From Ferrimonas marina (lineage in GTDB: Bacteria; Pseudomonadota; Gammaproteobacteria; Enterobacterales; Shewanellaceae), in contig NZ_FQXG01000009.1 of NCBI RefSeq assembly GCF_900129905.1, positions 1 to 64,000 on the forward strand: DNA of 64,000 nucleotides, given 5' to 3'. Within the stretch, counting starts at the first letter, position 1. The number at the start of each line of letters is the position of its first letter. The position numbers and the translations under genes were made by a program. Of the stretch, positions 1-64,000 are shown piece by piece. Below the pieces are notes generated by a model. It saw nothing but the letters and a program-made list of their open reading frames with translations, had not been told where the DNA came from and made no database searches.

Positions 1-48
1 GGCCTGTCACGCCGGGGGTCGCGGGTTCGAGTCCCGTCCACTCCGCCA
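1..48 (+). tRNA. tRNA-Asp(GTC), 3' part, cut by window start
   Basis: These 48 bases are identical to the last 48 bases of the three complete tRNA-Asp genes at 44835, 44988 and 45173. They hold the anticodon GTC (6-8), the T-arm GTTCGAGTC and an encoded CCA. The first 29 bases lie outside the window. A terminator follows 12 bases later, so this is the last gene of its transcript. Confidence 0.95.
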
Positions 49-60
49 TCTATAAGTCAA

Positions 61-90
61 AAAGGCTCTGTCGAAAGACAGAGCCTTTTT
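61..90 (+). terminator. Rho-independent terminator of tRNA-Asp
   Basis: The stem AGGCTCTGTC / GACAGAGCCT is followed by a T run. The same terminator occurs after the third tRNA-Asp at 45261 and, with one loop change, at 881. Confidence 0.9.
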
Positions 91-417
91 GCATTTCTGG
101 AGTTCGAAGAGTGGACGGTTCTTAGGAGTTTGATAGTTCTGCACTAACAACACTTCCATGTGAGATCCCTCCTGTCGCCATCCTTGGCTCCACCTGAGCG
201 AACTGCGAAGCTGCGCTTCGGTTTCGCTTCGCCCCTGGTGCACCCCTCCGCTCGGCGTCCTGCCTCGCGCTCAAGCGCTGCGTTGCTGATGAGGTTCGCA
301 CTTGGTGTATTACCAACATCACCTCCATGTGGCGGTGCCCTGTCGGCGTCCTGCCTCCACCTCAGCGAACTGCGAAGCTGCGCTTCGGTTCCGCTTCGCC
401 CGCCATTATTTGCATAA

Positions 418-447
418 AGCCTGAGTCGGAAGACTCAGGTTTTTTTG
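418..447 (+). terminator. Rho-independent terminator inside hairpin array 1
   Basis: The stem CCTGAGTC / GACTCAGG with a GGAA loop is followed by seven T. It closes the first repeat unit shortly after its tRNA-like CGCCCGCCAT end. Confidence 0.85.
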
Positions 448-880
448 CGTTTAAAGACTATTGAGTTGGAGTGGACGGTTCAGTGGTTCGTGTTGGTTTG
501 GCACCAGCAACGCGATGGAGCTCACTGCCACCTCTTGAAGTATCAACCCCTCCCTGGTGTTTCCCTCCTGTCGGCTTCCATGCCTCCACCTCACCAAGCT
601 GCAAAGCTTCGCTTTGGTCTTGGTTCGGCCATGGCAGCCGCTTCGGGCCTGCGTTGCTGATGAGGTTCGCACTTGGTGTATTACCAACAACACCTCCATG
701 TGGCGGTGCCCTGTCGGCTTTTCATACGGCCATCCATGGCCTCCTTCAAAGTCCGGCTGCGACTCCTGTCTCCGCGTTCGAGCACTGCGTCGCTTCGCGA
801 CGGTCGCTCTCACCCTGCCTCCACCTCAGCGAACTGCGAAGCTGCGCTTCGGTTCCGCTTCGCCCGCCATCTATGAGTCA

Positions 881-910
881 AAAGGCTCTGTCGCAAGACA
901 GAGCCTTTTT
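881..910 (+). terminator. Rho-independent terminator inside hairpin array 1
   Basis: This is a near copy of the tRNA-Asp terminator at 61-90, with CGCAAG in place of CGAAAG in the loop. It closes the second repeat unit. Confidence 0.85.
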
Positions 911-1171
911 GCATTTCTGGAGTTCGAAGAGTGGACGGTTCTTAGGAGTTTGATAGTTCTGCACTAACAACACTTCCATGTGAGCTCCCTCCTGTCGCCA
1001 TCCTTGGCTCCACCTCGCCAGCTTGCGATGCTGCAGGTTGGTTCGGCTTTGTTTGATGATGGAAGATCAGCGTTCTCTTGATCTTGCCCATGGGGGAGGG
1101 GGAATTAGGCTTTACTGGGTTGGTTATCTGCTTCAAGGTGAAGTTAGGTCAATGGTGCTTTAGGAGGTTTC

Positions 1172-1744
1172 ATGCTGCCTTTGGTTCTTTATGGCAAGGA
1201 GAGTCAGCTGAGTTACTGCATCCTCTCCAGAGTGTGTGAGCTCACCGGTGTGGCCTATTTGGAGCAGGCCTATATGGAGCAGACTGAGATAGGGCAGGGG
1301 CACTCCCCGCTCGGTGAACTGCCCATTCTGCGTTACCAGGGAACGCCTGTCTCCAGCCCAGTTGCAGCGCTGATACTGTTGGATACCCTGACCGAATCCC
1401 TGCCTTTGTTGCCGGAGGAGCCCGGTTTGCGTGCGCAGAGCATTCAATGGGTGGAGGCGCTGTTTGCAATCTATGGGGCTGGCCCGGCAGCCGGTGACGC
1501 CGTAACCCTCGAACACGCGATTCAAACCAGCTTACAGCGTTCTTCCTATCTGATTGGTAAGGGCTATAGCCTGGCTGACCTCTGTTTGCGTCAGTGCCTG
1601 CTGAAAGCGGGTCTGTCGCCACACTGGTCTGGGGAAACCAGAAACTTGCTGAAATACTGGCAAAAACGGGTTGAGAGCGAAGAGCAAAGCTTACGCCGGC
1701 GCCTCCAGGATGTGAGCCCACAGCCGGACCTGTTTCTGCCCTAG
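1172..1744 (+). CDS. GST-like protein (thioredoxin-fold N-terminus)
   Basis: A 190-residue protein. The first 80 residues read like the thioredoxin-fold half of a glutathione S-transferase: an opening LVLYGKESQ strand, then LGELPILRYQG at the place of the usual NPxGxVPxL glutathione-site segment. A helical second half contains LIGKGYSLADLCL, matching the common G-x-S-x-A-D segment of GST C-terminal domains. No CxxC or clear catalytic Ser/Tyr/Cys is seen at the usual N-terminal place, so enzyme activity is uncertain. The ATG at 1172 follows TAGGAGG. It is the first gene after the repeat array, and 39 bases separate it from the next gene, so the two may be co-transcribed. Family assignment is inferred from pattern only. 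Confidence 0.65.
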   Translation: MLPLVLYGKESQLSYCILSRVCELTGVAYLEQAYMEQTEIGQGHSPLGELPILRYQGTPVSSPVAALILLDTLTESLPLLPEEPGLRAQSIQWVEALFAIYGAGPAAGDAVTLEHAIQTSLQRSSYLIGKGYSLADLCLRQCLLKAGLSPHWSGETRNLLKYWQKRVESEEQSLRRRLQDVSPQPDLFLP

Positions 1745-1783
1745 GGGTATACTGGCCCTCTGGTGCTTCACAACAATGTCATC

Positions 1784-2128
1784 ATGCTAACGAAAATCCT
1801 ATTTACCCTTTTGATTGTGGCCTCCGTGGTTTGGTTTTCCCGTCGGCGTGCTGGCATGGCCGGCGTGCAGGTGGAGCAACCCAGGGAAAATCACCGCTGG
1901 GTGCCCCTGGTAGCGGGGGCACTGCTGGCAGCGGTAGTCGCCTATGGTGGCTACGGACTGCTTCAGCAGCACCAGGTGCTGGAGGTCTCAGTGACTAATC
2001 AGCAAGGTGAAACACAGGTTTACCAGGTGAAAAGGAAAGACCTGGCTGAGCGGGCCTTTGTCACCGTAGAGGGTGTCAAAATCACTCTCAGCGATCTGGA
2101 TCGTATGGTGGTACGGCAACCGGGCTGA
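1784..2128 (+). CDS. Small membrane protein of unknown function
   Basis: About 114 residues from the ATG at 1784; an in-frame GTG at 1763 would add seven residues. It has an N-terminal hydrophobic segment (TKILFTLLIVASVVWF) followed by RRR, a second transmembrane segment (LVAGALLAAVVAYGGYGLL), then a polar tail of about 50 residues beginning QVLEVSVTNQQGE that looks like a small beta-rich domain. The three arginines after the first segment favour a cytoplasmic loop, which would put both termini in the periplasm. I do not recognise the family. It lies just before the pst promoter region. Confidence 0.6.
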   Translation: MLTKILFTLLIVASVVWFSRRRAGMAGVQVEQPRENHRWVPLVAGALLAAVVAYGGYGLLQQHQVLEVSVTNQQGETQVYQVKRKDLAERAFVTVEGVKITLSDLDRMVVRQPG

Positions 2129-2242
2129 GCCCCAGTCAAACTGTCATAATTGACCTGCCCGGTTTGTGCTTCCGGCAGGGCAGTAAAGCACAAAAAACAC
2201 CCCGTTAACTGCAAAATCTGGTTGAAACCCATACAGATTTCG

Positions 2243-2282
2243 GTGACACATAACTGGCACCGTAATGAAATAAAACTGTCAT
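2243..2282 (+). promoter_or_regulatory. Candidate Pho box upstream of pstS
   Basis: GTGACAC-ATAA-CTGGCAC (2243-2260) matches the PhoB consensus CTGTCATAAAACTGTCAC at 13 of 18 places. CTGTCAT recurs at 2276-2282, exactly 22 bases after CTGGCAC, which is two 11-base Pho-box periods. A further isolated CTGTCAT lies at 2141. A CCTAAT sequence at 2292 could be the -10. PhoB binding is inferred from spacing, consensus and the downstream phosphate importer. Confidence 0.65.
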
Positions 2283-2348
2283 CTAAGTTTGGCCTAATGC
2301 ACTCGCCGCCAAGAAGTGCGGCCAAACAAGGAAAACAGGGTTTTTACC

Positions 2349-3164
2349 ATGAAAAAATTTGCTGCTGGCGCTCTGGCGCTGATGTCTATGTTCACCGCTT
2401 CCAGCGCCGTTGCTGGCGAAACCATCACTGTATCTGGTTCTAACTCCATGACCAGCCTGATGGAAGTTCTGGCTGAGACTTACACCAACAAGACCGGTAA
2501 CTTCGTAGAAGTTCAGGGCCCGGGTTCTTCTGCCGGTATCCGTGCAGCTAACCAAGGTACCTCTCACATCGGTATGGCTTCCCGTACTGTTGCTGACAGC
2601 GAAGTAGAAGCGGGCGTTGAGCGCATCGTTATCGCCAACGACGGTATCGCCATCGTTGTTCACCCGAGCAACAAGGTCGAGAACCTGACCACTGAGCAAG
2701 TTGCTGGTATCTACCGCGCTGAGATCACTAACTGGAGCGAAGTTGGCGGCGAGAACGCCCCGATCGTTGCCGTTACCCGTGACTCCGCTTCTGGTACTCG
2801 CGCTGGTTTCGAAGACGTTCTGTCTCTGAAGCAAACCATCAACGGTATGAAGGTTTCCGCCATCTCCCCGCGCGCCCAAGTTGCCAACGGCAACGGCATG
2901 GTTAAGACCACTTCTGGTCAGAACCCGCGCGCCATCGGTTACATCTCCCTGGGCACCGTAGACAGCAGCGTTAAGGCGCTGGACGTAAACGGTGTTGATG
3001 CTCTGGTTGCTAACGTTCAGAACGGCAGCTACCCGGTAGCACGTTCCTTCGTAGTTATGACCGGTCCGAAGACTCCTCAGTACGCTAAGGATTTCATCGA
3101 CTGGATTCTGTCCGAAGAAGGTCAGGACATCGTTGCCAAGAAGGGCTACGTACCGGCCAAGTAA
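2349..3164 (+). CDS. pstS: Phosphate ABC transporter substrate-binding protein PstS
   Basis: A 271-residue periplasmic phosphate-binding protein, the capture subunit of the high-affinity Pst importer. The start at 2349 gives a clean signal peptide with likely cleavage after AVA at residue 22. The mature protein opens with TITVSGSNSM. It carries the phosphate-contact segments GPGSSAGIRAANQG and DSASGTRAGFEDV of the PstS family. It is shorter than E. coli PstS and resembles the shorter PstS type found in Shewanella and Vibrio. Codons are strongly biased, as expected for an abundant protein. It heads pstSCAB behind candidate Pho boxes and is separated from pstC by a hairpin. Confidence 0.93.
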   Translation: MKKFAAGALALMSMFTASSAVAGETITVSGSNSMTSLMEVLAETYTNKTGNFVEVQGPGSSAGIRAANQGTSHIGMASRTVADSEVEAGVERIVIANDGIAIVVHPSNKVENLTTEQVAGIYRAEITNWSEVGGENAPIVAVTRDSASGTRAGFEDVLSLKQTINGMKVSAISPRAQVANGNGMVKTTSGQNPRAIGYISLGTVDSSVKALDVNGVDALVANVQNGSYPVARSFVVMTGPKTPQYAKDFIDWILSEEGQDIVAKKGYVPAK

Positions 3165-3180
3165 GGCATACACTGTCTTC

Positions 3181-3240
3181 TAAACCGATTCGGTTTACAG
3201 CGGGCTGCGGCAGGGGTGCTGCAGCCTGTTTGCGGGTTTT
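3181..3240 (+). terminator. Intercistronic hairpins between pstS and pstC
   Basis: TAAACC GATTC GGTTTA (3181-3197) and GGCTGC...GCAGCC (3203-3226) form two stems in the pstS-pstC gap; a loose T-rich stretch follows. Such hairpins commonly stabilise or partly terminate the transcript so that the binding protein is made in excess. That role is inferred here. Confidence 0.5.
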
Positions 3241-3259
3241 ATAGGGTTGTTAAAGTTTT

Positions 3260-4174
3260 ATGTCTGAAGTTAACGCAGCACTTCAAGCGCAAGAGACAAA
3301 GGCGGCATTGGCCAGCTCCAAGCGCCGCGATTTCGTCGAGCACGCGTTTCATGCTCTGTTTCTGCTAAGTGCATTCATTGGCGTTGCGTCAGTGATCATC
3401 ATCGGCTTCTTCCTGGTGAAAGAGAGCGCAGCCTCCTTCCAGGAAGCGGGTGTTACCGGCATGGTGTTCGGTATGAACTGGCTGCCGCCGGCGCTGTACG
3501 GCATCGCGCCGATGATTGCTGGCTCCCTGATGGCCACCGCTGTTGCGGTTGTTATCGGCGTACCGGTAGGTGTCCTGACCGCCATCTTCCTGGCTGAAAT
3601 CGCCCCAGAGCGATTGGTTAAGGTAATGCGTCCGGCCATCGAGCTGTTGGCGGGTATCCCGTCGGTTGTTTACGGCTTCTTCGGTCTGGTGGTGATTGTG
3701 CCGCTGATTGAAGACGTCTTCGGTGTGCCTTCCGGTGCCACCATCCTGGCCGGTGCCGTGGTGTTGGCGGTAATGATTCTGCCGACCGTGATTGCGGTAT
3801 CCGAGACCTCACTGCGCGCCGTGCCGCGTCAGTACAAAGAGGGCTCTCTGGCGCTGGGTGCCTCCAAGATCTACACCATCTTCAATGTTCTGGTTCCCGC
3901 TGCACGCTCCGGCATCTTGACCGGCGTGATCCTGGGTATCGCACGTGCCGTGGGTGAGACCATGGCCATCATTATGGTGATGGGTAACACCCCGGCGATG
4001 CCGCAGGGCATTCTCGATTCCGCCCGTACCCTGACTGCCAACATCGCCCTGGAGATGTCCTACGCCACCGGTGTTCACGCCAGTGCGCTGTACGCGAGTG
4101 GTGTTGTGCTGCTGGTGTTTGTGATGCTGCTTAACGGCACCCTGATGTACCTGAACCGTGAGAAGGCCAAATAA
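3260..4174 (+). CDS. pstC: Phosphate ABC transporter permease PstC
   Basis: A 304-residue inner-membrane permease. A cytoplasmic N-terminus of about 25 residues precedes six predicted membrane segments, beginning HALFLLSAFIGVASVIIIGF. The coupling-loop EAA motif reads EGSLALGASKIYTIFNVLVP and contacts the ATPase. With PstA it forms the membrane channel of the phosphate importer. It lies 95 bases after pstS and two bases before pstA. Similarity to pstA over AGIPSVVYGFFG is the usual PstC/PstA signature. Confidence 0.93.
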   Translation: MSEVNAALQAQETKAALASSKRRDFVEHAFHALFLLSAFIGVASVIIIGFFLVKESAASFQEAGVTGMVFGMNWLPPALYGIAPMIAGSLMATAVAVVIGVPVGVLTAIFLAEIAPERLVKVMRPAIELLAGIPSVVYGFFGLVVIVPLIEDVFGVPSGATILAGAVVLAVMILPTVIAVSETSLRAVPRQYKEGSLALGASKIYTIFNVLVPAARSGILTGVILGIARAVGETMAIIMVMGNTPAMPQGILDSARTLTANIALEMSYATGVHASALYASGVVLLVFVMLLNGTLMYLNREKAK

Positions 4175-4176
4175 TC

Positions 4177-5022
4177 ATGTTGACCAACGACAATAAAGAC
4201 AAATTGTTGACCGGCGTGATCTGGTCCGCCGCTGTCCTGACCATGGGCTTTCTGGTCTGGATCCTGTTCTACATCGTCAGCAACGGCCTGGCCTTCGTAG
4301 ACTGGAGCTTCATCACCGACAACTACACCCGTACCGGTGATGAGGAGGGGATCTGGCCGATGATCGTGGCCACGGTTTACATCGTGCTGCTGTCCATCGC
4401 CATTGCCGCGCCGATCGGCATCATGACCGCTATCTACCTGACGGAATACGCCAAGCCCGGTAGCAAGCTGGTCAAGCTGATCCGTTTCTGTACCGAGGCC
4501 CTGGCGGGTATCCCGTCCATCGTATATGGCCTGTTTGGTATGACCTTCTTTGTGGTTGCCCTGGGGCTGGGATTCTCCGTGCTCTCCGGTGGCCTGACCC
4601 TGGCAATCCTGATCCTCCCGGTGATTATTCGTACCACCGAAGAGGCGATCATTGCTGTTCCTTTGTCCTACCGTGAAGCCTCCTTTGGTCTGGGTGCCTC
4701 GCGTCTGTACACCATCTGGCGGGTGATCCTGCCGGCCGCTATGCCCGGGATCGTGACCTCACTGATCCTGTCCATCGGTCGTATCGTGGGCGAATCTGCC
4801 CCGGTATTCCTGACTGCGGGCATGGTGGCGCGGATCCCGGAGTCGGTATTCGACTCTGGCCGAACCCTGACGGTGCACCTCTACATGCTGACCACTGAAC
4901 TGTACACGCAGCACGATTGGGACATGGCGTTTGCCACCGCCACCGTGCTGGTATTGGTCGTACTGGGTATTAACCTGCTGACCAAACTGATCTCCAAGAA
5001 ATTCAGTAAAGCGACCTACTAA
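4177..5022 (+). CDS. pstA: Phosphate ABC transporter permease PstA
   Basis: A 281-residue inner-membrane permease that pairs with PstC. It has six predicted membrane segments, the signature AGIPSIVYGLFGM in the middle and an EAA coupling motif EASFGLGASRLYTIWRVILP. The start lies two bases after the pstC stop, so the two are translationally linked. Length is normal for the family. Confidence 0.93.
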   Translation: MLTNDNKDKLLTGVIWSAAVLTMGFLVWILFYIVSNGLAFVDWSFITDNYTRTGDEEGIWPMIVATVYIVLLSIAIAAPIGIMTAIYLTEYAKPGSKLVKLIRFCTEALAGIPSIVYGLFGMTFFVVALGLGFSVLSGGLTLAILILPVIIRTTEEAIIAVPLSYREASFGLGASRLYTIWRVILPAAMPGIVTSLILSIGRIVGESAPVFLTAGMVARIPESVFDSGRTLTVHLYMLTTELYTQHDWDMAFATATVLVLVVLGINLLTKLISKKFSKATY

Positions 5023-5038
5023 AAGACTTTTGCGGTAA

Positions 5039-5794
5039 ATGACAATGAACACTTTTGAAATTAAAGACCTGGACCTGTACTACGGCGACAACCAAGCGCT
5101 GAAATCCATTCAACTGGCGATCCCGCAGAAGCAGGTGACCGCTTTCATCGGCCCGTCAGGCTGCGGTAAGTCCACCCTGCTGCGCGTGCTGAACCGCATG
5201 AACGACCTGATCGCCGGTGTTCGCATTGACGGCAGCGTCAAGATGGACGGTGCGGACATCTACGCCGACGTGGACGTGCGTAAGCTGCGCATGCGCTGCG
5301 GCATGGTATTCCAGAAGCCCAACCCGTTCCCGATGAGCATCTACGAGAACGTCGCTTACGGTCAGAAGGCCCAGGGCGTAAAAGACAAGAAGACCCTGGA
5401 CAAGATCGTGGAAGACGCCCTGCGCGGCGCCGCCCTGTGGGATGAGGTGAAAGACCGCCTGCACAGCCACGCGTTTGGCCTGTCCGGTGGTCAGCAGCAG
5501 CGTCTGTGTATCGCCCGTACCATCGCTATGAAGCCCGACGTGATCCTGATGGATGAGCCGACCTCTGCACTGGATCCCATCGCCACCGCTCGCATTGAAG
5601 AGCTGATGGAAGATCTGCGCAAGGAGTTCACCGTGGTCATCGTGACCCACTCCATGGCCCAGGCCCGTCGTATCGCCGACAAGACCGCCTTCTTCCTGAT
5701 GGGTGAACTGGTTGAGCACGGCGACACCGAGCAGATCTTTACTGCACCCCAAGACAAACGTACCCACGGTTACATTACCGGGGACTTCGGTTAA
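5039..5794 (+). CDS. pstB: Phosphate ABC transporter ATP-binding protein PstB
   Basis: A 251-residue ATPase powering phosphate import. Walker A is GPSGCGKST (38-46), the ABC signature LSGGQQQR (148-155), and Walker [10 protein letters not shown] with the aspartate at 172. The PstB-typical [13 protein letters not shown] segment follows the Q-loop. ATG codons at 5039 and 5045 are both possible starts. A strong terminator follows, and no phoU comes after it, unlike E. coli pstSCAB-phoU. Confidence 0.95.
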
Positions 5795-5807
5795 CCCACC
5801 CGCAAGT

Positions 5808-5834
5808 CAAAGCGCCCTTCGGGGCGCTTTTTTT
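5808..5834 (+). terminator. Terminator of pstSCAB
   Basis: AAGCGCCC TTC GGGGCGCTT followed by a run of T closes the pst operon 16 bases after the pstB stop. Confidence 0.9.
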
Positions 5835-5873
5835 GTGCCTAAAGAAAAGGTTGTGACCTGCCTCTACGATCCG

Positions 5874-5889
5874 GCGTACAGCTGTACGC
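5874..5889. promoter_or_regulatory. Perfect 16-base palindrome upstream of the TM2 gene
   Basis: GCGTACAGCTGTACGC is a perfect dyad ending 34 bases before the start of the TM2-domain gene, in the place where a repressor operator would sit. No known regulator consensus is recognised. Confidence 0.45.
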
Positions 5890-5923
5890 TAAACTGCGGC
5901 GAAACAAGTAGAGGAATAACACC

Positions 5924-6277
5924 ATGGCCCTATCTCAATGCGATCAATGCCGCAGCGCCCTTCAACCCACCCTGATGGTCTGTCCGCAATGCGGCGCCGG
6001 GCAAGGGCTGGATGCCTTGGCGGGTGTCGAGCCCAAACTGTCCCTGCGTAGTCAGCGTCGCGCCAGCCGCCTGGGGATCTACCTGGGCACCTTTGGCGTG
6101 CACCAATTCTACCTGGGGAACCGTGCCCGGGGAGCGCTGTACCTGGCGCTGTGCTGGAGCCTGGTGCCTACCCTGCTGGGAGTCTGGGAGGGTCTTCGTG
6201 TGTCTCGAATGAGCCCTGAGGAGTTCTATCGTCGCTGGTGTCTGCCGCAACAGAAGGCCGCCAACATCGGGGGTTGA
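5924..6277 (+). CDS. Zinc-ribbon and TM2-domain membrane protein
   Basis: A 117-residue protein. Cys6, Cys9, Cys20 and Cys23 (CDQC...CPQC) form a short zinc ribbon. Residues from about 45 onward form a TM2 domain: two hydrophobic segments with the family hallmark LGTFGVHQFYLGN between them. TM2 proteins are small membrane proteins with no established bacterial function. The ATG follows AGAGGAATAACACC. It stands alone between two terminated operons, with a perfect palindrome upstream that may be its operator. Confidence 0.8.
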   Translation: MALSQCDQCRSALQPTLMVCPQCGAGQGLDALAGVEPKLSLRSQRRASRLGIYLGTFGVHQFYLGNRARGALYLALCWSLVPTLLGVWEGLRVSRMSPEEFYRRWCLPQQKAANIGG

Positions 6278-6441
6278 ACCCCTGTTACTGCGATGTTGTT
6301 GATGCACAACGAGAATGAATGGTTTCTATCTTGTTTTGTGCGTTAATGCTCGGTAAACGGTGGTGATGGGCAGTGGAATTGAGTAGTATCCTTCTGGCAT
6401 AAGTTCTAATAAAAACAATGCACTCTAAGAAGGAAACTGTT

Positions 6442-7605
6442 ATGAAACTGATTCTTCGGCTGCTGGCCGGGATCTTGGCGGGCCTGCTGATTGGCCTGTA
6501 TGCACCGGATGCCCTGGTGCGACTGATGCTCACCGTGAAGATGGCCCTTGGCCAGCTGATTGGCTTCGTGATTCCCTTGATCATCCTGTTCTTCATCGCC
6601 TCGGGCATTGCTAACCTGCAGGCCAATGGCGGCAAGTTGCTGGGCCGGACCGTCTCCATTGCTTACGGCTCCACCCTGACCGCGGGGATCCTGGCGTACC
6701 TGGTGGCGTCCAGCCTGGTTCCGATGCTGGTGGAGTCGCGTCCGCTGCAAGAGGTCGCGGGCAGCAGCCTGACCCCCTTCGTGGTGATCGAGGTACCGGC
6801 GCTGTTTGGGGTGATGAGCGCTCTGGCGGCCGCCTTTATCTTTGGCCTGGGGATCTCCGTTACCGGCGCCTCCAGCCTGAAGAAGGTGGTGGACGAGGGT
6901 AAAGGGATCATCGATGCGCTGCTGGCCAAGGTGATCATCCCGATGCTGCCGTTCTACATCGCTGGTGTGTTCGCGGGCTTTGGTGCCGATGGCTCGGTGT
7001 TCGAAACCCTGAAGACCTTCGGTGTGGTGCTGGTGATGGCGATCCTGATGCACTGGCTCTACATCAGCGTGCTCTACATCGTTACCGGCCTGCGCAGCGG
7101 TCGCTCGCCCTGGGCGCTGATCCGTACCATGCTGCCGGCTTACGTGACCGCCCTGGGTACCATGTCCAGTGCCGCCACCATTCCGGTCACCCTGCGCCAG
7201 GCTAAAGCCAACGGCGTGACGCCGGAGGTGGCCAACTTCTCCATCCCGCTGTTTGCCTCTATCCACCTGGCGGGTTCCACCATCACCCTGACCACTTGCT
7301 CCATCGCAGTGATGCAGATGATGCCGGACCTGGCGATCCCGGGTCTGCTGGAGATGCTGCCCTTTATCATGATGCTGGGCGTGGTGATGATCGCGGCACC
7401 GGGTGCACCGGGTGGTGCGGTGATGGCGGCGCTGGGTCTGCTGACCGCGATGCTGGGCTTTGGTGAAGCGGCGGTGGCGCTGATGATCGCTCTGTACATG
7501 GCGCAGGACAGCTTTGGTACTGCCTGTAACATTACCTGCGATGGCGCGCTCTCCATCTGGGTCGATAAGGCGGAAGCTGCCGAGGTCGCTCAGGCCAAAG
7601 CCTGA
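6442..7605 (+). CDS. Dicarboxylate/amino acid:cation symporter family protein
   Basis: A 387-residue inner-membrane transporter of the DAACS (GltP/SstT-like) fold, coupling uptake of a dicarboxylate or amino acid to Na+ or H+. Multiple membrane segments run the whole length. The late segments GSTITLTTCSI and ACNITCDGALSIWV sit where family members carry substrate- and ion-binding motifs. The canonical NMDGT of aspartate/glutamate carriers is replaced by HLAGST, so the substrate cannot be named. The ATG at 6442 follows AAGGAAACTGTT; an in-frame ATG at 6418 is less well placed. A terminator follows. Confidence 0.82.
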   Translation: MKLILRLLAGILAGLLIGLYAPDALVRLMLTVKMALGQLIGFVIPLIILFFIASGIANLQANGGKLLGRTVSIAYGSTLTAGILAYLVASSLVPMLVESRPLQEVAGSSLTPFVVIEVPALFGVMSALAAAFIFGLGISVTGASSLKKVVDEGKGIIDALLAKVIIPMLPFYIAGVFAGFGADGSVFETLKTFGVVLVMAILMHWLYISVLYIVTGLRSGRSPWALIRTMLPAYVTALGTMSSAATIPVTLRQAKANGVTPEVANFSIPLFASIHLAGSTITLTTCSIAVMQMMPDLAIPGLLEMLPFIMMLGVVMIAAPGAPGGAVMAALGLLTAMLGFGEAAVALMIALYMAQDSFGTACNITCDGALSIWVDKAEAAEVAQAKA

Positions 7606-7627
7606 TAAGAGAAAGCTCAATGAATCA

Positions 7628-7655
7628 ACGGCCTGCCATCTGCAGGCCGTTTTTC
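7628..7655 (+). terminator. Terminator of the symporter gene
   Basis: ACGGCCTGC CATCT GCAGGCCGT followed by T5 lies 23 bases after the stop codon. Confidence 0.88.
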
Positions 7656-7743
7656 GTTCAGGCACTATACTTGAGCCGTGATCCCGTTCACATGCCGTGT
7701 TCAAGCATTAGGATATCTAATCTTTACCCGGTTCAGGCGCGGG

Positions 7744-7798
7744 AAAAAATTCATTATTCCGGGCCGGTGAATTGCCGTAAAGTACGCCTGAATTTTTT
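7744..7798. promoter_or_regulatory. Inverted repeat upstream of the MarC-family gene
   Basis: AAAAAATTCA at 7744-7753 is the exact reverse complement of TGAATTTTTT at 7789-7798, with 35 bases between. It lies in the presumed promoter region of the next gene. It could be paired half-operators or an RNA stem; nothing more can be said. Confidence 0.35.
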
Positions 7799-7825
7799 GA
7801 CCCCTAATGCTGAGGCAACTGTGCA

Positions 7826-8452
7826 GTGGACCTGACTCTTTACCTTCAATTTTTCCTGGGCCTGGTGGCGATCGTTAACCCCATCGGCCTGCTGCCGGTG
7901 TTCGTGACCCTCACCAGTCACCAAAGTGAGGTGGAGCGTCGTCGCACCGCAGCCATTGCCAATTTCGCGGTGGTGGTGATCCTGCTGGTTACCCTGATCG
8001 CAGGCCAGCTGATCCTGGATATGTTCAGCATCTCCCTGTCAGCCTTCCGTGTCGCCGGTGGCACCCTGATCGTGTTTATCGCCATGTCGATGCTGCAGGG
8101 CAAGCTCGGTGAGGTAAAGCACAACAAGGCGGAAGACCGGGAAGCGGCGGCGATGGAGTCGGTGGCCGTGGTGCCTTTGGCCTTGCCGCTGATGGCCGGT
8201 CCTGGCGCGATCAGTTCGGTGATCGTGTATGCCGCTGAGTACAACAGCTGGGTGAATATCCTGGGTATGGCTGCAGCGGTCCTGGTGTTTGGTCTAATGA
8301 GCTGGGCGATCTTCCGAATGGCTTCGGTCATCTTTAAGGTATTGGGGCAGACCGGGATCAACATTATTACCCGTATCATGGGTCTGTTGATGCTCTCCAT
8401 CGGCATCGAGGTGATCTCTGCGGGGATAAAGGGCTTATTCCCAGGGGTGTAA
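7826..8452 (+). CDS. MarC family integral membrane protein
   Basis: A 208-residue protein with six hydrophobic segments. The family hallmark NPIGLLPVFV lies in the first segment and PLALPLMAGPGAIS in the middle. MarC proteins (MarC, YchE, YhgN) are inner-membrane proteins of unsettled function; earlier links to multidrug resistance were not upheld. The start is a GTG at 7826 preceded by TGAGG, the only start that retains the complete first segment. Confidence 0.85.
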   Translation: MDLTLYLQFFLGLVAIVNPIGLLPVFVTLTSHQSEVERRRTAAIANFAVVVILLVTLIAGQLILDMFSISLSAFRVAGGTLIVFIAMSMLQGKLGEVKHNKAEDREAAAMESVAVVPLALPLMAGPGAISSVIVYAAEYNSWVNILGMAAAVLVFGLMSWAIFRMASVIFKVLGQTGINIITRIMGLLMLSIGIEVISAGIKGLFPGV

Positions 8453-8481
8453 AACAACGCGGCCGTGATGGTCGCGTTTCT

Positions 8482-8712
8482 TTATCCGGCTAAACCGGAT
8501 TGAAGAATGGCGTGGGCCAATGGTGCCAACACCATGATGATGATGATGGCGACGCAGGTGAATTGAACCCAATGATCCTGCAGCTCCGCCAGCTGCTCCT
8601 CCCGCTCGCGGCCGTCTATATTGCGGTTGGCTTCGGTATGGCGGTATCGATACCACCAGTAGAGGTTACCGGCCACCATAACCAACATGACAATCAATAG
8701 CCGAGATTCCAT
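8482..8712 (-). CDS. Small membrane protein of unknown function
   Basis: A 76-residue protein with two hydrophobic segments (LLIVMLVMVAGNLYWWY and VQFTCVAIIIIMVLAPLA) separated by a charged loop rich in R, E and Q. The ATG is preceded by GGGAG on the minus strand. It converges on the MarC-family gene with 29 bases between the stops. I do not recognise the family. Confidence 0.6.
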   Translation of the reverse strand: MESRLLIVMLVMVAGNLYWWYRYRHTEANRNIDGREREEQLAELQDHWVQFTCVAIIIIMVLAPLAHAILQSGLAG

Positions 8713-8830
8713 GGCTGCTACTCCCTGTTGTCTTGTTACCTTTAATATACATACTCTTTACAGGGAAATGCCGGTGCAGGCGGCAGTGACTGAAATACGG
8801 CAGACTGTGCTGGGAAAAGACAATTCAGAC

Positions 8831-8860
8831 ATAAAAATGGCGCCTGTGGGCGCCATTTTC
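8831..8860 (-). terminator. Terminator of the DUF4397 lipoprotein gene
   Basis: AAAATGGCGCC TGT GGGCGCCATTTT forms a long stem. Read leftward it ends in a T run, 16 bases beyond the stop of the DUF4397 gene. Confidence 0.85.
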
Positions 8861-8875
8861 AGTCTGTGTTGGTGT

Positions 8876-10264
8876 TTATTCAGCCGGAGCCGGTTCCGGC
8901 ACGAAGTCGTCCATCAGGATCAGACCCAGAGGCAGGCCGCCTCCCACCTCATCGCGGGCGATGGCGGTGTAAAGCATGTTCGCTTCCAGCGTCACCATCA
9001 GCGGACCGATGGCGGCGTCCTTGGTGCCAGTAGGGGTCACGGTGACCACGTAATCGCCAGCAGCCAGGGACAGACGGCCAGTTTCCATGCCGATGGGGAC
9101 GCCGGTGAAGGCCGGCTCTTCGTCACTGATGTCCATGTCGGTGCCCAGGTAGATGTCGACCGGGCCGGCGGTGGGTGAGGCGTGGAACAAGCGCAGGCCC
9201 GCCTCGGTGGCGATACGGCGACGATTTTCGTCAACGACCACCCAAGGGGCGATCTCGGCCACGTTGTTGATGGCCAGCACGGTGTAGGCCATGTCCTGCT
9301 CGGCGGTGATCATGGCATCAATCACGAAGGTTCCCGGGGCTTCAGTCGGTTCTACCTGAATCTGGTAGTCGCCGGCCGGCACGTTCAGGTAATCACTGAA
9401 ACCGGTGTAGGGCACATCGGTCAACGCAGTCATGCCATTAGCTAACACGTTCACGTTGGGAGCGTCCGGTGAGGCGTGCACCACACGCAGTTCAGCGCCG
9501 GCGTTCATGTCGGGGATCGACATAGTGCCTTCGGCAGACCAGGCCACCAGGGCAATGGGCGCTTCGCCGGTGACAGTGTTGGTCACCGCGGCCAGAAGCA
9601 GATCAGTGCCTGCTGCCAGGCTCAAGGTGCCGGTGTCATACACAACGTCTTTGGTACCCGCCACGGTAACGCGGGCCTGGTAGTCCCCAGCGGCGACTTC
9701 GATCAGGTCGCTGTTTTGCGTGAACTCCACGGCGGCCAGGGCCGGATCCATCATAGCGATGTCGGCCATCGGCTCGGTCAGGTAGATGTCTACCGCCGGC
9801 GCGTCAGGGCTGGCATGCAGGATCTGCAGGCGGATGTTGCCTTCACCAAACTCAGCGCGGGGACGGCTGAGCAGCAGCGGCTGCAAGGTCTCGTCTGCGA
9901 CCTTACCAACGGCAATGACCGAGTATTCCATCTCCGATTCGATCAACACGTCCGGCACTTCGATAACCCGGGCGGTCATGTCGCCGGGCAACAGTGCATC
10001 GACCGCAAAGGTGTAGGCTGCCGGTTCCAGCTCTACAAAGCCAGAACCTGCGGCGTAGTCCACCGATTCCAGTGCGACAGCATCGTTGACCAGTACGTTG
10101 ACCAGCGGCGCATCCGGTGAGGCGTGCAGTACGCGGACGTAGCCGGATTCAATGGGGGCAGTCGGCGGCGGGGGCGTGACGACGATGTCATCGTCATCGT
10201 CGTCACAAGCGGTCAGGGCGAGCGCGGCTAAAATAGCCACACCATATTTGGCGAAAGGTTTCAT
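8876..10264 (-). CDS. DUF4397-repeat lipoprotein
   Basis: A 462-residue envelope protein. The signal peptide ends in the lipobox LTAC (Cys20), followed by six aspartates (21-26) and a proline-rich linker. The rest is built of four DUF4397 repeats, each opening with HASPDAP or a variant, near residues 47, 150, 263 and 361 (the last reads HASPTAG). The repeats are predicted beta-sandwich units; their role is unknown. Asp after the lipidated Cys is an inner-membrane retention signal in E. coli, so location cannot be assumed to be the outer membrane. It lies 57 bases downstream of the dGTPase-like gene. Confidence 0.85.
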   Translation of the reverse strand: MKPFAKYGVAILAALALTACDDDDDDIVVTPPPPTAPIESGYVRVLHASPDAPLVNVLVNDAVALESVDYAAGSGFVELEPAAYTFAVDALLPGDMTARVIEVPDVLIESEMEYSVIAVGKVADETLQPLLLSRPRAEFGEGNIRLQILHASPDAPAVDIYLTEPMADIAMMDPALAAVEFTQNSDLIEVAAGDYQARVTVAGTKDVVYDTGTLSLAAGTDLLLAAVTNTVTGEAPIALVAWSAEGTMSIPDMNAGAELRVVHASPDAPNVNVLANGMTALTDVPYTGFSDYLNVPAGDYQIQVEPTEAPGTFVIDAMITAEQDMAYTVLAINNVAEIAPWVVVDENRRRIATEAGLRLFHASPTAGPVDIYLGTDMDISDEEPAFTGVPIGMETGRLSLAAGDYVVTVTPTGTKDAAIGPLMVTLEANMLYTAIARDEVGGGLPLGLILMDDFVPEPAPAE

Positions 10265-10321
10265 CGGTCTTCTCCGTCGTTTTGTTCGCGTTGAACAGAA
10301 CGCAGGAAAAAAAACCTTGGA

Positions 10322-11653
10322 TCACAAACGTGATTGTAATTCGAACAAATTGCCTTTTGTCATACCAAACAGGTTGTTGTGCAAACGGGCGGCAAAGTCG
10401 TCGGTCATGCCGGAGATGAAATCGGCGATAACCCGGCTGCCATGCTGGCCCTGGTGCACCTGCTGCTGCCAGCGTGACTGGGTATCCAGCGGCAGTAAAC
10501 GCTCCGGATCGGAGCTGAAGGCTTCGAACAGTTCCATCACCACTTGCTGACCCTTGTACTCCAGCAGTTGCACCTCGGGCTTACGGATCACATTGCGGAA
10601 CACGAACTGCTTGAGTACCTGCAACAAGCCTTGATGTCGGGGAGCCAGGCGAGCACGAAAACCAAACAGCGGGTCCGGATGTTCCAAGTTGTCCGTTAGC
10701 TCCACCGAGGTGATCAGGGCGTTGACCAGGGTTCCGATGGCGTCCTTGCGTCGATAGTGATGGCGGCAGAACAGGTCGTCGCTAAGCTGACTCAGTTGCG
10801 CCGGGGTAAAGGGGCTTTCCTGCTGGGTCAGCGGGCTAACCACCTCCGCCTGCCAGGTGTCGCGATGGACAATCCCCAGCACGATGGCGTCCTCCAGGTC
10901 ATGCACTGAATAGGCGATGTCATCAGCCAGCTCCATGATGGAGCAGTCCAGTGAGCAGTGCAGCGGACGGCGGTGGGGTTCGCCGGGCTCGCTGGCCTGG
11001 AAGGCTTGGCGCGCTTCAGCCGCCAGTGGGGTTAGTACCCACTCCAGTGCCTCTTTGTCGTCGTCGTAGATCGCCTTGGCGGGCACCCAGTCCTGGGCTT
11101 TGAGCTGACGATAGGAGGCGACCGGTGCAGGGGGCGTCGCCTCGGCAACCTGACGGTGGCAGACCGGGTATTTGAGTACGCCCAGCAGGGTGCGACGGCT
11201 GAGGTTCATGCCCGCCGTTTGGGTGTAGGGCTCCAGCCGGGTCAGGATGCGGAAGGTCTGGCCATTGCCTTCAAAACCCCCGTGCTCACGCATCATGTAG
11301 TTCAGCGCCACCTCACCGCCGTGACCGAACGGGGGGTGGCCGATGTCGTGGGCCAGGCAGAGGGCTTCGATCAGGTGATCATCCAGCACCGAGGCGAGCT
11401 GCGGGTATTTTTGCCTCAGTTGGGCATTGAGACCGGTTCCGATCTGCGCCGCTTCGATGGAGTGGGTCAGGCGGGTACGGTAGAAGTCGTTCATACCGAC
11501 GCCAAGCACCTGGGTCTTGGACTGCAGCCGTCGAAAGGCGGCGGAGTGCAGCACCCGGGCCTTATCGCGCTGATACGGGCTGCGCTGATCGGCACTGCGG
11601 TGCTTGTTTTCCTGGTAGGGGCGTTGCTGCCACAGATCCTGTTCTTCTTTCAT
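10322..11653 (-). CDS. Deoxyguanosinetriphosphate triphosphohydrolase-like protein
   Basis: A 443-residue HD-domain phosphohydrolase of the dGTPase-like family, which cleaves dNTPs to nucleoside and triphosphate. The metal-site motif LAHDIGHPPFGHGGE and the earlier histidine in RLTHSIEAAQIG are present. The N-terminal RSPYQRDKARVLHSAAFRRLQ is typical of the type with about 440 residues, distinct from the longer E. coli Dgt. It follows yfbR on the same strand with a 56-base gap, placing two deoxynucleotide-pool enzymes together. Confidence 0.85.
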   Translation of the reverse strand: MKEEQDLWQQRPYQENKHRSADQRSPYQRDKARVLHSAAFRRLQSKTQVLGVGMNDFYRTRLTHSIEAAQIGTGLNAQLRQKYPQLASVLDDHLIEALCLAHDIGHPPFGHGGEVALNYMMREHGGFEGNGQTFRILTRLEPYTQTAGMNLSRRTLLGVLKYPVCHRQVAEATPPAPVASYRQLKAQDWVPAKAIYDDDKEALEWVLTPLAAEARQAFQASEPGEPHRRPLHCSLDCSIMELADDIAYSVHDLEDAIVLGIVHRDTWQAEVVSPLTQQESPFTPAQLSQLSDDLFCRHHYRRKDAIGTLVNALITSVELTDNLEHPDPLFGFRARLAPRHQGLLQVLKQFVFRNVIRKPEVQLLEYKGQQVVMELFEAFSSDPERLLPLDTQSRWQQQVHQGQHGSRVIADFISGMTDDFAARLHNNLFGMTKGNLFELQSRL

Positions 11654-11709
11654 AACTGCCTCAAAATTCAGTTACTTAACTTCAGTGTGGTTCAGCAACA
11701 CCGGTGTGG

Positions 11710-12312
11710 TCAAGTGGGCTTGGCCAGGCTGTCCAGGGTGGCACCACAGGAGGCCATGAACACATCAAGGAAGTAGGCCACCTCGGGCAGCTGGCGCAGC
11801 TCAGCCAGCTTGGGATCCAGCTTCTCGACCACGTGTTCGAATTCGTGGTTGTGATGGGCCAGCTCCTCTTTTGCCTTGAGGTAGGCACAGATCACGTCCG
11901 CAGCCTTCACCAGCCGAGCGTATTCGGGGTCCACCCGGGACTGGATCAGCAGCTCGGCGAAGTCCTGTTGCAGCTCCTTCGGCAGACTGGCGAGGCATTG
12001 CTGCTCTGCCGCCGCTTCCAGCTCCTTAAACTCTTTGGTGATCTGAGGGTTGGAGTACTTAACCGGGCTGACAATGTCGCCCAGTCGGGTCTCCGAACAC
12101 TCGTGATAGAGTGCCAGGGTGGCCGCCCGGTCCGGATTGTAGTTACCGCCATACAGGCGGTTGGCGATCACCGCTAACAGGTGGGCAACGATGGCCACCT
12201 GATGGCTGTGCTCTGCCACGTTCTCCGGTTTGACGCAGTGCATCAGGCTCCAGCGCCGGATCAGCGGCATCCGGAACAGCCAGGCGAGGAAGGTGCTGGA
12301 GGGGGTAGCCAT
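11710..12312 (-). CDS. yfbR: 5'-deoxynucleotidase YfbR
   Basis: A 200-residue HD-domain phosphatase that removes phosphate from deoxynucleoside 5'-monophosphates. Metal ligands lie in AEHSHQVA and YHECSE, and later residues include VKAADVICAYLKA. Length and sequence match E. coli YfbR. It starts nine bases after the alaA stop, the same order as in E. coli, and probably shares its transcript. Confidence 0.92.
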   Translation of the reverse strand: MATPSSTFLAWLFRMPLIRRWSLMHCVKPENVAEHSHQVAIVAHLLAVIANRLYGGNYNPDRAATLALYHECSETRLGDIVSPVKYSNPQITKEFKELEAAAEQQCLASLPKELQQDFAELLIQSRVDPEYARLVKAADVICAYLKAKEELAHHNHEFEHVVEKLDPKLAELRQLPEVAYFLDVFMASCGATLDSLAKPT

Positions 12313-12321
12313 GGGTGTCTC

Positions 12322-13536
12322 CTACTGACGGTAGCGGTGAAGGAAGTGCTCGAACTTGTCCATGGCGCGGTCCAGATCCTCAAGGTGGGGTAGGAACACG
12401 ATGCGCAGGTGGTCCGGTTCGGGCCAGTTGAAGGCGGTGCCCTGGACCAGCAGGATTTTTTCCTGCATCAACAGGTCCAGCACCAGTTTCTCGTCATCCA
12501 CCAGGTTGAAGCGTTTGACGTCCAGCTTGGGGAAGGCGTACATCGCCCCCTTGGGCTGCTTGCAGCTGACCCCGTCGATGGCGTTGAGTCGCTCCACCAC
12601 CAGATCACGCTGCTGGCACAGACGTCCGGTGGGCAGCAGCAGCTCGTTGATGCTTTGGTAGCCCCCCAAGGCGGTCTGGATGGCGTGCTGCATCGGCACA
12701 TTGGCGCACAGCCGCATGGAGGCGAGCATCTCCAGCCCTTCGATGTAGTTGTGGGCCCGACTGCGATCGCCGGAAAGCATCATCCAGCCGGAGCGAAAAC
12801 CGGCGGCACGGTAGGCCTTGGACAAGCCGTTGAAGGTGATGATGAACAGATCCTCCGCCAGGGAAGCGGTGGGGATGTGCTCGGCCTCATCGTACAGCAC
12901 CTTGTCGTAGATCTCGTCGGAGAACACGATGAGGTTGTGCTCGCGGGCGATCTGAAGCAGCTCCAGCAGCATCTCTTTGCTGTAGACGGCGCCGGTGGGG
13001 TTGTTGGGGTTGATGATCACCAAGCCACGGGTTTGCGGGGTGATCTTGCGGCGGATGTCGTCCAGATCCGGCATCCAGTCCGCTTCTTCGTCGCACAGGT
13101 AGTGCCGTGCGGTGCCACCCCCTAGGTGCACGGCGGCGGTCCACAGCGGGTAGTCCGGCGCCGGTACCAGGATCTCATCGCCGTTGTTGAGCAGGCCCTG
13201 CATCGCCATCACGATAAGCTCAGAGACGCCGTTGCCGATGTAGATGTCGTCCACATCGACGTCACGGATGCCGTGGGGTTGGTAGTGCTGCATCACCGCT
13301 TTACGGGCGGAGAACAGGCCGTGGGACTCGCAGTAGCCCTGGCTTTCCGGCAGGTTGTGGATCACATCGCGGATGATCTCCTCCGGTGCCTCGAAGCCAA
13401 ACGGCGCGGGGTTGCCGATGTTGAGTTTGAGCACCCGATGTCCCTCCTCCTCCAGCCGTTTCGCTTCCCGGGCGACCGGCCCACGAATGTCGTAACACAC
13501 GGAGTTGAGTTTGTTGGATTTATTGATTGGGTGCAT
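12322..13536 (-). CDS. alaA: Alanine aminotransferase AlaA
   Basis: A 404-residue PLP-dependent class I/II aminotransferase making alanine from pyruvate and glutamate. The PLP lysine is in the segment FNGLSKAYRAAGFRSGW; NPNNPTGAVYS and SDEIYDKVLYD are the other cofactor-site segments. The start at 13536 (preceded by AAGGA) gives an N-terminus aligned with E. coli AlaA; an upstream in-frame extension to 13581 is not conserved. First gene of a likely alaA-yfbR operon. Confidence 0.93.
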   Translation of the reverse strand: MHPINKSNKLNSVCYDIRGPVAREAKRLEEEGHRVLKLNIGNPAPFGFEAPEEIIRDVIHNLPESQGYCESHGLFSARKAVMQHYQPHGIRDVDVDDIYIGNGVSELIVMAMQGLLNNGDEILVPAPDYPLWTAAVHLGGGTARHYLCDEEADWMPDLDDIRRKITPQTRGLVIINPNNPTGAVYSKEMLLELLQIAREHNLIVFSDEIYDKVLYDEAEHIPTASLAEDLFIITFNGLSKAYRAAGFRSGWMMLSGDRSRAHNYIEGLEMLASMRLCANVPMQHAIQTALGGYQSINELLLPTGRLCQQRDLVVERLNAIDGVSCKQPKGAMYAFPKLDVKRFNLVDDEKLVLDLLMQEKILLVQGTAFNWPEPDHLRIVFLPHLEDLDRAMDKFEHFLHRYRQ

Positions 13537-13711
13537 GGTTGTCCTTACGGCGATAAAAGGGCAAAGGGGACTTTGCAACATAGCGAAAAGTAAGGAAACA
13601 GGGAAGGGGGAGTTGGCGTCAAAGCCGCAACAAACCGGCCCTTAAGCGGGGTTTGATTCGGGTTTGGGGGTGGCTTTGGTGGGGGGAGTCGAACGAGGAG
13701 AAGCGGGTAAC

Positions 13712-13739
13712 AAAAAAGGACCCGATATGGGTCCTTTTT
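13712..13739 (-). terminator. Terminator of fldA
   Basis: Read leftward, AAAAAGGACCC ATATC GGGTCCTTTTTT is a stem followed by T, 22 bases beyond the fldA stop. Confidence 0.88.
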
Positions 13740-13760
13740 CAGCGACGATGCGGTGGGCGT

Positions 13761-14285
13761 TTAGCCCTCCAGCTCGGCCAGGCACATCTCTTCGTAAATC
13801 TGCTTAACCCAGGCGTCTACGCGCTGCTCGGTCAGCTCCGGCTGACGGTCTTCGTCGATGCCCAGACCGATAAAGGTGTTGTCGTCTACCAGTGCCTTGG
13901 AGGCTTCAAATTCAAACCCTTCGGTGCTGGTGTGGCCAACGATGATGGCACCGCGCTCCTGCACGATGTCACCCAGCTGGCCCATGGCGTCGAGGAAGTA
14001 CTCGGCGTAGTCCTCTTGGTCGCCACAACCGAAGATGGCCACCAGCTTGTCGGTGAAGTCCAGTTGCTCCAGCTCGGGGAAGAAGTCATCCCAGTCGCAC
14101 TGGGCTTCGCCGTAATACCAAGTGGGGATACCGAACAGCAGCAGACTGAATTCGGCGATCTCCTCTTTACTGCTCTTGGCGATGTCCTTGACGTCGACCA
14201 GTTGTCCAAGTTTCTTCTGGATCATTTTGGCTACGGCTTCGGTGTTGCCGGTGTCGCTGCCAAAGAACAGACCTACGCTTGCCAT
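13761..14285 (-). CDS. fldA: Flavodoxin FldA
   Basis: A 174-residue FMN electron carrier for radical-SAM and other reductive enzymes. The phosphate-binding loop is GSDTGNTE at residues 9-16; PTWYYGEAQCDWDDF and GCGDQEDYAEYF are the isoalloxazine-contact loops of long-chain flavodoxins. It lies just downstream of ybfE as in E. coli, but fur, which follows fldA there, is absent; alaA comes next instead. Confidence 0.93.
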   Translation of the reverse strand: MASVGLFFGSDTGNTEAVAKMIQKKLGQLVDVKDIAKSSKEEIAEFSLLLFGIPTWYYGEAQCDWDDFFPELEQLDFTDKLVAIFGCGDQEDYAEYFLDAMGQLGDIVQERGAIIVGHTSTEGFEFEASKALVDDNTFIGLGIDEDRQPELTEQRVDAWVKQIYEEMCLAELEG

Positions 14286-14323
14286 TCGCTTACCTATATC
14301 TGTTGGTGAATACCTGCACCCGC

Positions 14324-14611
14324 TTATTGGTGCTCCGAGTCGACGTCAAACTGCGCTTGCAGGATCGACTCAATCAATTGACTGCGGGTGATGTTACTTT
14401 CCAGGGCTTTGTCATTCAAGGCGTTGTACAGCTCTTCAGAGACCTTGAACTCAATGCGTTTCAGCCCTTTCGATCTATCTCTCAGTATTTGATTTCGTTT
14501 GTTGACGCGCAACTGTTGTTCGCGAGGCAGCGGGTTGGTGCGGGGACGTCCGCGCCGCTTCTCTGAGGCGAACATATCCAGTGTGGTTCTGTCGCTTTTT
14601 TCGATGGCCAT
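14324..14611 (-). CDS. ybfE: YbfE family protein (ribbon-helix-helix-like)
   Basis: A 95-residue basic protein. The N-terminal RRGRPRTNPLPREQQLRVNK is typical of YbfE. The C-terminal half, IEFKVSEELYNALNDKALESNITRSQLIES, has a strand-helix-helix pattern of ribbon-helix-helix DNA-binding proteins. In E. coli ybfE is LexA-controlled; I see no clear LexA box upstream here. It sits between DUF2788 and fldA in a leftward run and its cellular role is unknown. Confidence 0.85.
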   Translation of the reverse strand: MAIEKSDRTTLDMFASEKRRGRPRTNPLPREQQLRVNKRNQILRDRSKGLKRIEFKVSEELYNALNDKALESNITRSQLIESILQAQFDVDSEHQ

Positions 14612-14623
14612 TATTTTAATGCA

Positions 14624-14845
14624 CTAGCCGATCCCGCTTCCCTCCCAAAAGAGTTGGATCACCCCTTTGGCGACGAAGCCGGCACAGCCTAAAAACAGTA
14701 CTAACCAGACGATAAAGCGGCCAAAAGCGGGCACTTTACCCTGTTTCAACACGTCCCTGATGGACATCCCGATCAAGAAAAAGATCGAGGCAAAGAACAG
14801 GTTCAAAGCCAGCGCTTCGATCTGCTCAAATTGACCGTTGATCAT
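14624..14845 (-). CDS. DUF2788 membrane protein
   Basis: A 73-residue protein with two membrane segments, LNLFFASIFFLIGMSIRDVL and FIVWLVLFLGCAGFVAKGVI, separated by KQGKVPAFGR. This matches the small DUF2788 family known mainly from Shewanella relatives. It lies between ybfF and ybfE, 12 bases before ybfE. Function unknown. Confidence 0.75.
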   Translation of the reverse strand: MINGQFEQIEALALNLFFASIFFLIGMSIRDVLKQGKVPAFGRFIVWLVLFLGCAGFVAKGVIQLFWEGSGIG

Positions 14846-14883
14846 GACACTACCTTCCTGGCTGATCGTGGCGGCGCACTATA

Positions 14884-15678
14884 TCACAGGCCCGGGGGGG
14901 CCGCTACGACCGGGGTGTGTGCTTGAAAAAAATCGCTGGCGTGGCGATTGAAGGCCTCGGCCTTCTGGCTGTGCAGCCAGTGACCAGCCCCGGCAATGAT
15001 TCGAGCCTTGGCCCGGGGAAAGCGTCGCTGGATCCCCGCCTGGTGCTCGGTGGTGAGGTAGTCTGACAGCGCGCCCTTGACGAACAGTGTGGGCCCTTCA
15101 AACGGCGGCTGGTCAGGAATGGCTGCGATCAGCTGCGGATAGCAGCGGCGGATGGCATCGATGCGGATCTTCAGCTCAAAGCCGCCCTGTGGCCGGGAGA
15201 CTAGGTTCTTGGCCAAAAAAGCGGTGGTGGCGCTGTCGATCCCCAGCGCGGTCAGCGCTTGCTGAGCCTGGCTGCGATTGCTCAGGTTGGCCGGGTCGAG
15301 CTCGGCCAAAGCGGCCAGGATGGTGTCATGACGACGGTGATAGCCCTCCGGGGCGATATCTGCCACCAGCAGGGCCCAGCAGCGGTTGGGGTTTGCCTGC
15401 GCGTAGGTCATTGCCACCTTACCGCCCAGGCTGTGGCCCAGCAGGCCCCACTGCTCGATCCCCAGTTGTTGTCGCAGCGCTTCCAGATCGGCGGCCATCT
15501 CGGCAAAGCTCATGGAGGATTGCTCGGCTTGGCCATCGTGGTTACGCAGGCTGACCCGCAGGGTCTGGAATCCGGCGGCCTGCAGTGCCCGGGCACAGGC
15601 ATTGAGGTTGTTCAGATCCCCGAACAACCCGTGTATCAGCACGATACAGGGGCCTTGGCCGTCCAGCTGGTAATGCAT
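14884..15678 (-). CDS. ybfF: Alpha/beta-hydrolase esterase YbfF
   Basis: A 264-residue hydrolase with acyl-CoA/acyl esterase activity known for E. coli YbfF. The oxyanion segment is LIHGLFGDLNN, the nucleophile elbow GHSLGGK, and the catalytic histidine lies in AGAGHWLHSQK. The ATG at 15678 follows AGGAGTAGG and matches family length; the open frame runs 138 residues further upstream without similarity and across the seqA promoter. It is divergent from seqA, as in E. coli. Confidence 0.9.
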   Translation of the reverse strand: MHYQLDGQGPCIVLIHGLFGDLNNLNACARALQAAGFQTLRVSLRNHDGQAEQSSMSFAEMAADLEALRQQLGIEQWGLLGHSLGGKVAMTYAQANPNRCWALLVADIAPEGYHRRHDTILAALAELDPANLSNRSQAQQALTALGIDSATTAFLAKNLVSRPQGGFELKIRIDAIRRCYPQLIAAIPDQPPFEGPTLFVKGALSDYLTTEHQAGIQRRFPRAKARIIAGAGHWLHSQKAEAFNRHASDFFQAHTPVVAAPPGL

Positions 15679-15772
15679 ACTCCTACTCCTTGGGGTGAGA
15701 ACCGGCGCGCATTGTCGCAATCGCTCAACCGCCATTGCAAGTTTGGGCATGGTGGTCGGTCGGGGCTGGCGA

Positions 15773-15778
15773 TATAAT
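15773..15778 (+). promoter_or_regulatory. Candidate -10 element of seqA
   Basis: A perfect TATAAT lies 40 bases before the seqA start. No good -35 is seen at 17 bases upstream. Confidence 0.4.
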
Positions 15779-15817
15779 GGCGCTGATTTAGTACGGAAAA
15801 CTGAAACCAGAGACCCT

Positions 15818-16387
15818 ATGAAATACATTGAGATCGATGATGAGTTGTACCAGCACATTGCCAGCAACACCCAACGGATTGGCGAGAGCGCATCCGATAT
15901 CCTGCGCCGCTTGCTGGGCCTGACCGTACAAGCTGAGGTGCCGGCGGCACCGAAGACCATCAGCGAACCGAGCCTGGAGCCCAAGGCCGTCGCGGAGCCG
16001 ACCGCCCCTGTGCGTACCAGCGCTCCGGTACGCTCCGCCGTAGCGGAAGCCGGTGTCTTCGAGGAGCTGCTGGTGGATGATCTGCTGGACAAGCAGAAGG
16101 GCGCGGTGGGTCGCTTTATCTACCTGCTGGACAGCGTCTATCGCCAGTACCCGAGTCAGTTTGACCGGGTGCTGCAGATCCGCGGTCGTGACCGTCTCTA
16201 CTTCTCCAACGGCAAAGAAGCCCTGCTCAAGGCCAGCAAAACCGCCAACCCCAAGCAGATTGGCAGCAGCCCATACTGGGTGTCCGCAAACAACAACACC
16301 AAGAAAAAACAGACTATTCTGGAAGAAGTGTTGAAAGAGATGGGTTGCCAGGCAGAGCTGGCAGCGCAGATCGCTCAGCGAATCTGA
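15818..16387 (+). CDS. seqA: Replication initiation negative regulator SeqA
   Basis: A 189-residue DNA-binding protein that sequesters hemimethylated GATC sites at oriC. The N-terminal multimerisation part, MKYIEIDDELYQHIASNT, and the C-terminal DNA-binding part with RGRDRLYFSNGKEALL and NPKQIGSSPYWV match SeqA. A variable linker rich in P, A and E (about 45-75) separates them. The upstream in-frame extension is rejected because it lacks similarity. It is followed after 27 bases by pgm, the same order as in E. coli. Confidence 0.95.
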   Translation: MKYIEIDDELYQHIASNTQRIGESASDILRRLLGLTVQAEVPAAPKTISEPSLEPKAVAEPTAPVRTSAPVRSAVAEAGVFEELLVDDLLDKQKGAVGRFIYLLDSVYRQYPSQFDRVLQIRGRDRLYFSNGKEALLKASKTANPKQIGSSPYWVSANNNTKKKQTILEEVLKEMGCQAELAAQIAQRI

Positions 16388-16414
16388 AGCCATCAAGGAA
16401 GAGAGTGGTCGCTC

Positions 16415-18055
16415 ATGAGCATGCATCCCCGCGCCGGGCAACCGGCACAATCGCAGGATCTGGTGGACATTCCCCATCTGATCAGCTGCTACTACACCCT
16501 CAGCCCACGGGCGGATAAGGCGTCGGAACAGGTCAGCTTCGGTACCTCTGGTCACCGCGGCTCGGCCCTGAAGCGCAGCTTCAACCAGTGCCATATCCAC
16601 GCCATCGTTCAGGCGGTGGTGGACTACCGTCAGCAGGCGGGGATCCATGGTCCGCTGATCCTGGGCTTTGACACTCACGCCCTGAGTCAGCCCGCCTTCT
16701 ACTCGGCGCTGGAGGTGCTAACGGCCAATGGTGTCGCGGTACAGGTCCAGCGCGACCGGGGCTTTTTGCCCACGCCGGTGCTGTCCTACAACGTTATCGA
16801 ACACAATCGCCAAGCCGAGGCCCAGGCCGATGGCCTGATCCTGACCCCAAGCCACAATCCACCGCAGGATGGCGGCATCAAGTACAACCCACCCCACGGT
16901 GGGCCGGCGGACACCCAGATCACCGACTTTATCGCCGAGCGGGCCAATCGCTACCTGGCTGATAACCTGCACGGGGTGCGTCGCATTGGCATGGATGTGG
17001 CCAAGGCCACCGGGCTGATCGAAGAGTGCGACCTGATTGGCCGCTACATCGAGGGGCTGGCCAAGGTGGTGGATCTGGACGCCATCCGTAAGGCCGGCCT
17101 GCGCCTTGGAGTCGACCCCATGGGCGGCGCGGCGGTTTCAGTCTGGTCTCGCATCGCCCAGCGCTATGAACTGGATCTGACGGTGACCAATGATCGGGTC
17201 GATGCGGCCTTTGGCTTTATGGCACTGGATAAGGACGGCGCCATTCGGATGGATTGCTCCTCGGCCGCGGCAATGAGCCCGCTGCTGGCACTGAAGGAGC
17301 GCTTCGACCTGGCTCTGGCCAATGATCCGGACGCTGACCGTCACGGCATCGTCTGCCAGGATGGCGGGTTGATGAACCCCAACCACTTCCTGGCCGTGGC
17401 CATCAACTACCTGCTGGGCCATCGCCCCCACTGGCAACCCGAGTGGGCCGTGGGCAAGACCCTGGTGTCCAGCGCCATGATCGATAAGGTGGTGTCTCGC
17501 CACCAGCGCACCTTGATGGAGGTGCCAGTGGGCTTCAAATGGTTCGTTGACGGTATGAGCCGGGGCGAGCTGGCGTTTGGCGGCGAGGAGAGCGCCGGTG
17601 CAAGTTTCCTGGATCAGCAGGGGCACGCCTTCTCCACCGACAAGGACGGCTTTATCCTGTGCATGCTGGCGGCGGAGATCCTGGCGGTGACCGGGAAGTC
17701 CCCGGCAGCCCACTACCGCGCACTGGAAGCAGACTTTGGTACTCACCACTACCGCCGCATCGATGCCCCGGCCAATGACAAGGTCAAGCAAGCGCTGAAG
17801 CAGCTCAATGCCGACGCTGTGCGCAGCGATGTGCTGGCCGGCGAGCCCATTACGGCGGTCATGACTCATGCGCCGGGTAATGGCGCTGCCATCGGCGGGG
17901 TAAAGGTGTGTGCTGAGCATGGCTGGTTTGCTGCTCGCCCCTCCGGTACCGAGGCGATCTACAAGATCTATGCGGAAAGCAGCCTGAGTGAGGCGCACCT
18001 GGAACAGTTGTTGGCGGACGCCCAGCAGTTGGTGGACCAGGTAACCCAGGGATAA
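16415..18055 (+). CDS. pgm: Phosphoglucomutase (alpha-D-glucose specific)
   Basis: A 546-residue enzyme interconverting glucose 1-phosphate and glucose 6-phosphate. The active phosphoserine lies in LTPSHNPPQDGGIKYNPPHG, the metal-binding loop is DPDADRHG, the sugar-binding loop is FGGEESAGASF, and the phosphate-binding loop is RPSGTEAIYKIYAES. All four are intact. Length equals E. coli Pgm. It is co-oriented with seqA and ends at a terminator. Confidence 0.95.
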   Translation: MSMHPRAGQPAQSQDLVDIPHLISCYYTLSPRADKASEQVSFGTSGHRGSALKRSFNQCHIHAIVQAVVDYRQQAGIHGPLILGFDTHALSQPAFYSALEVLTANGVAVQVQRDRGFLPTPVLSYNVIEHNRQAEAQADGLILTPSHNPPQDGGIKYNPPHGGPADTQITDFIAERANRYLADNLHGVRRIGMDVAKATGLIEECDLIGRYIEGLAKVVDLDAIRKAGLRLGVDPMGGAAVSVWSRIAQRYELDLTVTNDRVDAAFGFMALDKDGAIRMDCSSAAAMSPLLALKERFDLALANDPDADRHGIVCQDGGLMNPNHFLAVAINYLLGHRPHWQPEWAVGKTLVSSAMIDKVVSRHQRTLMEVPVGFKWFVDGMSRGELAFGGEESAGASFLDQQGHAFSTDKDGFILCMLAAEILAVTGKSPAAHYRALEADFGTHHYRRIDAPANDKVKQALKQLNADAVRSDVLAGEPITAVMTHAPGNGAAIGGVKVCAEHGWFAARPSGTEAIYKIYAESSLSEAHLEQLLADAQQLVDQVTQG

Positions 18056-18071
18056 GCCCGTTCACTCTGTT

Positions 18072-18098
18072 AAAGCCCCGCCTTGTGCGGGGTTTTTT
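18072..18098 (+). terminator. Terminator of seqA-pgm
   Basis: AAAGCCCCGC CTT GTGCGGGGTTTTTT is a stem with a T run 17 bases after the pgm stop. Confidence 0.9.
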
Positions 18099-18236
18099 GT
18101 ACATATGTATCAAATTTACCTCTTTTTCTTTTCCTGCTCGCTGTGCAGTTATTCGCCGTTTATGCCGGTTCTGTCAGGGCAATCTGCTGGGCTGGGTGTG
18201 AACCGTGGGGTTTACACGGCAAGATTCGTGGCGAGC

Positions 18237-18313
18237 TGAGATTACGAGAATATTATCCAAGTGTAATCAAGGCGTTGGTGTGTTGATGCAGTTTGCATCA
18301 ACGGATAATCTCA
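18237..18313 (+). other. Structured leader before a GNAT gene
   Basis: GTTGATGCA GTT TGCATCAAC (18282-18302) is a perfect 9-pair hairpin. It is enclosed by ATTATCC (18252) and GGATAAT (18303), and an alternative outer pairing GAGATTA (18237) / TAATCTC (18307) competes for some of the same bases. It lies about 60 bases upstream of the GNAT start. No known riboswitch is recognised. Confidence 0.4.
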
Positions 18314-18373
18314 ATGCATGGCCTGGGCAGGAATCCCGGGCATTACCCGTATTCACTCAGTCGGGGGACAGGG

Positions 18374-18895
18374 ATGACAATGCGCCGAACTCATGTGTTT
18401 TTCAGCACGCCAAATTTGCTGATCCGAAGCTGCGCCGAGGAAGACATCGGCTGGCTGGGGGCTTTGCTGTCTCATGCCGATCCGGATGCCACCCAGCGTT
18501 TGATGACCCTGTTTGAAACCCAGAACCTCCAGACCATGAGCGATCGCCTACTGGATCTGCCGGCGGGAGCCTACCTGTTGGTGGCACTGGGGCAGGGGGG
18601 AGACCCTATCGGCGCGCTGTTCAGCTGGCCTTGTACCGCATCTCGCTTTCAGATCGAGATGATATTGGAACCGGAACAGCGCGGCCGCGGCCTGGGCAGC
18701 GAGTTTTTGCGAGCCTGGAGTCATCAGTTTCAACAGCACCATGGCACCACCTCACTGCAGATTGTGGTGCCCCAAGGTTTCCCCTGTGAAAGCTCCCTGT
18801 TCACCAGCGTGGGCTTTGTCTGCTGCGGAGAAGTCGATGGACACAAGGTGGTGGAGCTGGCAGCCGCTTGCCCCTCACCGGCCATGGCAGACTGA
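18374..18895 (+). CDS. GNAT family N-acetyltransferase
   Basis: About 173 residues. The acetyl-CoA motif reads EPEQRGRGLGSEFLRAW, and the following SLQIVVPQ...SSLFTSVGF matches the last strand and helix of the GNAT fold. The ATG at 18374 follows GGGGACAGGG; an upstream in-frame ATG at 18293 would place the leader hairpin inside the gene and is less likely. Substrate unknown. It stands alone between pgm and ylqF. Confidence 0.75.
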   Translation: MTMRRTHVFFSTPNLLIRSCAEEDIGWLGALLSHADPDATQRLMTLFETQNLQTMSDRLLDLPAGAYLLVALGQGGDPIGALFSWPCTASRFQIEMILEPEQRGRGLGSEFLRAWSHQFQQHHGTTSLQIVVPQGFPCESSLFTSVGFVCCGEVDGHKVVELAAACPSPAMAD

Positions 18896-19013
18896 TCCCA
18901 ACCGGCTAACGATTTGGCCGACACCTGGCAGGCTCGCCCCTGCACAAACCTCATGAATTTCCCCGCCATACCCGTTACACTTCGCCGCCAAAGCAGCAAG
19001 TAGAGGAGGTGCC

Positions 19014-19943
19014 ATGGCACTGCAATGGTTTCCGGGCCACATGAACAAAGCCCGGCGGGAGATCAAAGAGGTGATGCCGCAGATGGACGTCATCATCGAG
19101 GTGCTTGATGCACGGGTGCCCTTCAGCAGTGAAAACCCCATGGTGGCCAAGCTCCGTGGCGATAAGCCGGTGATCAAGATCCTCAACAAGGCGGATCTGG
19201 CCGATGCCGAGATGACCGAAAGCTGGATGAGTTACCTGGAGCAGGAGCAGGGGGTTAAGACCCTGGCTTTTGACCAGGACAAGGCCAGTCAGGTGCACAA
19301 GATCGTTGAGCTGTGCCACAAGATGGTGCCCAACAAGGTGGGCCAGGATAAACAGATCAAGGCGATGATCATGGGGATCCCCAACGTGGGCAAGTCTACC
19401 CTGATCAACACCCTGGCCAAGCGCGTGGTGGCCAAGACCGGTAACGAGCCGGCGGTCACTAAGGCACAGCAGCGGATCAAGCTGGAGCAGGGGATCATGC
19501 TCTATGACACCCCGGGAATGCTGTGGCCGAAGCTGGAGAACGAGCACTACGGCTACCGCCTGGCGGCGATTGCGGCCATTCGCGACACCGTGGTGGACTA
19601 TGAAGACCTCGGCAGCTACGTCTCCGAGTACCTGATGCAGGCTTACCCAGACCGCCTGATGGAGCGCTACAAGCTGGATGCGTTGCCGGAAGAGGATTGG
19701 CAGTTTATGGAGGCGGCCGGTCGTAAGCGTGGCTGCGTCCGCTCGGGCAACCAGGTGGACTACGCCAAGTTTGGCAGCCTGCTGATCAACGAATTGCGCA
19801 GTGGCATTCTGGGGGGGATTACCCTGGAGACGCCGGAGATGCGGGATAAGGAGATGGCCGAGCTGGAGATCGCCCGGGCCAAGGCCGAGGCGGAGAAAGC
19901 GGCCAAGCTGGAGCAAAAGAACAAGGGCTCGCGCAAGCGCTAA
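19014..19943 (+). CDS. ylqF: Ribosome biogenesis GTPase YlqF/RbgA
   Basis: A 309-residue circularly permuted GTPase. The G4 motif NKAD (58-61) precedes G1 GIPNVGKST (121-129) and G3 DTPG (165-168), the order diagnostic of the YlqF/RbgA class that acts in late large-subunit assembly. The N-terminal WFPGHMNKARRE is the family hallmark. The C-terminus ends in a lysine-rich helix. RBS AGAGGAGG lies six bases before the ATG. Confidence 0.92.
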   Translation: MALQWFPGHMNKARREIKEVMPQMDVIIEVLDARVPFSSENPMVAKLRGDKPVIKILNKADLADAEMTESWMSYLEQEQGVKTLAFDQDKASQVHKIVELCHKMVPNKVGQDKQIKAMIMGIPNVGKSTLINTLAKRVVAKTGNEPAVTKAQQRIKLEQGIMLYDTPGMLWPKLENEHYGYRLAAIAAIRDTVVDYEDLGSYVSEYLMQAYPDRLMERYKLDALPEEDWQFMEAAGRKRGCVRSGNQVDYAKFGSLLINELRSGILGGITLETPEMRDKEMAELEIARAKAEAEKAAKLEQKNKGSRKR

Positions 19944-19958
19944 GTCGATGAGTTCAAA

Positions 19959-19986
19959 CAAAACCGGGCCTGGCCCGGTTTTTTTG
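19959..19986 (+). terminator. Terminator of ylqF
   Basis: AAACCGGGCC TGGCCCGGTTTTTTT forms a stem with a T run 17 bases after the stop; it also separates the convergent msrA. Confidence 0.88.
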
Positions 19987-19999
19987 TGTCTGTCGCTGG

Positions 20000-20482
20000 T
20001 TAGTAGAAGGGCAGGTGGCAGCTGGGCTGCTCGTTCTTGGCCAGGTAGTTTTGGTGGTACTCCTCCGCCAGCCAGAAGCGTTGCGCCGGAGCGATCTCGG
20101 TGACGATGGTCTTACCCGCCCAATACCCCTGCTGTCCCGCCTGCTGCTTGGAGCGCTCCGCCTCCGCTTGCTGTTCTGGTGAGTGGAAGAAGATCACGCT
20201 GCGGTACTGACTGCCCACATCCACGCCCTGACGGTGCAAGGTGGTGGGGTTGTGATGCTGCCAAAATACCTCCAACAGCTGCTCGAAGCTGACCTGCTGC
20301 GGGTCAAACTGGATCTGCACCACCTCCGCATGGCCGGTCTCGCCGGTTTTCACCTGTTGGTAACTAGGCTGGTCAAGGTGGCCGCCCATGTAGCCACACA
20401 GCACCTCTTCGACGCCTTCGATCTGTCTAAGAAAGTGTTCAACGCCCCAGAAACAGCCGGCGCCCAAGGTTGCAATGGCCAT
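20000..20482 (-). CDS. msrA: Peptide methionine sulfoxide reductase MsrA
   Basis: A 160-residue enzyme reducing S-methionine sulfoxide in proteins. The catalytic Cys10 lies in GAGCFWGVEH; YMGGHLDQPSYQQV and HHNPTTLHRQGVDVGSQYRS are the substrate-pocket segments. It is a compact form without the N-terminal extension of E. coli MsrA. RBS AGAGGT lies on the minus strand. Three tandem MetJ-like boxes sit immediately upstream, suggesting control by methionine supply. Confidence 0.93.
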   Translation of the reverse strand: MAIATLGAGCFWGVEHFLRQIEGVEEVLCGYMGGHLDQPSYQQVKTGETGHAEVVQIQFDPQQVSFEQLLEVFWQHHNPTTLHRQGVDVGSQYRSVIFFHSPEQQAEAERSKQQAGQQGYWAGKTIVTEIAPAQRFWLAEEYHQNYLAKNEQPSCHLPFY

Positions 20483-20492
20483 AGTTACCTCT

Positions 20493-20524
20493 AGATGTTT
20501 GGATGTCTAAATGTCTATACGGCG
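20493..20524 (-). promoter_or_regulatory. Tandem MetJ-like boxes upstream of msrA
   Basis: AGATGTTT, GGATGTCT and AAATGTCT are three contiguous 8-base units (20493-20516) each matching the met box AGACGTCT at 5-6 of 8 places. ATACGGCG (20517-20524) is a weaker fourth. MetJ binds tandem 8-base boxes cooperatively, so spacing and number fit. Assignment is by consensus only; no metJ is in the window. Confidence 0.72.
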
Positions 20525-20622
20525 ACTTTACGGTATTGCCGGAGAAATGACAACCCGGGGTAGCGCATCCTTTACCGGCATGTTGCTACAATGGCGCCAG
20601 CATTGATGTAAAGGAGATAAAC

Positions 20623-21630
20623 GTGCTGCAAAAGGAGCAAGACCTGCTGGCGATGACCCTGGCTTCACCGGGAAAACTGGATCAGCCTGAGCGCTTTACC
20701 CTGGCGGATGATGTGACCGTCAGTGTCGATGGCGTGGGCATCGTGCGGTTTGAGCCAGCCCAGCCCAGTGAACTGGACCTGGTACTGTCTGCCGGAGTGC
20801 ATGGCAATGAGACCGCCCCGATTGAGCTGGTCAATACGCTGGTGCAGGGGATATTGCAGGGGGCGATCCGCTGTCGCTGTCGATTGCTGGTGCTGCTCGG
20901 TAACCCCCACGCTATGGTCGCCGGGCAACGGGAGCTGGAGCATAACCTCAATCGTCTGTTCAGCGGCGCTCATCGGGATTACCAGGGCAGCGAAGCTGAC
21001 CGAGCCGAAGAGCTGGAGCAGGCGGTCAGCGACTTCTTTGCAATACGCGCTGGCCGTCGCTGTCACTACGACTTGCACACCGCCATCCGCGCCTCGCAGC
21101 GCGAGAAGTTTGCCATCTATCCCTACCGTCATGGCCGGCCCTGGAAGCGTGAGCAGATCGGCTTTTTAGGGGCGGCAGGGGTGGACACCATCCTGCTGTC
21201 ACACGATCCGACCCACACCTTCAGTTACTTCAGCTCCGACCGTTTTGGTGCCGATGCCTTCACCGTGGAACTGGGTCGGGTACGCCCCTTCGGTCAGAAC
21301 GACCCCAGCCGCCTGAGTGCGCTCAAGGCCCAGCTGACGGCGCTGATCGAAGACCGGCCGGTCTCCTATCTGCCCCAGGAGCAGGTCACGGTGTTTGATG
21401 TGGCGCAGGTGATCAACAAGGGCAGTGACGCCTTTACTCTCTGTTTTCCCGACGATGCGGCCAATTTTACCGCCTTTGAGCCGGGCACCGTGTTGGCCCA
21501 GGACGGCGGGCGCGCGGTCCGGGTGGGGGCTCAGCCGGAAGCCATTGTGTTTCCCAACGCCAAGGTGGCGGTGGGGCAGCGCGCCTGCCTGACCGTGGTG
21601 CCGGTGGGGCCGGAACAGCCATTCGAATAG
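20623..21630 (+). CDS. astE: Succinylglutamate desuccinylase AstE
   Basis: A 335-residue zinc hydrolase of the AstE/aspartoacylase family, splitting N-succinylglutamate into succinate and glutamate in the last step of the AST arginine pathway. Zinc ligands lie in SAGVHGNETAP, substrate residues in NPHAMV and HNLNRLF, and the later DLHTAIRAS carries another ligand histidine. The start is a GTG at 20623 with AAGGAGATAAAC before it. The other ast genes are not in the window. It is divergent from msrA. Confidence 0.9.
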   Translation: MLQKEQDLLAMTLASPGKLDQPERFTLADDVTVSVDGVGIVRFEPAQPSELDLVLSAGVHGNETAPIELVNTLVQGILQGAIRCRCRLLVLLGNPHAMVAGQRELEHNLNRLFSGAHRDYQGSEADRAEELEQAVSDFFAIRAGRRCHYDLHTAIRASQREKFAIYPYRHGRPWKREQIGFLGAAGVDTILLSHDPTHTFSYFSSDRFGADAFTVELGRVRPFGQNDPSRLSALKAQLTALIEDRPVSYLPQEQVTVFDVAQVINKGSDAFTLCFPDDAANFTAFEPGTVLAQDGGRAVRVGAQPEAIVFPNAKVAVGQRACLTVVPVGPEQPFE

Positions 21631-21685
21631 GCCACATGTAAATCCGACGATACACTCCCGCTTGGGCGATCGACCCGGCACCGGG

Positions 21686-21735
21686 TTGTCATATTGTTCT
21701 GTCGTTTACGTAAAGGTAACTTGGTAGGCGATAAT
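21686..21735 (+). promoter_or_regulatory. Candidate bkd promoter with TTTACGTAAA dyad
   Basis: A perfect 10-base palindrome TTTACGTAAA lies at 21705-21714, followed by GGTAAC. TTTACG (21705) and GATAAT (21730) are separated by 19 bases, the long spacing typical of MerR-family activated promoters; TTGTCA (21686) is an alternative -35. In related genera bkd genes are controlled by the MerR-family regulator LiuR, so a LiuR site is a reasonable guess. Confidence 0.45.
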
Positions 21736-21800
21736 AACGAACAGTCCACTGCAATGGTCCTCGGCCTCGGTCGGGGACTTTCAGCAAAGGAAGCCCAACG

Positions 21801-22982
21801 ATGACAGACAACACGGTCCGCCCCCAGGCGGTCTACCAGGCCCATCTGCTGGATGGCCAAGGCAGTGCCATTCCTACCCTCAAGGTGCTGCAAGCAGATG
21901 GCAGCCTGTACCCCGATGCCACCCTGCCGACGCTGGATCGCGACACCGCCCTGAAGATCTACCGCAGCTGTGTGTTCACCCGGGTGCTCGATGAGCGGAT
22001 GCTGGCGGCCCAACGACAGGGCCGGATCAGCTTTTACATGACCTGTACCGGCGAAGAGGCTGCCGTGCTGGGCGCCGCCGCGGCGCTGGAGCAGGAAGAT
22101 ATGATCATGGCGCAGTACCGGGAGCATGCGGCGCTGCACTGGCGCGGTTTTACCACTGAGCAGTTTATGAACCAGATGTTCTCCAATGAGAAGGATCTGG
22201 GCAAAGGGCGGCAGATGCCGATCCATTACGGCTCCCGTGCCCTGCACTACATGACCATCTCCTCTCCGCTGGGCACCCAGATCCCCCAGGCAGCGGGTTA
22301 CGCCTACGGCCAGAAGATGCAGGGGCAGGACCGCTGCACCTTGTGCTTCTTTGGTGAAGGCGCCGCGTCGGAAGGCGACTTCCATGCCGGATTGAACATG
22401 GCGGCGGTGCACAAGGCGCCGGCAATCTTCTTCTGCCGTAACAACGGCTACGCCATCTCCACCCCCACCTCGGAGCAGTACGCCGGTGACGGCATCGCCC
22501 CGCGGGGCCTGGGCTACGGCATCAAGTCGATCCGAGTGGATGGCAACGACATGCTGGCGGTGTTGGCCGCCACCCAGCTGGCCCGCGAAGTGGCCCTGCG
22601 CGAGCATTGCCCGGTGCTGATTGAGGCGATGACCTACCGACTGGGCGCCCACTCCAGCTCCGATGACCCTAGTGGCTATCGCAGCAAGGAGGAGGAGGCC
22701 CGCTGGCAGGAGCATGACCCGGTGCGTCGCTTCAAGCTGTGGCTGCTGGCCCAGCAATGGTGGAGCGAGGGGGAAGATGAGGCGCTCTATCAAGCCTACC
22801 GCGATGAGGTCCTGGCTGCGGTGAAGGTGGCAGAGAAGCTGGCCAAGCCGGCTCTGGACACCTTGGTGACCGACGTCTATGACCAGGTGCCGGAGCACCT
22901 GCAACAGCAGCTCGATGAGGTTCAGCAGCAGGTTCGCCGCTACCCGGAGCATTACCCCATCACCGCCGGCAGGGAGCAGTAA
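21801..22982 (+). CDS. bkdA1: Branched-chain 2-oxoacid dehydrogenase E1 alpha subunit
   Basis: A 393-residue thiamine-diphosphate enzyme subunit that decarboxylates the 2-oxo acids of Val, Leu and Ile. The ThDP/Mg motif runs from [16 protein letters not shown] to the asparagines of [11 protein letters not shown]. The phosphorylation-loop-like segment [15 protein letters not shown] is also typical of E1 alpha. RBS AAAGGAAG precedes the ATG. First of three tightly packed bkd genes; the next starts one base after its stop. Confidence 0.93.
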
Positions 22983-22983
22983 G

Positions 22984-23961
22984 ATGGCACAGATGAACAT
23001 GCTGCAAGCGATCAACCAGGCGCTGCATCAGGCGATGAGCAACGATGAGCGGGTACTGGTGTTTGGCGAGGATGTCGGTCACTTTGGTGGGGTATTCCGT
23101 GCCACCGCCAAGCTGCAGGAGACCTTTGGTAAAGATCGCTGTTTCAATACGCCGCTGACCGAGCAGGGCATCGTCGGCTTTGCTAATGGCCTGGCAGCCC
23201 AGGGGATGCGACCGGTGGCGGAGATCCAGTTCGCCGATTACATCTTTCCGGCGTTTGATCAGATCGTCAACGAGACCGCTAAGTTCCGCTACCGCAGCGG
23301 CAACGAGTTCGATGTGGGCGGTTTGACCATCCGTACCCCCTACGGCGGTGGCATCGCCGGCGGCCACTACCACTCCCAGTCGCCTGAGGCCTACTTTACC
23401 GGGACTCCGGGGCTCAAGGTGGTGATCCCGCGAGACCCTTACCAGGCCAAAGGCTTGCTGCTGGCGTCCATCCGTGACGATAACCCGGTGATCTTTATGG
23501 AGCCCAAGCGGCTTTACCGTGCCTCTGTGGGTGAGGTACCGGAGGAGGATTACGAGCTGCCGCTGTCCAAGGCGGAGCTGATCCGCGAAGGGTCGGACAT
23601 CACCCTGGTCGGCTGGGGTGCGCAGCTGGAGCTGATCCTGAAGGCGGCGGAACGTGCCGCAAAACAGGGGATCCAGTGTGAAGTGATCGATCTGCGTACT
23701 CTGCTGCCCTGGGATGTGGATAGCGTCGCCGCCTCGGTGGAAAAGACCGGCCGGCTGCTGATCAGCCACGAGGCGCCACTGACCGGCGGCTTTGCCGGTG
23801 AGATCGCCGCCACCATCGGTGATCGCTGCTTCCTCTACCTGGAGTCGCCCATTGCCCGTGTCTGCGGTCTGGATACCCCCTATCCCTTGGCCCTGGAGCA
23901 GGAACACATGGCCAATGAACACAAGATCTACGAGGCCATCGTGGCCAGCGTACAGTTTTAA
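22984..23961 (+). CDS. bkdA2: Branched-chain 2-oxoacid dehydrogenase E1 beta subunit
   Basis: A 325-residue partner of E1 alpha, completing the ThDP site. Characteristic segments are [36 protein letters not shown] and [16 protein letters not shown]. The start at 22984 follows the bkdA1 stop by one base; the open frame extends upstream inside bkdA1 but has no similarity there. Confidence 0.93.
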
Positions 23962-23970
23962 GGAGCGGCC

Positions 23971-25572
23971 ATGTTAAAGGACTTTATTCTTCCCGATATC
24001 GGGGAGGGCGTGGTGGAATGTGAGCTGGTGGAATGGCTGGTGGGCGAGGGCGATGACATCGCCGAAGACCAGCCGGTGGCCGATGTGATGACGGATAAGG
24101 CGCTGGTACAGATCCCCGCTCCATACCAGGGCCGGGTCACCAAGCTTTACTACAACAAGGGCGAGATCGCCAAGGTGCATGCCCCGCTATTCCAGGTAGA
24201 ACTGGAGGGCACGACGGCCGCAGCGGACGCACCTGCTGCTGCAACCGAAACGCCCATGCCGGCTGCAGAGGTACCCAGCCAGGGGATGGTCAGCCAGGAC
24301 TTTATCTTACCGGACATTGGTGAGGGCATCGTCGAGTGTGAGCTGGTGGAGTGGCTGGTGGCCGAGGGCGACCAGGTTGAGGAAGATCAGCCCATCTGCG
24401 ATGTGATGACCGACAAGGCCCTGGTGCAGATCCCGGCCAAGGAAGCGGGGGTGATCAGCAAGCTTTATTACCAGAAGGGGGAGATCGCCCGGGTGCATGA
24501 GCCGCTGTTCGCCCTGTCGGTGGCCAGCAGCGTCCCTCAAACCGCACAGCAAACGACCGCGCAGCCAGATGCTGCCCCGGTCAGCCCCACCCCGATTAGC
24601 GCCGCCACTGCATCCAGTGCCGCTGGCAATAATAGCCAGGCAGCGACTGCCGTATCGGCGGCGGCCCCTGGCAAGGCTCTGGCCAGCCCGGCGGTACGTC
24701 GCTTGGCTCGCGAGCATGACCTGGATCTATCCCAGGTACCCGGCAGTGGCAAGAATGGCCGGGTGCTGAAAGAGGATGTGCACCACTTCCTGGCCCAATC
24801 CAGCAACGCACCGGTTGAGCCGCAGCGTGCTTCTCAGCCCGTTGCTGCGCCGGTGGCAGAGCAGGCTGGCGCCCGGGTTGAACCGATCCGCGGTGTCGCT
24901 GCTGCCATGGCCAAGCAGATGACCCATTCGGTTCAGACCATTCCCCACTTTACCTACTGCGATGAGTTCGACCTGACCGAACTGGTGGCACTGCGTCAGT
25001 CGCTTAAAGGCGAGTATGAGCAGCAGGGGGTGAAGCTGAGCTTGATGCCCTTCTTCATCAAGTCGCTGTCGATGGCCCTGACGGCCTTCCCACGGCTGAA
25101 CAGCCGGGTGAATGCGGACTGCACCGAGTTGACCTACCTGCCGGAGCACAACATCGGTCTGGCGGTGGACGGCAAACTGGGACTGATGGTGCCCAACATC
25201 AAGGGCGTGGAGCAGCGCTCCCTGCTGGAGGTGGCGCAAGGGGTAAACCAGCTGATTGAGCAGGCCCGCGACGGCCGGGTGGCCGCCTCGGATCTGTCCG
25301 GCGGCACCATCTCCATCTCCAACATTGGTGCCATCGGCGGCACGGTGGCGACCCCCATCATCAATGCGCCGGAGGTGGCGATCGTGGCACTGGGCAAGCT
25401 GCAGACCCTGCCGCGTTTCAACGCTGATGGTGAAGTGGAGGCCCGCACCCTGATGCAGATCAGCTGGTCTGGCGATCATCGGGTGATCGATGGGGCCACC
25501 ATGGCGCGTTTCTGTAACCACTGGCGCGCCTTGTTGGAGAAACCGGAGCGGATGCTGATGCACCTGCGCTGA
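23971..25572 (+). CDS. bkdB: Branched-chain 2-oxoacid dehydrogenase E2 (two lipoyl domains)
   Basis: A 533-residue acyltransferase core of the Bkd complex. Two near-identical lipoyl domains occupy about 3-75 and 109-181, with lipoyl lysines in MTDKALVQI at Lys43 and Lys149. An Ala/Pro linker is followed by the E1/E3-binding domain (about 237-272) and the catalytic domain ending in the active-site DHRVIDGATMARF (His503, Asp507). The two lipoyl copies look like a recent internal duplication. No E3 gene follows; the shared Lpd of the pyruvate dehydrogenase complex is presumably used. A terminator follows. Confidence 0.93.
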   Translation: MLKDFILPDIGEGVVECELVEWLVGEGDDIAEDQPVADVMTDKALVQIPAPYQGRVTKLYYNKGEIAKVHAPLFQVELEGTTAAADAPAAATETPMPAAEVPSQGMVSQDFILPDIGEGIVECELVEWLVAEGDQVEEDQPICDVMTDKALVQIPAKEAGVISKLYYQKGEIARVHEPLFALSVASSVPQTAQQTTAQPDAAPVSPTPISAATASSAAGNNSQAATAVSAAAPGKALASPAVRRLAREHDLDLSQVPGSGKNGRVLKEDVHHFLAQSSNAPVEPQRASQPVAAPVAEQAGARVEPIRGVAAAMAKQMTHSVQTIPHFTYCDEFDLTELVALRQSLKGEYEQQGVKLSLMPFFIKSLSMALTAFPRLNSRVNADCTELTYLPEHNIGLAVDGKLGLMVPNIKGVEQRSLLEVAQGVNQLIEQARDGRVAASDLSGGTISISNIGAIGGTVATPIINAPEVAIVALGKLQTLPRFNADGEVEARTLMQISWSGDHRVIDGATMARFCNHWRALLEKPERMLMHLR

Positions 25573-25587
25573 TCTTCAGCTCTACAC

Positions 25588-25620
25588 CCACAAGGCGCCT
25601 TTACCGGCGCCTTGTTTCTT
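25588..25620 (+). terminator. Terminator of the bkd operon
   Basis: CAAGGCGCC TTTACC GGCGCCTTG then TTTCTTTT follows bkdB by about 18 bases. Confidence 0.85.
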
Positions 25621-25672
25621 TTCGCCGGGCTGGTTAGGTTGGGAATACAGAATCTTACAAGGGGTAAGGACG

Positions 25673-25867
25673 ATGTGGCTTATGCTGCTGGCAACGGGAT
25701 TGAACGTGGTGGGCCTGGTCGGGGTGGTCGGAGGCAATATTCCCGGCGCACCCTGGCTGCTGCTGATGGGAGTCGTGCTCAGTGCGGATCCCTGGCTGAG
25801 ACAGATCAGCGGACACGGATGGTGGGGTTTACTGCGTTCTGGCAAAGCCCGTCGCGTGGGTGGTTAA
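25673..25867 (+). CDS. Small hydrophobic protein of unknown function
   Basis: A 64-residue protein with two closely spaced hydrophobic segments (MLLATGLNVVGLVGVVGG and PWLLLMGVVLSA) and a basic C-terminus LLRSGKARRVGG. The ATG follows AAGGACG. It lies between the bkd terminator and nadA. I do not recognise it; a good ribosome site and membrane-protein composition support it being real. Confidence 0.55.
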   Translation: MWLMLLATGLNVVGLVGVVGGNIPGAPWLLLMGVVLSADPWLRQISGHGWWGLLRSGKARRVGG

Positions 25868-25892
25868 CCTCGGACTAGGGTGTCTGTATAAT
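25864..25892 (+). promoter_or_regulatory. Promoter of nadA
   Basis: TTAACC (25864-25869), a 17-base spacer and a perfect TATAAT (25887-25892) place the transcript start near 25900, about 26 bases before the nadA start. Confidence 0.65.
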
Positions 25893-25925
25893 GGCAGGGA
25901 CTAGTAGTAGAGGCCTGACAGCGAA

Positions 25926-26990
25926 ATGATTGAAGCCCCCGTCGTAGACGACTTGCATTACCCTTTTCCGCCCAAGCCCCTGCCTCTGACCGAGCAGGAA
26001 AAAGCGGAATATAAAGAACGGATTAAGCGTCTTCTTAAGGAGAAGGACGCGGTCTTGGTTGCCCACTATTACACCGATCCTGAGATCCAGGCGCTGGCGG
26101 AAGAGACCGGCGGCTGCGTAGCGGACTCGTTGGAGATGGCGCGCTTTGGTAACGACCACCCCGCCTCCACCCTGGTGGTGGCTGGCGTGCGCTTTATGGG
26201 GGAGACGGCAAAGACCCTGACCCCGGAGAAGCGGGTACTGATGCCGACGCTGGAGGCCACCTGCTCCCTGGATCTGGGCTGCCCGGCTGACCAGTTCTCT
26301 GCGTTTTGTGATGCCCACCCTGATCACACCGTGGTGGTGTACGCCAACACCTCGGCGGAAGTCAAAGCCCGTGCTGACTGGGTGGTGACCTCCAGTATCG
26401 CACTGGAGATCGTTGAGCACCTGGATAGCGAGGGGCGCCCCATCCTGTGGGGGCCGGATCGCCACCTGGGCAGCTACATCGCCAAGCAAACCGGTGCCGA
26501 CATGCTGATGTGGCAAGGGGCCTGTGTGGTCCATGATGAGTTCAAGGCCCGCGCTCTGCTGGATCTGAAGGCGCAGAATCCCAATGCGGCGGTGCTGGTG
26601 CACCCGGAGTCCCCGCAGTCGGTGGTGGACGTGGCCGATGCCGTGGGATCGACCTCGCAGCTGATCAAAGCCAGCCAGGAGATGGACAACGATACCTTCA
26701 TCGTCGCCACCGATAAGGGGATCTTCTACAAGATGCAGCAGCTGTCTCCGGAAAAGACCTTTATTGAGGCACCCACCGGTGGCAACGGCGCCACCTGCCG
26801 TAGCTGTGCTCACTGCCCCTGGATGGCAATGAACGGTCTGGCCGCGATTGAGCAGGCCCTGACCACAGAAGATACCGCCGGCCACGAGGTGTTCGTAGAC
26901 CCGGATCTGGCCAAGCGCGCGATGATCCCGCTCAACCGGATGCTGGATTTTGCCGCCGAGTTGAAGATGAAGGTAAAAGGCAACGCCTAA
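25926..26990 (+). CDS. nadA: Quinolinate synthase NadA
   Basis: A 354-residue 4Fe-4S enzyme condensing iminoaspartate with dihydroxyacetone phosphate to quinolinate in NAD synthesis. Conserved segments are [35 protein letters not shown] [40 protein letters not shown] and the C-terminal [13 protein letters not shown]. Cysteines in CSL, GAC and CAHC positions supply the cluster ligands. It has its own promoter and terminator. Confidence 0.95.
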
Positions 26991-27008
26991 GCCGCACTCT
27001 ATACTTTG

Positions 27009-27037
27009 AAGCGTCGCAATTGCGGCGCTTTTTTTGT
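27009..27037 (+). terminator. Terminator of nadA
   Basis: AAGCGTCGCAATTGCGGCGCTTTTTTT lies 18 bases after the nadA stop. It argues against starting the following gene at 27006. Confidence 0.85.
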
Positions 27038-27050
27038 TTTGGGGGAAGCG

Positions 27051-27827
27051 ATGAATCTAGGCGTGGAGGGGGCGATCCAGCAGCGAGTGCTGAGGCTGTA
27101 TCAGCAGGCGCTGGCGCAGCTGCCCGGGGTCGAGTTGGGAGCAGATGTGGAGGCGTTGCACCAGTATCGGGTCAACCTGAGAAAGGGCTGCAGCCTGTTG
27201 CGGCTGTACCGAAGTCTATTGGCCCATACCCCGGCTTCATCCCTTTGTCTGAGCCTGCGGGCTCAGTGTCGCGTGGCTAACCGTCTGAGGGATTTGGACG
27301 TGTTTCATCAGCAGTTGCCGGACGGTCCGCTGCGGGATTGCATCGCGGGCTTACGCTTTGAGGCGCGTACGGTCTTGCTCTCCTCTTTGGGCGAACTGGC
27401 GCGAGAGCGGGAGCTTTGTCTGGCGTTGTTAACATTGACCTGGTCAGAACAGGGGCAATCCTTTGACCAGGCAACGGTGCAGGTGGAACACAAGGTGGCG
27501 CGCCAGCTGGAGAAGAAGCGTCAGTGCGCGATCCGACGCCAACGCAGTGAGGATTGGCACGCCTTAAGGATCATGATCAAGAAGCAGCGCTATTTCAGCG
27601 AGCAGTGCCTGGGGGAGGGAAAGCTGTCCTGGCAAAAGGCCTGGCAGCAGCGGCTCGGCGAGTTTAATGACCTTTGTTGCCAGCTGGAGATGCTCGAACA
27701 GTTAGAGGCATCGGTACCGACGCTGGCGGACGCGCTGCAGGCCCGACAGCGACAGACGCGGCAAGCCCTGGAAAGACAGAAGGCGGCTCTTGTCAGCTTG
27801 GCGGAGACGGAACTGCATAGACATTGA
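27051..27827 (+). CDS. CHAD domain-containing protein
   Basis: A 258-residue helical protein of the CHAD family, which binds inorganic polyphosphate through conserved basic and histidine residues. The first family signature is VEALHQYRVNLRKGCSLLRLYR; later ones are RVANRLRDLDVF and HALRIMIKKQRYFSE. It lacks the CYTH phosphatase domain often fused to CHAD. The ATG at 27051 follows GGGGGAAG; the earlier in-frame start at 27006 would overlap the nadA terminator. Confidence 0.8.
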   Translation: MNLGVEGAIQQRVLRLYQQALAQLPGVELGADVEALHQYRVNLRKGCSLLRLYRSLLAHTPASSLCLSLRAQCRVANRLRDLDVFHQQLPDGPLRDCIAGLRFEARTVLLSSLGELARERELCLALLTLTWSEQGQSFDQATVQVEHKVARQLEKKRQCAIRRQRSEDWHALRIMIKKQRYFSEQCLGEGKLSWQKAWQQRLGEFNDLCCQLEMLEQLEASVPTLADALQARQRQTRQALERQKAALVSLAETELHRH

Positions 27828-27856
27828 GCGAACGGCTTAGGTTGATGCAAAAGGGG

Positions 27857-27885
27857 TTGACTCCGGCGGGGGCTCGCCCTAAGAT
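27857..27885 (+). promoter_or_regulatory. tRNA-Ser cluster promoter 1
   Basis: TTGACT, 17 bases, TAAGAT, then a GC-rich discriminator GCGCAACCC. It lies about 70 bases before the first tRNA-Ser-like element. GC-rich discriminators are typical of stable-RNA promoters under stringent control. Confidence 0.7.
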
Positions 27886-27953
27886 GCGCAACCCAAGACG
27901 AGGGCGGTTTGTCATTCGTTGGCGTGATAGCAACACGTAAAAACAAACAAAAT

Positions 27954-28050
27954 GGTCAGGTGTCCGAGTGGCTGCTCGGAGGTAAGGCCGACATAAGTCG
28001 ACACGCTGGCGTGCGACTCAGCCACGAAAATGCATAGCAATATCGTGGCC
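27954..28050 (+). other. Structured element headed by the tRNA-Ser 5' end, copy 1
   Basis: The first 21 bases equal the 5' end of tRNA-Ser(GGA), after which sequence diverges. Three hairpins follow: TCCGAG TGGCTG CTCGGA; GTCG-A-CACGC TG GCGTGCGAC; and GCCACGA...TCGTGGC with 7 pairs. A second copy is at 28933. It cannot fold as a tRNA, since anticodon and T arms are absent. It may be a relic of tRNA duplication or a small RNA processed with the tRNA. Confidence 0.6.
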
Positions 28051-28080
28051 GTGATGACAACACGACAAATCAAACAAAAT

Positions 28081-28168
28081 GGTCAGGTGTCCGAGTGGCT
28101 GAAGGAGCACGCCTGGAAAGTGTGTATACGGCAACGTATCGAGAGTTCGAATCTCTCCCTGACCGCCA
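28081..28168 (+). tRNA. tRNA-Ser(GGA) copy 1
   Basis: 88 bases with acceptor stem GGTCAGG/CCTGACC, a long variable arm (TATACGGCAACGTA) typical of class II tRNA-Ser, anticodon GGA at 28115-28117, T-arm GTTCGAATC and encoded CCA. It reads serine codons UCC and UCU. All three copies are identical. Confidence 0.96.
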
Positions 28169-28179
28169 TCTTTAGAGAA

Positions 28180-28208
28180 AACCCCATCCGCGAGGATGGG
28201 GTTTTTTC
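28180..28208 (+). terminator. Terminator of tRNA-Ser copy 1
   Basis: ACCCCATCC GCGA GGATGGGGT followed by T6, 12 bases after the tRNA. Confidence 0.9.
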
Positions 28209-28294
28209 GTATAGGGCTGCGGTGCAGAAGCTTGATGGAATTGACCTTGCTGCTTGTTGTTTGAGCGGTCAGTCGTATCCGTCCAAACTTGCCC

Positions 28295-28323
28295 TTGACC
28301 TCGGGGCGGTCGGGCCTTAAAGT
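28295..28323 (+). promoter_or_regulatory. tRNA-Ser cluster promoter 2
   Basis: TTGACC, exactly 17 bases, TAAAGT, then TACGCCCCGTTGAGAG. The downstream CCCCGTTGAGAG...CCTCGAAAC recurs after promoter 3 at 28836, marking a duplicated transcript leader. Confidence 0.75.
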
Positions 28324-28391
28324 TACGCCCCGTTGAGAGAGCAATGCCTCGAAACGAACCTGTGATAGCAACACGTTAAAACAAACAAAAT

Positions 28392-28479
28392 GGTCAGGTG
28401 TCCGAGTGGCTGAAGGAGCACGCCTGGAAAGTGTGTATACGGCAACGTATCGAGAGTTCGAATCTCTCCCTGACCGCCA
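28392..28479 (+). tRNA. tRNA-Ser(GGA) copy 2
   Basis: Identical to copy 1, with anticodon GGA and encoded CCA. It has its own promoter (28295) and terminator, so each tRNA-Ser appears to be an independent unit. The structured element found before copies 1 and 3 is missing here. Confidence 0.96.
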
Positions 28480-28489
28480 TCTTTAGAGA

Positions 28490-28519
28490 AAACCCCATCC
28501 GCAAGGATGGGGTTTTTTC
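28490..28519 (+). terminator. Terminator of tRNA-Ser copy 2
   Basis: ACCCCATCC GCAA GGATGGGGT then T6. The loop differs by one base from that after copy 1. From here to 28812 nothing is seen beyond spacer sequence. Confidence 0.9.
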
Positions 28520-28812
28520 GTTTGGTATGGTTTCAGCCGTTGGTGGGAACGGTTGCGACTCCGGCGTTACAGTGTGGGCTGGTTTGAGCATGCCACTAAC
28601 GAAGGGGTTGTGTTGCCCGGCGTCTAGCGCGCTTAGCCAATGTCAGCGCCATTAAAACCAAGATGGCCATTATCGCGAGTTTGGTTGGCGTTGGCCCGGG
28701 CGTTTAATGTGGATGCCTTATGGGCCGGAGAATATCTGTACGCCTGTGGCCGAATTGCTCGGCGATCGGTTTGAAAGCTAGGCAAACGCGCTTTCAGAGA
28801 CCAAAAAAGCCT

Positions 28813-28841
28813 TGTTACCAAGCTAAGAAGGGATTAAAGTG
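28813..28841 (+). promoter_or_regulatory. tRNA-Ser cluster promoter 3
   Basis: TTGTTA, 17 bases, TAAAGT, then GCGTCCCCGTTGAGAGG, nearly the same leader as promoter 2. It would transcribe the second structured element and tRNA-Ser copy 3. Confidence 0.72.
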
Positions 28842-28932
28842 CGTCCCCGTTGAGAGGCGATACCTCGAAACACCAAAGTGATGGCGACACTAAAATCGCG
28901 ACGTGATGACAACACGACAAATCAAACAAAAT

Positions 28933-29030
28933 GGTCAGGTGTCCGAGTGGCTGCTCGGAGGCAGGGCCGATAAAAGTCGACACGCTGGCGTGCGACTCAG
29001 CCACGAAAATGCTCTGCAATATCGTTGGCC
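28933..29030 (+). other. Structured element headed by the tRNA-Ser 5' end, copy 2
   Basis: Nearly the same as the element at 27954-28050. The first two stems are unchanged, while the third (GCCACGA/TCGTTGGC) carries one inserted base on its 3' side. The differences fall mostly in loops and spacers. Together with the tRNA after it, it forms a 215-base direct repeat of 27954-28168. Confidence 0.6.
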
Positions 29031-29060
29031 GTGATGACAACACGACAAATCAAGCAATAA

Positions 29061-29148
29061 GGTCAGGTGTCCGAGTGGCTGAAGGAGCACGCCTGGAAAG
29101 TGTGTATACGGCAACGTATCGAGAGTTCGAATCTCTCCCTGACCGCCA
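29061..29148 (+). tRNA. tRNA-Ser(GGA) copy 3
   Basis: Identical to copies 1 and 2, with anticodon GGA and encoded CCA. It is preceded by the 30-base leader GTGATGACAACACGACAAAT... that also precedes copy 1. Confidence 0.96.
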
Positions 29149-29159
29149 TCTATAGAGAA

Positions 29160-29191
29160 AAGCCCCATCCGCAAGGATGGGGCTTTTTTCG
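29160..29191 (+). terminator. Terminator of tRNA-Ser copy 3
   Basis: AAGCCCCATCC GCAA GGATGGGGCTT then T run. Confidence 0.9.
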
Positions 29192-29273
29192 TTTTCAGGT
29201 TTGGGGGCTGGGCAGGAATAATCGATGCCGTGCGCCACAAAACAAACAAGCAGCCTAGGCTGCCTGTGAATGA

Positions 29274-29621
29274 TTAATCGCTGTTGTTGCGCTGTTTGCG
29301 TTTGACCGATTCCATGTCTGTCATGGTGGTCAGCAGCTGCTGATAGCTTATCCCCAGTTCCTTGGAAAGGTTAATCAGCTTGGCTCTATAGGTTTGTAAC
29401 CGTTCGGCTTTCAAGGCGGCCTCGTGACGTTCTGCCACCATGGTATCAACCACCTCTTTGAATAACCCCAGCTGTTTGTCAGACCATTCGAGCTGATCTA
29501 ACACATTGCGCATCTGTTTCTGATTACGCATGGACGGGGTTAATTGCGTGGGACCGGACTGTTCTTGTTCCATTTCCACTAATGCAGAGCGAAATGCGTC
29601 TTCAATCTGGGGTTTGTTCAT
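29274..29621 (-). CDS. Conserved-looking coiled-coil protein, unknown function
   Basis: A 115-residue highly charged, helical protein. The middle (about 40-85) is probably a coiled coil, and the last third contains KLINLSKELGISYQQLLTTMTD, which has the spacing of a helix-turn-helix, followed by a basic tail KRKQRNN. It is more AT-rich than its neighbours and stands alone between the tRNA-Ser cluster and the photolyase operon. I cannot assign a family; a small nucleoid- or DNA-binding protein is a guess from composition. Confidence 0.6.
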   Translation of the reverse strand: MNKPQIEDAFRSALVEMEQEQSGPTQLTPSMRNQKQMRNVLDQLEWSDKQLGLFKEVVDTMVAERHEAALKAERLQTYRAKLINLSKELGISYQQLLTTMTDMESVKRKQRNNSD

Positions 29622-29778
29622 ATCACCAACAAATAATAACGCTAATAATAATTCAACATCCCTGCGTCATATTCTGTGGGCATCCTGCCGCTATTCCTGA
29701 ATCATCATAAAGCAATGGGCCTATTGCGCAAGTTTTACCCGATGCCATTTTACAGTGCAGGATACCCAATAAATGAAT

Positions 29779-30258
29779 TTAGGCCATGCGGTGTTGCAAT
29801 CGTTTGACCACAAGCGGAAACAAACCCGCCCACGCCAGGGCAATCACTAAGGCGCCAATCCAGGCGGTGGGCTGTAGCTGGGTTGCTCCCAGCCAATCTC
29901 CCAGCAGGTAACTGCCGCCACCGCTAAGGGCGCAGATCAGGGCAAGGGGAAACCAGCCTGAGGGCAGTTTGTCCAGGATCGCCGCGATACAGAGCGCGAA
30001 CTGCAACCACAGCACCACCAGGAACAGCGGCAGGCCAGGGGTGGCAAACGCCATCACACCGGAAGCGGTGAGCAGGCCGTCAATGGCGATACCGGTAAGG
30101 GCCAATAGGCTGGCATTGAGCCAATGAGTGCGGGGAATGCAGGCCAGTATTGCAATGGTTAGCAGCACCTGCCAGCCAAGCCAGCGGCCGGTGCCAAAGA
30201 TAGCCAGTGCCCAGGCGACATCAAACAGCAGCAGGGCGACGATGATACGTTTGCTCAT
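29779..30258 (-). CDS. DUF2878 family membrane protein
   Basis: A 159-residue protein with about five membrane segments, including ALAIFGTGRWLGWQVLLTIA and LFLVVLWLQFALCIAAIL. It resembles the DUF2878 family, members of which lie near photolyase and cyclopropane-fatty-acid-like genes in marine gammaproteobacteria. Its start overlaps the stop of the SnoaL-like gene by four bases, so it is the last gene of the ybgA-phrB operon. Function unknown. Confidence 0.7.
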   Translation of the reverse strand: MSKRIIVALLLFDVAWALAIFGTGRWLGWQVLLTIAILACIPRTHWLNASLLALTGIAIDGLLTASGVMAFATPGLPLFLVVLWLQFALCIAAILDKLPSGWFPLALICALSGGGSYLLGDWLGATQLQPTAWIGALVIALAWAGLFPLVVKRLQHRMA

Positions 30259-30701
30259 GGACTGACCCGGTTCTTAACCAGCCTGACCAGTGGGCCCACC
30301 AGGGGGATCGATTCATACAGCATCTCTCCCATGTCGAAATAGTCCCGGTGGGAGACGATCTTGCCGCTTTGGGCAGTGAGCAAACTGATGCCTTCAACGT
30401 AGACTGGGTCGCCTCCCGCCAATCTTGGATGCCTCAGGGTCATGGTCCAGGGCTGAGCCACCCGCTGATTGTCCTGTACCACAGGCTCGTGCAGCTGGAA
30501 GCTGGCTTCATCAACGTTTTGGTAGAGTTTGGCTAGGTGCGCCTTGAAATTGATCCGGCCATGGATCTGACCGCTCGGGTCTTCGAACAACATCTCGGAG
30601 TGGTATACCGAATCGAGAGCGTCCAGGTTGTGGTTGCTTAGCTCCTGTTGCCAGACTACGGCAAACTCGAGCAGCCAGGCCGGCTTAGGATTCGTCGACA
30701 T
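30255..30701 (-). CDS. SnoaL-like (NTF2-fold) protein
   Basis: A 148-residue protein with a cone-shaped NTF2 fold signature: an N-terminal helix with YHSEMLFEDPSGQIHGR, and a later GGDPVYVEGISLLTAQSGKI and VSHRDYFDMGEMLYE. Homologues occur beside photolyase and lipid-modifying genes controlled by the anti-sigma factor ChrR in Vibrio and Shewanella relatives. Its start overlaps the photolyase stop by 17 bases, indicating coupled translation. Substrate unknown. Confidence 0.75.
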   Translation of the reverse strand: MSTNPKPAWLLEFAVVWQQELSNHNLDALDSVYHSEMLFEDPSGQIHGRINFKAHLAKLYQNVDEASFQLHEPVVQDNQRVAQPWTMTLRHPRLAGGDPVYVEGISLLTAQSGKIVSHRDYFDMGEMLYESIPLVGPLVRLVKNRVSP

Positions 30702-32031
30702 GGGTCATCTCCTTGACCATCTGGGTAAAGCGTTGGCTTTGCGCTTTATGGTCGATCATCTCATTAGGGTAATGAAGTTCACCGTCACCCAATTCGGGCA
30801 GAAAACGCCTCTGGTAATCCCCTTGGGCGTCAAAGCGCTCAGCTTGTCGACTGGGACTGAAGTGACGGAAGTAGGGGGCGGCGTCGGCACCACAGCCGGC
30901 CGCCCACTGCCAGCCCCCGTTGTTGGAGGCAAAATCGCCATCGAGCAATTGCTGCATAAAGTAACGCTCGCCCCAGCGCCAATCGATGTGCAGATCCTTG
31001 ACCAAAAAGCTGGCGCACAGCATGCGAGTGCGATTGTGCATCCAGCCGGTCTGGTTGAGCTGTCGCATCCCGGCGTCCACCAAGGCAAAGCCAGTCTTGC
31101 CCTGGCACCAACGTTCGAACCAGGCCGAGTTGTTGTGCCAGATGGGCTCTTTGTCGGGGTACATTGCCTGATCCCGCGATAGCTTGGGAAAGTGATGCAT
31201 CAGATAACGATAAAACTCACGCCAGAGCAGTTCGTTTAGCCAACATTGCTGGCCTTCGCCGGCACCAGCCCGGGACAGTGCATGGTACACCTGAACCGGA
31301 GAGATTATCCCTAATGCCAGGTAGGGGGACAGGCCACTGGTGCCGCTCTGGGCGGGAAAGTCGCGGCACTGGTGGTAGGTTTCAACGCCCTGCTCGATGA
31401 AGTCCTGCAGTCGGGTCCAGGCAGCCTCTTCTCCTGGTTGCCAGGAAAAGCGGTTACTGACACCGAGTGGCCATTGTGCCTCCGGCTCTACCGGTGCGGA
31501 GAGTGGGTAGGGGTCCGGAGACACAATGGGCTCGGATACGGTCGGCAACAGGGTGCGCGCTTTGCGGGCGAAAGGGGTGAAGACCCGGTAGGGCTGCCCC
31601 TGGCCATTGAACAAAGAGTCTGGCTCCAGCAGATTGCGTTCACTGAAGCGGTGCCAATAGAGGCCGCACTGCTGCACGGCCTGTTGAACTTGCCGATCAC
31701 GCTGTGCCTCGTCGTAGCCGGGCTCAGCGTTGAGGTAGAGGTGCGACATGCCGCGCTGCTGCATCAGCGACACCATGCAGTCCGCCGCGTCCTCAAAACG
31801 CTCGGCAACGGCGATATGAAGCGGGATCCCCAGGCGCGCGAGGCGCTGCTGCAGGGCAGCCAGGTTGAGGCGTATCCAGTCGAGCTTGTTATCCCCTAAG
31901 CCGTGTCGACGCCATTGTTCGGGCGCGGCCAGATAGACCGCCTCAACCTGTCCAGGCTGCGCGCAGGCATGGGCGAGTGCCGGATTATCGCCCACGCGCA
32001 GGTCATTGCGAAACCAAACCAGATGTTTCAT
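30685..32031 (-). CDS. phrB: Deoxyribodipyrimidine photolyase PhrB
   Basis: A 448-residue flavoprotein repairing UV-induced cyclobutane pyrimidine dimers with blue light. The N-terminal alpha/beta antenna domain opens LVWFRNDLRVGDNPAL. The FAD domain includes LNELLWREFYRYLMHHFP, GKTGFALVDAGMRQLNQTGWMHNR and SNNGGWQWAAGCGADAAPYFR, which carry the electron-transfer tryptophans and adenine-binding residues. It starts three bases after the ybgA stop, matching the E. coli order ybgA-phrB. Confidence 0.94.
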   Translation of the reverse strand: MKHLVWFRNDLRVGDNPALAHACAQPGQVEAVYLAAPEQWRRHGLGDNKLDWIRLNLAALQQRLARLGIPLHIAVAERFEDAADCMVSLMQQRGMSHLYLNAEPGYDEAQRDRQVQQAVQQCGLYWHRFSERNLLEPDSLFNGQGQPYRVFTPFARKARTLLPTVSEPIVSPDPYPLSAPVEPEAQWPLGVSNRFSWQPGEEAAWTRLQDFIEQGVETYHQCRDFPAQSGTSGLSPYLALGIISPVQVYHALSRAGAGEGQQCWLNELLWREFYRYLMHHFPKLSRDQAMYPDKEPIWHNNSAWFERWCQGKTGFALVDAGMRQLNQTGWMHNRTRMLCASFLVKDLHIDWRWGERYFMQQLLDGDFASNNGGWQWAAGCGADAAPYFRHFSPSRQAERFDAQGDYQRRFLPELGDGELHYPNEMIDHKAQSQRFTQMVKEMTHVDES

Positions 32032-32034
32032 GGC

Positions 32035-32982
32035 TCAGAGCACACAGCGCAAAGCCAGGCTGTCCGGATGCGGACGCAGGTAGCTTTGGCCAGTGATGTA
32101 AGGCTTGGGAAAGCGCGTCAGCAGGTGCTGGACGATGCTCAGGGGCGCCATCAAAGGCAAGCGACCACGGCGGTAGGCCAGGATGGTGTCGTGCAGGTGC
32201 TGGCGCTCCTCGCCGGCAATATCCTTTTTGAAGTAACCCTGGATGTGCTGCAACACGTTGGTGTGACCCTTGCGGCTGGCGGGCCGTTTCAGCGCGTCCA
32301 TCAGCATCTGGCCGTACTCCTGCATCGCGCCCTCGACCTGGTCATTGCGCAAAGAGGCGACAAAGCGTCCCATTTGGCGATAACCGTCCTGGTTGTGAGA
32401 CAGGATCTGAAGTTTGTGCTTCTGGTGGAACGCCAGCAATGCCGCCTTGCTGGGCTGCTGCATCAGTTGCTGCAGCTCTTGATAGATCAGCACCCGGACG
32501 ACAAAGTTCTCTCTCAGGTGTGGGTCGTTGAGCCGGCCGTCTTCCTCGACCGGCAGTAAGGGGTAGCGTTTCATCAGTGCGTCAGTGAACAGCCCCCGGC
32601 CATTGCGCTCAGCGCCTTTTCCGTCTTCTTGAACCACCTTGACGCGCTCCATGCCGCACGACGGCGACTTGGCACACACCACATAACCACTGAGCGAAGC
32701 CAGACCGGGCAGCGCACGTTCATTAAATGCGTGCATCGCGTCGCTGTAATCGACGTTGTTTTTGTCGTCCATGATCCGAACGCTTTCGCCTATCTTGCGC
32801 AGGCGTACGGTCGGGCGGGGAACGGTCATGCCCGCACCCACTTCAGGACACAGCGGCTTAAGCTGAACCCATTGGCTCAGTTGATCATCAACAAAATGGG
32901 AACGTTTGTGGCCGCCGTCGAAGCGAACGGGTTGGCCGATGATGCAGGCGCTCACACCTACCAGGGGCTTTGGCTGGGACAT
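32035..32982 (-). CDS. ybgA: YbgA-like DUF523/DUF1722 protein
   Basis: A 315-residue protein. The N-terminal DUF523 half holds conserved cysteines in GVSACIIGQPVRFDGGHK, LCPEVGAGM and CAKSPSCGMERV. The C-terminal DUF1722 half (about 185-310) includes FHQKHKLQILSHNQDGYRQMG. The role is unestablished; constant neighbourhood with photolyase suggests a link to UV or redox stress. The ATG at 32982 follows a GGAG on the minus strand; the upstream in-frame extension is not conserved. Confidence 0.85.
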   Translation of the reverse strand: MSQPKPLVGVSACIIGQPVRFDGGHKRSHFVDDQLSQWVQLKPLCPEVGAGMTVPRPTVRLRKIGESVRIMDDKNNVDYSDAMHAFNERALPGLASLSGYVVCAKSPSCGMERVKVVQEDGKGAERNGRGLFTDALMKRYPLLPVEEDGRLNDPHLRENFVVRVLIYQELQQLMQQPSKAALLAFHQKHKLQILSHNQDGYRQMGRFVASLRNDQVEGAMQEYGQMLMDALKRPASRKGHTNVLQHIQGYFKKDIAGEERQHLHDTILAYRRGRLPLMAPLSIVQHLLTRFPKPYITGQSYLRPHPDSLALRCVL

Positions 32983-33096
32983 AATGCACTCTCCGCTTTG
33001 CACTCGTTGCTTCTTACGTCGATAGTTACGGCATTGGATCATGTGAGTTAAGATATTGTCAGTAAAGTGACTTTGCCAATGGATGGAGGCAAGAAC

Positions 33097-33594
33097 ATGA
33101 AGGACTTGTTGCCGGATCTATGTGATGCCTACGGAGATCGATTGACCCTGCTCCCGCCCATCTTCCGCGGCTTTGGCGGAAAAACGGAGTTCTGGGGGGA
33201 AGTGGTGACGGTGCGTTGCCCGGAGGACAACGGCCTGGTGCGTCAGCGGCTGTCTGAGCCGGGCGAGGGCCGGGTGTTGTGCGTCGATGGTGGTGGTCTG
33301 GCACGCTATGCCCTGCTGGGAGACCAGTTAGCAGCGCTGGCGGTCGACAACGGTTGGGCTGGGGTTGTCGTGTTTGGCTATGTCCGGGACGTGGTGGCAC
33401 TGGCAGGCTTTGAACTGGGAGTCCAGGCGTTGGGCTCGGTGCCGATGAAGACGGAAAAGCGGGGCTTGGGCGAGGCGGACGTGGTGTTTCAGATCGAGGG
33501 GCGGACAGTGCGGCCGGGTCAGTGGTTGTATGCCGACAGTAATGGCATCGCCCTCAGCGAAGAGGCGTTGGCGATGGAACAGTGGAGCGAGTAG
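33097..33594 (+). CDS. RraA family protein
   Basis: A 165-residue protein of the RraA fold. Matching segments are LCDAYGDRLTLLPPIFRGFGGKT, VVTVRCPEDNGLVRQRL, GRVLCVDGGGLARYALLGD and a GYVRD segment, all lining up with E. coli RraA, the inhibitor of RNase E. Related proteins are aldolases using the same fold, so the activity is not certain. ATG at 33097 follows GGAGGCAAGAAC. An asmA-like gene begins just after it. Confidence 0.82.
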   Translation: MKDLLPDLCDAYGDRLTLLPPIFRGFGGKTEFWGEVVTVRCPEDNGLVRQRLSEPGEGRVLCVDGGGLARYALLGDQLAALAVDNGWAGVVVFGYVRDVVALAGFELGVQALGSVPMKTEKRGLGEADVVFQIEGRTVRPGQWLYADSNGIALSEEALAMEQWSE

Positions 33595-33600
33595 GGAATC

Positions 33601-35430
33601 ATGATGGCGACATTAAAGTGGATACTCCTGGGTTTTCTCGGTGTGGTGCTGGCCCTGGTGCTCTACCTCACCCTGATCTTTGACCTGAACAGCTTCAAGC
33701 CGGAGATCTCGGCGCAGGTGGCAAAACTGACCGGTCGTGAACTGACCATCGATGGTCCCATCGGGCTGTCGGTGTTTCCCACCCTTGGGGTGGAGCTGGA
33801 GAAGGTGGCCCTGTCCAACCTGCCTGATGAAGCGCTTCCTCCCCTGGTGGCCTTTGAGCAGGCCTCGGTGGGGGTGGCGCTGATGCCTCTTCTAAAGCGC
33901 CAGCTGGAGGTGAAATCGCTGGTGATCCGGGATGCCGTGCTCAACCTGGTGACCCTGGAGGATGGCCGTACCAGCCTGACAGGGCTGGGCGGGGAGGGCG
34001 AACAGACCCCGGCGGCGGAGCAAACCCCAACCCAACGTAAAGAGTCCGATTGGCGCCTGGGCCAGTTGGAGGTACTTAATATCACGGTCAATAACGACAA
34101 CCGTCAGACCGAGAGCTACCAGAGCCTCGCTCTGGAGAGCCTGACCCTGCAATCGATTGAGCCCGGCCGCGCCGCGCCTTTAGCGCTCAAGCTGGCGCTG
34201 CAGGACCCACAACTTAGTGTCGCCACCGAAGCCGAGGCTTTGCTGACCCTGAGCCGGGACTTCAGCAGAGTACAGATCGACGGCTGGGACCAGCAGATAG
34301 AGCTCAGTGGTGCCGCCATCGGTGAGCAGCCCCTGACACTGGCACTGGCGCTGGATGCGGATCTGGACATCGCGCAGCAGGCGTTCCAGTTACCCCGCTT
34401 CCAGGTGGTGCTGGACCAGTTCCAGTTCGAAGGCAATGGCCAGCTGGACCTAGCAGGCGTGCGTCCCAAGCTGACCCTCAAGGGTGAGGGCAACCATCTC
34501 GACCTGACCCCCTGGATGCCAGAGACCACCGACGAGCCGGAGCAGGCGCCCTCAACACCGGAGACACCGCCGTCTGACGGCCCGGCCCAGGAACCGGATC
34601 TCAGTGCCCTGGGGCTGTTTGACCTGGACCTGGCCGTGGGACTGACCCAGATCTCGGCGCCGCCTTACCAGATCCTCAACCCCCGCATCGAGGTGCAACT
34701 GACCGAGGGCGTGCTGTCACTGAACCGACTGGCCGGTGGCATGTTCGAGGGGCAGTTCAATATGACTGCCAAGCTGGACAGCAACCCCCAGCCGGCCCGG
34801 TACCAGTTTGAACAGCGCATTGAGCAGCTGGCGATCCAGTCACTGCTCAAAACGGTGGCCGATACCGAGGTGATGGCGGGCACCGGCCTGTTCACCCTGA
34901 AGGGCCAGGGGCAGGGCTTGACCGCCGACAGCGCACTGCCGGCGTTGCAGGCCCAGGGCCAGCTGGCCCTGGAGGATGGCGCGGTGTACGGCGTCAATGT
35001 CGCCAAGATGGTGCGGGACGGCCAGGCCCGTCTCAAAGGTGACATGACCAGCAGCTCGGAGGCGCAAAAGACCGATTTCTCCAGCTTCAGCACCCAGCTG
35101 GCCATCGCCAAGGGCTCGTTGACCACCTCGCAGATCAAGCTGGCCTCGCCGCTATTGCGCCTCGATGGCAATGGCCAGGTAAACCTGCTGAGTCAGGCAC
35201 TGGATTATGACCTGGTGGTTTCCATCGTGGGCAGCCTTGAGGGGCAGGGGGGCAAAGGCATTGATCAGCTCAAGGATGTGCCCATCCCGCTGAAGATCGC
35301 CGGCACCCCGGATGCACTCAGCTATCAGCTCGACCTGGATGCGATGATGAAGCAGCAGTTGGACCAGGAGAAAGATAAGTTAGAGAAGAAACTGAAAGAC
35401 AAACTGCTGGAAAAATTGGGAGAGTTTTAA
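33601..35430 (+). CDS. AsmA family protein
   Basis: A 609-residue envelope protein. One N-terminal membrane anchor (WILLGFLGVVLALVLYLTLI) precedes a long beta-rich periplasmic part that begins with the AsmA signature FDLNSFKPEISAQVAKLTGRE. A Pro/Glu/Thr linker near residues 303-325 splits N- and C-terminal AsmA parts; LEDGAVYGVNVAKM is typical of the C-terminal one. It ends in a lysine/glutamate-rich helix. AsmA-like proteins are bridge-like factors implicated in phospholipid transport to the outer membrane. Its stop overlaps the next start by one base. Confidence 0.85.
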   Translation: MMATLKWILLGFLGVVLALVLYLTLIFDLNSFKPEISAQVAKLTGRELTIDGPIGLSVFPTLGVELEKVALSNLPDEALPPLVAFEQASVGVALMPLLKRQLEVKSLVIRDAVLNLVTLEDGRTSLTGLGGEGEQTPAAEQTPTQRKESDWRLGQLEVLNITVNNDNRQTESYQSLALESLTLQSIEPGRAAPLALKLALQDPQLSVATEAEALLTLSRDFSRVQIDGWDQQIELSGAAIGEQPLTLALALDADLDIAQQAFQLPRFQVVLDQFQFEGNGQLDLAGVRPKLTLKGEGNHLDLTPWMPETTDEPEQAPSTPETPPSDGPAQEPDLSALGLFDLDLAVGLTQISAPPYQILNPRIEVQLTEGVLSLNRLAGGMFEGQFNMTAKLDSNPQPARYQFEQRIEQLAIQSLLKTVADTEVMAGTGLFTLKGQGQGLTADSALPALQAQGQLALEDGAVYGVNVAKMVRDGQARLKGDMTSSSEAQKTDFSSFSTQLAIAKGSLTTSQIKLASPLLRLDGNGQVNLLSQALDYDLVVSIVGSLEGQGGKGIDQLKDVPIPLKIAGTPDALSYQLDLDAMMKQQLDQEKDKLEKKLKDKLLEKLGEF

Positions 35431-36017
35431 TGCGGATAGCGATGATGGCAGTGGTGCTGCTGGCCGGTTGTGGCAGCCAGACCCAAGCTGAGAACGAAGC
35501 GGAGGCTCAGCCGCAGTTAACCCTGGTGGCGGCGGAGCCCACGGCGGTGACGGCGCCACCGGCAAACGCCCAACCTCAACTGGTGGGCGGGAGCCAGCGC
35601 CAACCGCCGTCGCCCACCCCAAAAGCGGAGTACACGCCCTTGCAAGCCACATTGTCGACCCAAGCGGTCTGGGATAGGTCCCTGGGCGCAGAAGCCGCAC
35701 TGGAGGTGGTGAATACGGCCGAGCATAACGTTAGCTACACCGTCGCCTCCGGCATGCTGGCGGATTTTTGGCTGGTGCAGGGCAACAAGGTCGTGTGGCG
35801 CTATTCGCAGGAGATGGCCTTTACCCAGGCCTTGACCGAGTTTCGTCTGCCTGGCCAGGGCCAGCGAACCATCTCGGTGCGGGTCGCCCCCAGCAGTCTG
35901 ACCGGCTTAGCCGACGGTCGTTACGAACTGCGCTCCAGCCTCAACTTTTTCCCCCGAGAAAAGGCACCGGCAGTGGCGCCAGTGACGGTGACCCTGGTCT
36001 CCGGCTCAGAACAGTAG
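35430..36017 (+). CDS. BsuPI-like domain lipoprotein
   Basis: A 195-residue protein. The signal peptide ends in lipobox LAGC (Cys14), followed by a Pro/Ala/Gln-rich linker to about residue 75. The rest resembles the BsuPI domain of intracellular proteinase inhibitors: VVNTAEHNVSYTVASGM, WRYSQEMAFTQAL and an Ig-like strand pattern. Inhibitor activity is unproven outside Bacillus. Its ATG overlaps the asmA stop by one base, so it should be co-translated with the AsmA-like protein. Confidence 0.72.
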   Translation: MRIAMMAVVLLAGCGSQTQAENEAEAQPQLTLVAAEPTAVTAPPANAQPQLVGGSQRQPPSPTPKAEYTPLQATLSTQAVWDRSLGAEAALEVVNTAEHNVSYTVASGMLADFWLVQGNKVVWRYSQEMAFTQALTEFRLPGQGQRTISVRVAPSSLTGLADGRYELRSSLNFFPREKAPAVAPVTVTLVSGSEQ

Positions 36018-36701
36018 CGCCCACAGGCCGTACAGCAGTACCGGTGGCAGCAGGGTAATAGCCCAGCTGACGCCGGTGCTCAGGCTGGTCCAGCGGCGGA
36101 TCCCCAGTTGCAACAGCCACAGATGCAGCGGCAGCAGCAGGGTCAGGCTATCCAGCACCCCCTGGCCCGGCTCGCCATACTCCAAACCCACCAGGCGATT
36201 GAGCGCCAGCGGATTGAGCCAGTCCGGGTCCAACTGGTTGCCCCCAAACAGGATCGCCAGCAAGGCGATGGCGATGGCCAACAGGCTTGGCAACTGCACC
36301 CACCAGCACAAACCAAACCAATCCCCAAAACCCTGCAGGTTGTCATCGTCCAGCTTGGTCATCTGCGCGAGGTAGAAGGCCATGAGGCTCTGGCCTATCA
36401 ACCAGAAAGCCAGACCGGAGAACAGGGTGATCCCCAGAAAGTAGGGCCGGGTCAGGCTGGCCAGCATGGTTTTCTGGTCCGCCGGGGAGAGCTGGCTGAA
36501 CATCGGGGCAACGTGTTGCTGGGTGTACCAGTCAAAATCCACCCGCAGGAAGTAGCCAAGGTAAACCAGCACAAAGCCGCCCACCAGCAGCAGGGCCGGT
36601 AACCAGGACCAACCCCGCGCCTGTTTCAGGGCGAGGAGGACCGAGCCGGGCTGGCGGGGGAAGGTGAGCAGTGCGTCTTTAGCCTGAGTGGGAGACACCA
36701 T
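36006..36701 (-). CDS. YIP1 family membrane protein
   Basis: A 231-residue protein with a cytoplasmic N-terminus and about five membrane segments (for example LPALLLVGGFVLVYLGYF and LPSLLAIAIALLAILFGG). The pattern fits the YIP1 family, known for membrane-trafficking proteins in eukaryotes but of unknown role in bacteria. It converges on the lipoprotein gene with a 12-base overlap of the two ends. Confidence 0.7.
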   Translation of the reverse strand: MVSPTQAKDALLTFPRQPGSVLLALKQARGWSWLPALLLVGGFVLVYLGYFLRVDFDWYTQQHVAPMFSQLSPADQKTMLASLTRPYFLGITLFSGLAFWLIGQSLMAFYLAQMTKLDDDNLQGFGDWFGLCWWVQLPSLLAIAIALLAILFGGNQLDPDWLNPLALNRLVGLEYGEPGQGVLDSLTLLLPLHLWLLQLGIRRWTSLSTGVSWAITLLPPVLLYGLWALLF

Positions 36702-36784
36702 GGTTTACAACATCCCTGTTGGTTTAAGTCAGCTAAGCAAGATACCATGGTGGTTTGACGCATCAAAGACAGGAAGTCGATGAA

Positions 36785-37615
36785 ATGATTGAAGTAAATC
36801 AGCTAGGGAAGCGGTTTGCCCTGGGCGATCCCAAGGCGGCGGCCCAGGAGCACGGCGCCGATCCCCGCCAACGGGGGCGTTTTTTCTACTCGGTGGAGTC
36901 GGTCAGCTTTAGCTGTCCCCCCGGGGCGGTACTGGGGCTGGTGGGGCCCAATGGCGCTGGCAAAACCACCACCTTGCGGATGCTCTCCGGGGTGTTGACC
37001 CCGGACAGTGGCAGCATCCGCATTGATGGGCAGGACCTGCACCAGGGCGGCAATGCCGTTCGGGCCCAGGTGGGCTTTCTCTCCGGCACCACCGCGCTGT
37101 ATGAGCGCCTGTCGGTGGCCGAGAATCTCACCTATTTTGGTCGTCTCTATGGCTTAAGCCCTGCCCAGTGCCAAGAGCGCATCGAGCTGCTGTCTGAGCA
37201 GCTGGGGATGACTGCCTACCTCAAGCGCCGGGTCAAGGAGCTGTCCACCGGCATGCGCCAGCGTGCCAACATCGCCCGTGCGGTCGTGCACGATCCCAAG
37301 GTGATTATCCTCGACGAGCCCACCACCGGGCTCGATATCATGTCCACCGAGACGGTGCTGGGCTTTATCGCCGAGCAGAAGGCCGCCGGTCGCCCGGTGA
37401 TCTTCTCCACTCACCACCTGGATGAGGTGTCGCTGCTGTGCGACCAACTGGCGGTGATCCTGCTGGGTAACAGTGTCTACTCCGGCGCGCTGGAAGGGTT
37501 TGCCGGTAGCCGCGACAGCGATGCCATCCGCAAGGAGTTCATGCGTCGCCACCATGAGACCGAGGGACAGCAAGCGATGGAGGAGGTGCAGCATGCTCAA
37601 GCTGATCTGGCTTAA
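36785..37615 (+). CDS. natA: ABC transporter ATPase NatA-like
   Basis: A 276-residue ATPase of a NatAB-type exporter. Walker A is GPNGAGKTT, the signature is LSTGMRQR (a TG variant common in this family), and Walker B IILDEPTTG. A charged insertion of about 25 residues follows the first strand (GDPKAAAQEHGADPRQRG) and is also seen in other NatA. The ATG at 36785 gives the best start. The permease gene begins inside its last 23 bases. Confidence 0.85.
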   Translation: MIEVNQLGKRFALGDPKAAAQEHGADPRQRGRFFYSVESVSFSCPPGAVLGLVGPNGAGKTTTLRMLSGVLTPDSGSIRIDGQDLHQGGNAVRAQVGFLSGTTALYERLSVAENLTYFGRLYGLSPAQCQERIELLSEQLGMTAYLKRRVKELSTGMRQRANIARAVVHDPKVIILDEPTTGLDIMSTETVLGFIAEQKAAGRPVIFSTHHLDEVSLLCDQLAVILLGNSVYSGALEGFAGSRDSDAIRKEFMRRHHETEGQQAMEEVQHAQADLA

Positions 37616-38795
37616 GGAGATGAAGGAGGTCCTGCGGGACAAGAAAACCTTCTGGTTCGTGGTACTGATGCCGACGGTGATCCTGCCAGCGCTGATGGGG
37701 GCCGGGGTCTATGTCGGGGTGAAGAGCGTGGTGCAGATGCACGAGGCGGAGAAGCCCTTTGCCCTGGATGCGCCCTCGCCCTGGCGCGAACAGATAGGGG
37801 CGGTGCTGGATGAGCACGAGCGCCTGGTGTGGCAATCGGAGCAGCGTCTCAGTGGTGAAGCGGAACTGAGTGCCGCCGTACGCGCCGGCGAGGTGGATTT
37901 TGCCCTGCAGCTGCCGGCCCAGTTTGACCCGACACAGCCGGTGGCCAGTGAGTGGCAGCTGTATTACAACCAGGCGGACGATGTCGGCCAGTTCGCCTCG
38001 GTGGAGGAGGCGCTGGAGCCGCTGTTTGAGCAGTGGCGGGCCCAGCACCGCAGCAACTGGTCGCTGACCCTGGAGCAAGCGGAGGTGCTGAATCAGCCGG
38101 TCACCCTGAACAAGGTGGGCACCGCTGCTGAGCGCGAAGATCTTGGTCAGAAACTGGGTGGCATGCTGCCCTACATGCTGTTGCTGCTCTGTCTGATGGG
38201 GGCGATGATGCCGGCGCTGGACATCGGCGCCGGTGAGAAGGAGCGGGGCACGTTGGAAACCCTGCTGATGGCCCCGCAGCCACGCACCACCCTGGTGTTG
38301 GCCAAGTTCGGTGTGATCGTTGCCTGCAGCGCCCTGGTGGCGGTACTGACCATCGCCAGTGGCCTGATCTGGGCACTGGTGCTGGGGCAGGTGTTCGCGG
38401 TGAACGCTCTGGTCAGCGCGGTGTCCGCCATCGGCGCGATGGATCTGCTGCTGATCCTGGCGTTGCTGCTGCCAATCATCGGCTTCTTTTCCGCCCTGCT
38501 GCTGGCCCTGTCGGTCTATGCCCGCAGCTTCAAGGAGGCGCAGAACTACATGGCCCCCATCAACCTGGTGGCGATCCTGCCGGCCATGGTGGCGCTGTTC
38601 CCCGGGGTGGAGCTGACCACCGGCCTGGCCTGGGCTCCTATGGTCAACGTCACCCTGGCCAGCAAGGAGCTGATCAAGGGCACCATGGATTACGCCCTGT
38701 TGCTGCCGGTGTTTGCCTCCAACCTGCTACTGGCGGGGCTGTTACTGGCCTTCTGCTGCCACTGGTTCCGCCGCGAATCGGTGTTGTTCCGCTAA
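37593..38795 (+). CDS. natB: ABC transporter permease NatB-like
   Basis: A 400-residue membrane protein of the ABC-2 type. One N-terminal membrane segment (FVVLMPTVILPALMGAGVYV) is followed by an external domain of about 150 residues and five or six further segments, with GAGEKERGTLETLL, the conserved loop of NatB-type permeases. With NatA it probably exports Na+ or another cation or small molecule. The start overlaps natA by 23 bases and has GGAGG before it. Confidence 0.85.
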   Translation: MLKLIWLKEMKEVLRDKKTFWFVVLMPTVILPALMGAGVYVGVKSVVQMHEAEKPFALDAPSPWREQIGAVLDEHERLVWQSEQRLSGEAELSAAVRAGEVDFALQLPAQFDPTQPVASEWQLYYNQADDVGQFASVEEALEPLFEQWRAQHRSNWSLTLEQAEVLNQPVTLNKVGTAAEREDLGQKLGGMLPYMLLLLCLMGAMMPALDIGAGEKERGTLETLLMAPQPRTTLVLAKFGVIVACSALVAVLTIASGLIWALVLGQVFAVNALVSAVSAIGAMDLLLILALLLPIIGFFSALLLALSVYARSFKEAQNYMAPINLVAILPAMVALFPGVELTTGLAWAPMVNVTLASKELIKGTMDYALLLPVFASNLLLAGLLLAFCCHWFRRESVLFR

Positions 38796-38809
38796 AACCG
38801 CCACACACA

Positions 38810-38839
38810 AAAAAGCCCGCATCGCTGCGGGCTTTTTTA
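38810..38839. terminator. Bidirectional terminator between natB and mltD
   Basis: AAAAAAGCCCGC ATC GCTGCGGGCTTTTTT ends in T runs on both strands and serves both convergent genes. Confidence 0.9.
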
Positions 38840-38850
38840 TTGGCACAGGA

Positions 38851-40419
38851 TCAAACCTGAACGCGGGTGACGTCGACGTAGAGGGTCAGGCGCTGGCCCG
38901 GCTGCAGGTACTTTTGGCCTTCCAGCTTGTTCCAGCGGATCAGATCCGCCACGGTGACGTTGAAGCGTTGACCGATGCGAGCCAGGGAATCGCCGTTGCG
39001 CACGGTGTAGTGGATCTGGCGCATCACCGAGCTCTTGGTCTGGTTCTGGGCGATCTTGTTCACCCAGATCACCAGCTTACGACCGTTGCGCAGGGTGTCG
39101 GACGGGGCCATGCCGTTCCAGGCAGCCAGCTGCTGAACGGTGACGTTGTTGGCCCGGGCGATGGTCCACAGCGAGTCGCCAGACTTCACCACGTGCTCAA
39201 CCTTGAAGTCGGCACGCTTGTTGGATTGCTGTCGGGCTAGGCGCTGCTCGGCGCTGAAGACGTAGTCTTCCTGGTCTTTAGCGGCAACCGGGATCAGCAG
39301 GGTCTGACCGGCGCGGATGTTGTTACCTTCCAGCTTATTGACCGATTGAATGATCCCCACCCGGGTGTGGTACTTCTGCGCGATCACGCTCAAGCTGTCG
39401 CCGCTCTTGATGGTATAGCGCACCCAGTTCACCCGCTTGGCGTTGTCGGTGTCGGCCAGGGCGACCTGGAACCCGTCTACCTTATCCAACGGCAGCAGCA
39501 GGGTGTGCGGCCCTTCCGGGGCGGTGGCCCAACGGTTGTAACCGGGGTTGAGCTTATGCAACTCAGCCACGGACATATCGGCCAGATCCGCCGCCAGCGA
39601 CAGATCAATCTGTGAACCCACATCCACCAGCTCCAGCGCCGGTTCATTAGCGATGGGCTCCAGCTTGATGCCGTACTTGTCGGCATTCTTCACCACGTCT
39701 GCCAGGGCCAGCAGTTGCGGCACATAGCGCTCGGTTTCGTTGGGCAGGCTCAGGGCAAAGTAATCGGTGGACTTGCCGGCGTCGCGGTTGTTGCGAATGG
39801 CCCGGAAAACCCGGCCTTCGCCGGTGTTGTAGGCGGCCAGGGCGTAGTACCAGTCGCCATGCAGCTTGCCGTGCAGGTACTCCATCATGTCCATGGCGGC
39901 AATGGTGGAGGCGTACACATCACGGCGACCGTCGTACCACCAGTTCTGGGTCAGGCCAAAGTGACGACCCATCGGAGCGGTGAACTGCCAGATCCCGGCA
40001 GCGGCGCCGTGGGAGTAGGCGAACACGTCAAAGGAGCTTTCTACGATAGGCAGCAGCGCCAGTTCGATCGGCAGTTCCCGGCGCTCAACCTCCTCGACAA
40101 TGAGGTGCATAAAGGGTGCCGCACGGCGGGAGACGATGTTCAGGTGGTTGGGGTTATTGATGTACCACTGACGGAATCGGTCGATGCGCTCATTATCAGG
40201 CACCTCCAGGGTCATCTGATCGGCGATCCGCTGCCACACATCGGTTGGCGGCAGCTCAGGCTCCGGCTCTGCCGGGGTGGCCGGTGCCACGGTCTCCGGC
40301 GTCTTCTGCGCCTGTTGGGTATCAGCCTGGTTGGTGTCCTTAGCGGCTTTATCATCCAAGCTCTGACAGCCCCCCAGGGCCAGGATCATCGCCAGGAAAG
40401 ATAGCTTTAACTTCATCAA
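38851..40419 (-). CDS. mltD: Membrane-bound lytic murein transglycosylase MltD
   Basis: A 522-residue lipoprotein cleaving peptidoglycan glycan chains. The lipobox is LGGC (Cys18). The SLT domain holds the catalytic glutamate in LLPIVESSFDVFAYS, then AAGIWQFTAPMGRHFGL and YYALAAYNTGEGRV. Three LysM domains follow, beginning YTIKSGDSLSVIA, HVVKSGDSLWTIA and YTVRNGDSLARIG; E. coli MltD has two. The product sits in the outer membrane facing the periplasm. It is followed downstream only by a terminator. Confidence 0.93.
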   Translation of the reverse strand: MMKLKLSFLAMILALGGCQSLDDKAAKDTNQADTQQAQKTPETVAPATPAEPEPELPPTDVWQRIADQMTLEVPDNERIDRFRQWYINNPNHLNIVSRRAAPFMHLIVEEVERRELPIELALLPIVESSFDVFAYSHGAAAGIWQFTAPMGRHFGLTQNWWYDGRRDVYASTIAAMDMMEYLHGKLHGDWYYALAAYNTGEGRVFRAIRNNRDAGKSTDYFALSLPNETERYVPQLLALADVVKNADKYGIKLEPIANEPALELVDVGSQIDLSLAADLADMSVAELHKLNPGYNRWATAPEGPHTLLLPLDKVDGFQVALADTDNAKRVNWVRYTIKSGDSLSVIAQKYHTRVGIIQSVNKLEGNNIRAGQTLLIPVAAKDQEDYVFSAEQRLARQQSNKRADFKVEHVVKSGDSLWTIARANNVTVQQLAAWNGMAPSDTLRNGRKLVIWVNKIAQNQTKSSVMRQIHYTVRNGDSLARIGQRFNVTVADLIRWNKLEGQKYLQPGQRLTLYVDVTRVQV

Positions 40420-40441
40420 ATCGATTCGCTCTGGTGTCCCG

Positions 40442-40470
40442 AAAAAAAGACCGTCCTATGGGCGGTCCGG
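40442..40470 (-). terminator. Terminator of gloB
   Basis: Read leftward, GACCGCCC ATA GGACGGTC has one mismatch in the stem and is followed by T7, about 30 bases after the gloB stop. Confidence 0.8.
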
Positions 40471-40500
40471 CGAAAAAAGCAGCGCAAGTTTAGCAAGTCG

Positions 40501-41265
40501 TCAGTAATTGTCTTTCCAACGCCTCAGCGCTGCAAAGCGGCTCACGTTATCGGATAGTGCCGCTTGCGTATGTTGTTCCAGGCTGTTAGCCAGATCTGGC
40601 TGGTCACAGCGCAGGAAGGGGTTGATCTGTCGCTCCTGACCGATGTTGCTGGGCAGGGTCGGTTGCTGGTCTTGCCGCCGTTGTTGGCAGCGTTGGTGGT
40701 ATGCCTGCAACGCCAGGTTGTTCGGCTCCACCGCCAGGGCAAAGGCCAGGTTGGCCAGGGTGTACTCGTGGGTACAGTAAACCCGGGTCTGCTCCGGCAG
40801 GGCCGCCAGGCGCTGCAGCGAGGCATGCATCTGCGCCGGGCTGCCTTCGAACAGTCGACCACAGCCGCCGCTAAATAAAGTGTCACCGCAGAACAGTCGG
40901 TCCTGGCCCAGGTAGCCCAGGTGATCCAGCGTGTGACCCGGCAGGGCCAAAACCTCCAGGGTTAGCCCCAGTGGCGCCAGGGAGACCCGGTCGCCCTCAG
41001 CAACGGGGTGATTGACCCCGTCTATCTGGCCCGGCCCGACCACCGGCAGCGGCCCATACTGCGCTACCAGTTGGTTAATCCCGCCGGTGTGATCCCAGTG
41101 GTGATGGGTGATCAGGATGCCTTTTAGCCGCAGATTCTGTGTGGTTAAATGGCTGATAACGCTGTCGCCGCAGCCGGGGTCAACCACCCAGGCACTGCCA
41201 TCCTGGTGCAGGCACCAGATGTAGTTGTCTTGAAAGGCTGGGATGGGAAAAACCGAGACGGACAT
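40501..41265 (-). CDS. gloB: Hydroxyacylglutathione hydrolase GloB
   Basis: A 254-residue metallo-beta-lactamase-fold enzyme (glyoxalase II) hydrolysing S-lactoylglutathione. Metal motif THHHWDHTGG is intact; further ligands lie in LPGHTLDHLGYL and FCGDTLFSGGCGRLFEG, and CTHEYTLANL carries the last histidine. Length is normal. Order mltD-gloB-yafS-rnhA-dnaQ is the same as in E. coli. Confidence 0.94.
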   Translation of the reverse strand: MSVSVFPIPAFQDNYIWCLHQDGSAWVVDPGCGDSVISHLTTQNLRLKGILITHHHWDHTGGINQLVAQYGPLPVVGPGQIDGVNHPVAEGDRVSLAPLGLTLEVLALPGHTLDHLGYLGQDRLFCGDTLFSGGCGRLFEGSPAQMHASLQRLAALPEQTRVYCTHEYTLANLAFALAVEPNNLALQAYHQRCQQRRQDQQPTLPSNIGQERQINPFLRCDQPDLANSLEQHTQAALSDNVSRFAALRRWKDNY

Positions 41266-41430
41266 GAGCGCAGGCGTGTGGTGTAATCGGACCGCTAGGT
41301 TACCCCATGTTTTACGCCGGATGCCAGCGTTGTGCCAGCGCTACGCCACCCTGTGGCAGCTTATGTTCAGGCTTAAGCCGGGGCGAACACAGCTGCTAAG
41401 CTTGGCAAGTTAACGATGCAGAGGATAAAG

Positions 41431-42180
41431 ATGCGTCCAGCCTATAGCACCGACAAGATTGTCGCCCCCTCCCAGTGGGAGGAGTTTCCCGATGGCCCAT
41501 GGTTGCAGGAGCAGATTGGGGCGGGTTTGGATGCCTGGTGGCCACGGATATTCGGCTATCACCTGCTCAAGCTCGGTGCGCTGTCCCGTCATCTGCCCTC
41601 GGGCCTGTGCCCGGTGCCCCATCAGTTCTCCCTGGCCAATGACCAGGCCGAGGTGCTGGGCAAGCTCAATGCCTTGCCGTTTCAGGCCACCAGCATTGAT
41701 GCCTGTCTGGCCACCTTCTGCTTGGAATACCACCAGGATCCCCACGGCCTGCTGCGCGAGATCGACCGGGTGCTGATCAGCGGCGGCCACCTGATCCTGG
41801 TGGGCTTCAATCCCATCAGTGCCCTGTCACTGGGTTACCTCTGGCCGCCCAATCACAAACGTCTGCCCTGGCGTGGCCGGCTGTTTACCCCGGCCCGGGT
41901 GCAGGATTGGCTCGGTGTATTGGGTTACAAGGTGCTCGCCCAGGAGTGCATCAGTCAGCACTCGATGCTGTGGTCGCCCTCCCGCTTTGTCAGTGCCCAG
42001 CAGGCGATGACGGATCTGGTGCCGGGGCTCGGTTCGGTCTTTCTGATCGTGGCGCAGAAACTGGACTGCCCACTTACCCCGGTGCAGCAAAAGTGGAAGG
42101 TGCGCCGTCCTCTCGTGGTCAATCCGGTGCCCGAGCTGGCCTCCCGCGACGCTCGACGGACCGGCAAGTCACAGTCTTAA
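41431..42180 (+). CDS. yafS: YafS-like SAM-dependent methyltransferase
   Basis: A 249-residue class I methyltransferase. Family segments include [34 protein letters not shown], at the usual post-I and motif II places, and [20 protein letters not shown]. The glycine-rich SAM loop is poorly kept (the region reads [12 protein letters not shown]), which is usual for YafS. ATG at 41431 follows GAGGATAAAG; one in-frame ATG lies at 41416. Convergent with rnhA, the stops overlapping by four bases. Confidence 0.85.
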
Positions 42181-42653
42181 GCGCTCTCCAGGTAGCCGGT
42201 GTCCGGCTCGGAGGGTTTAGCCGAGGCCGCTTCCCGGGCCAGGTCATCACAACGCTCGTTCTCCGGATCCCCGGCGTGACCCTTGACCCAGTGCCATTGC
42301 ACCTGGTGTTGACCCACCGCCGAGTCCAGTCGCTTCCATAGGTCAACGTTCTTCACCGGCTGCTTCGCCTTGGTTTGCCAGCCATTGCGCTTCCAGCCAT
42401 GGATCCATTGGGTGATCCCCTGGCGCAGGTATTGGCTGTCGGTGTGCAGGTCGATGTCGCAAGGCTCGATGAGGGTCTCCAAAGCGACGACAGCAGCCAG
42501 CATCTCCATCCGATTATTGGTGGTCTGCGCAAATCCTCGATGGATCTCCTTGCGATGCTGCCGGTAGAGCAGGACAATGCCATATCCCCCAGGACCCGGG
42601 TTTCCCAGGCAGGAGCCATCGGTATATATGGTGACCCGTTTTCGTTGTGTCAT
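42177..42653 (-). CDS. rnhA: Ribonuclease HI
   Basis: A 158-residue endonuclease cutting RNA in RNA:DNA hybrids. The catalytic carboxylates lie in [33 protein letters not shown] and [14 protein letters not shown]; the basic handle segment is [18 protein letters not shown]. The start at 42653 gives the E. coli-like N-terminus. Divergent from dnaQ by 66 bases, as in E. coli. Confidence 0.95.
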
Positions 42654-42719
42654 TGATGTTGGTACCATTTTTGAGCCCAAAGCGGCACAGTATACCTGAA
42701 CTGTTTGCAGAGAAGAGTC

Positions 42720-43451
42720 ATGTCAGAGCTAACGCCTCCCCTTCGTCAAATCGTCTTCGATACCGAAACCACGGGGATGAACCAAGGGGCCGGTCCCCAC
42801 TACCTGGGCCACCGGGTGATCGAGATCGGCTGTGTCGAGCTGGTCAACCGTAAGCTGACCGGCAATAACTTCCACGTCTACATCAAGCCGGACCGGCTGG
42901 TGGATGAGGAGGCCATTGAGGTTCACGGCATTACCGACGAGTTTTTGCAGGATAAGCCGGACTTTGCCCAGGTGGCACAGCAGTTTTACGACTACGTCCG
43001 CGGTGCCGAGCTCATTGCACACAACGCCAACTTCGATATCGGCTTCCTGGATTACGAGTTCGAGATGCTTGGCCGCTTTGGCAAGCTGACCGACCACTGC
43101 ACCGTGGTGGATACCCTGCAGCTGGCGCGGGAGAAGAAGAACCGCGGTGAGATCCAGGGCAACCTGAACCTGGATGCCTTGTGCCGATTCTACGGTATCG
43201 ATAACTCCCACCGGACCTTGCACGGCGCATTGTTGGATTCCGAGATCCTGGCGGACGTCTACCTCTACATGACCGGTGGCCAGACCAAACTGGAGTTCAG
43301 CAGCGAGGCGGGAGGGGAGGCCGGTGGCATCATCCGCCTGCCGGAGTCGCGGCCCCGCACCCGGGTGATCCGCGCCAGCAGTGAAGAGCTGGAACGTCAC
43401 AGCGAAAGGATGGAGGCGGTCAGCGATGCGTTGTGGTTCCGTCAGTCGTAA
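42720..43451 (+). CDS. dnaQ: DNA polymerase III epsilon subunit (proofreading exonuclease)
   Basis: A 243-residue 3'-5' exonuclease of the replicase core. ExoI DTETTG has Asp14 and Glu16, ExoII reads [10 protein letters not shown], and ExoIII ends [18 protein letters not shown]. The C-terminal tail binds the alpha subunit. The start at 42720 is chosen because it begins close to the ExoI strand. It overlaps the next gene by 26 bases. Confidence 0.95.
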
Positions 43452-44703
43452 CGGCTTACTGTTTTTCCTGCTGACCCTGGTTTGGCCGGCAGCGGCCAAT
43501 GACCCCCAGGTGCTTGCGCTGCTGGATAATCGCTTCCGCATCGATCACGCGGTAGAGCAGGTTACCTTGTTGGTGCGCCGTGAAAACGGCAGTGCCCCGG
43601 TGGTGGTAGTGCAGCCCAACGGCAGTAAGTGGTACATCAACCGACACCCTGAGAGCGTACGTTGGAGCGCCACCGACAGCAGCGACATGATCCTGGTGGA
43701 TAACCCCACCCCGGGGCCCTGGCAGCTGATTGGCGCGGTGGATCAAGGCTCAGAGATCCGACTGATGAGCGACGTCAAGCTGCATCATGAGCCTTTCCCC
43801 AGCAAGCTGTTCCGGGGTCAGCGGCTGAAGCTGACCGCGGAGATCGCCGGCGACAGTGAGCGCATCGAAATGCGTGACTTCTATGCCCAGCTGGCCTGGA
43901 AGGTACAACTGCGCAGCGCCAACCGTGCCGGCGATGAGAACTTTGCCTCCGGCCCTTACGACATCGGTACCTATTACGATGACGGCTCGGGCCTGGATGA
44001 GCGCCCCCACGATGGGATCTTTACCGCCAACCTGGACTTTGATTACCCCACCGGTCTGTACGAGTTGCAGATGACGGTTGAGAACCCGGTATTCAGCCGG
44101 CAAAGCCGTCAGCCGATCCTGGTGGTGCCTCAGCCGCTGCGCTTGCGGGTCGACGGCAGCCTGGAAAGTGGCTATCAACTGCATGTCAGCATCGAGCCGG
44201 AAATCCTGCCGCAGCAGGTGCACCTGGCCCTGACCGTACACACCCCGGAGCAGCAGCGGATCGATCTGCCGCTGCAGCCCACTCAGCTGGAGCAAAGCTG
44301 GGCCCTGCCCATGCTCAGTGAGTTGGGGGGCTACAGCATCAGCGGCCAGGTGGCTGGCACCACTGGCGGTCGTGAGGAGTTCTTCCTCGAGCTGCCTCAG
44401 CTGCACCTCTTTGTTGCGCCGGCGGCGCCGGAGCCCTTAAGTCACGAAGCGATGACGGACCTGGCCTTCGAGCAGGCCGAGGTCGACGAGCAGCAAGCCC
44501 GTGAGCGTGTATTGTGGGTGGTCGGTGGCATTAACCTGGCACTGCTGGTTTTGGGTGGCGTCGGGCTGGGCCTCTGGTTGCGCCGTCAGCGTCAACATCA
44601 GGCCCGTCAGGCGCAACCGGAGCCGGAGGCGGAACTGACCCCGGAAGAGGTGGATCTTTCGGCCCTGGTCAGTGACTTGGCGCCAGAAACTAAGCAGTCT
44701 TAG
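43426..44703 (+). CDS. TIGR03503 family membrane-anchored protein
   Basis: A 425-residue protein with a signal peptide (LLFFLLTLVWPAAAN), a long beta-rich external region resembling von Willebrand/Ig-like repeats, and one membrane segment near residue 373 (VVGGINLALLVLGGVGLGLWL) followed by a short acidic cytoplasmic tail. This matches TIGR03503, a family found after dnaQ in Alteromonadales and Vibrionales. Function unknown. The ATG lies within the end of dnaQ and has GGAGG before it. Confidence 0.75.
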   Translation: MRCGSVSRNGLLFFLLTLVWPAAANDPQVLALLDNRFRIDHAVEQVTLLVRRENGSAPVVVVQPNGSKWYINRHPESVRWSATDSSDMILVDNPTPGPWQLIGAVDQGSEIRLMSDVKLHHEPFPSKLFRGQRLKLTAEIAGDSERIEMRDFYAQLAWKVQLRSANRAGDENFASGPYDIGTYYDDGSGLDERPHDGIFTANLDFDYPTGLYELQMTVENPVFSRQSRQPILVVPQPLRLRVDGSLESGYQLHVSIEPEILPQQVHLALTVHTPEQQRIDLPLQPTQLEQSWALPMLSELGGYSISGQVAGTTGGREEFFLELPQLHLFVAPAAPEPLSHEAMTDLAFEQAEVDEQQARERVLWVVGGINLALLVLGGVGLGLWLRRQRQHQARQAQPEPEAELTPEEVDLSALVSDLAPETKQS

Positions 44704-44764
44704 TCGCTTCTTTGAGCGCCTGGCTAAAAAGTAGCGACTTGGCATCCAAATTGGCAAAAACCGG

Positions 44765-44793
44765 TTGACGCTCTTGGGAGCGGACCGTAATAT
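44765..44793 (+). promoter_or_regulatory. Promoter of the tRNA-Asp cluster
   Basis: TTGACG, 17 bases, TAATAT, then GCGCCTC, a GC-rich discriminator typical of stable-RNA promoters. The first tRNA starts about 40 bases downstream, so the three tRNAs are probably one transcript. Confidence 0.78.
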
Positions 44794-44834
44794 GCGCCTC
44801 GTCTTCCGGGGCAACGCCTCAGGAAGCACGGTGC

Positions 44835-44911
44835 GGAGTGGTAGTTCAGTTGGTTAGAATACCGGCCTGTCACGCCGGGGGTCGCGGGTTCGAGTCCCGT
44901 CCACTCCGCCA
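44835..44911 (+). tRNA. tRNA-Asp(GTC) copy 1
   Basis: 77 bases with acceptor stem GGAGTGG/CCACTCC, anticodon GTC at 44869-44871, T-arm GTTCGAGTC and encoded CCA. It closely resembles E. coli tRNA-Asp. Confidence 0.97.
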
Positions 44912-44928
44912 TTTATTTACGCTCTTCG

Positions 44929-44987
44929 GAGCAACAGGGGATTGAGACCACGCCAGGCTCAGTCAGCTGTCTAAACCAGTTTTGTGC
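44929..44987 (+). repeat. Intergenic repeat between tRNA-Asp genes
   Basis: The spacer between tRNA-Asp 1 and 2, with the segment AGGGGATTGAGACCACGCCA through CCAGTTTTGTGC, recurs exactly between copies 2 and 3 (45120-45172). Tandem duplication of tRNA plus spacer is the likely cause. Confidence 0.85.
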
Positions 44988-45064
44988 GGAGTGGTAGTTC
45001 AGTTGGTTAGAATACCGGCCTGTCACGCCGGGGGTCGCGGGTTCGAGTCCCGTCCACTCCGCCA
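44988..45064 (+). tRNA. tRNA-Asp(GTC) copy 2
   Basis: Identical to copy 1, with anticodon GTC and encoded CCA. No terminator separates it from copies 1 and 3. Confidence 0.97.
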
Positions 45065-45172
45065 TCTATTTTGATGTTTCGATTTAGTCGAGACATTGGC
45101 AAAGCGAAAGCGACGCCAACAGGGGATTGAGACCACGCCAGGCTCAGTCAGCTGTCTAAACCAGTTTTGTGC

Positions 45173-45249
45173 GGAGTGGTAGTTCAGTTGGTTAGAATAC
45201 CGGCCTGTCACGCCGGGGGTCGCGGGTTCGAGTCCCGTCCACTCCGCCA
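45173..45249 (+). tRNA. tRNA-Asp(GTC) copy 3
   Basis: Identical to copies 1 and 2 and to the partial tRNA at window position 1. It is followed by the same terminator as the partial copy. Confidence 0.97.
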
Positions 45250-45260
45250 TCTATAAGTCA

Positions 45261-45291
45261 AAAAGGCTCTGTCGAAAGACAGAGCCTTTTT
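45261..45291 (+). terminator. Terminator of the tRNA-Asp cluster
   Basis: Same stem AGGCTCTGTC/GACAGAGCCT and T run as at 61-90. Confidence 0.9.
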
Positions 45292-46140
45292 GCATTCTTG
45301 GAGTTCGATGAGTGGGCGGTTCAGCGACCCGTAAGCGCTGGGCACCATCAACCCATCCATGGTGCACCCCTCCGCTCGGCGTCCTGCCTCGCGCTCAAGC
45401 GCTGCGTTGCTGCTGCGGTTCGCACTTGTTGTATTGCCAACAACACCTCCATGTGGCGGTGCCCTGTCGGCGTCCTGCCTTCACCTCAGCGAACTGCGAA
45501 GCTGCGCTTCGGTTCCGCTTCGCCCGCCATCTATAAATGACAAGGAAATGGTAGAGACGCCGCTACGGGGCACCACGCCCATAGGTTCGTTCTGCCAATT
45601 GTGCTAACGACACCTCCCTGTAGCACCCCCCAGGCTACCTTCCCTGGTAGCCGCTTCGGGCCTGCGTCGCTGCTGTGGTTCGCACTTGGTGTATTGCCAA
45701 CAACACCTCCATGTGGCGGTGCCCTGTCGGCGTCCTGCCTCCACCTCAGCGAACTGCGAAGCTGCGCTTCGGTTCCGCTTCGCCCGCCATCTATTTCGAT
45801 AAAGCCTCATCTTCGGATGAGGCTTTTTTCGTTGTTATTTAGAAATTGGAGTTGGAGTGGACGGTGCAGTGGTTCGTGCCTGGTCTACATGAACAACACG
45901 TCCTTGTGGGATCCCTCCTGTCGCCATCCCTGGCTCCACCTCAGCGAACTGCGATGCTACGCATCGGTTTCGCTTGGCCCCTGGTGAATCTCTCCTGTCG
46001 GATTCCTGCCTCCACCTCGCCAGACTGCGATACTTCCTATCGGTTCAGGCTTGCCCTGTCTCCGCGTTCGAGCACTGCGTCGCTTTGCGACGGTCGCTCT
46101 CACCCTGCCTCCACCTCGCTTAGCTGCGAAGCTCGCCATC
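45292..46140 (+). repeat. tRNA-Asp-flanking hairpin repeat array 2
   Basis: No credible gene is seen. Two-part hairpins of the same family as at 91-1050 lie at 45488-45519, 45748-45779, 45943-45974, 46019-46050 and 46070-46099, with a truncated copy near 46118. The inner stems are CGAAGC/GCTTCG in the first two, CGATGC/GCATCG in the third, CGATA/TATCG in the fourth and CGTCGC/GCGACG in the fifth, so paired changes keep the fold. Other hairpins are GGCTACC TTCCCT GGTAGCC (about 45633) and GCACCAT...ATGGTGC (about 45342). Bases 45361-45530 match 237-406 almost fully. Near 45855 GGAGTGGACGGTGCAGTGG resembles the tRNA-Asp 5' end. Confidence 0.8.
45801..45829 (+). terminator. Rho-independent terminator inside hairpin array 2
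   Basis: AAAGCCTCATC TTC GGATGAGGCTTTTTT closes the repeat unit that ends in CGCCCGCCATCTAT. Confidence 0.88.
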
Positions 46141-46314
46141 TTTCTCGGCCAATCGCTGCGCTGCTGCCAAGCGCTCGAGTCCAGTGATGTTCAGTGCTAA
46201 GCCTGTGATGTCAGCATGAGGCGCTCTTTTTAGGGCTTTAATGGCGGAAATTTAAGAGGTTACCGGAAGAATTCCGATTTTCTTCATAAGCTTAAAGCTG
46301 CTCCCTTTTCGCCA

Positions 46315-49300
46315 ATGGATCCGGACGACTCGGTTATGGAATCTCGAACCCGACAGCAATTGGACAGCGCCCGGCAGGAGTTGCTGGATATGGGGCTGCG
46401 CGGCAATGCGCTGCTCAGCTTCCGACACTCGGCTCGCCGTACCCTGGAGATCCTTGATGAGTCACCTCAGCCCCTGTACGACGCTCTGGTGGAGCAAGGC
46501 AAGGCGCTGAGCTTTGCGCCGCTGCCACCGCCCTGGGACGCAGAGCAGGCTGAAACCCCCAGCGAGGAGGCCCTGGTCAAACATCTGGACGCACTCAAGG
46601 GGGAGAAGCGACACCAGGACCGTTTGTTGCAAACCCGGCTCAAGCCCAAGCCACTGGATACCCGGTTGCGACGCATCGCCAATGAGGCTCAAAGCTGCAT
46701 CCAGGAGATGGGGATCGACATCCTCTACCTGGCGCTCGGTTTCCTGCACTGGCGCTCAGAGCCGGACCAGGTCCGCCGTGCCCCCTTGGTGCTTATCCCG
46801 GTTCGCCTGCAGCGCAATGATGCCCGTAGTCGCTATCAACTGGTCTACAGCGGCACCGAGCTTGGGGAAAACCTGGTACTGGAGGCCAAGCTGGCCAGCG
46901 ACTTCGACCTGACCCTGCCTCGCTTTGACAGTGAGACATCGCTGCAAAGCTACTTCGACCAAGTGGCTGAGGCCGTTGCCGGGGAATCTCAATGGCAGGT
47001 GGCACCGCAGGAGCTGGCCCTGGGCTTTTTCGCCTTTGGTAAGTTCCGCATGTATCAGGACCTGAGTCAGGACCAATGGGGCCTGGAGCAGCTCGAGGGT
47101 TCGCTGCTTAATCGGCTGTTTGACCAAGGCTTTGCCCCCATTGAGCCGGAGTCTGCCGACACGCCTCTTTGCCTGATCAAGGACGCCGATGCCAGCCAGT
47201 CGGAAGCGGTGCAGGCCAGTGGTCAGGCTGAGGGGCTGGTCATCCAGGGCCCGCCAGGCACCGGCAAGTCCCAGACCATCAGCAACATCATTGGCCAGGC
47301 ACTATCAGAGGACAAAAGCGTGCTGTTCGTGTCGGAAAAGATGGCGGCCCTGGAGGTGGTGAAACGACGCCTGGATGCCTGTCACCTGGGCCATGCGGTG
47401 CTGGAGCTGCACAGCCACAAGAGTAACAAGCGCTCGGTTCTCAGCTCCATCGCCGATGCGTTGGCCCAGGGGCAGCCGCAATCACCGGATCGCACCGAGC
47501 AGTGGCAGCAGCTTGAGCAGCTGGAACAACAGCTGGCTCGTTACGCCGATAAGGTCAATCAGCCAGTAGGACAGAGCGGCGTCCCCTTCGCCGATGCGGT
47601 GGCTGAGGCCATGAGTTTGCGGCAGCAGCACGGCGATGATCTGCCCAAGGTGCCATTTCATGCCATCTCCGGTTGGGATGAAAGCCAGTACCGAGCCCAG
47701 CTTCAGGATACAGAGGCATTGGTGGCTCAGTTGGAAAAGATGGGGCCGCCGTGCGATCACCCTTTTGCCGGCAGCGAGCTGCAAAGCTTCTCGCCTCAGC
47801 TGGAACAGCACCTGTCAATGAGATTGGCCAGTGCCGAGGGACGACTGAAGGGGCTGCTGAGCAAGTTAAACACGCTTAGTGAAGCCATGGCCATCGCACC
47901 GGCCGACAGCTTAAACGAAGCCGAGCGGCTGCTGCTAACCGCCAGACAATGGCAACAGGCGCCGGACCTCAGCGGGGTTGAGAGTGATGACCCCCAGTGG
48001 TCAGACCCGCAAATCCTGGCACAGATCGGCCAGGGGCAGCGCTTGCAGGCGTTAACGGGCAGTATCGAGCAGCGCTTTGTCCCCACCATGGTATCTCAGC
48101 CTGTGCTGTCATTACGCCAACAACTGCAGGCCTCGGTGGGCAAGTGGTGGCGCTGGCTCAGCCCAGGCTATCACCGCGCCAAGCAGCAGCTTACAGGCTT
48201 GCTGCGTACGCCCTTGAGCCAGGGGCCGGGTCAATGGGTGCAGTGGTTGGATGAGGTGCTGGAGTATCAAAAGCTCGAACAGGAACTGGCGGGGCACAGC
48301 GAGCGGATGGGCAGTCTGTTTGGACAGCATTGGCGGGGTCAGGACAGCGACTGGCCCCTGCTTCAGGCCCAGGCAACCTGGCTGGAGCACTACCACGGTC
48401 TGAGTCAGCGAGACCAGGTGGACCCGGAGCTGCTGTTGTCTATCCGTCAGGACGACGCCAGCCCCTTGCCGGAGGGGGCCTTGGCCGGGGCCGAGCATCA
48501 CATGGAGCAATGGCAGCAAGCGGTGGAGTCGCTGAGCCAGCTGCTGCAATATCGGGCGTTAATCGAGGACAGCGAACGCAGTTGGCCCCAGTGGCAGCAA
48601 TTGCTTGGACAGTGGCAGCAGGCCGAGGGGCTGTATGAACTGGCCCGATTCAATCAGCTGCGCCATCAGCTCAACCTGGCGGGTCTGGCAACCCTGACCT
48701 CCAAGGCCTTCCGCTGGCGGGAAGCGCCAGAGCGTTTGTGCCATGGCTTGGCACTGAGCTGGTACGAGGGCTGGGCGGCCTACGCCTATGAACATGAGCC
48801 GGAGCTGAGCCTGTTTGACCGGCTGAGTCAGGAGCGGGCCGCAGCGCAGTATCGCAACCTGGCGGGGCAGGCCCAGGGCTTTCATCAGGAGGCGCTAACC
48901 GCGCGACTGTATCAGCACCTTCCCAGCGCCATGGCCCGGGGCGAGGTGGCACTGCTGCGCAAAGAGTGCAGCAAGAAGCGCCGTCATCTGCCCATTCGTC
49001 AGCTGATGAGCAAAGCGGGCAGGGCGGTACAGCAGATCAAACCGGTGTTTATGATGAGCCCCATGTCGGTGGCGACCTATCTGCCCGCCGAGGCGATGGA
49101 GTTTGATCTGGTGGTGTTTGATGAAGCCTCCCAGGTGAAGGTGGCGGACGCCCTTGGCGCTCTGCTGCGCGGGCGTCAGGCCATCGTGGTGGGGGATACC
49201 CAGCAGATGCCACCCACCGACTTCTTTCAACGTGCCTTCGAGTTGGATGACGAAGCGGCCCTGGACAGCGACAGCGCCGACGTGGAGAGCATCCTCAGCC

Positions 49301-50961
49301 TGTTTTTGACCAAAGGCGCACCACAGCGCATGCTGCGCTGGCATTACCGCAGCCGCGACGAGTCGTTGATCGCCGTTTCCAACCAGGCCTTCTACCAAAA
49401 CCGTCTGGTGGTGTTCCCCAGTGCCGGCCAGGACCCCGACGCTGCCGGCCTCTCCCTCACCCACCTGCCCAACACCCAGTACCAGCGAGGCAGCAGCCGC
49501 ACCAACCCCGAGGAGGCCAGTGCCGTGGCGCAAGCGGTGATGCACCATGCCCAGCAGCGACCACAGCGAAGCCTGGGGGTGGTGGCCTTCAGCACCGCAC
49601 AGCGTGAGGCGATCATTGAAGCGTTGGAGTCCCTGCGTCAGGCGTCACCGCAGCTTGAGCCCTTTTTCCAGCAGCATGAAGAGGAGCCGTTCTTTGTCAA
49701 AAACCTGGAGAACGTCCAGGGAGATGAACGGGACAGCATCTTCATCAGCCTGGGCTACGGCCGCAGTGAGGATGGGGCGTTGCGGCAGAACTTTGGTCCA
49801 CTTAACCAGCAGGGCGGGGAGCGTCGCCTGAACGTGTTGATCACCCGGGCGCGTCGACAGATGCGGGTATTCAGCAACTTTATCGCCGATGAGTTAACGG
49901 TGACGGAGAACACCCCACAAGGGGTTCGCGCCTTGCAGCAGTTCTTGCGCTTTGCCGCCGATCCCCGTCAGGTGCAGGCTCAGGCGGCGGTCAGCCAGCC
50001 CGGTGGGGCCCTGGCGCGTTGGCTGCACCAGCAGGCCGCCCAGCAGCATACTGGGCAGACATTGGGGGATATGGGCACCTGCGGCGTTTACATCGACGCG
50101 GCCCTGGCCGACAGTCACCAGCCTCACCGCTACTTGTTGGCGGTTGAGGGGGATGGCCGCAACTATGCCAGTGCCGCCTCGGTGTACGATCGGGAACGCA
50201 CCCGGCCGGCGGTACTGGAGGGGCTGGGTTGGCGTCGTTATCGGAGCTGGAGTGTGGACTGGTATCGTCAGCCTATTACCGAGCAGGAGCGACTTAATCG
50301 GGCCATTGCCGAGGCTCAGGCCGCCGCGCAGCAGCCTTTGGACAGCGAGGTCGAACCGGCAGCATCGGCCCAGGGGGCGGAGATTGTTCGCTTGGCACCG
50401 GCCCCCAACAGCGCCTTGACCCAGCCCTACCAGGCCTTCGATCCCCGCGTGCTTCGCCCCCGCACCGCTTGGGAGCTGACCGAGGACAGCCAGTTGCAGA
50501 GCGAGCTGATGCAGATCTTGGCGCTGGAATCGCCGATCCACGAGAAGCGGCTGGTGTCGCTGATCTGCCAGGCCTATGGGCTCTCCCGGGCCAGCAGCAA
50601 GATCCGTGAGCGGGTGGAGCGGCTGTTGACCAGCGCCAAGCCCAGCCCGGGCCAGCAAGCCCCCTTCTGGTTTCATCCGGAGCAGGGGGTACGGGTACGG
50701 GACCGTACCGGGTTGGAGGCGCCGCTGCGCAAACTGGAGTGGATCAGCGATGCCGAGCTGTCCCAGGCGCTGTTGCTGGCGGTGGAGCACAGCCTGCAGA
50801 TCCGGTCAGAGGCGGCGATGGACTTGGCGATGGACCTGCTCGGGTTCCAGCGCTTATCCGCCAGTGCCAAGTCACGATTGGCGCTCTGTCTGGCCCAGCT
50901 GCTGGACTCCGGGCGGCTGCAGCAGCAGGGCGAAACCCTGTCGCTGGCGGCCAGTCAGTAG
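46315..50961 (+). CDS. DUF4011/SF1 helicase/Vsr-like nuclease/DUF3320 protein
   Basis: A 1548-residue multidomain protein. An N-terminal DUF4011-like region (about 10-200, with LLDMGLRGNALLSFR and a GIDILYLALGFLHW segment) precedes a superfamily 1 helicase of the COG1112 type. Walker A is GPPGTGKS (312-319), Walker B VVFDEASQ with DEAS at 936-939, motif III GDTQQMPP (960-967), and RWHYRSRDE then LNVLITRARRQM follow. A Vsr/MTES_1575-like nuclease segment (about 1255-1312) has Asp1261, AVEGDG with Glu1278 and Asp1280, and DRERTRPAVLEGLGW. The end (about 1400-1545) is DUF3320-like. Between Walker A and B lies a long helical insertion. This architecture is common in defence islands, so an anti-phage or DNA-processing role is inferred. 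The ATG at 46336 is an alternative start. It stands alone, with codon use like the host's. Confidence 0.85.
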   Translation: MDPDDSVMESRTRQQLDSARQELLDMGLRGNALLSFRHSARRTLEILDESPQPLYDALVEQGKALSFAPLPPPWDAEQAETPSEEALVKHLDALKGEKRHQDRLLQTRLKPKPLDTRLRRIANEAQSCIQEMGIDILYLALGFLHWRSEPDQVRRAPLVLIPVRLQRNDARSRYQLVYSGTELGENLVLEAKLASDFDLTLPRFDSETSLQSYFDQVAEAVAGESQWQVAPQELALGFFAFGKFRMYQDLSQDQWGLEQLEGSLLNRLFDQGFAPIEPESADTPLCLIKDADASQSEAVQASGQAEGLVIQGPPGTGKSQTISNIIGQALSEDKSVLFVSEKMAALEVVKRRLDACHLGHAVLELHSHKSNKRSVLSSIADALAQGQPQSPDRTEQWQQLEQLEQQLARYADKVNQPVGQSGVPFADAVAEAMSLRQQHGDDLPKVPFHAISGWDESQYRAQLQDTEALVAQLEKMGPPCDHPFAGSELQSFSPQLEQHLSMRLASAEGRLKGLLSKLNTLSEAMAIAPADSLNEAERLLLTARQWQQAPDLSGVESDDPQWSDPQILAQIGQGQRLQALTGSIEQRFVPTMVSQPVLSLRQQLQASVGKWWRWLSPGYHRAKQQLTGLLRTPLSQGPGQWVQWLDEVLEYQKLEQELAGHSERMGSLFGQHWRGQDSDWPLLQAQATWLEHYHGLSQRDQVDPELLLSIRQDDASPLPEGALAGAEHHMEQWQQAVESLSQLLQYRALIEDSERSWPQWQQLLGQWQQAEGLYELARFNQLRHQLNLAGLATLTSKAFRWREAPERLCHGLALSWYEGWAAYAYEHEPELSLFDRLSQERAAAQYRNLAGQAQGFHQEALTARLYQHLPSAMARGEVALLRKECSKKRRHLPIRQLMSKAGRAVQQIKPVFMMSPMSVATYLPAEAMEFDLVVFDEASQVKVADALGALLRGRQAIVVGDTQQMPPTDFFQRAFELDDEAALDSDSADVESILSLFLTKGAPQRMLRWHYRSRDESLIAVSNQAFYQNRLVVFPSAGQDPDAAGLSLTHLPNTQYQRGSSRTNPEEASAVAQAVMHHAQQRPQRSLGVVAFSTAQREAIIEALESLRQASPQLEPFFQQHEEEPFFVKNLENVQGDERDSIFISLGYGRSEDGALRQNFGPLNQQGGERRLNVLITRARRQMRVFSNFIADELTVTENTPQGVRALQQFLRFAADPRQVQAQAAVSQPGGALARWLHQQAAQQHTGQTLGDMGTCGVYIDAALADSHQPHRYLLAVEGDGRNYASAASVYDRERTRPAVLEGLGWRRYRSWSVDWYRQPITEQERLNRAIAEAQAAAQQPLDSEVEPAASAQGAEIVRLAPAPNSALTQPYQAFDPRVLRPRTAWELTEDSQLQSELMQILALESPIHEKRLVSLICQAYGLSRASSKIRERVERLLTSAKPSPGQQAPFWFHPEQGVRVRDRTGLEAPLRKLEWISDAELSQALLLAVEHSLQIRSEAAMDLAMDLLGFQRLSASAKSRLALCLAQLLDSGRLQQQGETLSLAASQ

Positions 50962-50967
50962 GCGCTG

Positions 50968-52428
50968 CTACAGCAGTGGCGCGAACATGTAGAAGAACTG
51001 CTCAGTCAGCTTCTTGTTGAGCGGGCGCTGCTGCCAGAGGTGATGATCCAGCTGATAGGAGTGATTGCGGTAGCTGGCCATCAGCTCGGTCAGCTCGGAG
51101 CAAAAGTCCGGATCATCCACCGCCAGGGTTACCTCACTGTTGAGCTGCAGGCTGCGCATATCCAGGTTAACCGTGCCGATCAGGCAGTGGTCATCGTCAA
51201 TCAACACCGCCTTGGTGTGCAGCAGGCCGCCCTGGAATCGGTAGATCCGCACACCCGCCCGCAGCAGCTCCTCGAAGTAGCTACGGCTGGCCCACTCCAC
51301 CATGGTGGAGTCGTTCTTGTCCGGCAGGATAAGGTCCACCCGGATGCCACTTTGCGCTGCGGTAACCAGCGCCTCCATCAGGTGCTCTGAGGGGACAAAG
51401 TAAGGGGTACAGAGGGTCACGCTGCGACGGGCGTGGAAGATCCCCAGCAACAGGGTTTTCTGTATCACGGTTTCCGGCAGCGCCGGGCCTGAGGGGATCA
51501 CCTGCACCGTGTGGTTATGGTTGGCGCTGCCCAGCGGCGGTGTTGCTGTGGGCAGCCGGTCCAGCAGGCAGTCGCCGCCTTCCACCTGCCAGTCCCAGGC
51601 TTGCAGTGCGGCCAGGGTGGGCACGGCGGGGCCGGTGACCCGCACCATCACGTCGATCCACTCGCCAACACCGGCACCCTGCTTGAAGCAGCGGGGATCC
51701 ACCAGGTTCATCGAGCCGGTATAGCCGATTTGGTGGTCAATGGTGATGATCTTACGGTGCTGGCGCAGATCCATGCGCCGCAAGAACATGCGGAACATGT
51801 TTACCGCCAGGGCCTTGGATACCTGGATGCCGGACTGGCGCATCCGCTTGGGCCAGTCGGTACGGAAGAAATCGCGGCTGCCACTGGCGTCCAGCAGCAG
51901 GTACACCTCCACCCCTCGCTCGCTGGCGGCGATCAGCGCTTCGGCCACCTCGTCGGCGCGGCCGCCGGGGTGCCAGATGTAAAACTCCAGCTGCAGGTGG
52001 CGCTGGGCTTCTCCAATGTCCTTGATGATGGCATCGAAGATGTCGTCCGGGGTGCTGATCAGGGTCAGATCATTGCCCAGGGTACTGGGGATCCCCAACT
52101 GGTTAAAACACAGGGCGTGGATAGGGTGGGCGTTCGGGCCCATGTTGCCCTGGTATTGGCGATGATCCCGCTCGATCAGCTGAAACCAGTCGCGGTAGCC
52201 GGAGAAGATCTGCAGCGCCCGGCTGCGACGGCTTCGGCCCAGGTTGGCCTCGCCAAACAGCAGGTAGAGGGCAACGCCGAACAGCGGCAGGATGAAGATG
52301 ATCAGCAACCAGGCGGCGGAGACACCCACGGCGCGGCGCTTGAGCGCAATGCGCAGCGACACCCCGGCGACGATCACCCAGTAGAGCGCCACGCTCAACC
52401 AGCCCGCGATCAGATAGATCTTGTCCAT
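50968..52428 (-). CDS. cls: Cardiolipin synthase
   Basis: A 486-residue inner-membrane phospholipase D-fold enzyme making cardiolipin. Two N-terminal membrane segments (LSVALYWVIVAGVSLRIAL and AAWLLIIFILPLFGVALYLLFG) precede two HKD motifs, HRKIITIDHQIGYTGSMN and HTKAVLIDDDHCLIGTVN. Length and ends match ClsA. It converges on the helicase gene with six bases between the stops. Confidence 0.93.
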   Translation of the reverse strand: MDKIYLIAGWLSVALYWVIVAGVSLRIALKRRAVGVSAAWLLIIFILPLFGVALYLLFGEANLGRSRRSRALQIFSGYRDWFQLIERDHRQYQGNMGPNAHPIHALCFNQLGIPSTLGNDLTLISTPDDIFDAIIKDIGEAQRHLQLEFYIWHPGGRADEVAEALIAASERGVEVYLLLDASGSRDFFRTDWPKRMRQSGIQVSKALAVNMFRMFLRRMDLRQHRKIITIDHQIGYTGSMNLVDPRCFKQGAGVGEWIDVMVRVTGPAVPTLAALQAWDWQVEGGDCLLDRLPTATPPLGSANHNHTVQVIPSGPALPETVIQKTLLLGIFHARRSVTLCTPYFVPSEHLMEALVTAAQSGIRVDLILPDKNDSTMVEWASRSYFEELLRAGVRIYRFQGGLLHTKAVLIDDDHCLIGTVNLDMRSLQLNSEVTLAVDDPDFCSELTELMASYRNHSYQLDHHLWQQRPLNKKLTEQFFYMFAPLL

Positions 52429-52495
52429 GCCATCCCGTTTTATAAAAGCAAACTCAATAATTTAAGTCGAAGAGCCCTGGTCAGACAAGTGTTTG

Positions 52496-53314
52496 TCACT
52501 GGGCTTGCTGGGCATCGTCACGTATGCGGAAGCGAACCACCATGGGATAGTGATCGGAACTCTCGAATTCGTGGCCGATCCAGGCGAGATCCGCTTCCAG
52601 GTGCGGACTGTATAGAACATGGTCGAGGGGCTGGCCCATAAAGGTGGCCGATAGCTTGTCGCCAAAGTCCACCGGCTGCAGCCCCAAACTGGTGGCCATC
52701 GCGGTCAGCTGGCGCTGGCGGGCGCCGCTCCAGCTGTTGAAGTCGCCGGACAGGATCAGAGGGCCCTGGTGCTCCCGCACCGCCTGCTCCAGCTGGAACA
52801 GCTGGGTGTTGTAGGTGGTGGCGGAGACGAAATTGATGGCGTGGATGTTCACCACCATCAGTGTCTCTTCCCGCTGCTCGATGGGATATTCGGTCAGGAC
52901 GAATACCTTGGCAGTGGAGAGCAGCGGTTCGCGGGCATCCGACAGGAAGGTCTGGTAGCGACTGGGATTGACGTTGGCAGCAGTGAGCACGCCGGAGCGC
53001 TGTTTTTCATCCAATACCAGGTTGGGGCCAAAGACGTAGCCATGGCGCTCGGCCACGGCCAGGTGCGCCGGACCCAGGTTGGCCTCCTGCAGGGTGATAA
53101 GATCCGGCTGAAACTGGGCGTGCAGCGAGCGAAACTCCTGTTGCCACTCGGGGTTGTTGACCTGCTTGAAGATGTTCCAGTTGAGCAACACGATCTCATC
53201 CGCCAGTGCCGGTGCCATGGGATCAGGCTGATGACGCACCGCTTCCGCCACCGGGGTGTAGGGACAACCGGCGAGGGTTAAGGCGAGGGCGACGGGGAGC
53301 AGCGGGCGTAGCAT
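52496..53314 (-). CDS. Endonuclease/exonuclease/phosphatase family lipoprotein
   Basis: A 272-residue protein. Lipobox LAGC places the lipidated cysteine at residue 17. The rest is an EEP fold: VLLNWNIFKQV, ITLQEANLG with the metal-binding glutamate, LILSGDFNSWSG, LDHVLYSP and SSDHYPMVVRF. Catalytic Asn, Glu, Asp and His are all present. It resembles the YafD group. Substrate (nucleic acid, inositol phosphate or lipid) cannot be told from sequence. Confidence 0.82.
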   Translation of the reverse strand: MLRPLLPVALALTLAGCPYTPVAEAVRHQPDPMAPALADEIVLLNWNIFKQVNNPEWQQEFRSLHAQFQPDLITLQEANLGPAHLAVAERHGYVFGPNLVLDEKQRSGVLTAANVNPSRYQTFLSDAREPLLSTAKVFVLTEYPIEQREETLMVVNIHAINFVSATTYNTQLFQLEQAVREHQGPLILSGDFNSWSGARQRQLTAMATSLGLQPVDFGDKLSATFMGQPLDHVLYSPHLEADLAWIGHEFESSDHYPMVVRFRIRDDAQQAQ

Positions 53315-53442
53315 GGTTGGACAAACTTCCTATGGACGACAGGCCTCAGCCTATTGCATCGTTTGAGTTGGTGCAATGTCAGGGGCCAACGCTGAGTGAC
53401 TTGCGGGCCGGCTGTCCAGGGACTTGAACTAAGGAGAATGGG

Positions 53443-53970
53443 ATGGGATTGAACAGGATAAAGCGCTGGCTGAGCGTAGCGATGGTGTCTTTGCTGATGG
53501 GCTGTACCGGCTTGCCTGAAGGGGTGGAGCCGGTCGAATCGTTTGAGCTGGATCGCTACCTGGGCACTTGGTACGAGATAGCGCGGCTGGACCACTCATT
53601 TGAGCGGGGCATGGAGCGAGTCACTGCTGAGTACCAGATGCGGCCCGATGGCGGCGTCAGGGTGCTCAACCGCGGCTTTGACACCGAGCAGGGAGATTGG
53701 CAGGAGGCGGAAGGGCGGGCCTATTTCGTCGGCTCCGACGAGGTTGGCCACCTTAAGGTCTCCTTCTTTGGGCCCTTCTTCGGCAGCTACGTGGTGTTCG
53801 ATCTGGAGCCGGAGTACCAATACGCCTTTGTCGCAGGGAACAGCACCGATTACCTCTGGTTGCTGGCACGCACCCCGCAAGTGAGCGCCTCGGTGCGCCA
53901 ACGCTTTATCGAGCAGGCTGCCGCGCGGGGCTTCGATACCGACGCGCTGATCTGGGTGGCCCAGGAGTAA
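53443..53970 (+). CDS. blc: Outer-membrane lipocalin Blc
   Basis: A 175-residue lipoprotein with lipobox LMGC (Cys21). The lipocalin hallmark GTWYEIARLDHSFERGM is followed by VTAEYQMRPDGGVRVLNRGF and DYLWLLARTP, as in E. coli Blc. It binds lysophospholipids or fatty acids at the inner face of the outer membrane. RBS AAGGAGAATGGG precedes the ATG. Confidence 0.92.
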   Translation: MGLNRIKRWLSVAMVSLLMGCTGLPEGVEPVESFELDRYLGTWYEIARLDHSFERGMERVTAEYQMRPDGGVRVLNRGFDTEQGDWQEAEGRAYFVGSDEVGHLKVSFFGPFFGSYVVFDLEPEYQYAFVAGNSTDYLWLLARTPQVSASVRQRFIEQAAARGFDTDALIWVAQE

Positions 53971-53975
53971 GCCAA

Positions 53976-54008
53976 CAAAAAAATCCCGGCCATTGGCCGG
54001 GATTTTCA
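53976..54008. terminator. Bidirectional terminator between blc and pepO
   Basis: AAAAAAATCCCGGCC ATT GGCCGGGATTTT has runs on both sides of the stem and serves both convergent genes. Confidence 0.85.
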
Positions 54009-54021
54009 GTGAACACTCGAA

Positions 54022-56082
54022 TCACCAGATCTTGACCCGGTCCTCTTCCGGGATGTACATCGCATCGGACGATTTGACGTCAAAGGTGGTGTAGAACTCC
54101 GGCACGTTCGACAGCGGGCCATTGGCACGGAACTGCGACGGCGAGTGGGGATCGGTGGCAACCCGGTTGCGCAGTGCCTCCTCCCGGTACTTGGCGCGCC
54201 AGATCTGGGCAAAGCCGTAGAACAGGCGCTGTTCGCCGCTCATGCCGTCAATCACCGGCGCGGGCTGGCCATTGAGCGAGAGCTGGTAGGCCTTGAGGCC
54301 GATGGTGATACCGGAGAGGTCACCGATGTTCTCACCCAGGGTCAGCTGGCCATTGACGCTGAGATCGTCAAACACCTGGTAGCTGGCGTACTGCTTGACC
54401 AGCTTGCGGCCACGGCGCTGGAACGCCATCAGGTCCTCTTCGGTCCACCAGTTGGTGAGGTTGCCGTCGGCATCAAAGCGGGAGCCCTGATCGTCAAAGC
54501 CGTGGCCCATCTCGTGGCCGATCACCGCGCCAATGCCGCCATAGTTGACCGCATCATCCGCTTCCATATTAAAGAACGGCGGCTGCAGGATGGCGGCGGG
54601 GAACACGATCTCGTTCATGGTGGGGTTGTAGTAGGCATTCACCGTCTGCGGGTTCATGTGCCATTCCCACTTGCGGATCGGGCCGGCCAGCTTCTCCAAC
54701 TCGTGCTGGTGACTCCATTGGGCGGCACGCATGGTGTTACCCACCAGATCGTCCGCCTGAATGCTCAGAGCGGAGTAATCGGTCCACTGGTCCGGATAGC
54801 CGATCTTGGGCGTGAAGGCCGCCAGCTTCACCTTGGCCTTGGCCTTGGTTTCCTCGCTCATCCAATCCAGCTCGTCGATGCTCTGGCCATAGGCCTTACG
54901 CAGGTTCTCCACCAGCTCCGACATGCGGGCCTTGGCTTCGGGAGTAAAGTGACGCTGAACGTAGATCTTGCCGATCACCTCGCCCAGGTCGGCGTTGACC
55001 TTGTCCACGCCACGCTTCCAGCGCGCCTGCGGCTCCGCCTGACCATTGAGCTTGCGGGCGAAGAAGTCGAAGTTCTCGTCATCCAACGCCTGGTTGAGGC
55101 TGCCGGCGTAGTTGGTCAGTACCGCCCAGGTCAGGTAGGTCTGCCACTGGTCAACGCTGAACTGGTCAAACACCTGGTTAAAGCCCTCGATGTAGGTGGG
55201 CTGGTTGACGATCAGGTGAGGCTGCTCATTCAGGCCCAGTGCGGTCAGGTAGGCGGTCCAGTCAAAGTTGTCGGCGAGGTCAGGCAGCTTGGCCAGCGGG
55301 ATCTTGTTGTAGATCTTCTCGCTGTCACGATTCTCTACCCGGGTCCATTGGTGCTCAGCCAACGCGGTTTCCAGTGCCAGCACGGTATCGGCCGCCTCGG
55401 CGCCGCCCTCCAGGCCGGCCAGCTCATACATCTTCTCGACGTGGGCGCGGAACTGGTCACGCAGGGTGACGAAGCGCTCCTCTTCGTTGAAGTAGTAATC
55501 CCGATCCGGCAGTGACAAGCCGTATTGATACAGATAGGCCGCGTACTCGGTGGATTGCTTGGCGTCGACGTTGATGTAGTAGACGAAGGGGACGCCGACT
55601 CCCAGGGTCTGGGCATGGCCAAAGTAGGCTGACACCGCTGACTTGTCGTTGAGCTGAGCGATACGCTCAAACTCGCCATTGAGTGGGGTTACCCCCAGCT
55701 GTTCGACGGTGTCGGTATCCAGCACAGAGCGGTACAGATCTGCCACCTTCTGCTCATCGCTGCCCTGGGTCAGCCCGTCGGTGGCGGCCAGCTCGTCGAT
55801 GATGTCGCGCACGTCTTTCTGGGCTTTCTCGCGCAGATCATAGAAGGCGCCGGTGGTGGTGCGATCCGCGGGGATCTCTGCGGTCTTGAGCCAGCTGCCG
55901 TTCACATGGCCGTAGAAGTCGTCCTGGGGCCGGATGCTTTGGTCAAAGTTGGCCAGCTCGATACCGGAGTTCAGGGCTTGCTGCACCGCTTCAGCGGTAG
56001 CGCTGGGCTGGCTGACGTTTTGGCTGCAGGCCGCCAGTACCAGGGCGGACGCGCACAGCCCGCCAATGATGACTTTCTTCAT
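54022..56082 (-). CDS. pepO: M13 family zinc metallopeptidase (PepO-like lipoprotein)
   Basis: A 686-residue neprilysin-like oligopeptidase. The signal peptide ends in lipobox LAAC (Cys19). The N-terminal DDFYGHVNGSWL is the M13 start signature. The zinc motif is HEMGH in VIGHEMGHGFDDQGS, and the third ligand lies in GENIGDLSGI. The C-terminal RANGPLSNVPEF and DRVKIW are conserved. The ATG at 56082 with AAGGATAAG upstream gives the lipoprotein signal. Confidence 0.9.
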   Translation of the reverse strand: MKKVIIGGLCASALVLAACSQNVSQPSATAEAVQQALNSGIELANFDQSIRPQDDFYGHVNGSWLKTAEIPADRTTTGAFYDLREKAQKDVRDIIDELAATDGLTQGSDEQKVADLYRSVLDTDTVEQLGVTPLNGEFERIAQLNDKSAVSAYFGHAQTLGVGVPFVYYINVDAKQSTEYAAYLYQYGLSLPDRDYYFNEEERFVTLRDQFRAHVEKMYELAGLEGGAEAADTVLALETALAEHQWTRVENRDSEKIYNKIPLAKLPDLADNFDWTAYLTALGLNEQPHLIVNQPTYIEGFNQVFDQFSVDQWQTYLTWAVLTNYAGSLNQALDDENFDFFARKLNGQAEPQARWKRGVDKVNADLGEVIGKIYVQRHFTPEAKARMSELVENLRKAYGQSIDELDWMSEETKAKAKVKLAAFTPKIGYPDQWTDYSALSIQADDLVGNTMRAAQWSHQHELEKLAGPIRKWEWHMNPQTVNAYYNPTMNEIVFPAAILQPPFFNMEADDAVNYGGIGAVIGHEMGHGFDDQGSRFDADGNLTNWWTEEDLMAFQRRGRKLVKQYASYQVFDDLSVNGQLTLGENIGDLSGITIGLKAYQLSLNGQPAPVIDGMSGEQRLFYGFAQIWRAKYREEALRNRVATDPHSPSQFRANGPLSNVPEFYTTFDVKSSDAMYIPEEDRVKIW

Positions 56083-56309
56083 CCACTTATCCTTATGGTT
56101 GAACAATTTATAATCTTGCCAGTGTCGGATACTACGAGAGCACCGAACAGATTCAAAGCATCCAGGCCACAAAGTTGTAACTCCAGGTGTCAATTAACAC
56201 TGCAATTTCTATGCGTTAGCCAAAAAGGGAAGGGGATTGAACAGGCAGCGCCTTGGGCCGGGCACTACTATGGGATCCAGGCCCATTGCTCCAGCAAGGA
56301 GAGTTCGAG

Positions 56310-56684
56310 ATGAACGACGCAAACCCCGGCAGTTTTGTCTGGCAGGATCTGACCGTGGACGATCCGGTGCCGGTCGCCCACTTCTATCAACAGGTGGTGG
56401 GCTGGCAGATCCAGACCGTGGCGATGGAGGGCTACGACGATTTTGCCATGGTCGCGGGCGATAAGATGGTGGCGGGGGTGTGCCACGCCCGTGGCGGCAA
56501 TGCGGATATGCCGCCGCAATGGCTGCTCTATGTGGCGGTGGCCAATTTGGAGGAGAGCCTGGCCAAGGTAGCCCAGGCCGGTGGTCAGTGCATCGCCGGG
56601 CCCAAGGCCTTGGGGGAGGATCGCTATGCGGTGGTACAAGACCCGGCGGGGGCGGTGCTGGCGCTGTATCAGTCCGCCGGCTGA
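56310..56684 (+). CDS. VOC family (glyoxalase-like) protein
   Basis: A 124-residue protein with the two beta-alpha-beta-beta-beta units of the vicinal oxygen chelate fold: FVWQDLTVDDPVPVAHFYQQVVGW, then WLLYVAVANLEESLAKVAQAGG and YAVVQDPAGAVLALYQ. The arrangement resembles the CFP-30-like single-domain members. Substrate unknown. AAGGAGAG lies before the ATG; its end overlaps the convergent EamA gene by 16 bases. Confidence 0.8.
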   Translation: MNDANPGSFVWQDLTVDDPVPVAHFYQQVVGWQIQTVAMEGYDDFAMVAGDKMVAGVCHARGGNADMPPQWLLYVAVANLEESLAKVAQAGGQCIAGPKALGEDRYAVVQDPAGAVLALYQSAG

Positions 56685-57565
56685 GGACGCAGGCTGGGCA
56701 GCGCCCGGCGCCACAGCTGAGCCAGCAACACACCGCTGAGGATCAGGCTGCCGCCGACCCCATGGGCCCAGCTGAGTTGCTCCCCCAGCAGCACGACGGC
56801 GCTGGCGGTGGTCATCAACGGCACCAGGTTCATAAAGATGGTGGTGTTATTGGCACCAAGGATATCGATCCCTTTCATCCAGCAATAGGGGGCGACGATG
56901 GAGGCGGCGATGCCGGCAAACAGCACCAGCGGCAGTGCTTCGTTGCTCACCGCCATGCTGGGGCTGAGCAGGGCAGCGGGGGAGAGCCAGACCAGGCCAA
57001 ACAGGATCTGCACGTACAGCGACTGCCACAGGTTCAGTGGGATCACCCAGCGACGGATCAGCACCCCATACAGGGCGTAGGCGCTGGCGCCGGCCAACAG
57101 CAGCAGATCACCTCGGTTTACCCCTTGGCTTGATAGGCCAGCCAGGTCACCACCGGAGAGCAGGATTGCCAGGCCGGTAAAGGAGATTAGTGCACCGAAC
57201 AGGCCACCCAGGGTGGGGGCGTCACGCAGGATCAAGGTACTGAACACCATGGTGATCAGCGGCACGGTGGCGCCGATCAGCCCCATGTTGGTGGCGCTGG
57301 TACTGGCCGCCGCCACGTAGGCCAGGCTTTGAAACGCCACGATCCCCAATCCCGCCAGCACGGAAAGCTTAAGCAGGTTGGCCGTTACCACTCGGCGCAA
57401 TCGCCAGACCTGGGGCAGGATGAAGGGGGTTAGGATCAGGGCCGCCAGGGCCCAGCGGTAAAACGAGATGGCTGCCGGCGAGATCACCTCCGCTGAGACC
57501 TTGCCAACCAGGGTATTCCCGGCCCAAAGGACGACGGCGATCAGGGGGTAACAAAACGGGTGCAC
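56669..57565 (-). CDS. EamA/DMT family exporter
   Basis: A 298-residue inner-membrane protein with ten membrane segments in two EamA repeats, starting PLIAVVLWAGNTLVGKVSAEVISPAAISFYRW and, in the second, SAYALYGVLIRRWV. Exported substrate unknown (metabolites or amino acids are usual). The start is a GTG at 57565 with GAGAGGAGTTGCC before it. It is divergent from an AraC-type regulator 80 bases away, which probably controls it. Confidence 0.85.
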   Translation of the reverse strand: MHPFCYPLIAVVLWAGNTLVGKVSAEVISPAAISFYRWALAALILTPFILPQVWRLRRVVTANLLKLSVLAGLGIVAFQSLAYVAAASTSATNMGLIGATVPLITMVFSTLILRDAPTLGGLFGALISFTGLAILLSGGDLAGLSSQGVNRGDLLLLAGASAYALYGVLIRRWVIPLNLWQSLYVQILFGLVWLSPAALLSPSMAVSNEALPLVLFAGIAASIVAPYCWMKGIDILGANNTTIFMNLVPLMTTASAVVLLGEQLSWAHGVGGSLILSGVLLAQLWRRALPSLRPQPAD

Positions 57566-57645
57566 GGCAACTCCTCTCTGGCCTGGCGGTAAACTGCGCG
57601 GGCATTGTATAGTGTCGATTAACAATCAAATAGCTCAAATCGGAC

Positions 57646-58473
57646 ATGGTGCACGGGGATCAGGACAAGTTGAATGACGGGGTGGATCGCTACCCCCTGC
57701 CGCTGGAGCCCGAAGGGGAGATATACCTGTTAAAAGAGGAGGTAGCGCCGGAAACCACCTTTCTGCCGCACCGCCATCAATGGGGTCAGCTCAACGTGGT
57801 GGACCGAGGTGTTATGGAGATCGGGGTAGAGCAGCAGCGCTGGCTGTCGCCACCCCAGTACGGGATCTGGATCCCGCCGGATGTGATCCACTCCAGCTAC
57901 AGCCGCCAGCGGGTGGCCTACCGGGCGCTCTACCTCAATCGCCAATGGTCCGGGCAGCTGCCCAGCCAGCCCTGCATGATCAAGATATCGCCACTGCTGC
58001 GGGCGGTGGTGGCGGATCTGTCCCGGCGTGAGATCAACAGCCCCACCAGTGCGGCAGACCGTCGCCTGGCCCAGGTGATCTTCGACCAACTGCTGCAAGC
58101 CGATCCTGAGCCGGTCTATCTGCCCGACAGTGATGATCCCTTGATCAAGCCCATCCTGCGCGCTTTGCAAAGTGCCCCAGCCAATGATGACCCCCTGGCG
58201 GTGTGGGCCCAGCGGCGCCACAGCACCGAGCGTACCCTGGCACGGCATTTCCAGCGGGAGCTGGGCATGAGCTTCAGCGAATGGCGTGGCCGGCTGCGCT
58301 TTCTTGCCTCCCTGTCGCTGTTGCGAAAAGGTTTGTCTATCAAAGAGGTGGCCCTGGAGCTGGGCTACAGTACCTCGTCGGCCTTCATCGCCCTGTTTCG
58401 TCGTCATGCGGGAATGTCGCCGGAGCAGTATCGTCGCGAGCGGGGGCTCAACGCGCAGCGACAACTGGGGTAG
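57646..58473 (+). CDS. AraC family transcriptional regulator (cupin N-terminus)
   Basis: A 275-residue regulator. The N-terminal cupin half has FLPHRHQWGQLNVV and PPQYGIWIPPDVIHSSYS; the C-terminal half carries the two helix-turn-helices, ending IKEVALELGYSTSSAFIALFRRHAGMSPEQYRR. Such AraC/cupin regulators usually control a divergent exporter, here the EamA gene. ATG at 57646 is the only good start, though its ribosome site is weak. Confidence 0.88.
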   Translation: MVHGDQDKLNDGVDRYPLPLEPEGEIYLLKEEVAPETTFLPHRHQWGQLNVVDRGVMEIGVEQQRWLSPPQYGIWIPPDVIHSSYSRQRVAYRALYLNRQWSGQLPSQPCMIKISPLLRAVVADLSRREINSPTSAADRRLAQVIFDQLLQADPEPVYLPDSDDPLIKPILRALQSAPANDDPLAVWAQRRHSTERTLARHFQRELGMSFSEWRGRLRFLASLSLLRKGLSIKEVALELGYSTSSAFIALFRRHAGMSPEQYRRERGLNAQRQLG

Positions 58474-58506
58474 ACTGGCGGAGAAAAGAGGTTATGGAGA
58501 GACGAC

Positions 58507-59145
58507 GTGCGTGATCTGAGCGATATACGGCGAGAGTACCTGCAGGGTGGCTTGCGCCGCAATGATCTGCCGGACAACCCGATCCAGCAGTTTGAAACCT
58601 GGATTGATCAGGCCAAGGGGGCAGAGCTGGCGGATCCTACCGCGTTCAGCCTGGGAACCGTGGATGAGCGCGGCTGTCCGTTTCAACGCATCGTGCTGCT
58701 GAAGCAGTTTGATGAGCGGGGGTTCGTGTTTTACACCAACCTGGGCAGTCGCAAGGCCAAACAGATTGAGCACAACCCTTTGGTCAGCATGCTGTTTCCC
58801 TGGCACGAGTTTGAGCGCCAGGTGCACATTACCGGCCGCGCCGAGCGGCTGAGCACCGCCGAGGTGATGCGCTACTTCGTCAGCCGGCCCCGGGACAGCC
58901 AGATCGGCGCCTGGGCGTCGCCGCAGAGCAGTACCCTGAGCGCGCGCAGCGTGTTGGAAGGCAGCTTTATGAAGATGAAGGAGAAGTTTGCCAAAGGCGA
59001 GGTGCCGCTGCCGGATTTCTGGGGCGGCTACCGGATCATTCCAGATACCATCGAGTTTTGGCAGGGAGGCAGTCGTCGGTTGCACGATCGCTTCCTGTAT
59101 CAGCGTCAGCAAGACGGCTGGTCCATTGAGCGTCTGGCACCCTAG
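58507..59145 (+). CDS. pdxH: Pyridoxamine 5'-phosphate oxidase PdxH
   Basis: A 212-residue FMN enzyme making pyridoxal 5'-phosphate from PNP or PMP. Signature segments are [40 protein letters not shown], and the C-terminal [16 protein letters not shown]. All substrate arginines and histidines are visible. The start is a GTG at 58507 after GGAGAGAC. Its last 110 bases are covered on the other strand by a GNAT reading frame. Confidence 0.94.
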
Positions 59146-59554
59146 TACCGCCCTGGGCCGCCGGCAAACGGCGGCTCCATAACCCATCACCACGGCGACA
59201 TTGCCAGCCCAGCGCCCGGTAAAAATGCTGGGCGGGGCGGTTGACCGCACAGTGCAAGGTGGCGCGCTTCACGCCGAGTTGCTGCAGATAGGTCTGGGCC
59301 GTTTCCATCAGCGCCCGGCCTAGCCCCTGTCCCTGGCTTTGCGGCTCCACATAGAGAGCGTGGATCCCCGGGCTGACCTTATTGACTGCCACAAACGCCG
59401 TCACCTCACCATCAACCTGGGCGACGAAGGTACGACCCTGGCTGGCGATGAATCGAACCAGCCGGGACATATCCAGCTCGTCGTTACTCTCGCAACTGAG
59501 AAACACCTGACGCAGCTTGTTAATATCCTGTAAGCTAGCTTGGCGAATGACCAT
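59036..59554 (-). CDS. GNAT family N-acetyltransferase with an unusual C-terminus
   Basis: About 172 residues. The first 115 residues are a typical GNAT domain: [18 protein letters not shown], the acetyl-CoA loop [16 protein letters not shown], and [13 protein letters not shown]. The last 40 or so residues (after [10 protein letters not shown]) are of low complexity and lie antisense to the end of pdxH; they look like read-through rather than domain. Loss of an earlier stop is possible. Substrate unknown. Confidence 0.65.
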
Positions 59555-59725
59555 AAACACTCTCGTGACCGGGTGGAAACAGGGGCGCTATGCAGACCTG
59601 GCGCCCCGAGAGACTCGCCTTGTCGCATTCAGCGCAGGGTGAGCGAGCCTTAGAGACAAGCCTTAGGTGTAGACCCCAGTACCACAGAGGGCAACCTCGT
59701 TGGCCGCAAGCAGGAGCAAGACCGG

Positions 59726-61933
<2,208 letters not shown>

Positions 61934-61968
61934 ACTGGGCGCCATTGCATAGACAACAGACTCAATGG

Positions 61969-62631
61969 ATGAATATGGCGGAACTGACGCACCTCTTTCA
62001 GCGCAACCAGGCGTGGGCCCAAACCAAGACCGACCTGGATCCGGAGTTCTTTAGCAAGCTGGCCAATCAGCAATCGCCGGAGTATCTCTGGATCGGCTGC
62101 TCTGACAGCCGGGTGCCGGCCAACCAGATCATCGATCTCAACCCTGGTGAGGTGTTCGTTCACCGCAACATCGCCAACGTGGTGGTGCATTCCGACCTTA
62201 ATGCTCTGTCGGTGATCCAGTACGCGGTGGATCACCTCAAGGTGCGTCACATCATGGTGGTGGGCCACTATGGCTGTGGTGGGGTGAAGGCGGCGATGGA
62301 CAACCAGGCGATCGGCTTGGCTGGCAACTGGGTGCGCCATGTGCGCGATGTGTATGAGTCCCATCGTGAGGAGCTGGAGAGCCTGCCGGAAGAGACCCGC
62401 TTCCGTCGCCTGTGTGAGCTCAACGTCATCGCCCAGGTGATCAATACCTGTCAGACCACCATCGTGCGGGATGCCTGGCAACGGGGCCAGGAGCTGAATG
62501 TTCACGGCTGGATCTACGATGTGGCCGATGGCCTGCTCAATGACCTGGGCATGCGGATTGATTCGGAGACGCCGCTGGCGGCCACCGCTCAGCGTGCCAT
62601 CCTGAAACTGGGACAAGAACACACCGAATGA
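61969..62631 (+). CDS. can: Beta-class carbonic anhydrase
   Basis: A 220-residue zinc enzyme interconverting CO2 and bicarbonate. Zinc ligands lie in WIGCSDSRVPAN and GHYGCGGVKAA. HRNIANVVVHSDLN and CELNVIAQVINTCQT are characteristic of the E. coli Can type. ATGs at 61969 and 61975 are both possible; neither has a strong ribosome site. It follows the diguanylate cyclase by 35 bases and may share its transcript. Confidence 0.92.
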   Translation: MNMAELTHLFQRNQAWAQTKTDLDPEFFSKLANQQSPEYLWIGCSDSRVPANQIIDLNPGEVFVHRNIANVVVHSDLNALSVIQYAVDHLKVRHIMVVGHYGCGGVKAAMDNQAIGLAGNWVRHVRDVYESHREELESLPEETRFRRLCELNVIAQVINTCQTTIVRDAWQRGQELNVHGWIYDVADGLLNDLGMRIDSETPLAATAQRAILKLGQEHTE

Positions 62632-62644
62632 CAAGGAGGCGCCG

Positions 62645-63136
62645 ATGCGTGCGATGGTGTTGCTGTGGTTGTGCAGTTTTTCCCTGAGCGCGGAGTTGGC
62701 GCCGGCCTTTGAGCCTTTGGCCCCCATGGTCGGCAAGACCTGGCGGGGCGAGTTCAGCAACTCGACCCCAGAGCGTCCTATGGTGGACATCTCCACCTGG
62801 GAAGAGGCGCTGCAGGGCCAGGCGGTGCGGATCCGCCACAGCCTCAATCAGGGGGAGTACGAGGGTGAGACCTTCATCGTCTACAACAAGGCGCTGGAGG
62901 AGCTGGAGTTCTTCTACTTCACCACCGCCGGGTTTTACACCCGAGGGCAGGTAACCTTCGAAGGCGACACCATGATCTCCCATGAGACGGTGACGGGCTC
63001 GGAACAGGGGATCACCGAGGTAAAGGCCGAGGTTCGCCTGTTGCCCGATGGCTCCATGGCCCACCAGGCCTATTACCTGCAAAACGGTGAGTGGGTTAAG
63101 GGCCATGCCGCCGAGTATCGTGCCATCGAGCCCTGA
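62645..63136 (+). CDS. Secreted protein of unknown function, DUF1579-like
   Basis: A 163-residue protein with a short signal peptide (MVLLWLCSFSLSAELAPA). The mature part reads FEPLAPMVGKTWRGEF, VRIRHSLNQGEYEGETFIVYN and TAGFYTRGQVTFEGDTMIS, an all-beta pattern like lipocalin-related DUF1579 proteins. RBS AAGGAGGCGCCG is near ideal. It follows the carbonic anhydrase gene by 13 bases and is probably in the same operon. Confidence 0.65.
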   Translation: MRAMVLLWLCSFSLSAELAPAFEPLAPMVGKTWRGEFSNSTPERPMVDISTWEEALQGQAVRIRHSLNQGEYEGETFIVYNKALEELEFFYFTTAGFYTRGQVTFEGDTMISHETVTGSEQGITEVKAEVRLLPDGSMAHQAYYLQNGEWVKGHAAEYRAIEP

Positions 63137-63149
63137 CGCCAATGTCCCA

Positions 63150-63181
63150 TAAAAAAACGCCACCCATTCGGGTGGCGTTGT
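63150..63181. terminator. Terminator between the DUF1579-like gene and the 59-residue gene
   Basis: AAAAAAACGCCACCC ATTC GGGTGGCGTTGTT has a long stem. Its A run makes it a good terminator for leftward transcription; rightward the T run is broken. Confidence 0.75.
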
Positions 63182-63211
63182 TGTATCCGGTCAGGTCACT
63201 GTGCCTGTTCT

Positions 63212-63391
63212 CTATGCCTGCTCTTGCTGCTCGCCTTGCTCTTGGCTGACGAAGCGGGACAGCTCGTCGGCAAACACCGCGTGCAGCTCCTCTTCCACAT
63301 CACGAAGGCACTCTCGTAGCTCAGCGATGGACTCGGCGTTTTCAAAGCGCTCATGCAACAGGGCGACGAGCTGGGATTCTTTTGTAGTCAT
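63212..63391 (-). CDS. Small acidic helical protein (59 residues)
   Basis: A 59-residue reading frame from ATG at 63391 to TAG at 63212. It begins MTTKESQLVALLHERFENA and continues as an amphipathic acidic helix (ELRECLRDVEEELHAVFADELSRF), ending in a Gln/Glu-rich tail. GGAGGTACCTTA lies before the ATG and a leftward terminator follows, both supporting a real gene. It is downstream of the M61 peptidase gene on the same strand. I do not recognise it. Confidence 0.6.
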   Translation of the reverse strand: MTTKESQLVALLHERFENAESIAELRECLRDVEEELHAVFADELSRFVSQEQGEQQEQA

Positions 63392-63465
63392 TAAGGTACC
63401 TCCATGCTTCGCTTAATGAAAAAGCCCTTACTTCTGGCCTCTAAACTGGACCGATTGGCCGGGGC

Positions 63466-64000
63466 TTAGAGCCAACGCTGGCTTTTTTCACTGTCGATTT
63501 CAGTGATAACGACAGTATCCGCCGGGGCCGCCTGGAGTGCAAGTGTTGCGCTCATCAACTCGTCGCGACGGAACCAGTGGGCGGTCAGGGTCGCGCCCGG
63601 GCCGTAACGCTCCAGCTGCTTGTGTACGTCGGCCTGGCACTGCAGACCGTCCAAAGCAATCAGGCGATCACCCGCAGCGATGCCGGCGCGGTGGGCGCTG
63701 CCCCCCTCGCTGACGGCCAGCACCTTAACCCCCAGACCTTCCGCTTGCACCCGGGCACCCAGGGAAGCGCTCAGGACCTGCTTGCTGCGGCCTCCTTTGT
63801 CACTGCCGCTGGCGGCTGCGCGCAGTTTCAACTCAACGCCGAAGCCCTCCAGCAGCTGCGCCAGGGGCAGATCCTCGGTGCTGTCCAGGTAGGCAAACAG
63901 GTCCGAGGCGTCTCGGCCCAGCAGCTCGGCGACGATGCGCTGATGGCTGTCCTCGGCGGTGCCGACGCCGGTTTGGCCGTGGTCTTGCCAGAGGCGCTGC
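63466..64000 (-). CDS. M61 family glycyl aminopeptidase, C-terminal part
   Basis: The gene enters from beyond the window end; 177 C-terminal residues are seen. They begin with the end of the M61 helical domain (VAELLGRDASDLFAYL, TEDLPLAQLLEGFGVEL) and continue into a PDZ domain: LGVKVLAVSEGGSAHRAGIAAGDRL, then LIALDGLQ. The active-site part is outside. M61 enzymes cut N-terminal glycine or alanine from peptides. TTG or internal codons near 63831 are not real starts, as homology runs through. Confidence 0.85.
   Translation of the reverse strand, partial: QRLWQDHGQTGVGTAEDSHQRIVAELLGRDASDLFAYLDSTEDLPLAQLLEGFGVELKLRAAASGSDKGGRSKQVLSASLGARVQAEGLGVKVLAVSEGGSAHRAGIAAGDRLIALDGLQCQADVHKQLERYGPGATLTAHWFRRDELMSATLALQAAPADTVVITEIDSEKSQRWL

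Follow-up and report, generated by a model that had tools for sequence, protein, structure and literature searches.

A three-hairpin palindromic repeat at the ends of stable RNA genes in Ferrimonas marina and related bacteria

Background

Bulged hairpins conserved in structure are typical of the substrates of IS200/IS605-type transposases, and in integrons the attC sites are hairpins recognised by their structure, which terminate a small unit on its 3' side and have precise insertion sites. REP/BIME elements are described as palindromes tagged GTAG or CGTC (PMC3733652). The tRNA-linked repeats (TLRs) of Escherichia coli, first described in 1978, are short repeats behind tRNA or 5S genes that lie between terminators, carry a copy of the gene's 3' end as their last part and are tandem at some loci; no function was assigned to them before three were reported as CsrA- and Hfq-binding RNAs (PMC8144298). 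RrA, RrB and RrF are tRNA-linked-repeat RNAs from rRNA operons, and RrB binds CsrA (PMC8144298); the tyrT repeats also belong to the TLRs. The TwoAYGGAY RNA is predicted to bind CsrA (PMC4333381).

The locus compared here with these systems is a stretch of 64,000 nucleotides of Ferrimonas marina (contig NZ_FQXG01000009.1, positions 1 to 64,000), referred to below as the window, in which an earlier note had proposed at least ten copies of a two-part hairpin with compensatory base changes beside tRNA-Asp. The family to which these hairpins belong offers the E. coli TLRs possible counterparts in other bacteria. It brings a searchable structure model, an orientation rule, a fixed tRNA junction and a natural case of presence and absence, and the origin of tRNA-linked repeats becomes testable.

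Results and discussion

Structure of the hairpin and of the composite element

The two-part hairpin stands at all ten coordinates proposed for it (197, 364, 593, 780, 828, 45488, 45748, 45943, 46019 and 46070). Because the copies at 364, 828, 45488 and 45748 are identical over the hairpin length, the number of independent hairpins is smaller than ten; the outer stem of the copy at 46019 carries an A-A mismatch. The shape first described, with a TG, a bulge and two stems, was retained, but its register was refined by a single C-G pair between the bulged T and the TG. In the best register, the outer pairs (approximately 6 bp) are followed by the bulged T on the 3' side, one C-G pair, the TG on the 5' side, an inner stem of 6 bp and a loop of 3 nt. 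For 12 hand-trimmed copies from the F. marina genome, pairing was observed in 90.4% of the cells, compared with a mean of 66.5% after shuffling (none of 500 shuffles was as high), and it amounted to only 28-39% when the partners were slid by 1-3 columns. In the same copies, 10 of the 13 pairs showed changes on both sides, with a covariation score of 0.626 against 0.180 after shuffling. The T, the G and the bulged T are each invariant in a hand-picked alignment (39/39 rows) and are kept in 89, 94 and 92 rows, respectively, of a 99-row alignment.

Two further hairpins were found upstream of the matches to a covariance model of this hairpin (R1), which is the third (hp3) of an 84-bp repeat; a composite model of the whole three-hairpin element was named R2. 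The element consists of hp1 (nnCATCCNTGnn), hp2 (GGCATCCNTGCC), CTCCACCTC, the two-part hp3 and a terminal TCGCCC. The stems of hp1 and hp2 vary, with GCCA/TGGC, GTCA/TGAC and GCGCA/TGCGC as covariants of GGCATCCNTGCC in hp2, and the TCC loop is strongly conserved. Its three letters occur in 98, 97 and 97 of the 99 rows in hp1, where the following base is variable, and in 94, 84 (with 10 gaps) and 98 of the 99 rows in hp2; in the hand-picked alignment they are found in 37-39 of the 39 rows.

Copies in the window

All of the features described in this section lie on the forward strand. The contig start cuts a tRNA-Asp, of which the 3' part is left at 1..49 (Rfam tRNA 1-45, 28.5 bits, cut at the 5' side), and a terminator-like hairpin read in the sequence follows the tRNA end at 61..90. 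The three-hairpin element is present at 149..232 (copy 1, hp3 at 197; R2 89.7 bits, R1 64.2 bits), at 318..399 (copy 2, hp3 at 364; R2 83.4 bits), where a duplicate of the tRNA-Asp 3' end and then a terminator come next, and at 545..628 (copy 3, hp3 at 593; R2 87.8 bits), with a terminator-like hairpin of the repeat unit located at 416..443 by a scan of the array. An hp3-type hairpin of the GAGCAC kind lies at 766..813 (that of 780; R1 63.6 bits), and an element with its hp3 at 828 occupies 789..863 (R2 48.4 bits; hp3 at 815-862, R1 68.8 bits) and is followed by CGCCATCTAT and a terminator. A further terminator-like hairpin of the repeat unit was read at 881..910, and a decayed element is located at 969..1052 (R2 49.9 bits, R1 22.9 bits).

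The second array lies downstream of the last of three tRNA-Asp (GTC) genes, at 44835..44911, 44988..45064 and 45173..45249. It contains a weaker copy of the element at 45350..45430 (R2 48.1 bits) and two copies, at 45442..45523 (hp3 at 45488; R2 84.4 bits) and 45702..45783 (hp3 at 45748; R2 86.0 bits), each with the tRNA 3' end repeated behind it from position -6. The scan of the array gave a terminator-like hairpin of the repeat unit at 45801..45826. Two further elements are present at 45895..45978 (hp3 at 45943; R2 95.6 bits) and 45982..46054 (hp3 at 46019; R2 42.4 bits, R1 55.8 bits), together with an hp3-type hairpin of the GAGCAC kind at 46056..46103 (that of 46070; R1 60.2 bits).

In both arrays of the window, the Rfam gathering score was reached by tRNA only. 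The best non-tRNA match below threshold was BjrC68 at 836-916 (25.9 of 39 bits, E 0.0003), which spans an hp3 tail and a terminator.

Covariation and relatedness

Covariation was examined with a simplified R-scape-like test, in which an APC-corrected G statistic was set against a null obtained by replaying the column changes on a FastTree tree; as the copies of the element recombine, this tree is a rough guide only. The 39-row alignment (A5; A6 is A5 minus L092) was chosen by hand from 132 matches, and the list of an earlier automatic filter, which had kept 3 rows and skipped 125, served for reading alone. In this alignment, covariation at E<0.05 was found for 3 of the 21 proposed pairs and for none of the remaining pairs; the covariation score was 0.492, against 0.178 after shuffling. 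A larger alignment, built with MAFFT without structure, holds 99 distinct rows of 174 matches, after removal of those with N, with a length outside 79-90 or more than 95% alike. Here, 6 of the 21 proposed pairs covary at E<0.05, compared with 2 of 3465 others. One of the two extra pairs (columns 31-52) is Watson-Crick around hp2 in 86 of the 99 rows, and the other (columns 34-49), Watson-Crick in just 19 of the 99 rows, probably marks sub-types.

The covariation claimed for both stems was thus upheld against a tree-aware null in the 39-row and the 99-row tests, and the folded form is therefore maintained. Taken together, the element is a real, structurally conserved repeat family with regular anatomy. 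As a minor observation, columns 31-52 of the 99-row alignment form a possible extra outer pair past a two-base mismatch, and hp2 may be two-part as well.

Distribution among genomes and dispersed copies

R1 gave 21 matches at E<=1 in the F. marina genome, and those whose surroundings were read are located at 5S/tRNA-Asp ends or at contig ends carrying such sequence. With a limit of E<=0.1, 12 of the 58 sampled genomes of the family had R1 matches; 10 of these, F. marina included, belong to the genus, which is represented by 14 genomes. At E<=1e-4, R2 matched at least 26 of 394 genomes of the order (8 of 114 genera) and at least 9 of 369 genomes of the class (F. marina included), both of which are lower bounds because the filters were strict and 11-12 candidates were scored per genome. 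Matches extend to other families, and clear R2 copies occur in two Catenovulum genomes, in three Pseudoalteromonas genomes and in G337 and G231. The hp3-only matches of the f11/g15 genomes may represent a separate repeat (best R2 E 0.00285, in G161). A DNA pattern scan of named genomes was also performed; among the matches listed many look like chance, and examination was limited to loci of Catenovulum and Pseudoalteromonas and to L173, which was dropped.

The copies in Catenovulum are dispersed between protein genes, and no tRNA was found in the 1.8-kb stretches around 20 of them. Across 33 dispersed loci of Catenovulum and Pseudoalteromonas, classified with crude ORF calls, the element lies between convergent genes in 15 and between divergent genes in 6, runs with tandem genes in 5 and against them in 1, and is without a flanking ORF on at least one side in 6. 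The orthologous sites L339 and L342 both carry the element, with outer stems that differ on both sides. Two observations were made in passing at such loci. In the flanks of L323-L342, inverted pieces, for example TTTTCTAAAA/TTTTAGAAAA or TTTTTCGCAAAA/TTTTGCGAAAAA, bracket several Catenovulum elements and seem to covary. In L194, one dispersed element is seemingly split (6164-6270 and 7661-7758) by approximately 1.4 kb, probably an insertion.

Position and orientation at tRNA and 5S genes

The earlier note had placed the hairpins beside tRNA-Asp and had predicted many copies near tRNA genes. They do lie near tRNA-Asp, but the association extends to the ends of stable RNA genes generally, and the hairpin makes up a third of a longer repeat. 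The count of positions covers 41 loci, holding 95 copies, whose examined stretch includes a tRNA or 5S gene. The nearest such gene is on the hp1 side in 88 of these 95 copies, several of which sit in tandem arrays and hence are not independent. Five of the seven exceptions are in the window at 1-1052, where the contig start cuts the tRNA-Asp, and the other two (L025, L097) are near contig ends. At 62 further loci the examined stretch showed no such gene, with tRNA only searched in L324-L342. Five loci were omitted as duplicates; one of them, L367, was not represented elsewhere and would add one conforming copy. In total, 68 of the 95 copies follow the 3' end of a tRNA or 5S gene and share its strand, and 20 lie on the opposite strand at the 5' end of a tRNA; the element therefore reads outward irrespective of the direction of transcription. 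This use of both gene orientations is a poor fit to a single RNA role.

At tRNA 5' ends, the element usually starts 21-31 nt from the gene. In 18 of the 20 copies, spread over 9 of 10 loci (tRNAs for Lys, Phe, Met, Val and Arg), hp3 runs directly into a repeat of the initial 19 nt of that tRNA. At 3' ends, the gene-end copy begins at -11, -10 or -6, at a CC, in 32 of 65 copies and is absent from the other 33. Counted without two duplicate places, the gene-end copy after hp3 is a regular feature of tRNA 5' ends, and about one in two of the elements at 3' ends has it.

Tandem amplification is evident in G031, with six tandem 181-bp units, and tRNA-derived pieces and terminators recur in the arrays that were read. 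A member of the genus without an element match (G002) carries tandem units of approximately 220 bp, composed of half a tRNA-Asp and a terminator, downstream of 5S-tRNA-Asp (L287, L288); in L287 they precede murB, as named by NCBIfam. Tandem growth at such loci thus does not need the element.

Maintenance at the DNA or the RNA level

Whether the fold acts as RNA or as single-stranded DNA had been left open in the earlier note. An RNA fold accepts G-U but not A-C, and selection on the RNA of one strand should therefore leave an excess of G-U. In the 99-row alignment, the hp3 stem mismatches comprise 35 G-U and 53 A-C, and those of hp1 and hp2 without the loop-closing pair 16 G-U and 16 A-C. In a separate count of the same kind, one ambiguous hp3 pair showed a G-U excess (48 against 4 A-C) and was set aside, since shifting the bulge yields a better, Watson-Crick pairing. 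At the pair that closes the loop in hp1 and hp2, A-T or G-T is found, with 42 G-U and 1 A-C in the 99 rows; by itself, this excess would point to RNA of the TCC strand, or it would fit a loop motif of the other strand. Since the stem mismatches are otherwise without strand bias, DNA-level hairpins are the best explanation. The symmetry favours maintenance at the DNA level or the use of both strands, without amounting to proof, and leaves room for an RNA; selection at the RNA level on one strand drew no support from the stem counts of G-U and A-C, the loop-closing pair apart.

Nature of the repeat and relation to known systems

In our preferred reading, to which we give slightly less than an even chance, the hairpins are part of a composite palindromic repeat of 84 bp. 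Small cassette-like units carry it at the ends of tRNA and 5S/tRNA operons and at other intergenic sites, and it would be a selfish or structural DNA repeat of the REP/TLR kind, kept by the folding of single-stranded DNA. The element would fold as single-stranded DNA, and its hairpins would be kept for that fold. The fold might be the substrate of a putative recombination or transposition activity; alternatively, it might make the nascent strand jump back to the CC in the neighbouring gene end. Each event would duplicate the gene end, the spacer and the element, and cassettes could later be lost or moved through the flanking direct repeats. A host benefit, such as the extra terminators per unit behind tRNA/rRNA genes, would be secondary. 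This reading draws on the covariation, the strand symmetry of the stems, the outward orientation and the use of both gene orientations, the 19-nt copies at tRNA 5' ends, the tandem units of G031, the reciprocal empty sites at tRNA-Phe described below and the dispersed Catenovulum copies. The G-U excess of the loop-closing pair and of the ambiguous hp3 pair, the 3'-end elements that lack a gene-end copy and the element-free units of G002 weigh against it. A mobilising enzyme for the three-hairpin element was not found among the Y1 genes sought in the F. marina genome and in 11 genomes, and the conserved TCC loops (GGA on the complementary strand) fall outside what the DNA model explains.

As with the E. 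coli TLRs described in PMC8144298, the units are placed behind tRNA/5S genes, as for the 68 same-strand copies above, and share with them the terminators, the terminal gene-end copy and the tandem arrays. On contig C3 of the F. marina genome, an array lies between 5S-tRNA-Asp and murB (named by NCBIfam), an order that parallels rrnB-RrB-murB of E. coli. However, the E. coli repeats copy 18-19 bp of the gene 3' end, whereas the copies here start 6-11 nt before the 3' end or comprise 19 nt of the 5' end, so that a length of 19 nt was found for 5' ends only. R2 gave 13.9 bits (E 0.068, reverse orientation) on the E. coli rrnB tail and no match at E<=1 on the tyrT tail (two of ten E. coli loci), and homology of the element to the E. 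coli TLRs is suggestive only.

With REP/BIME (PMC3733652), the element shares the form of a dispersed intergenic palindrome whose stems covary and which frequently separates convergent genes (15 of the 33 dispersed loci). It differs from them in its few tags, in the lack of a flanking RAYT gene in the genomes with clear elements, in its three linked hairpins and in its tie to stable RNA gene ends. Among the 87 copies of the 99 that could be scored, GTAG was found at the hairpin foot in 3 and CGTC in 2; GTGG was found in 43, mostly on the wrong side. The element works like the E. coli TLRs and REPs but falls outside both families when tested for membership. The earlier statement that no family of this shape is described agrees with Rfam, which gave no non-tRNA match at the gathering score, but closely related kinds are known in the TLRs and REPs. 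Word-matching searches of the literature, with most subscription papers outside their reach, returned no description of the three-hairpin element.

The strongest rival to a DNA-level cassette, which we consider somewhat unlikely, is that the complementary strand, with the CA(N)GGA(U/C)G hairpins hp1' and hp2', is a CsrA/RsmA-binding RNA like RrA/RrB/RrF and TwoAYGGAY. These GGA hairpins resemble CsrA/RsmA sites. The TCC/GGA loops are strongly conserved in hp1 and hp2, and each element holds two GGA-loop hairpins on the complementary strand, several such hairpins being a feature of the CsrB clan; in addition, the A/G variation of the loop-closing position, as read on the TCC strand, corresponds to the U/C of the GGA motif. 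The E. coli rrnB T1-T2 region contains GGGCAGGACGCCC next to CGTTGCGAAGCAACG, ahead of murB, and RrB binds CsrA as noted above (PMC8144298). The GGA strand is the sense strand at tRNA 5' ends (20 copies), but it is antisense at 5S/tRNA 3' ends, i.e., in 68 of the 95 copies, including the right array of the window. Furthermore, a simple consensus scan showed no promoter-like site on the GGA strand of either window array, and the hp3 stems have no G-U excess for either strand. Rfam CsrB-clan models gave no match at E<=1 on the window arrays; the sole clan match, TwoAYGGAY (RF01731) at L356 with 59.3 bits on the GGA strand, speaks for the proposal but is a neighbour of one element, 11 nt from it. 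RF01731 belongs to clan CL00106, also the clan given for RsmY. The paired GGA-loop hairpins of TwoAYGGAY resemble those on the complementary strand of the element, but its model has 168 positions and an outer stem, and it did not match the window arrays or the elements of six other loci searched.

A more specific form of mobility appears rather unlikely to us: the unit would be a miniature mobile cassette of approximately 125 bp that inserts either 19 nt into the tRNA, where the GG of the D-loop lies, or at the 3' ends of tRNA/5S genes and leaves gene-end direct repeats, its three-hairpin single-stranded DNA fold being recognised by a putative host recombinase or HUH enzyme, and the E. coli TLRs would be fossils of such cassettes. 

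Part of the evidence for the preferred reading is a locus with the order tRNA-Phe1, Phe2, Thr, Phe3 in three Pseudoalteromonas genomes. The Phe1-Phe2 and Phe2-Thr spacings are 36 and 133 nt in G423, 160 and 8 nt in G790, and 158 and 133 nt in G789. The difference of 122-125 nt equals one cassette (spacer, element and 19-nt tRNA copy), and the empty sites are clean and reciprocal, so that precise gain or loss of one cassette is observed at this locus. The G790 Phe1 cassette shares its spacer type with the G423 Phe2 cassette. However, the pattern is no proof of transposition, because a two-cassette ancestor that underwent loss via the 19-bp repeats together with gene conversion would be an alternative source of it.

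We regard as improbable a passive history in which decayed tandem duplications of tRNA/rRNA operon ends gave rise to the arrays and template-switch correction keeps the arms without selection or mobility. The tRNA-derived pieces and terminators that recur in the arrays, the element-free arrays of G002 and the stem covariation without strand bias, as quasi-palindrome correction would give, are all consistent with such a history. It leaves unexplained, however, the conservation of the loops and of the TG/T junction (89-94 of 99 rows), and the dispersal of the element between protein genes in Catenovulum and the fixed 19-nt junction at five tRNA types argue against it.

Most improbable among the explanations weighed is a REP family moved by an IS200/IS605-type (Y1, RAYT) transposase that recognises the bulged hairpin. 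Y1 transposases were sought in the F. marina genome, in 11 genomes, and around ten Y1 loci plus L029. A hairpin of G268 (L277; R2 35.5 bits, E 4e-7) lies approximately 180 bp from a Y1 gene and a weaker one of G161 (L278; R2 20.4 bits, E 0.0018) approximately 500 bp from one, both genomes carrying the hp3-only kind of hairpin. By contrast, GTAG/CGTC tags are present in few copies, R2 elements occur without any Y1 match in G420 and G422, and in G031, G337, G231, G419, G421 and G423 no Y1 gene lies within 10 kb of an R2 match, among those listed; conversely, the Y1 loci of the genus (L029, L282) have no element match at E<=1. As the main reading, RAYT/REP was set aside on this search and on the tags, despite the hairpins of G268 and G161.

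Integron attC sites were rejected in turn, as the invariant GTT core (GTT/AAC in the R box) is missing (columns 89-91 read GT and then T in 20, C in 18 and G in 1 of 39 rows). The element resembles them in its hairpin on the 3' side of a small unit and in its precise sites, but these lie at tRNA ends rather than at attI/attC.

Several minor observations were made at the loci that were read. In L277, the hp3-like hairpin near the Y1 gene is dispersed in G268 in many near-identical copies. L029, on contig C7 of the F. marina genome, contains a Y1 transposase gene and a partial copy among GATCAATCCACTCTGACCCCTTTGGTCA repeats, which are unrelated to the element. In L359, a CRISPR repeat array (CRISPR-DR4) at 47-794 adjoins an element. 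Finally, tRNA-Ser 5' fragments of approximately 22 nt are present in the window at 27958-27980 and 28932-28954, each followed by approximately 100 nt of other sequence before full tRNA-Ser genes, which is the anatomy of the tRNA 5' ends with a different filler.
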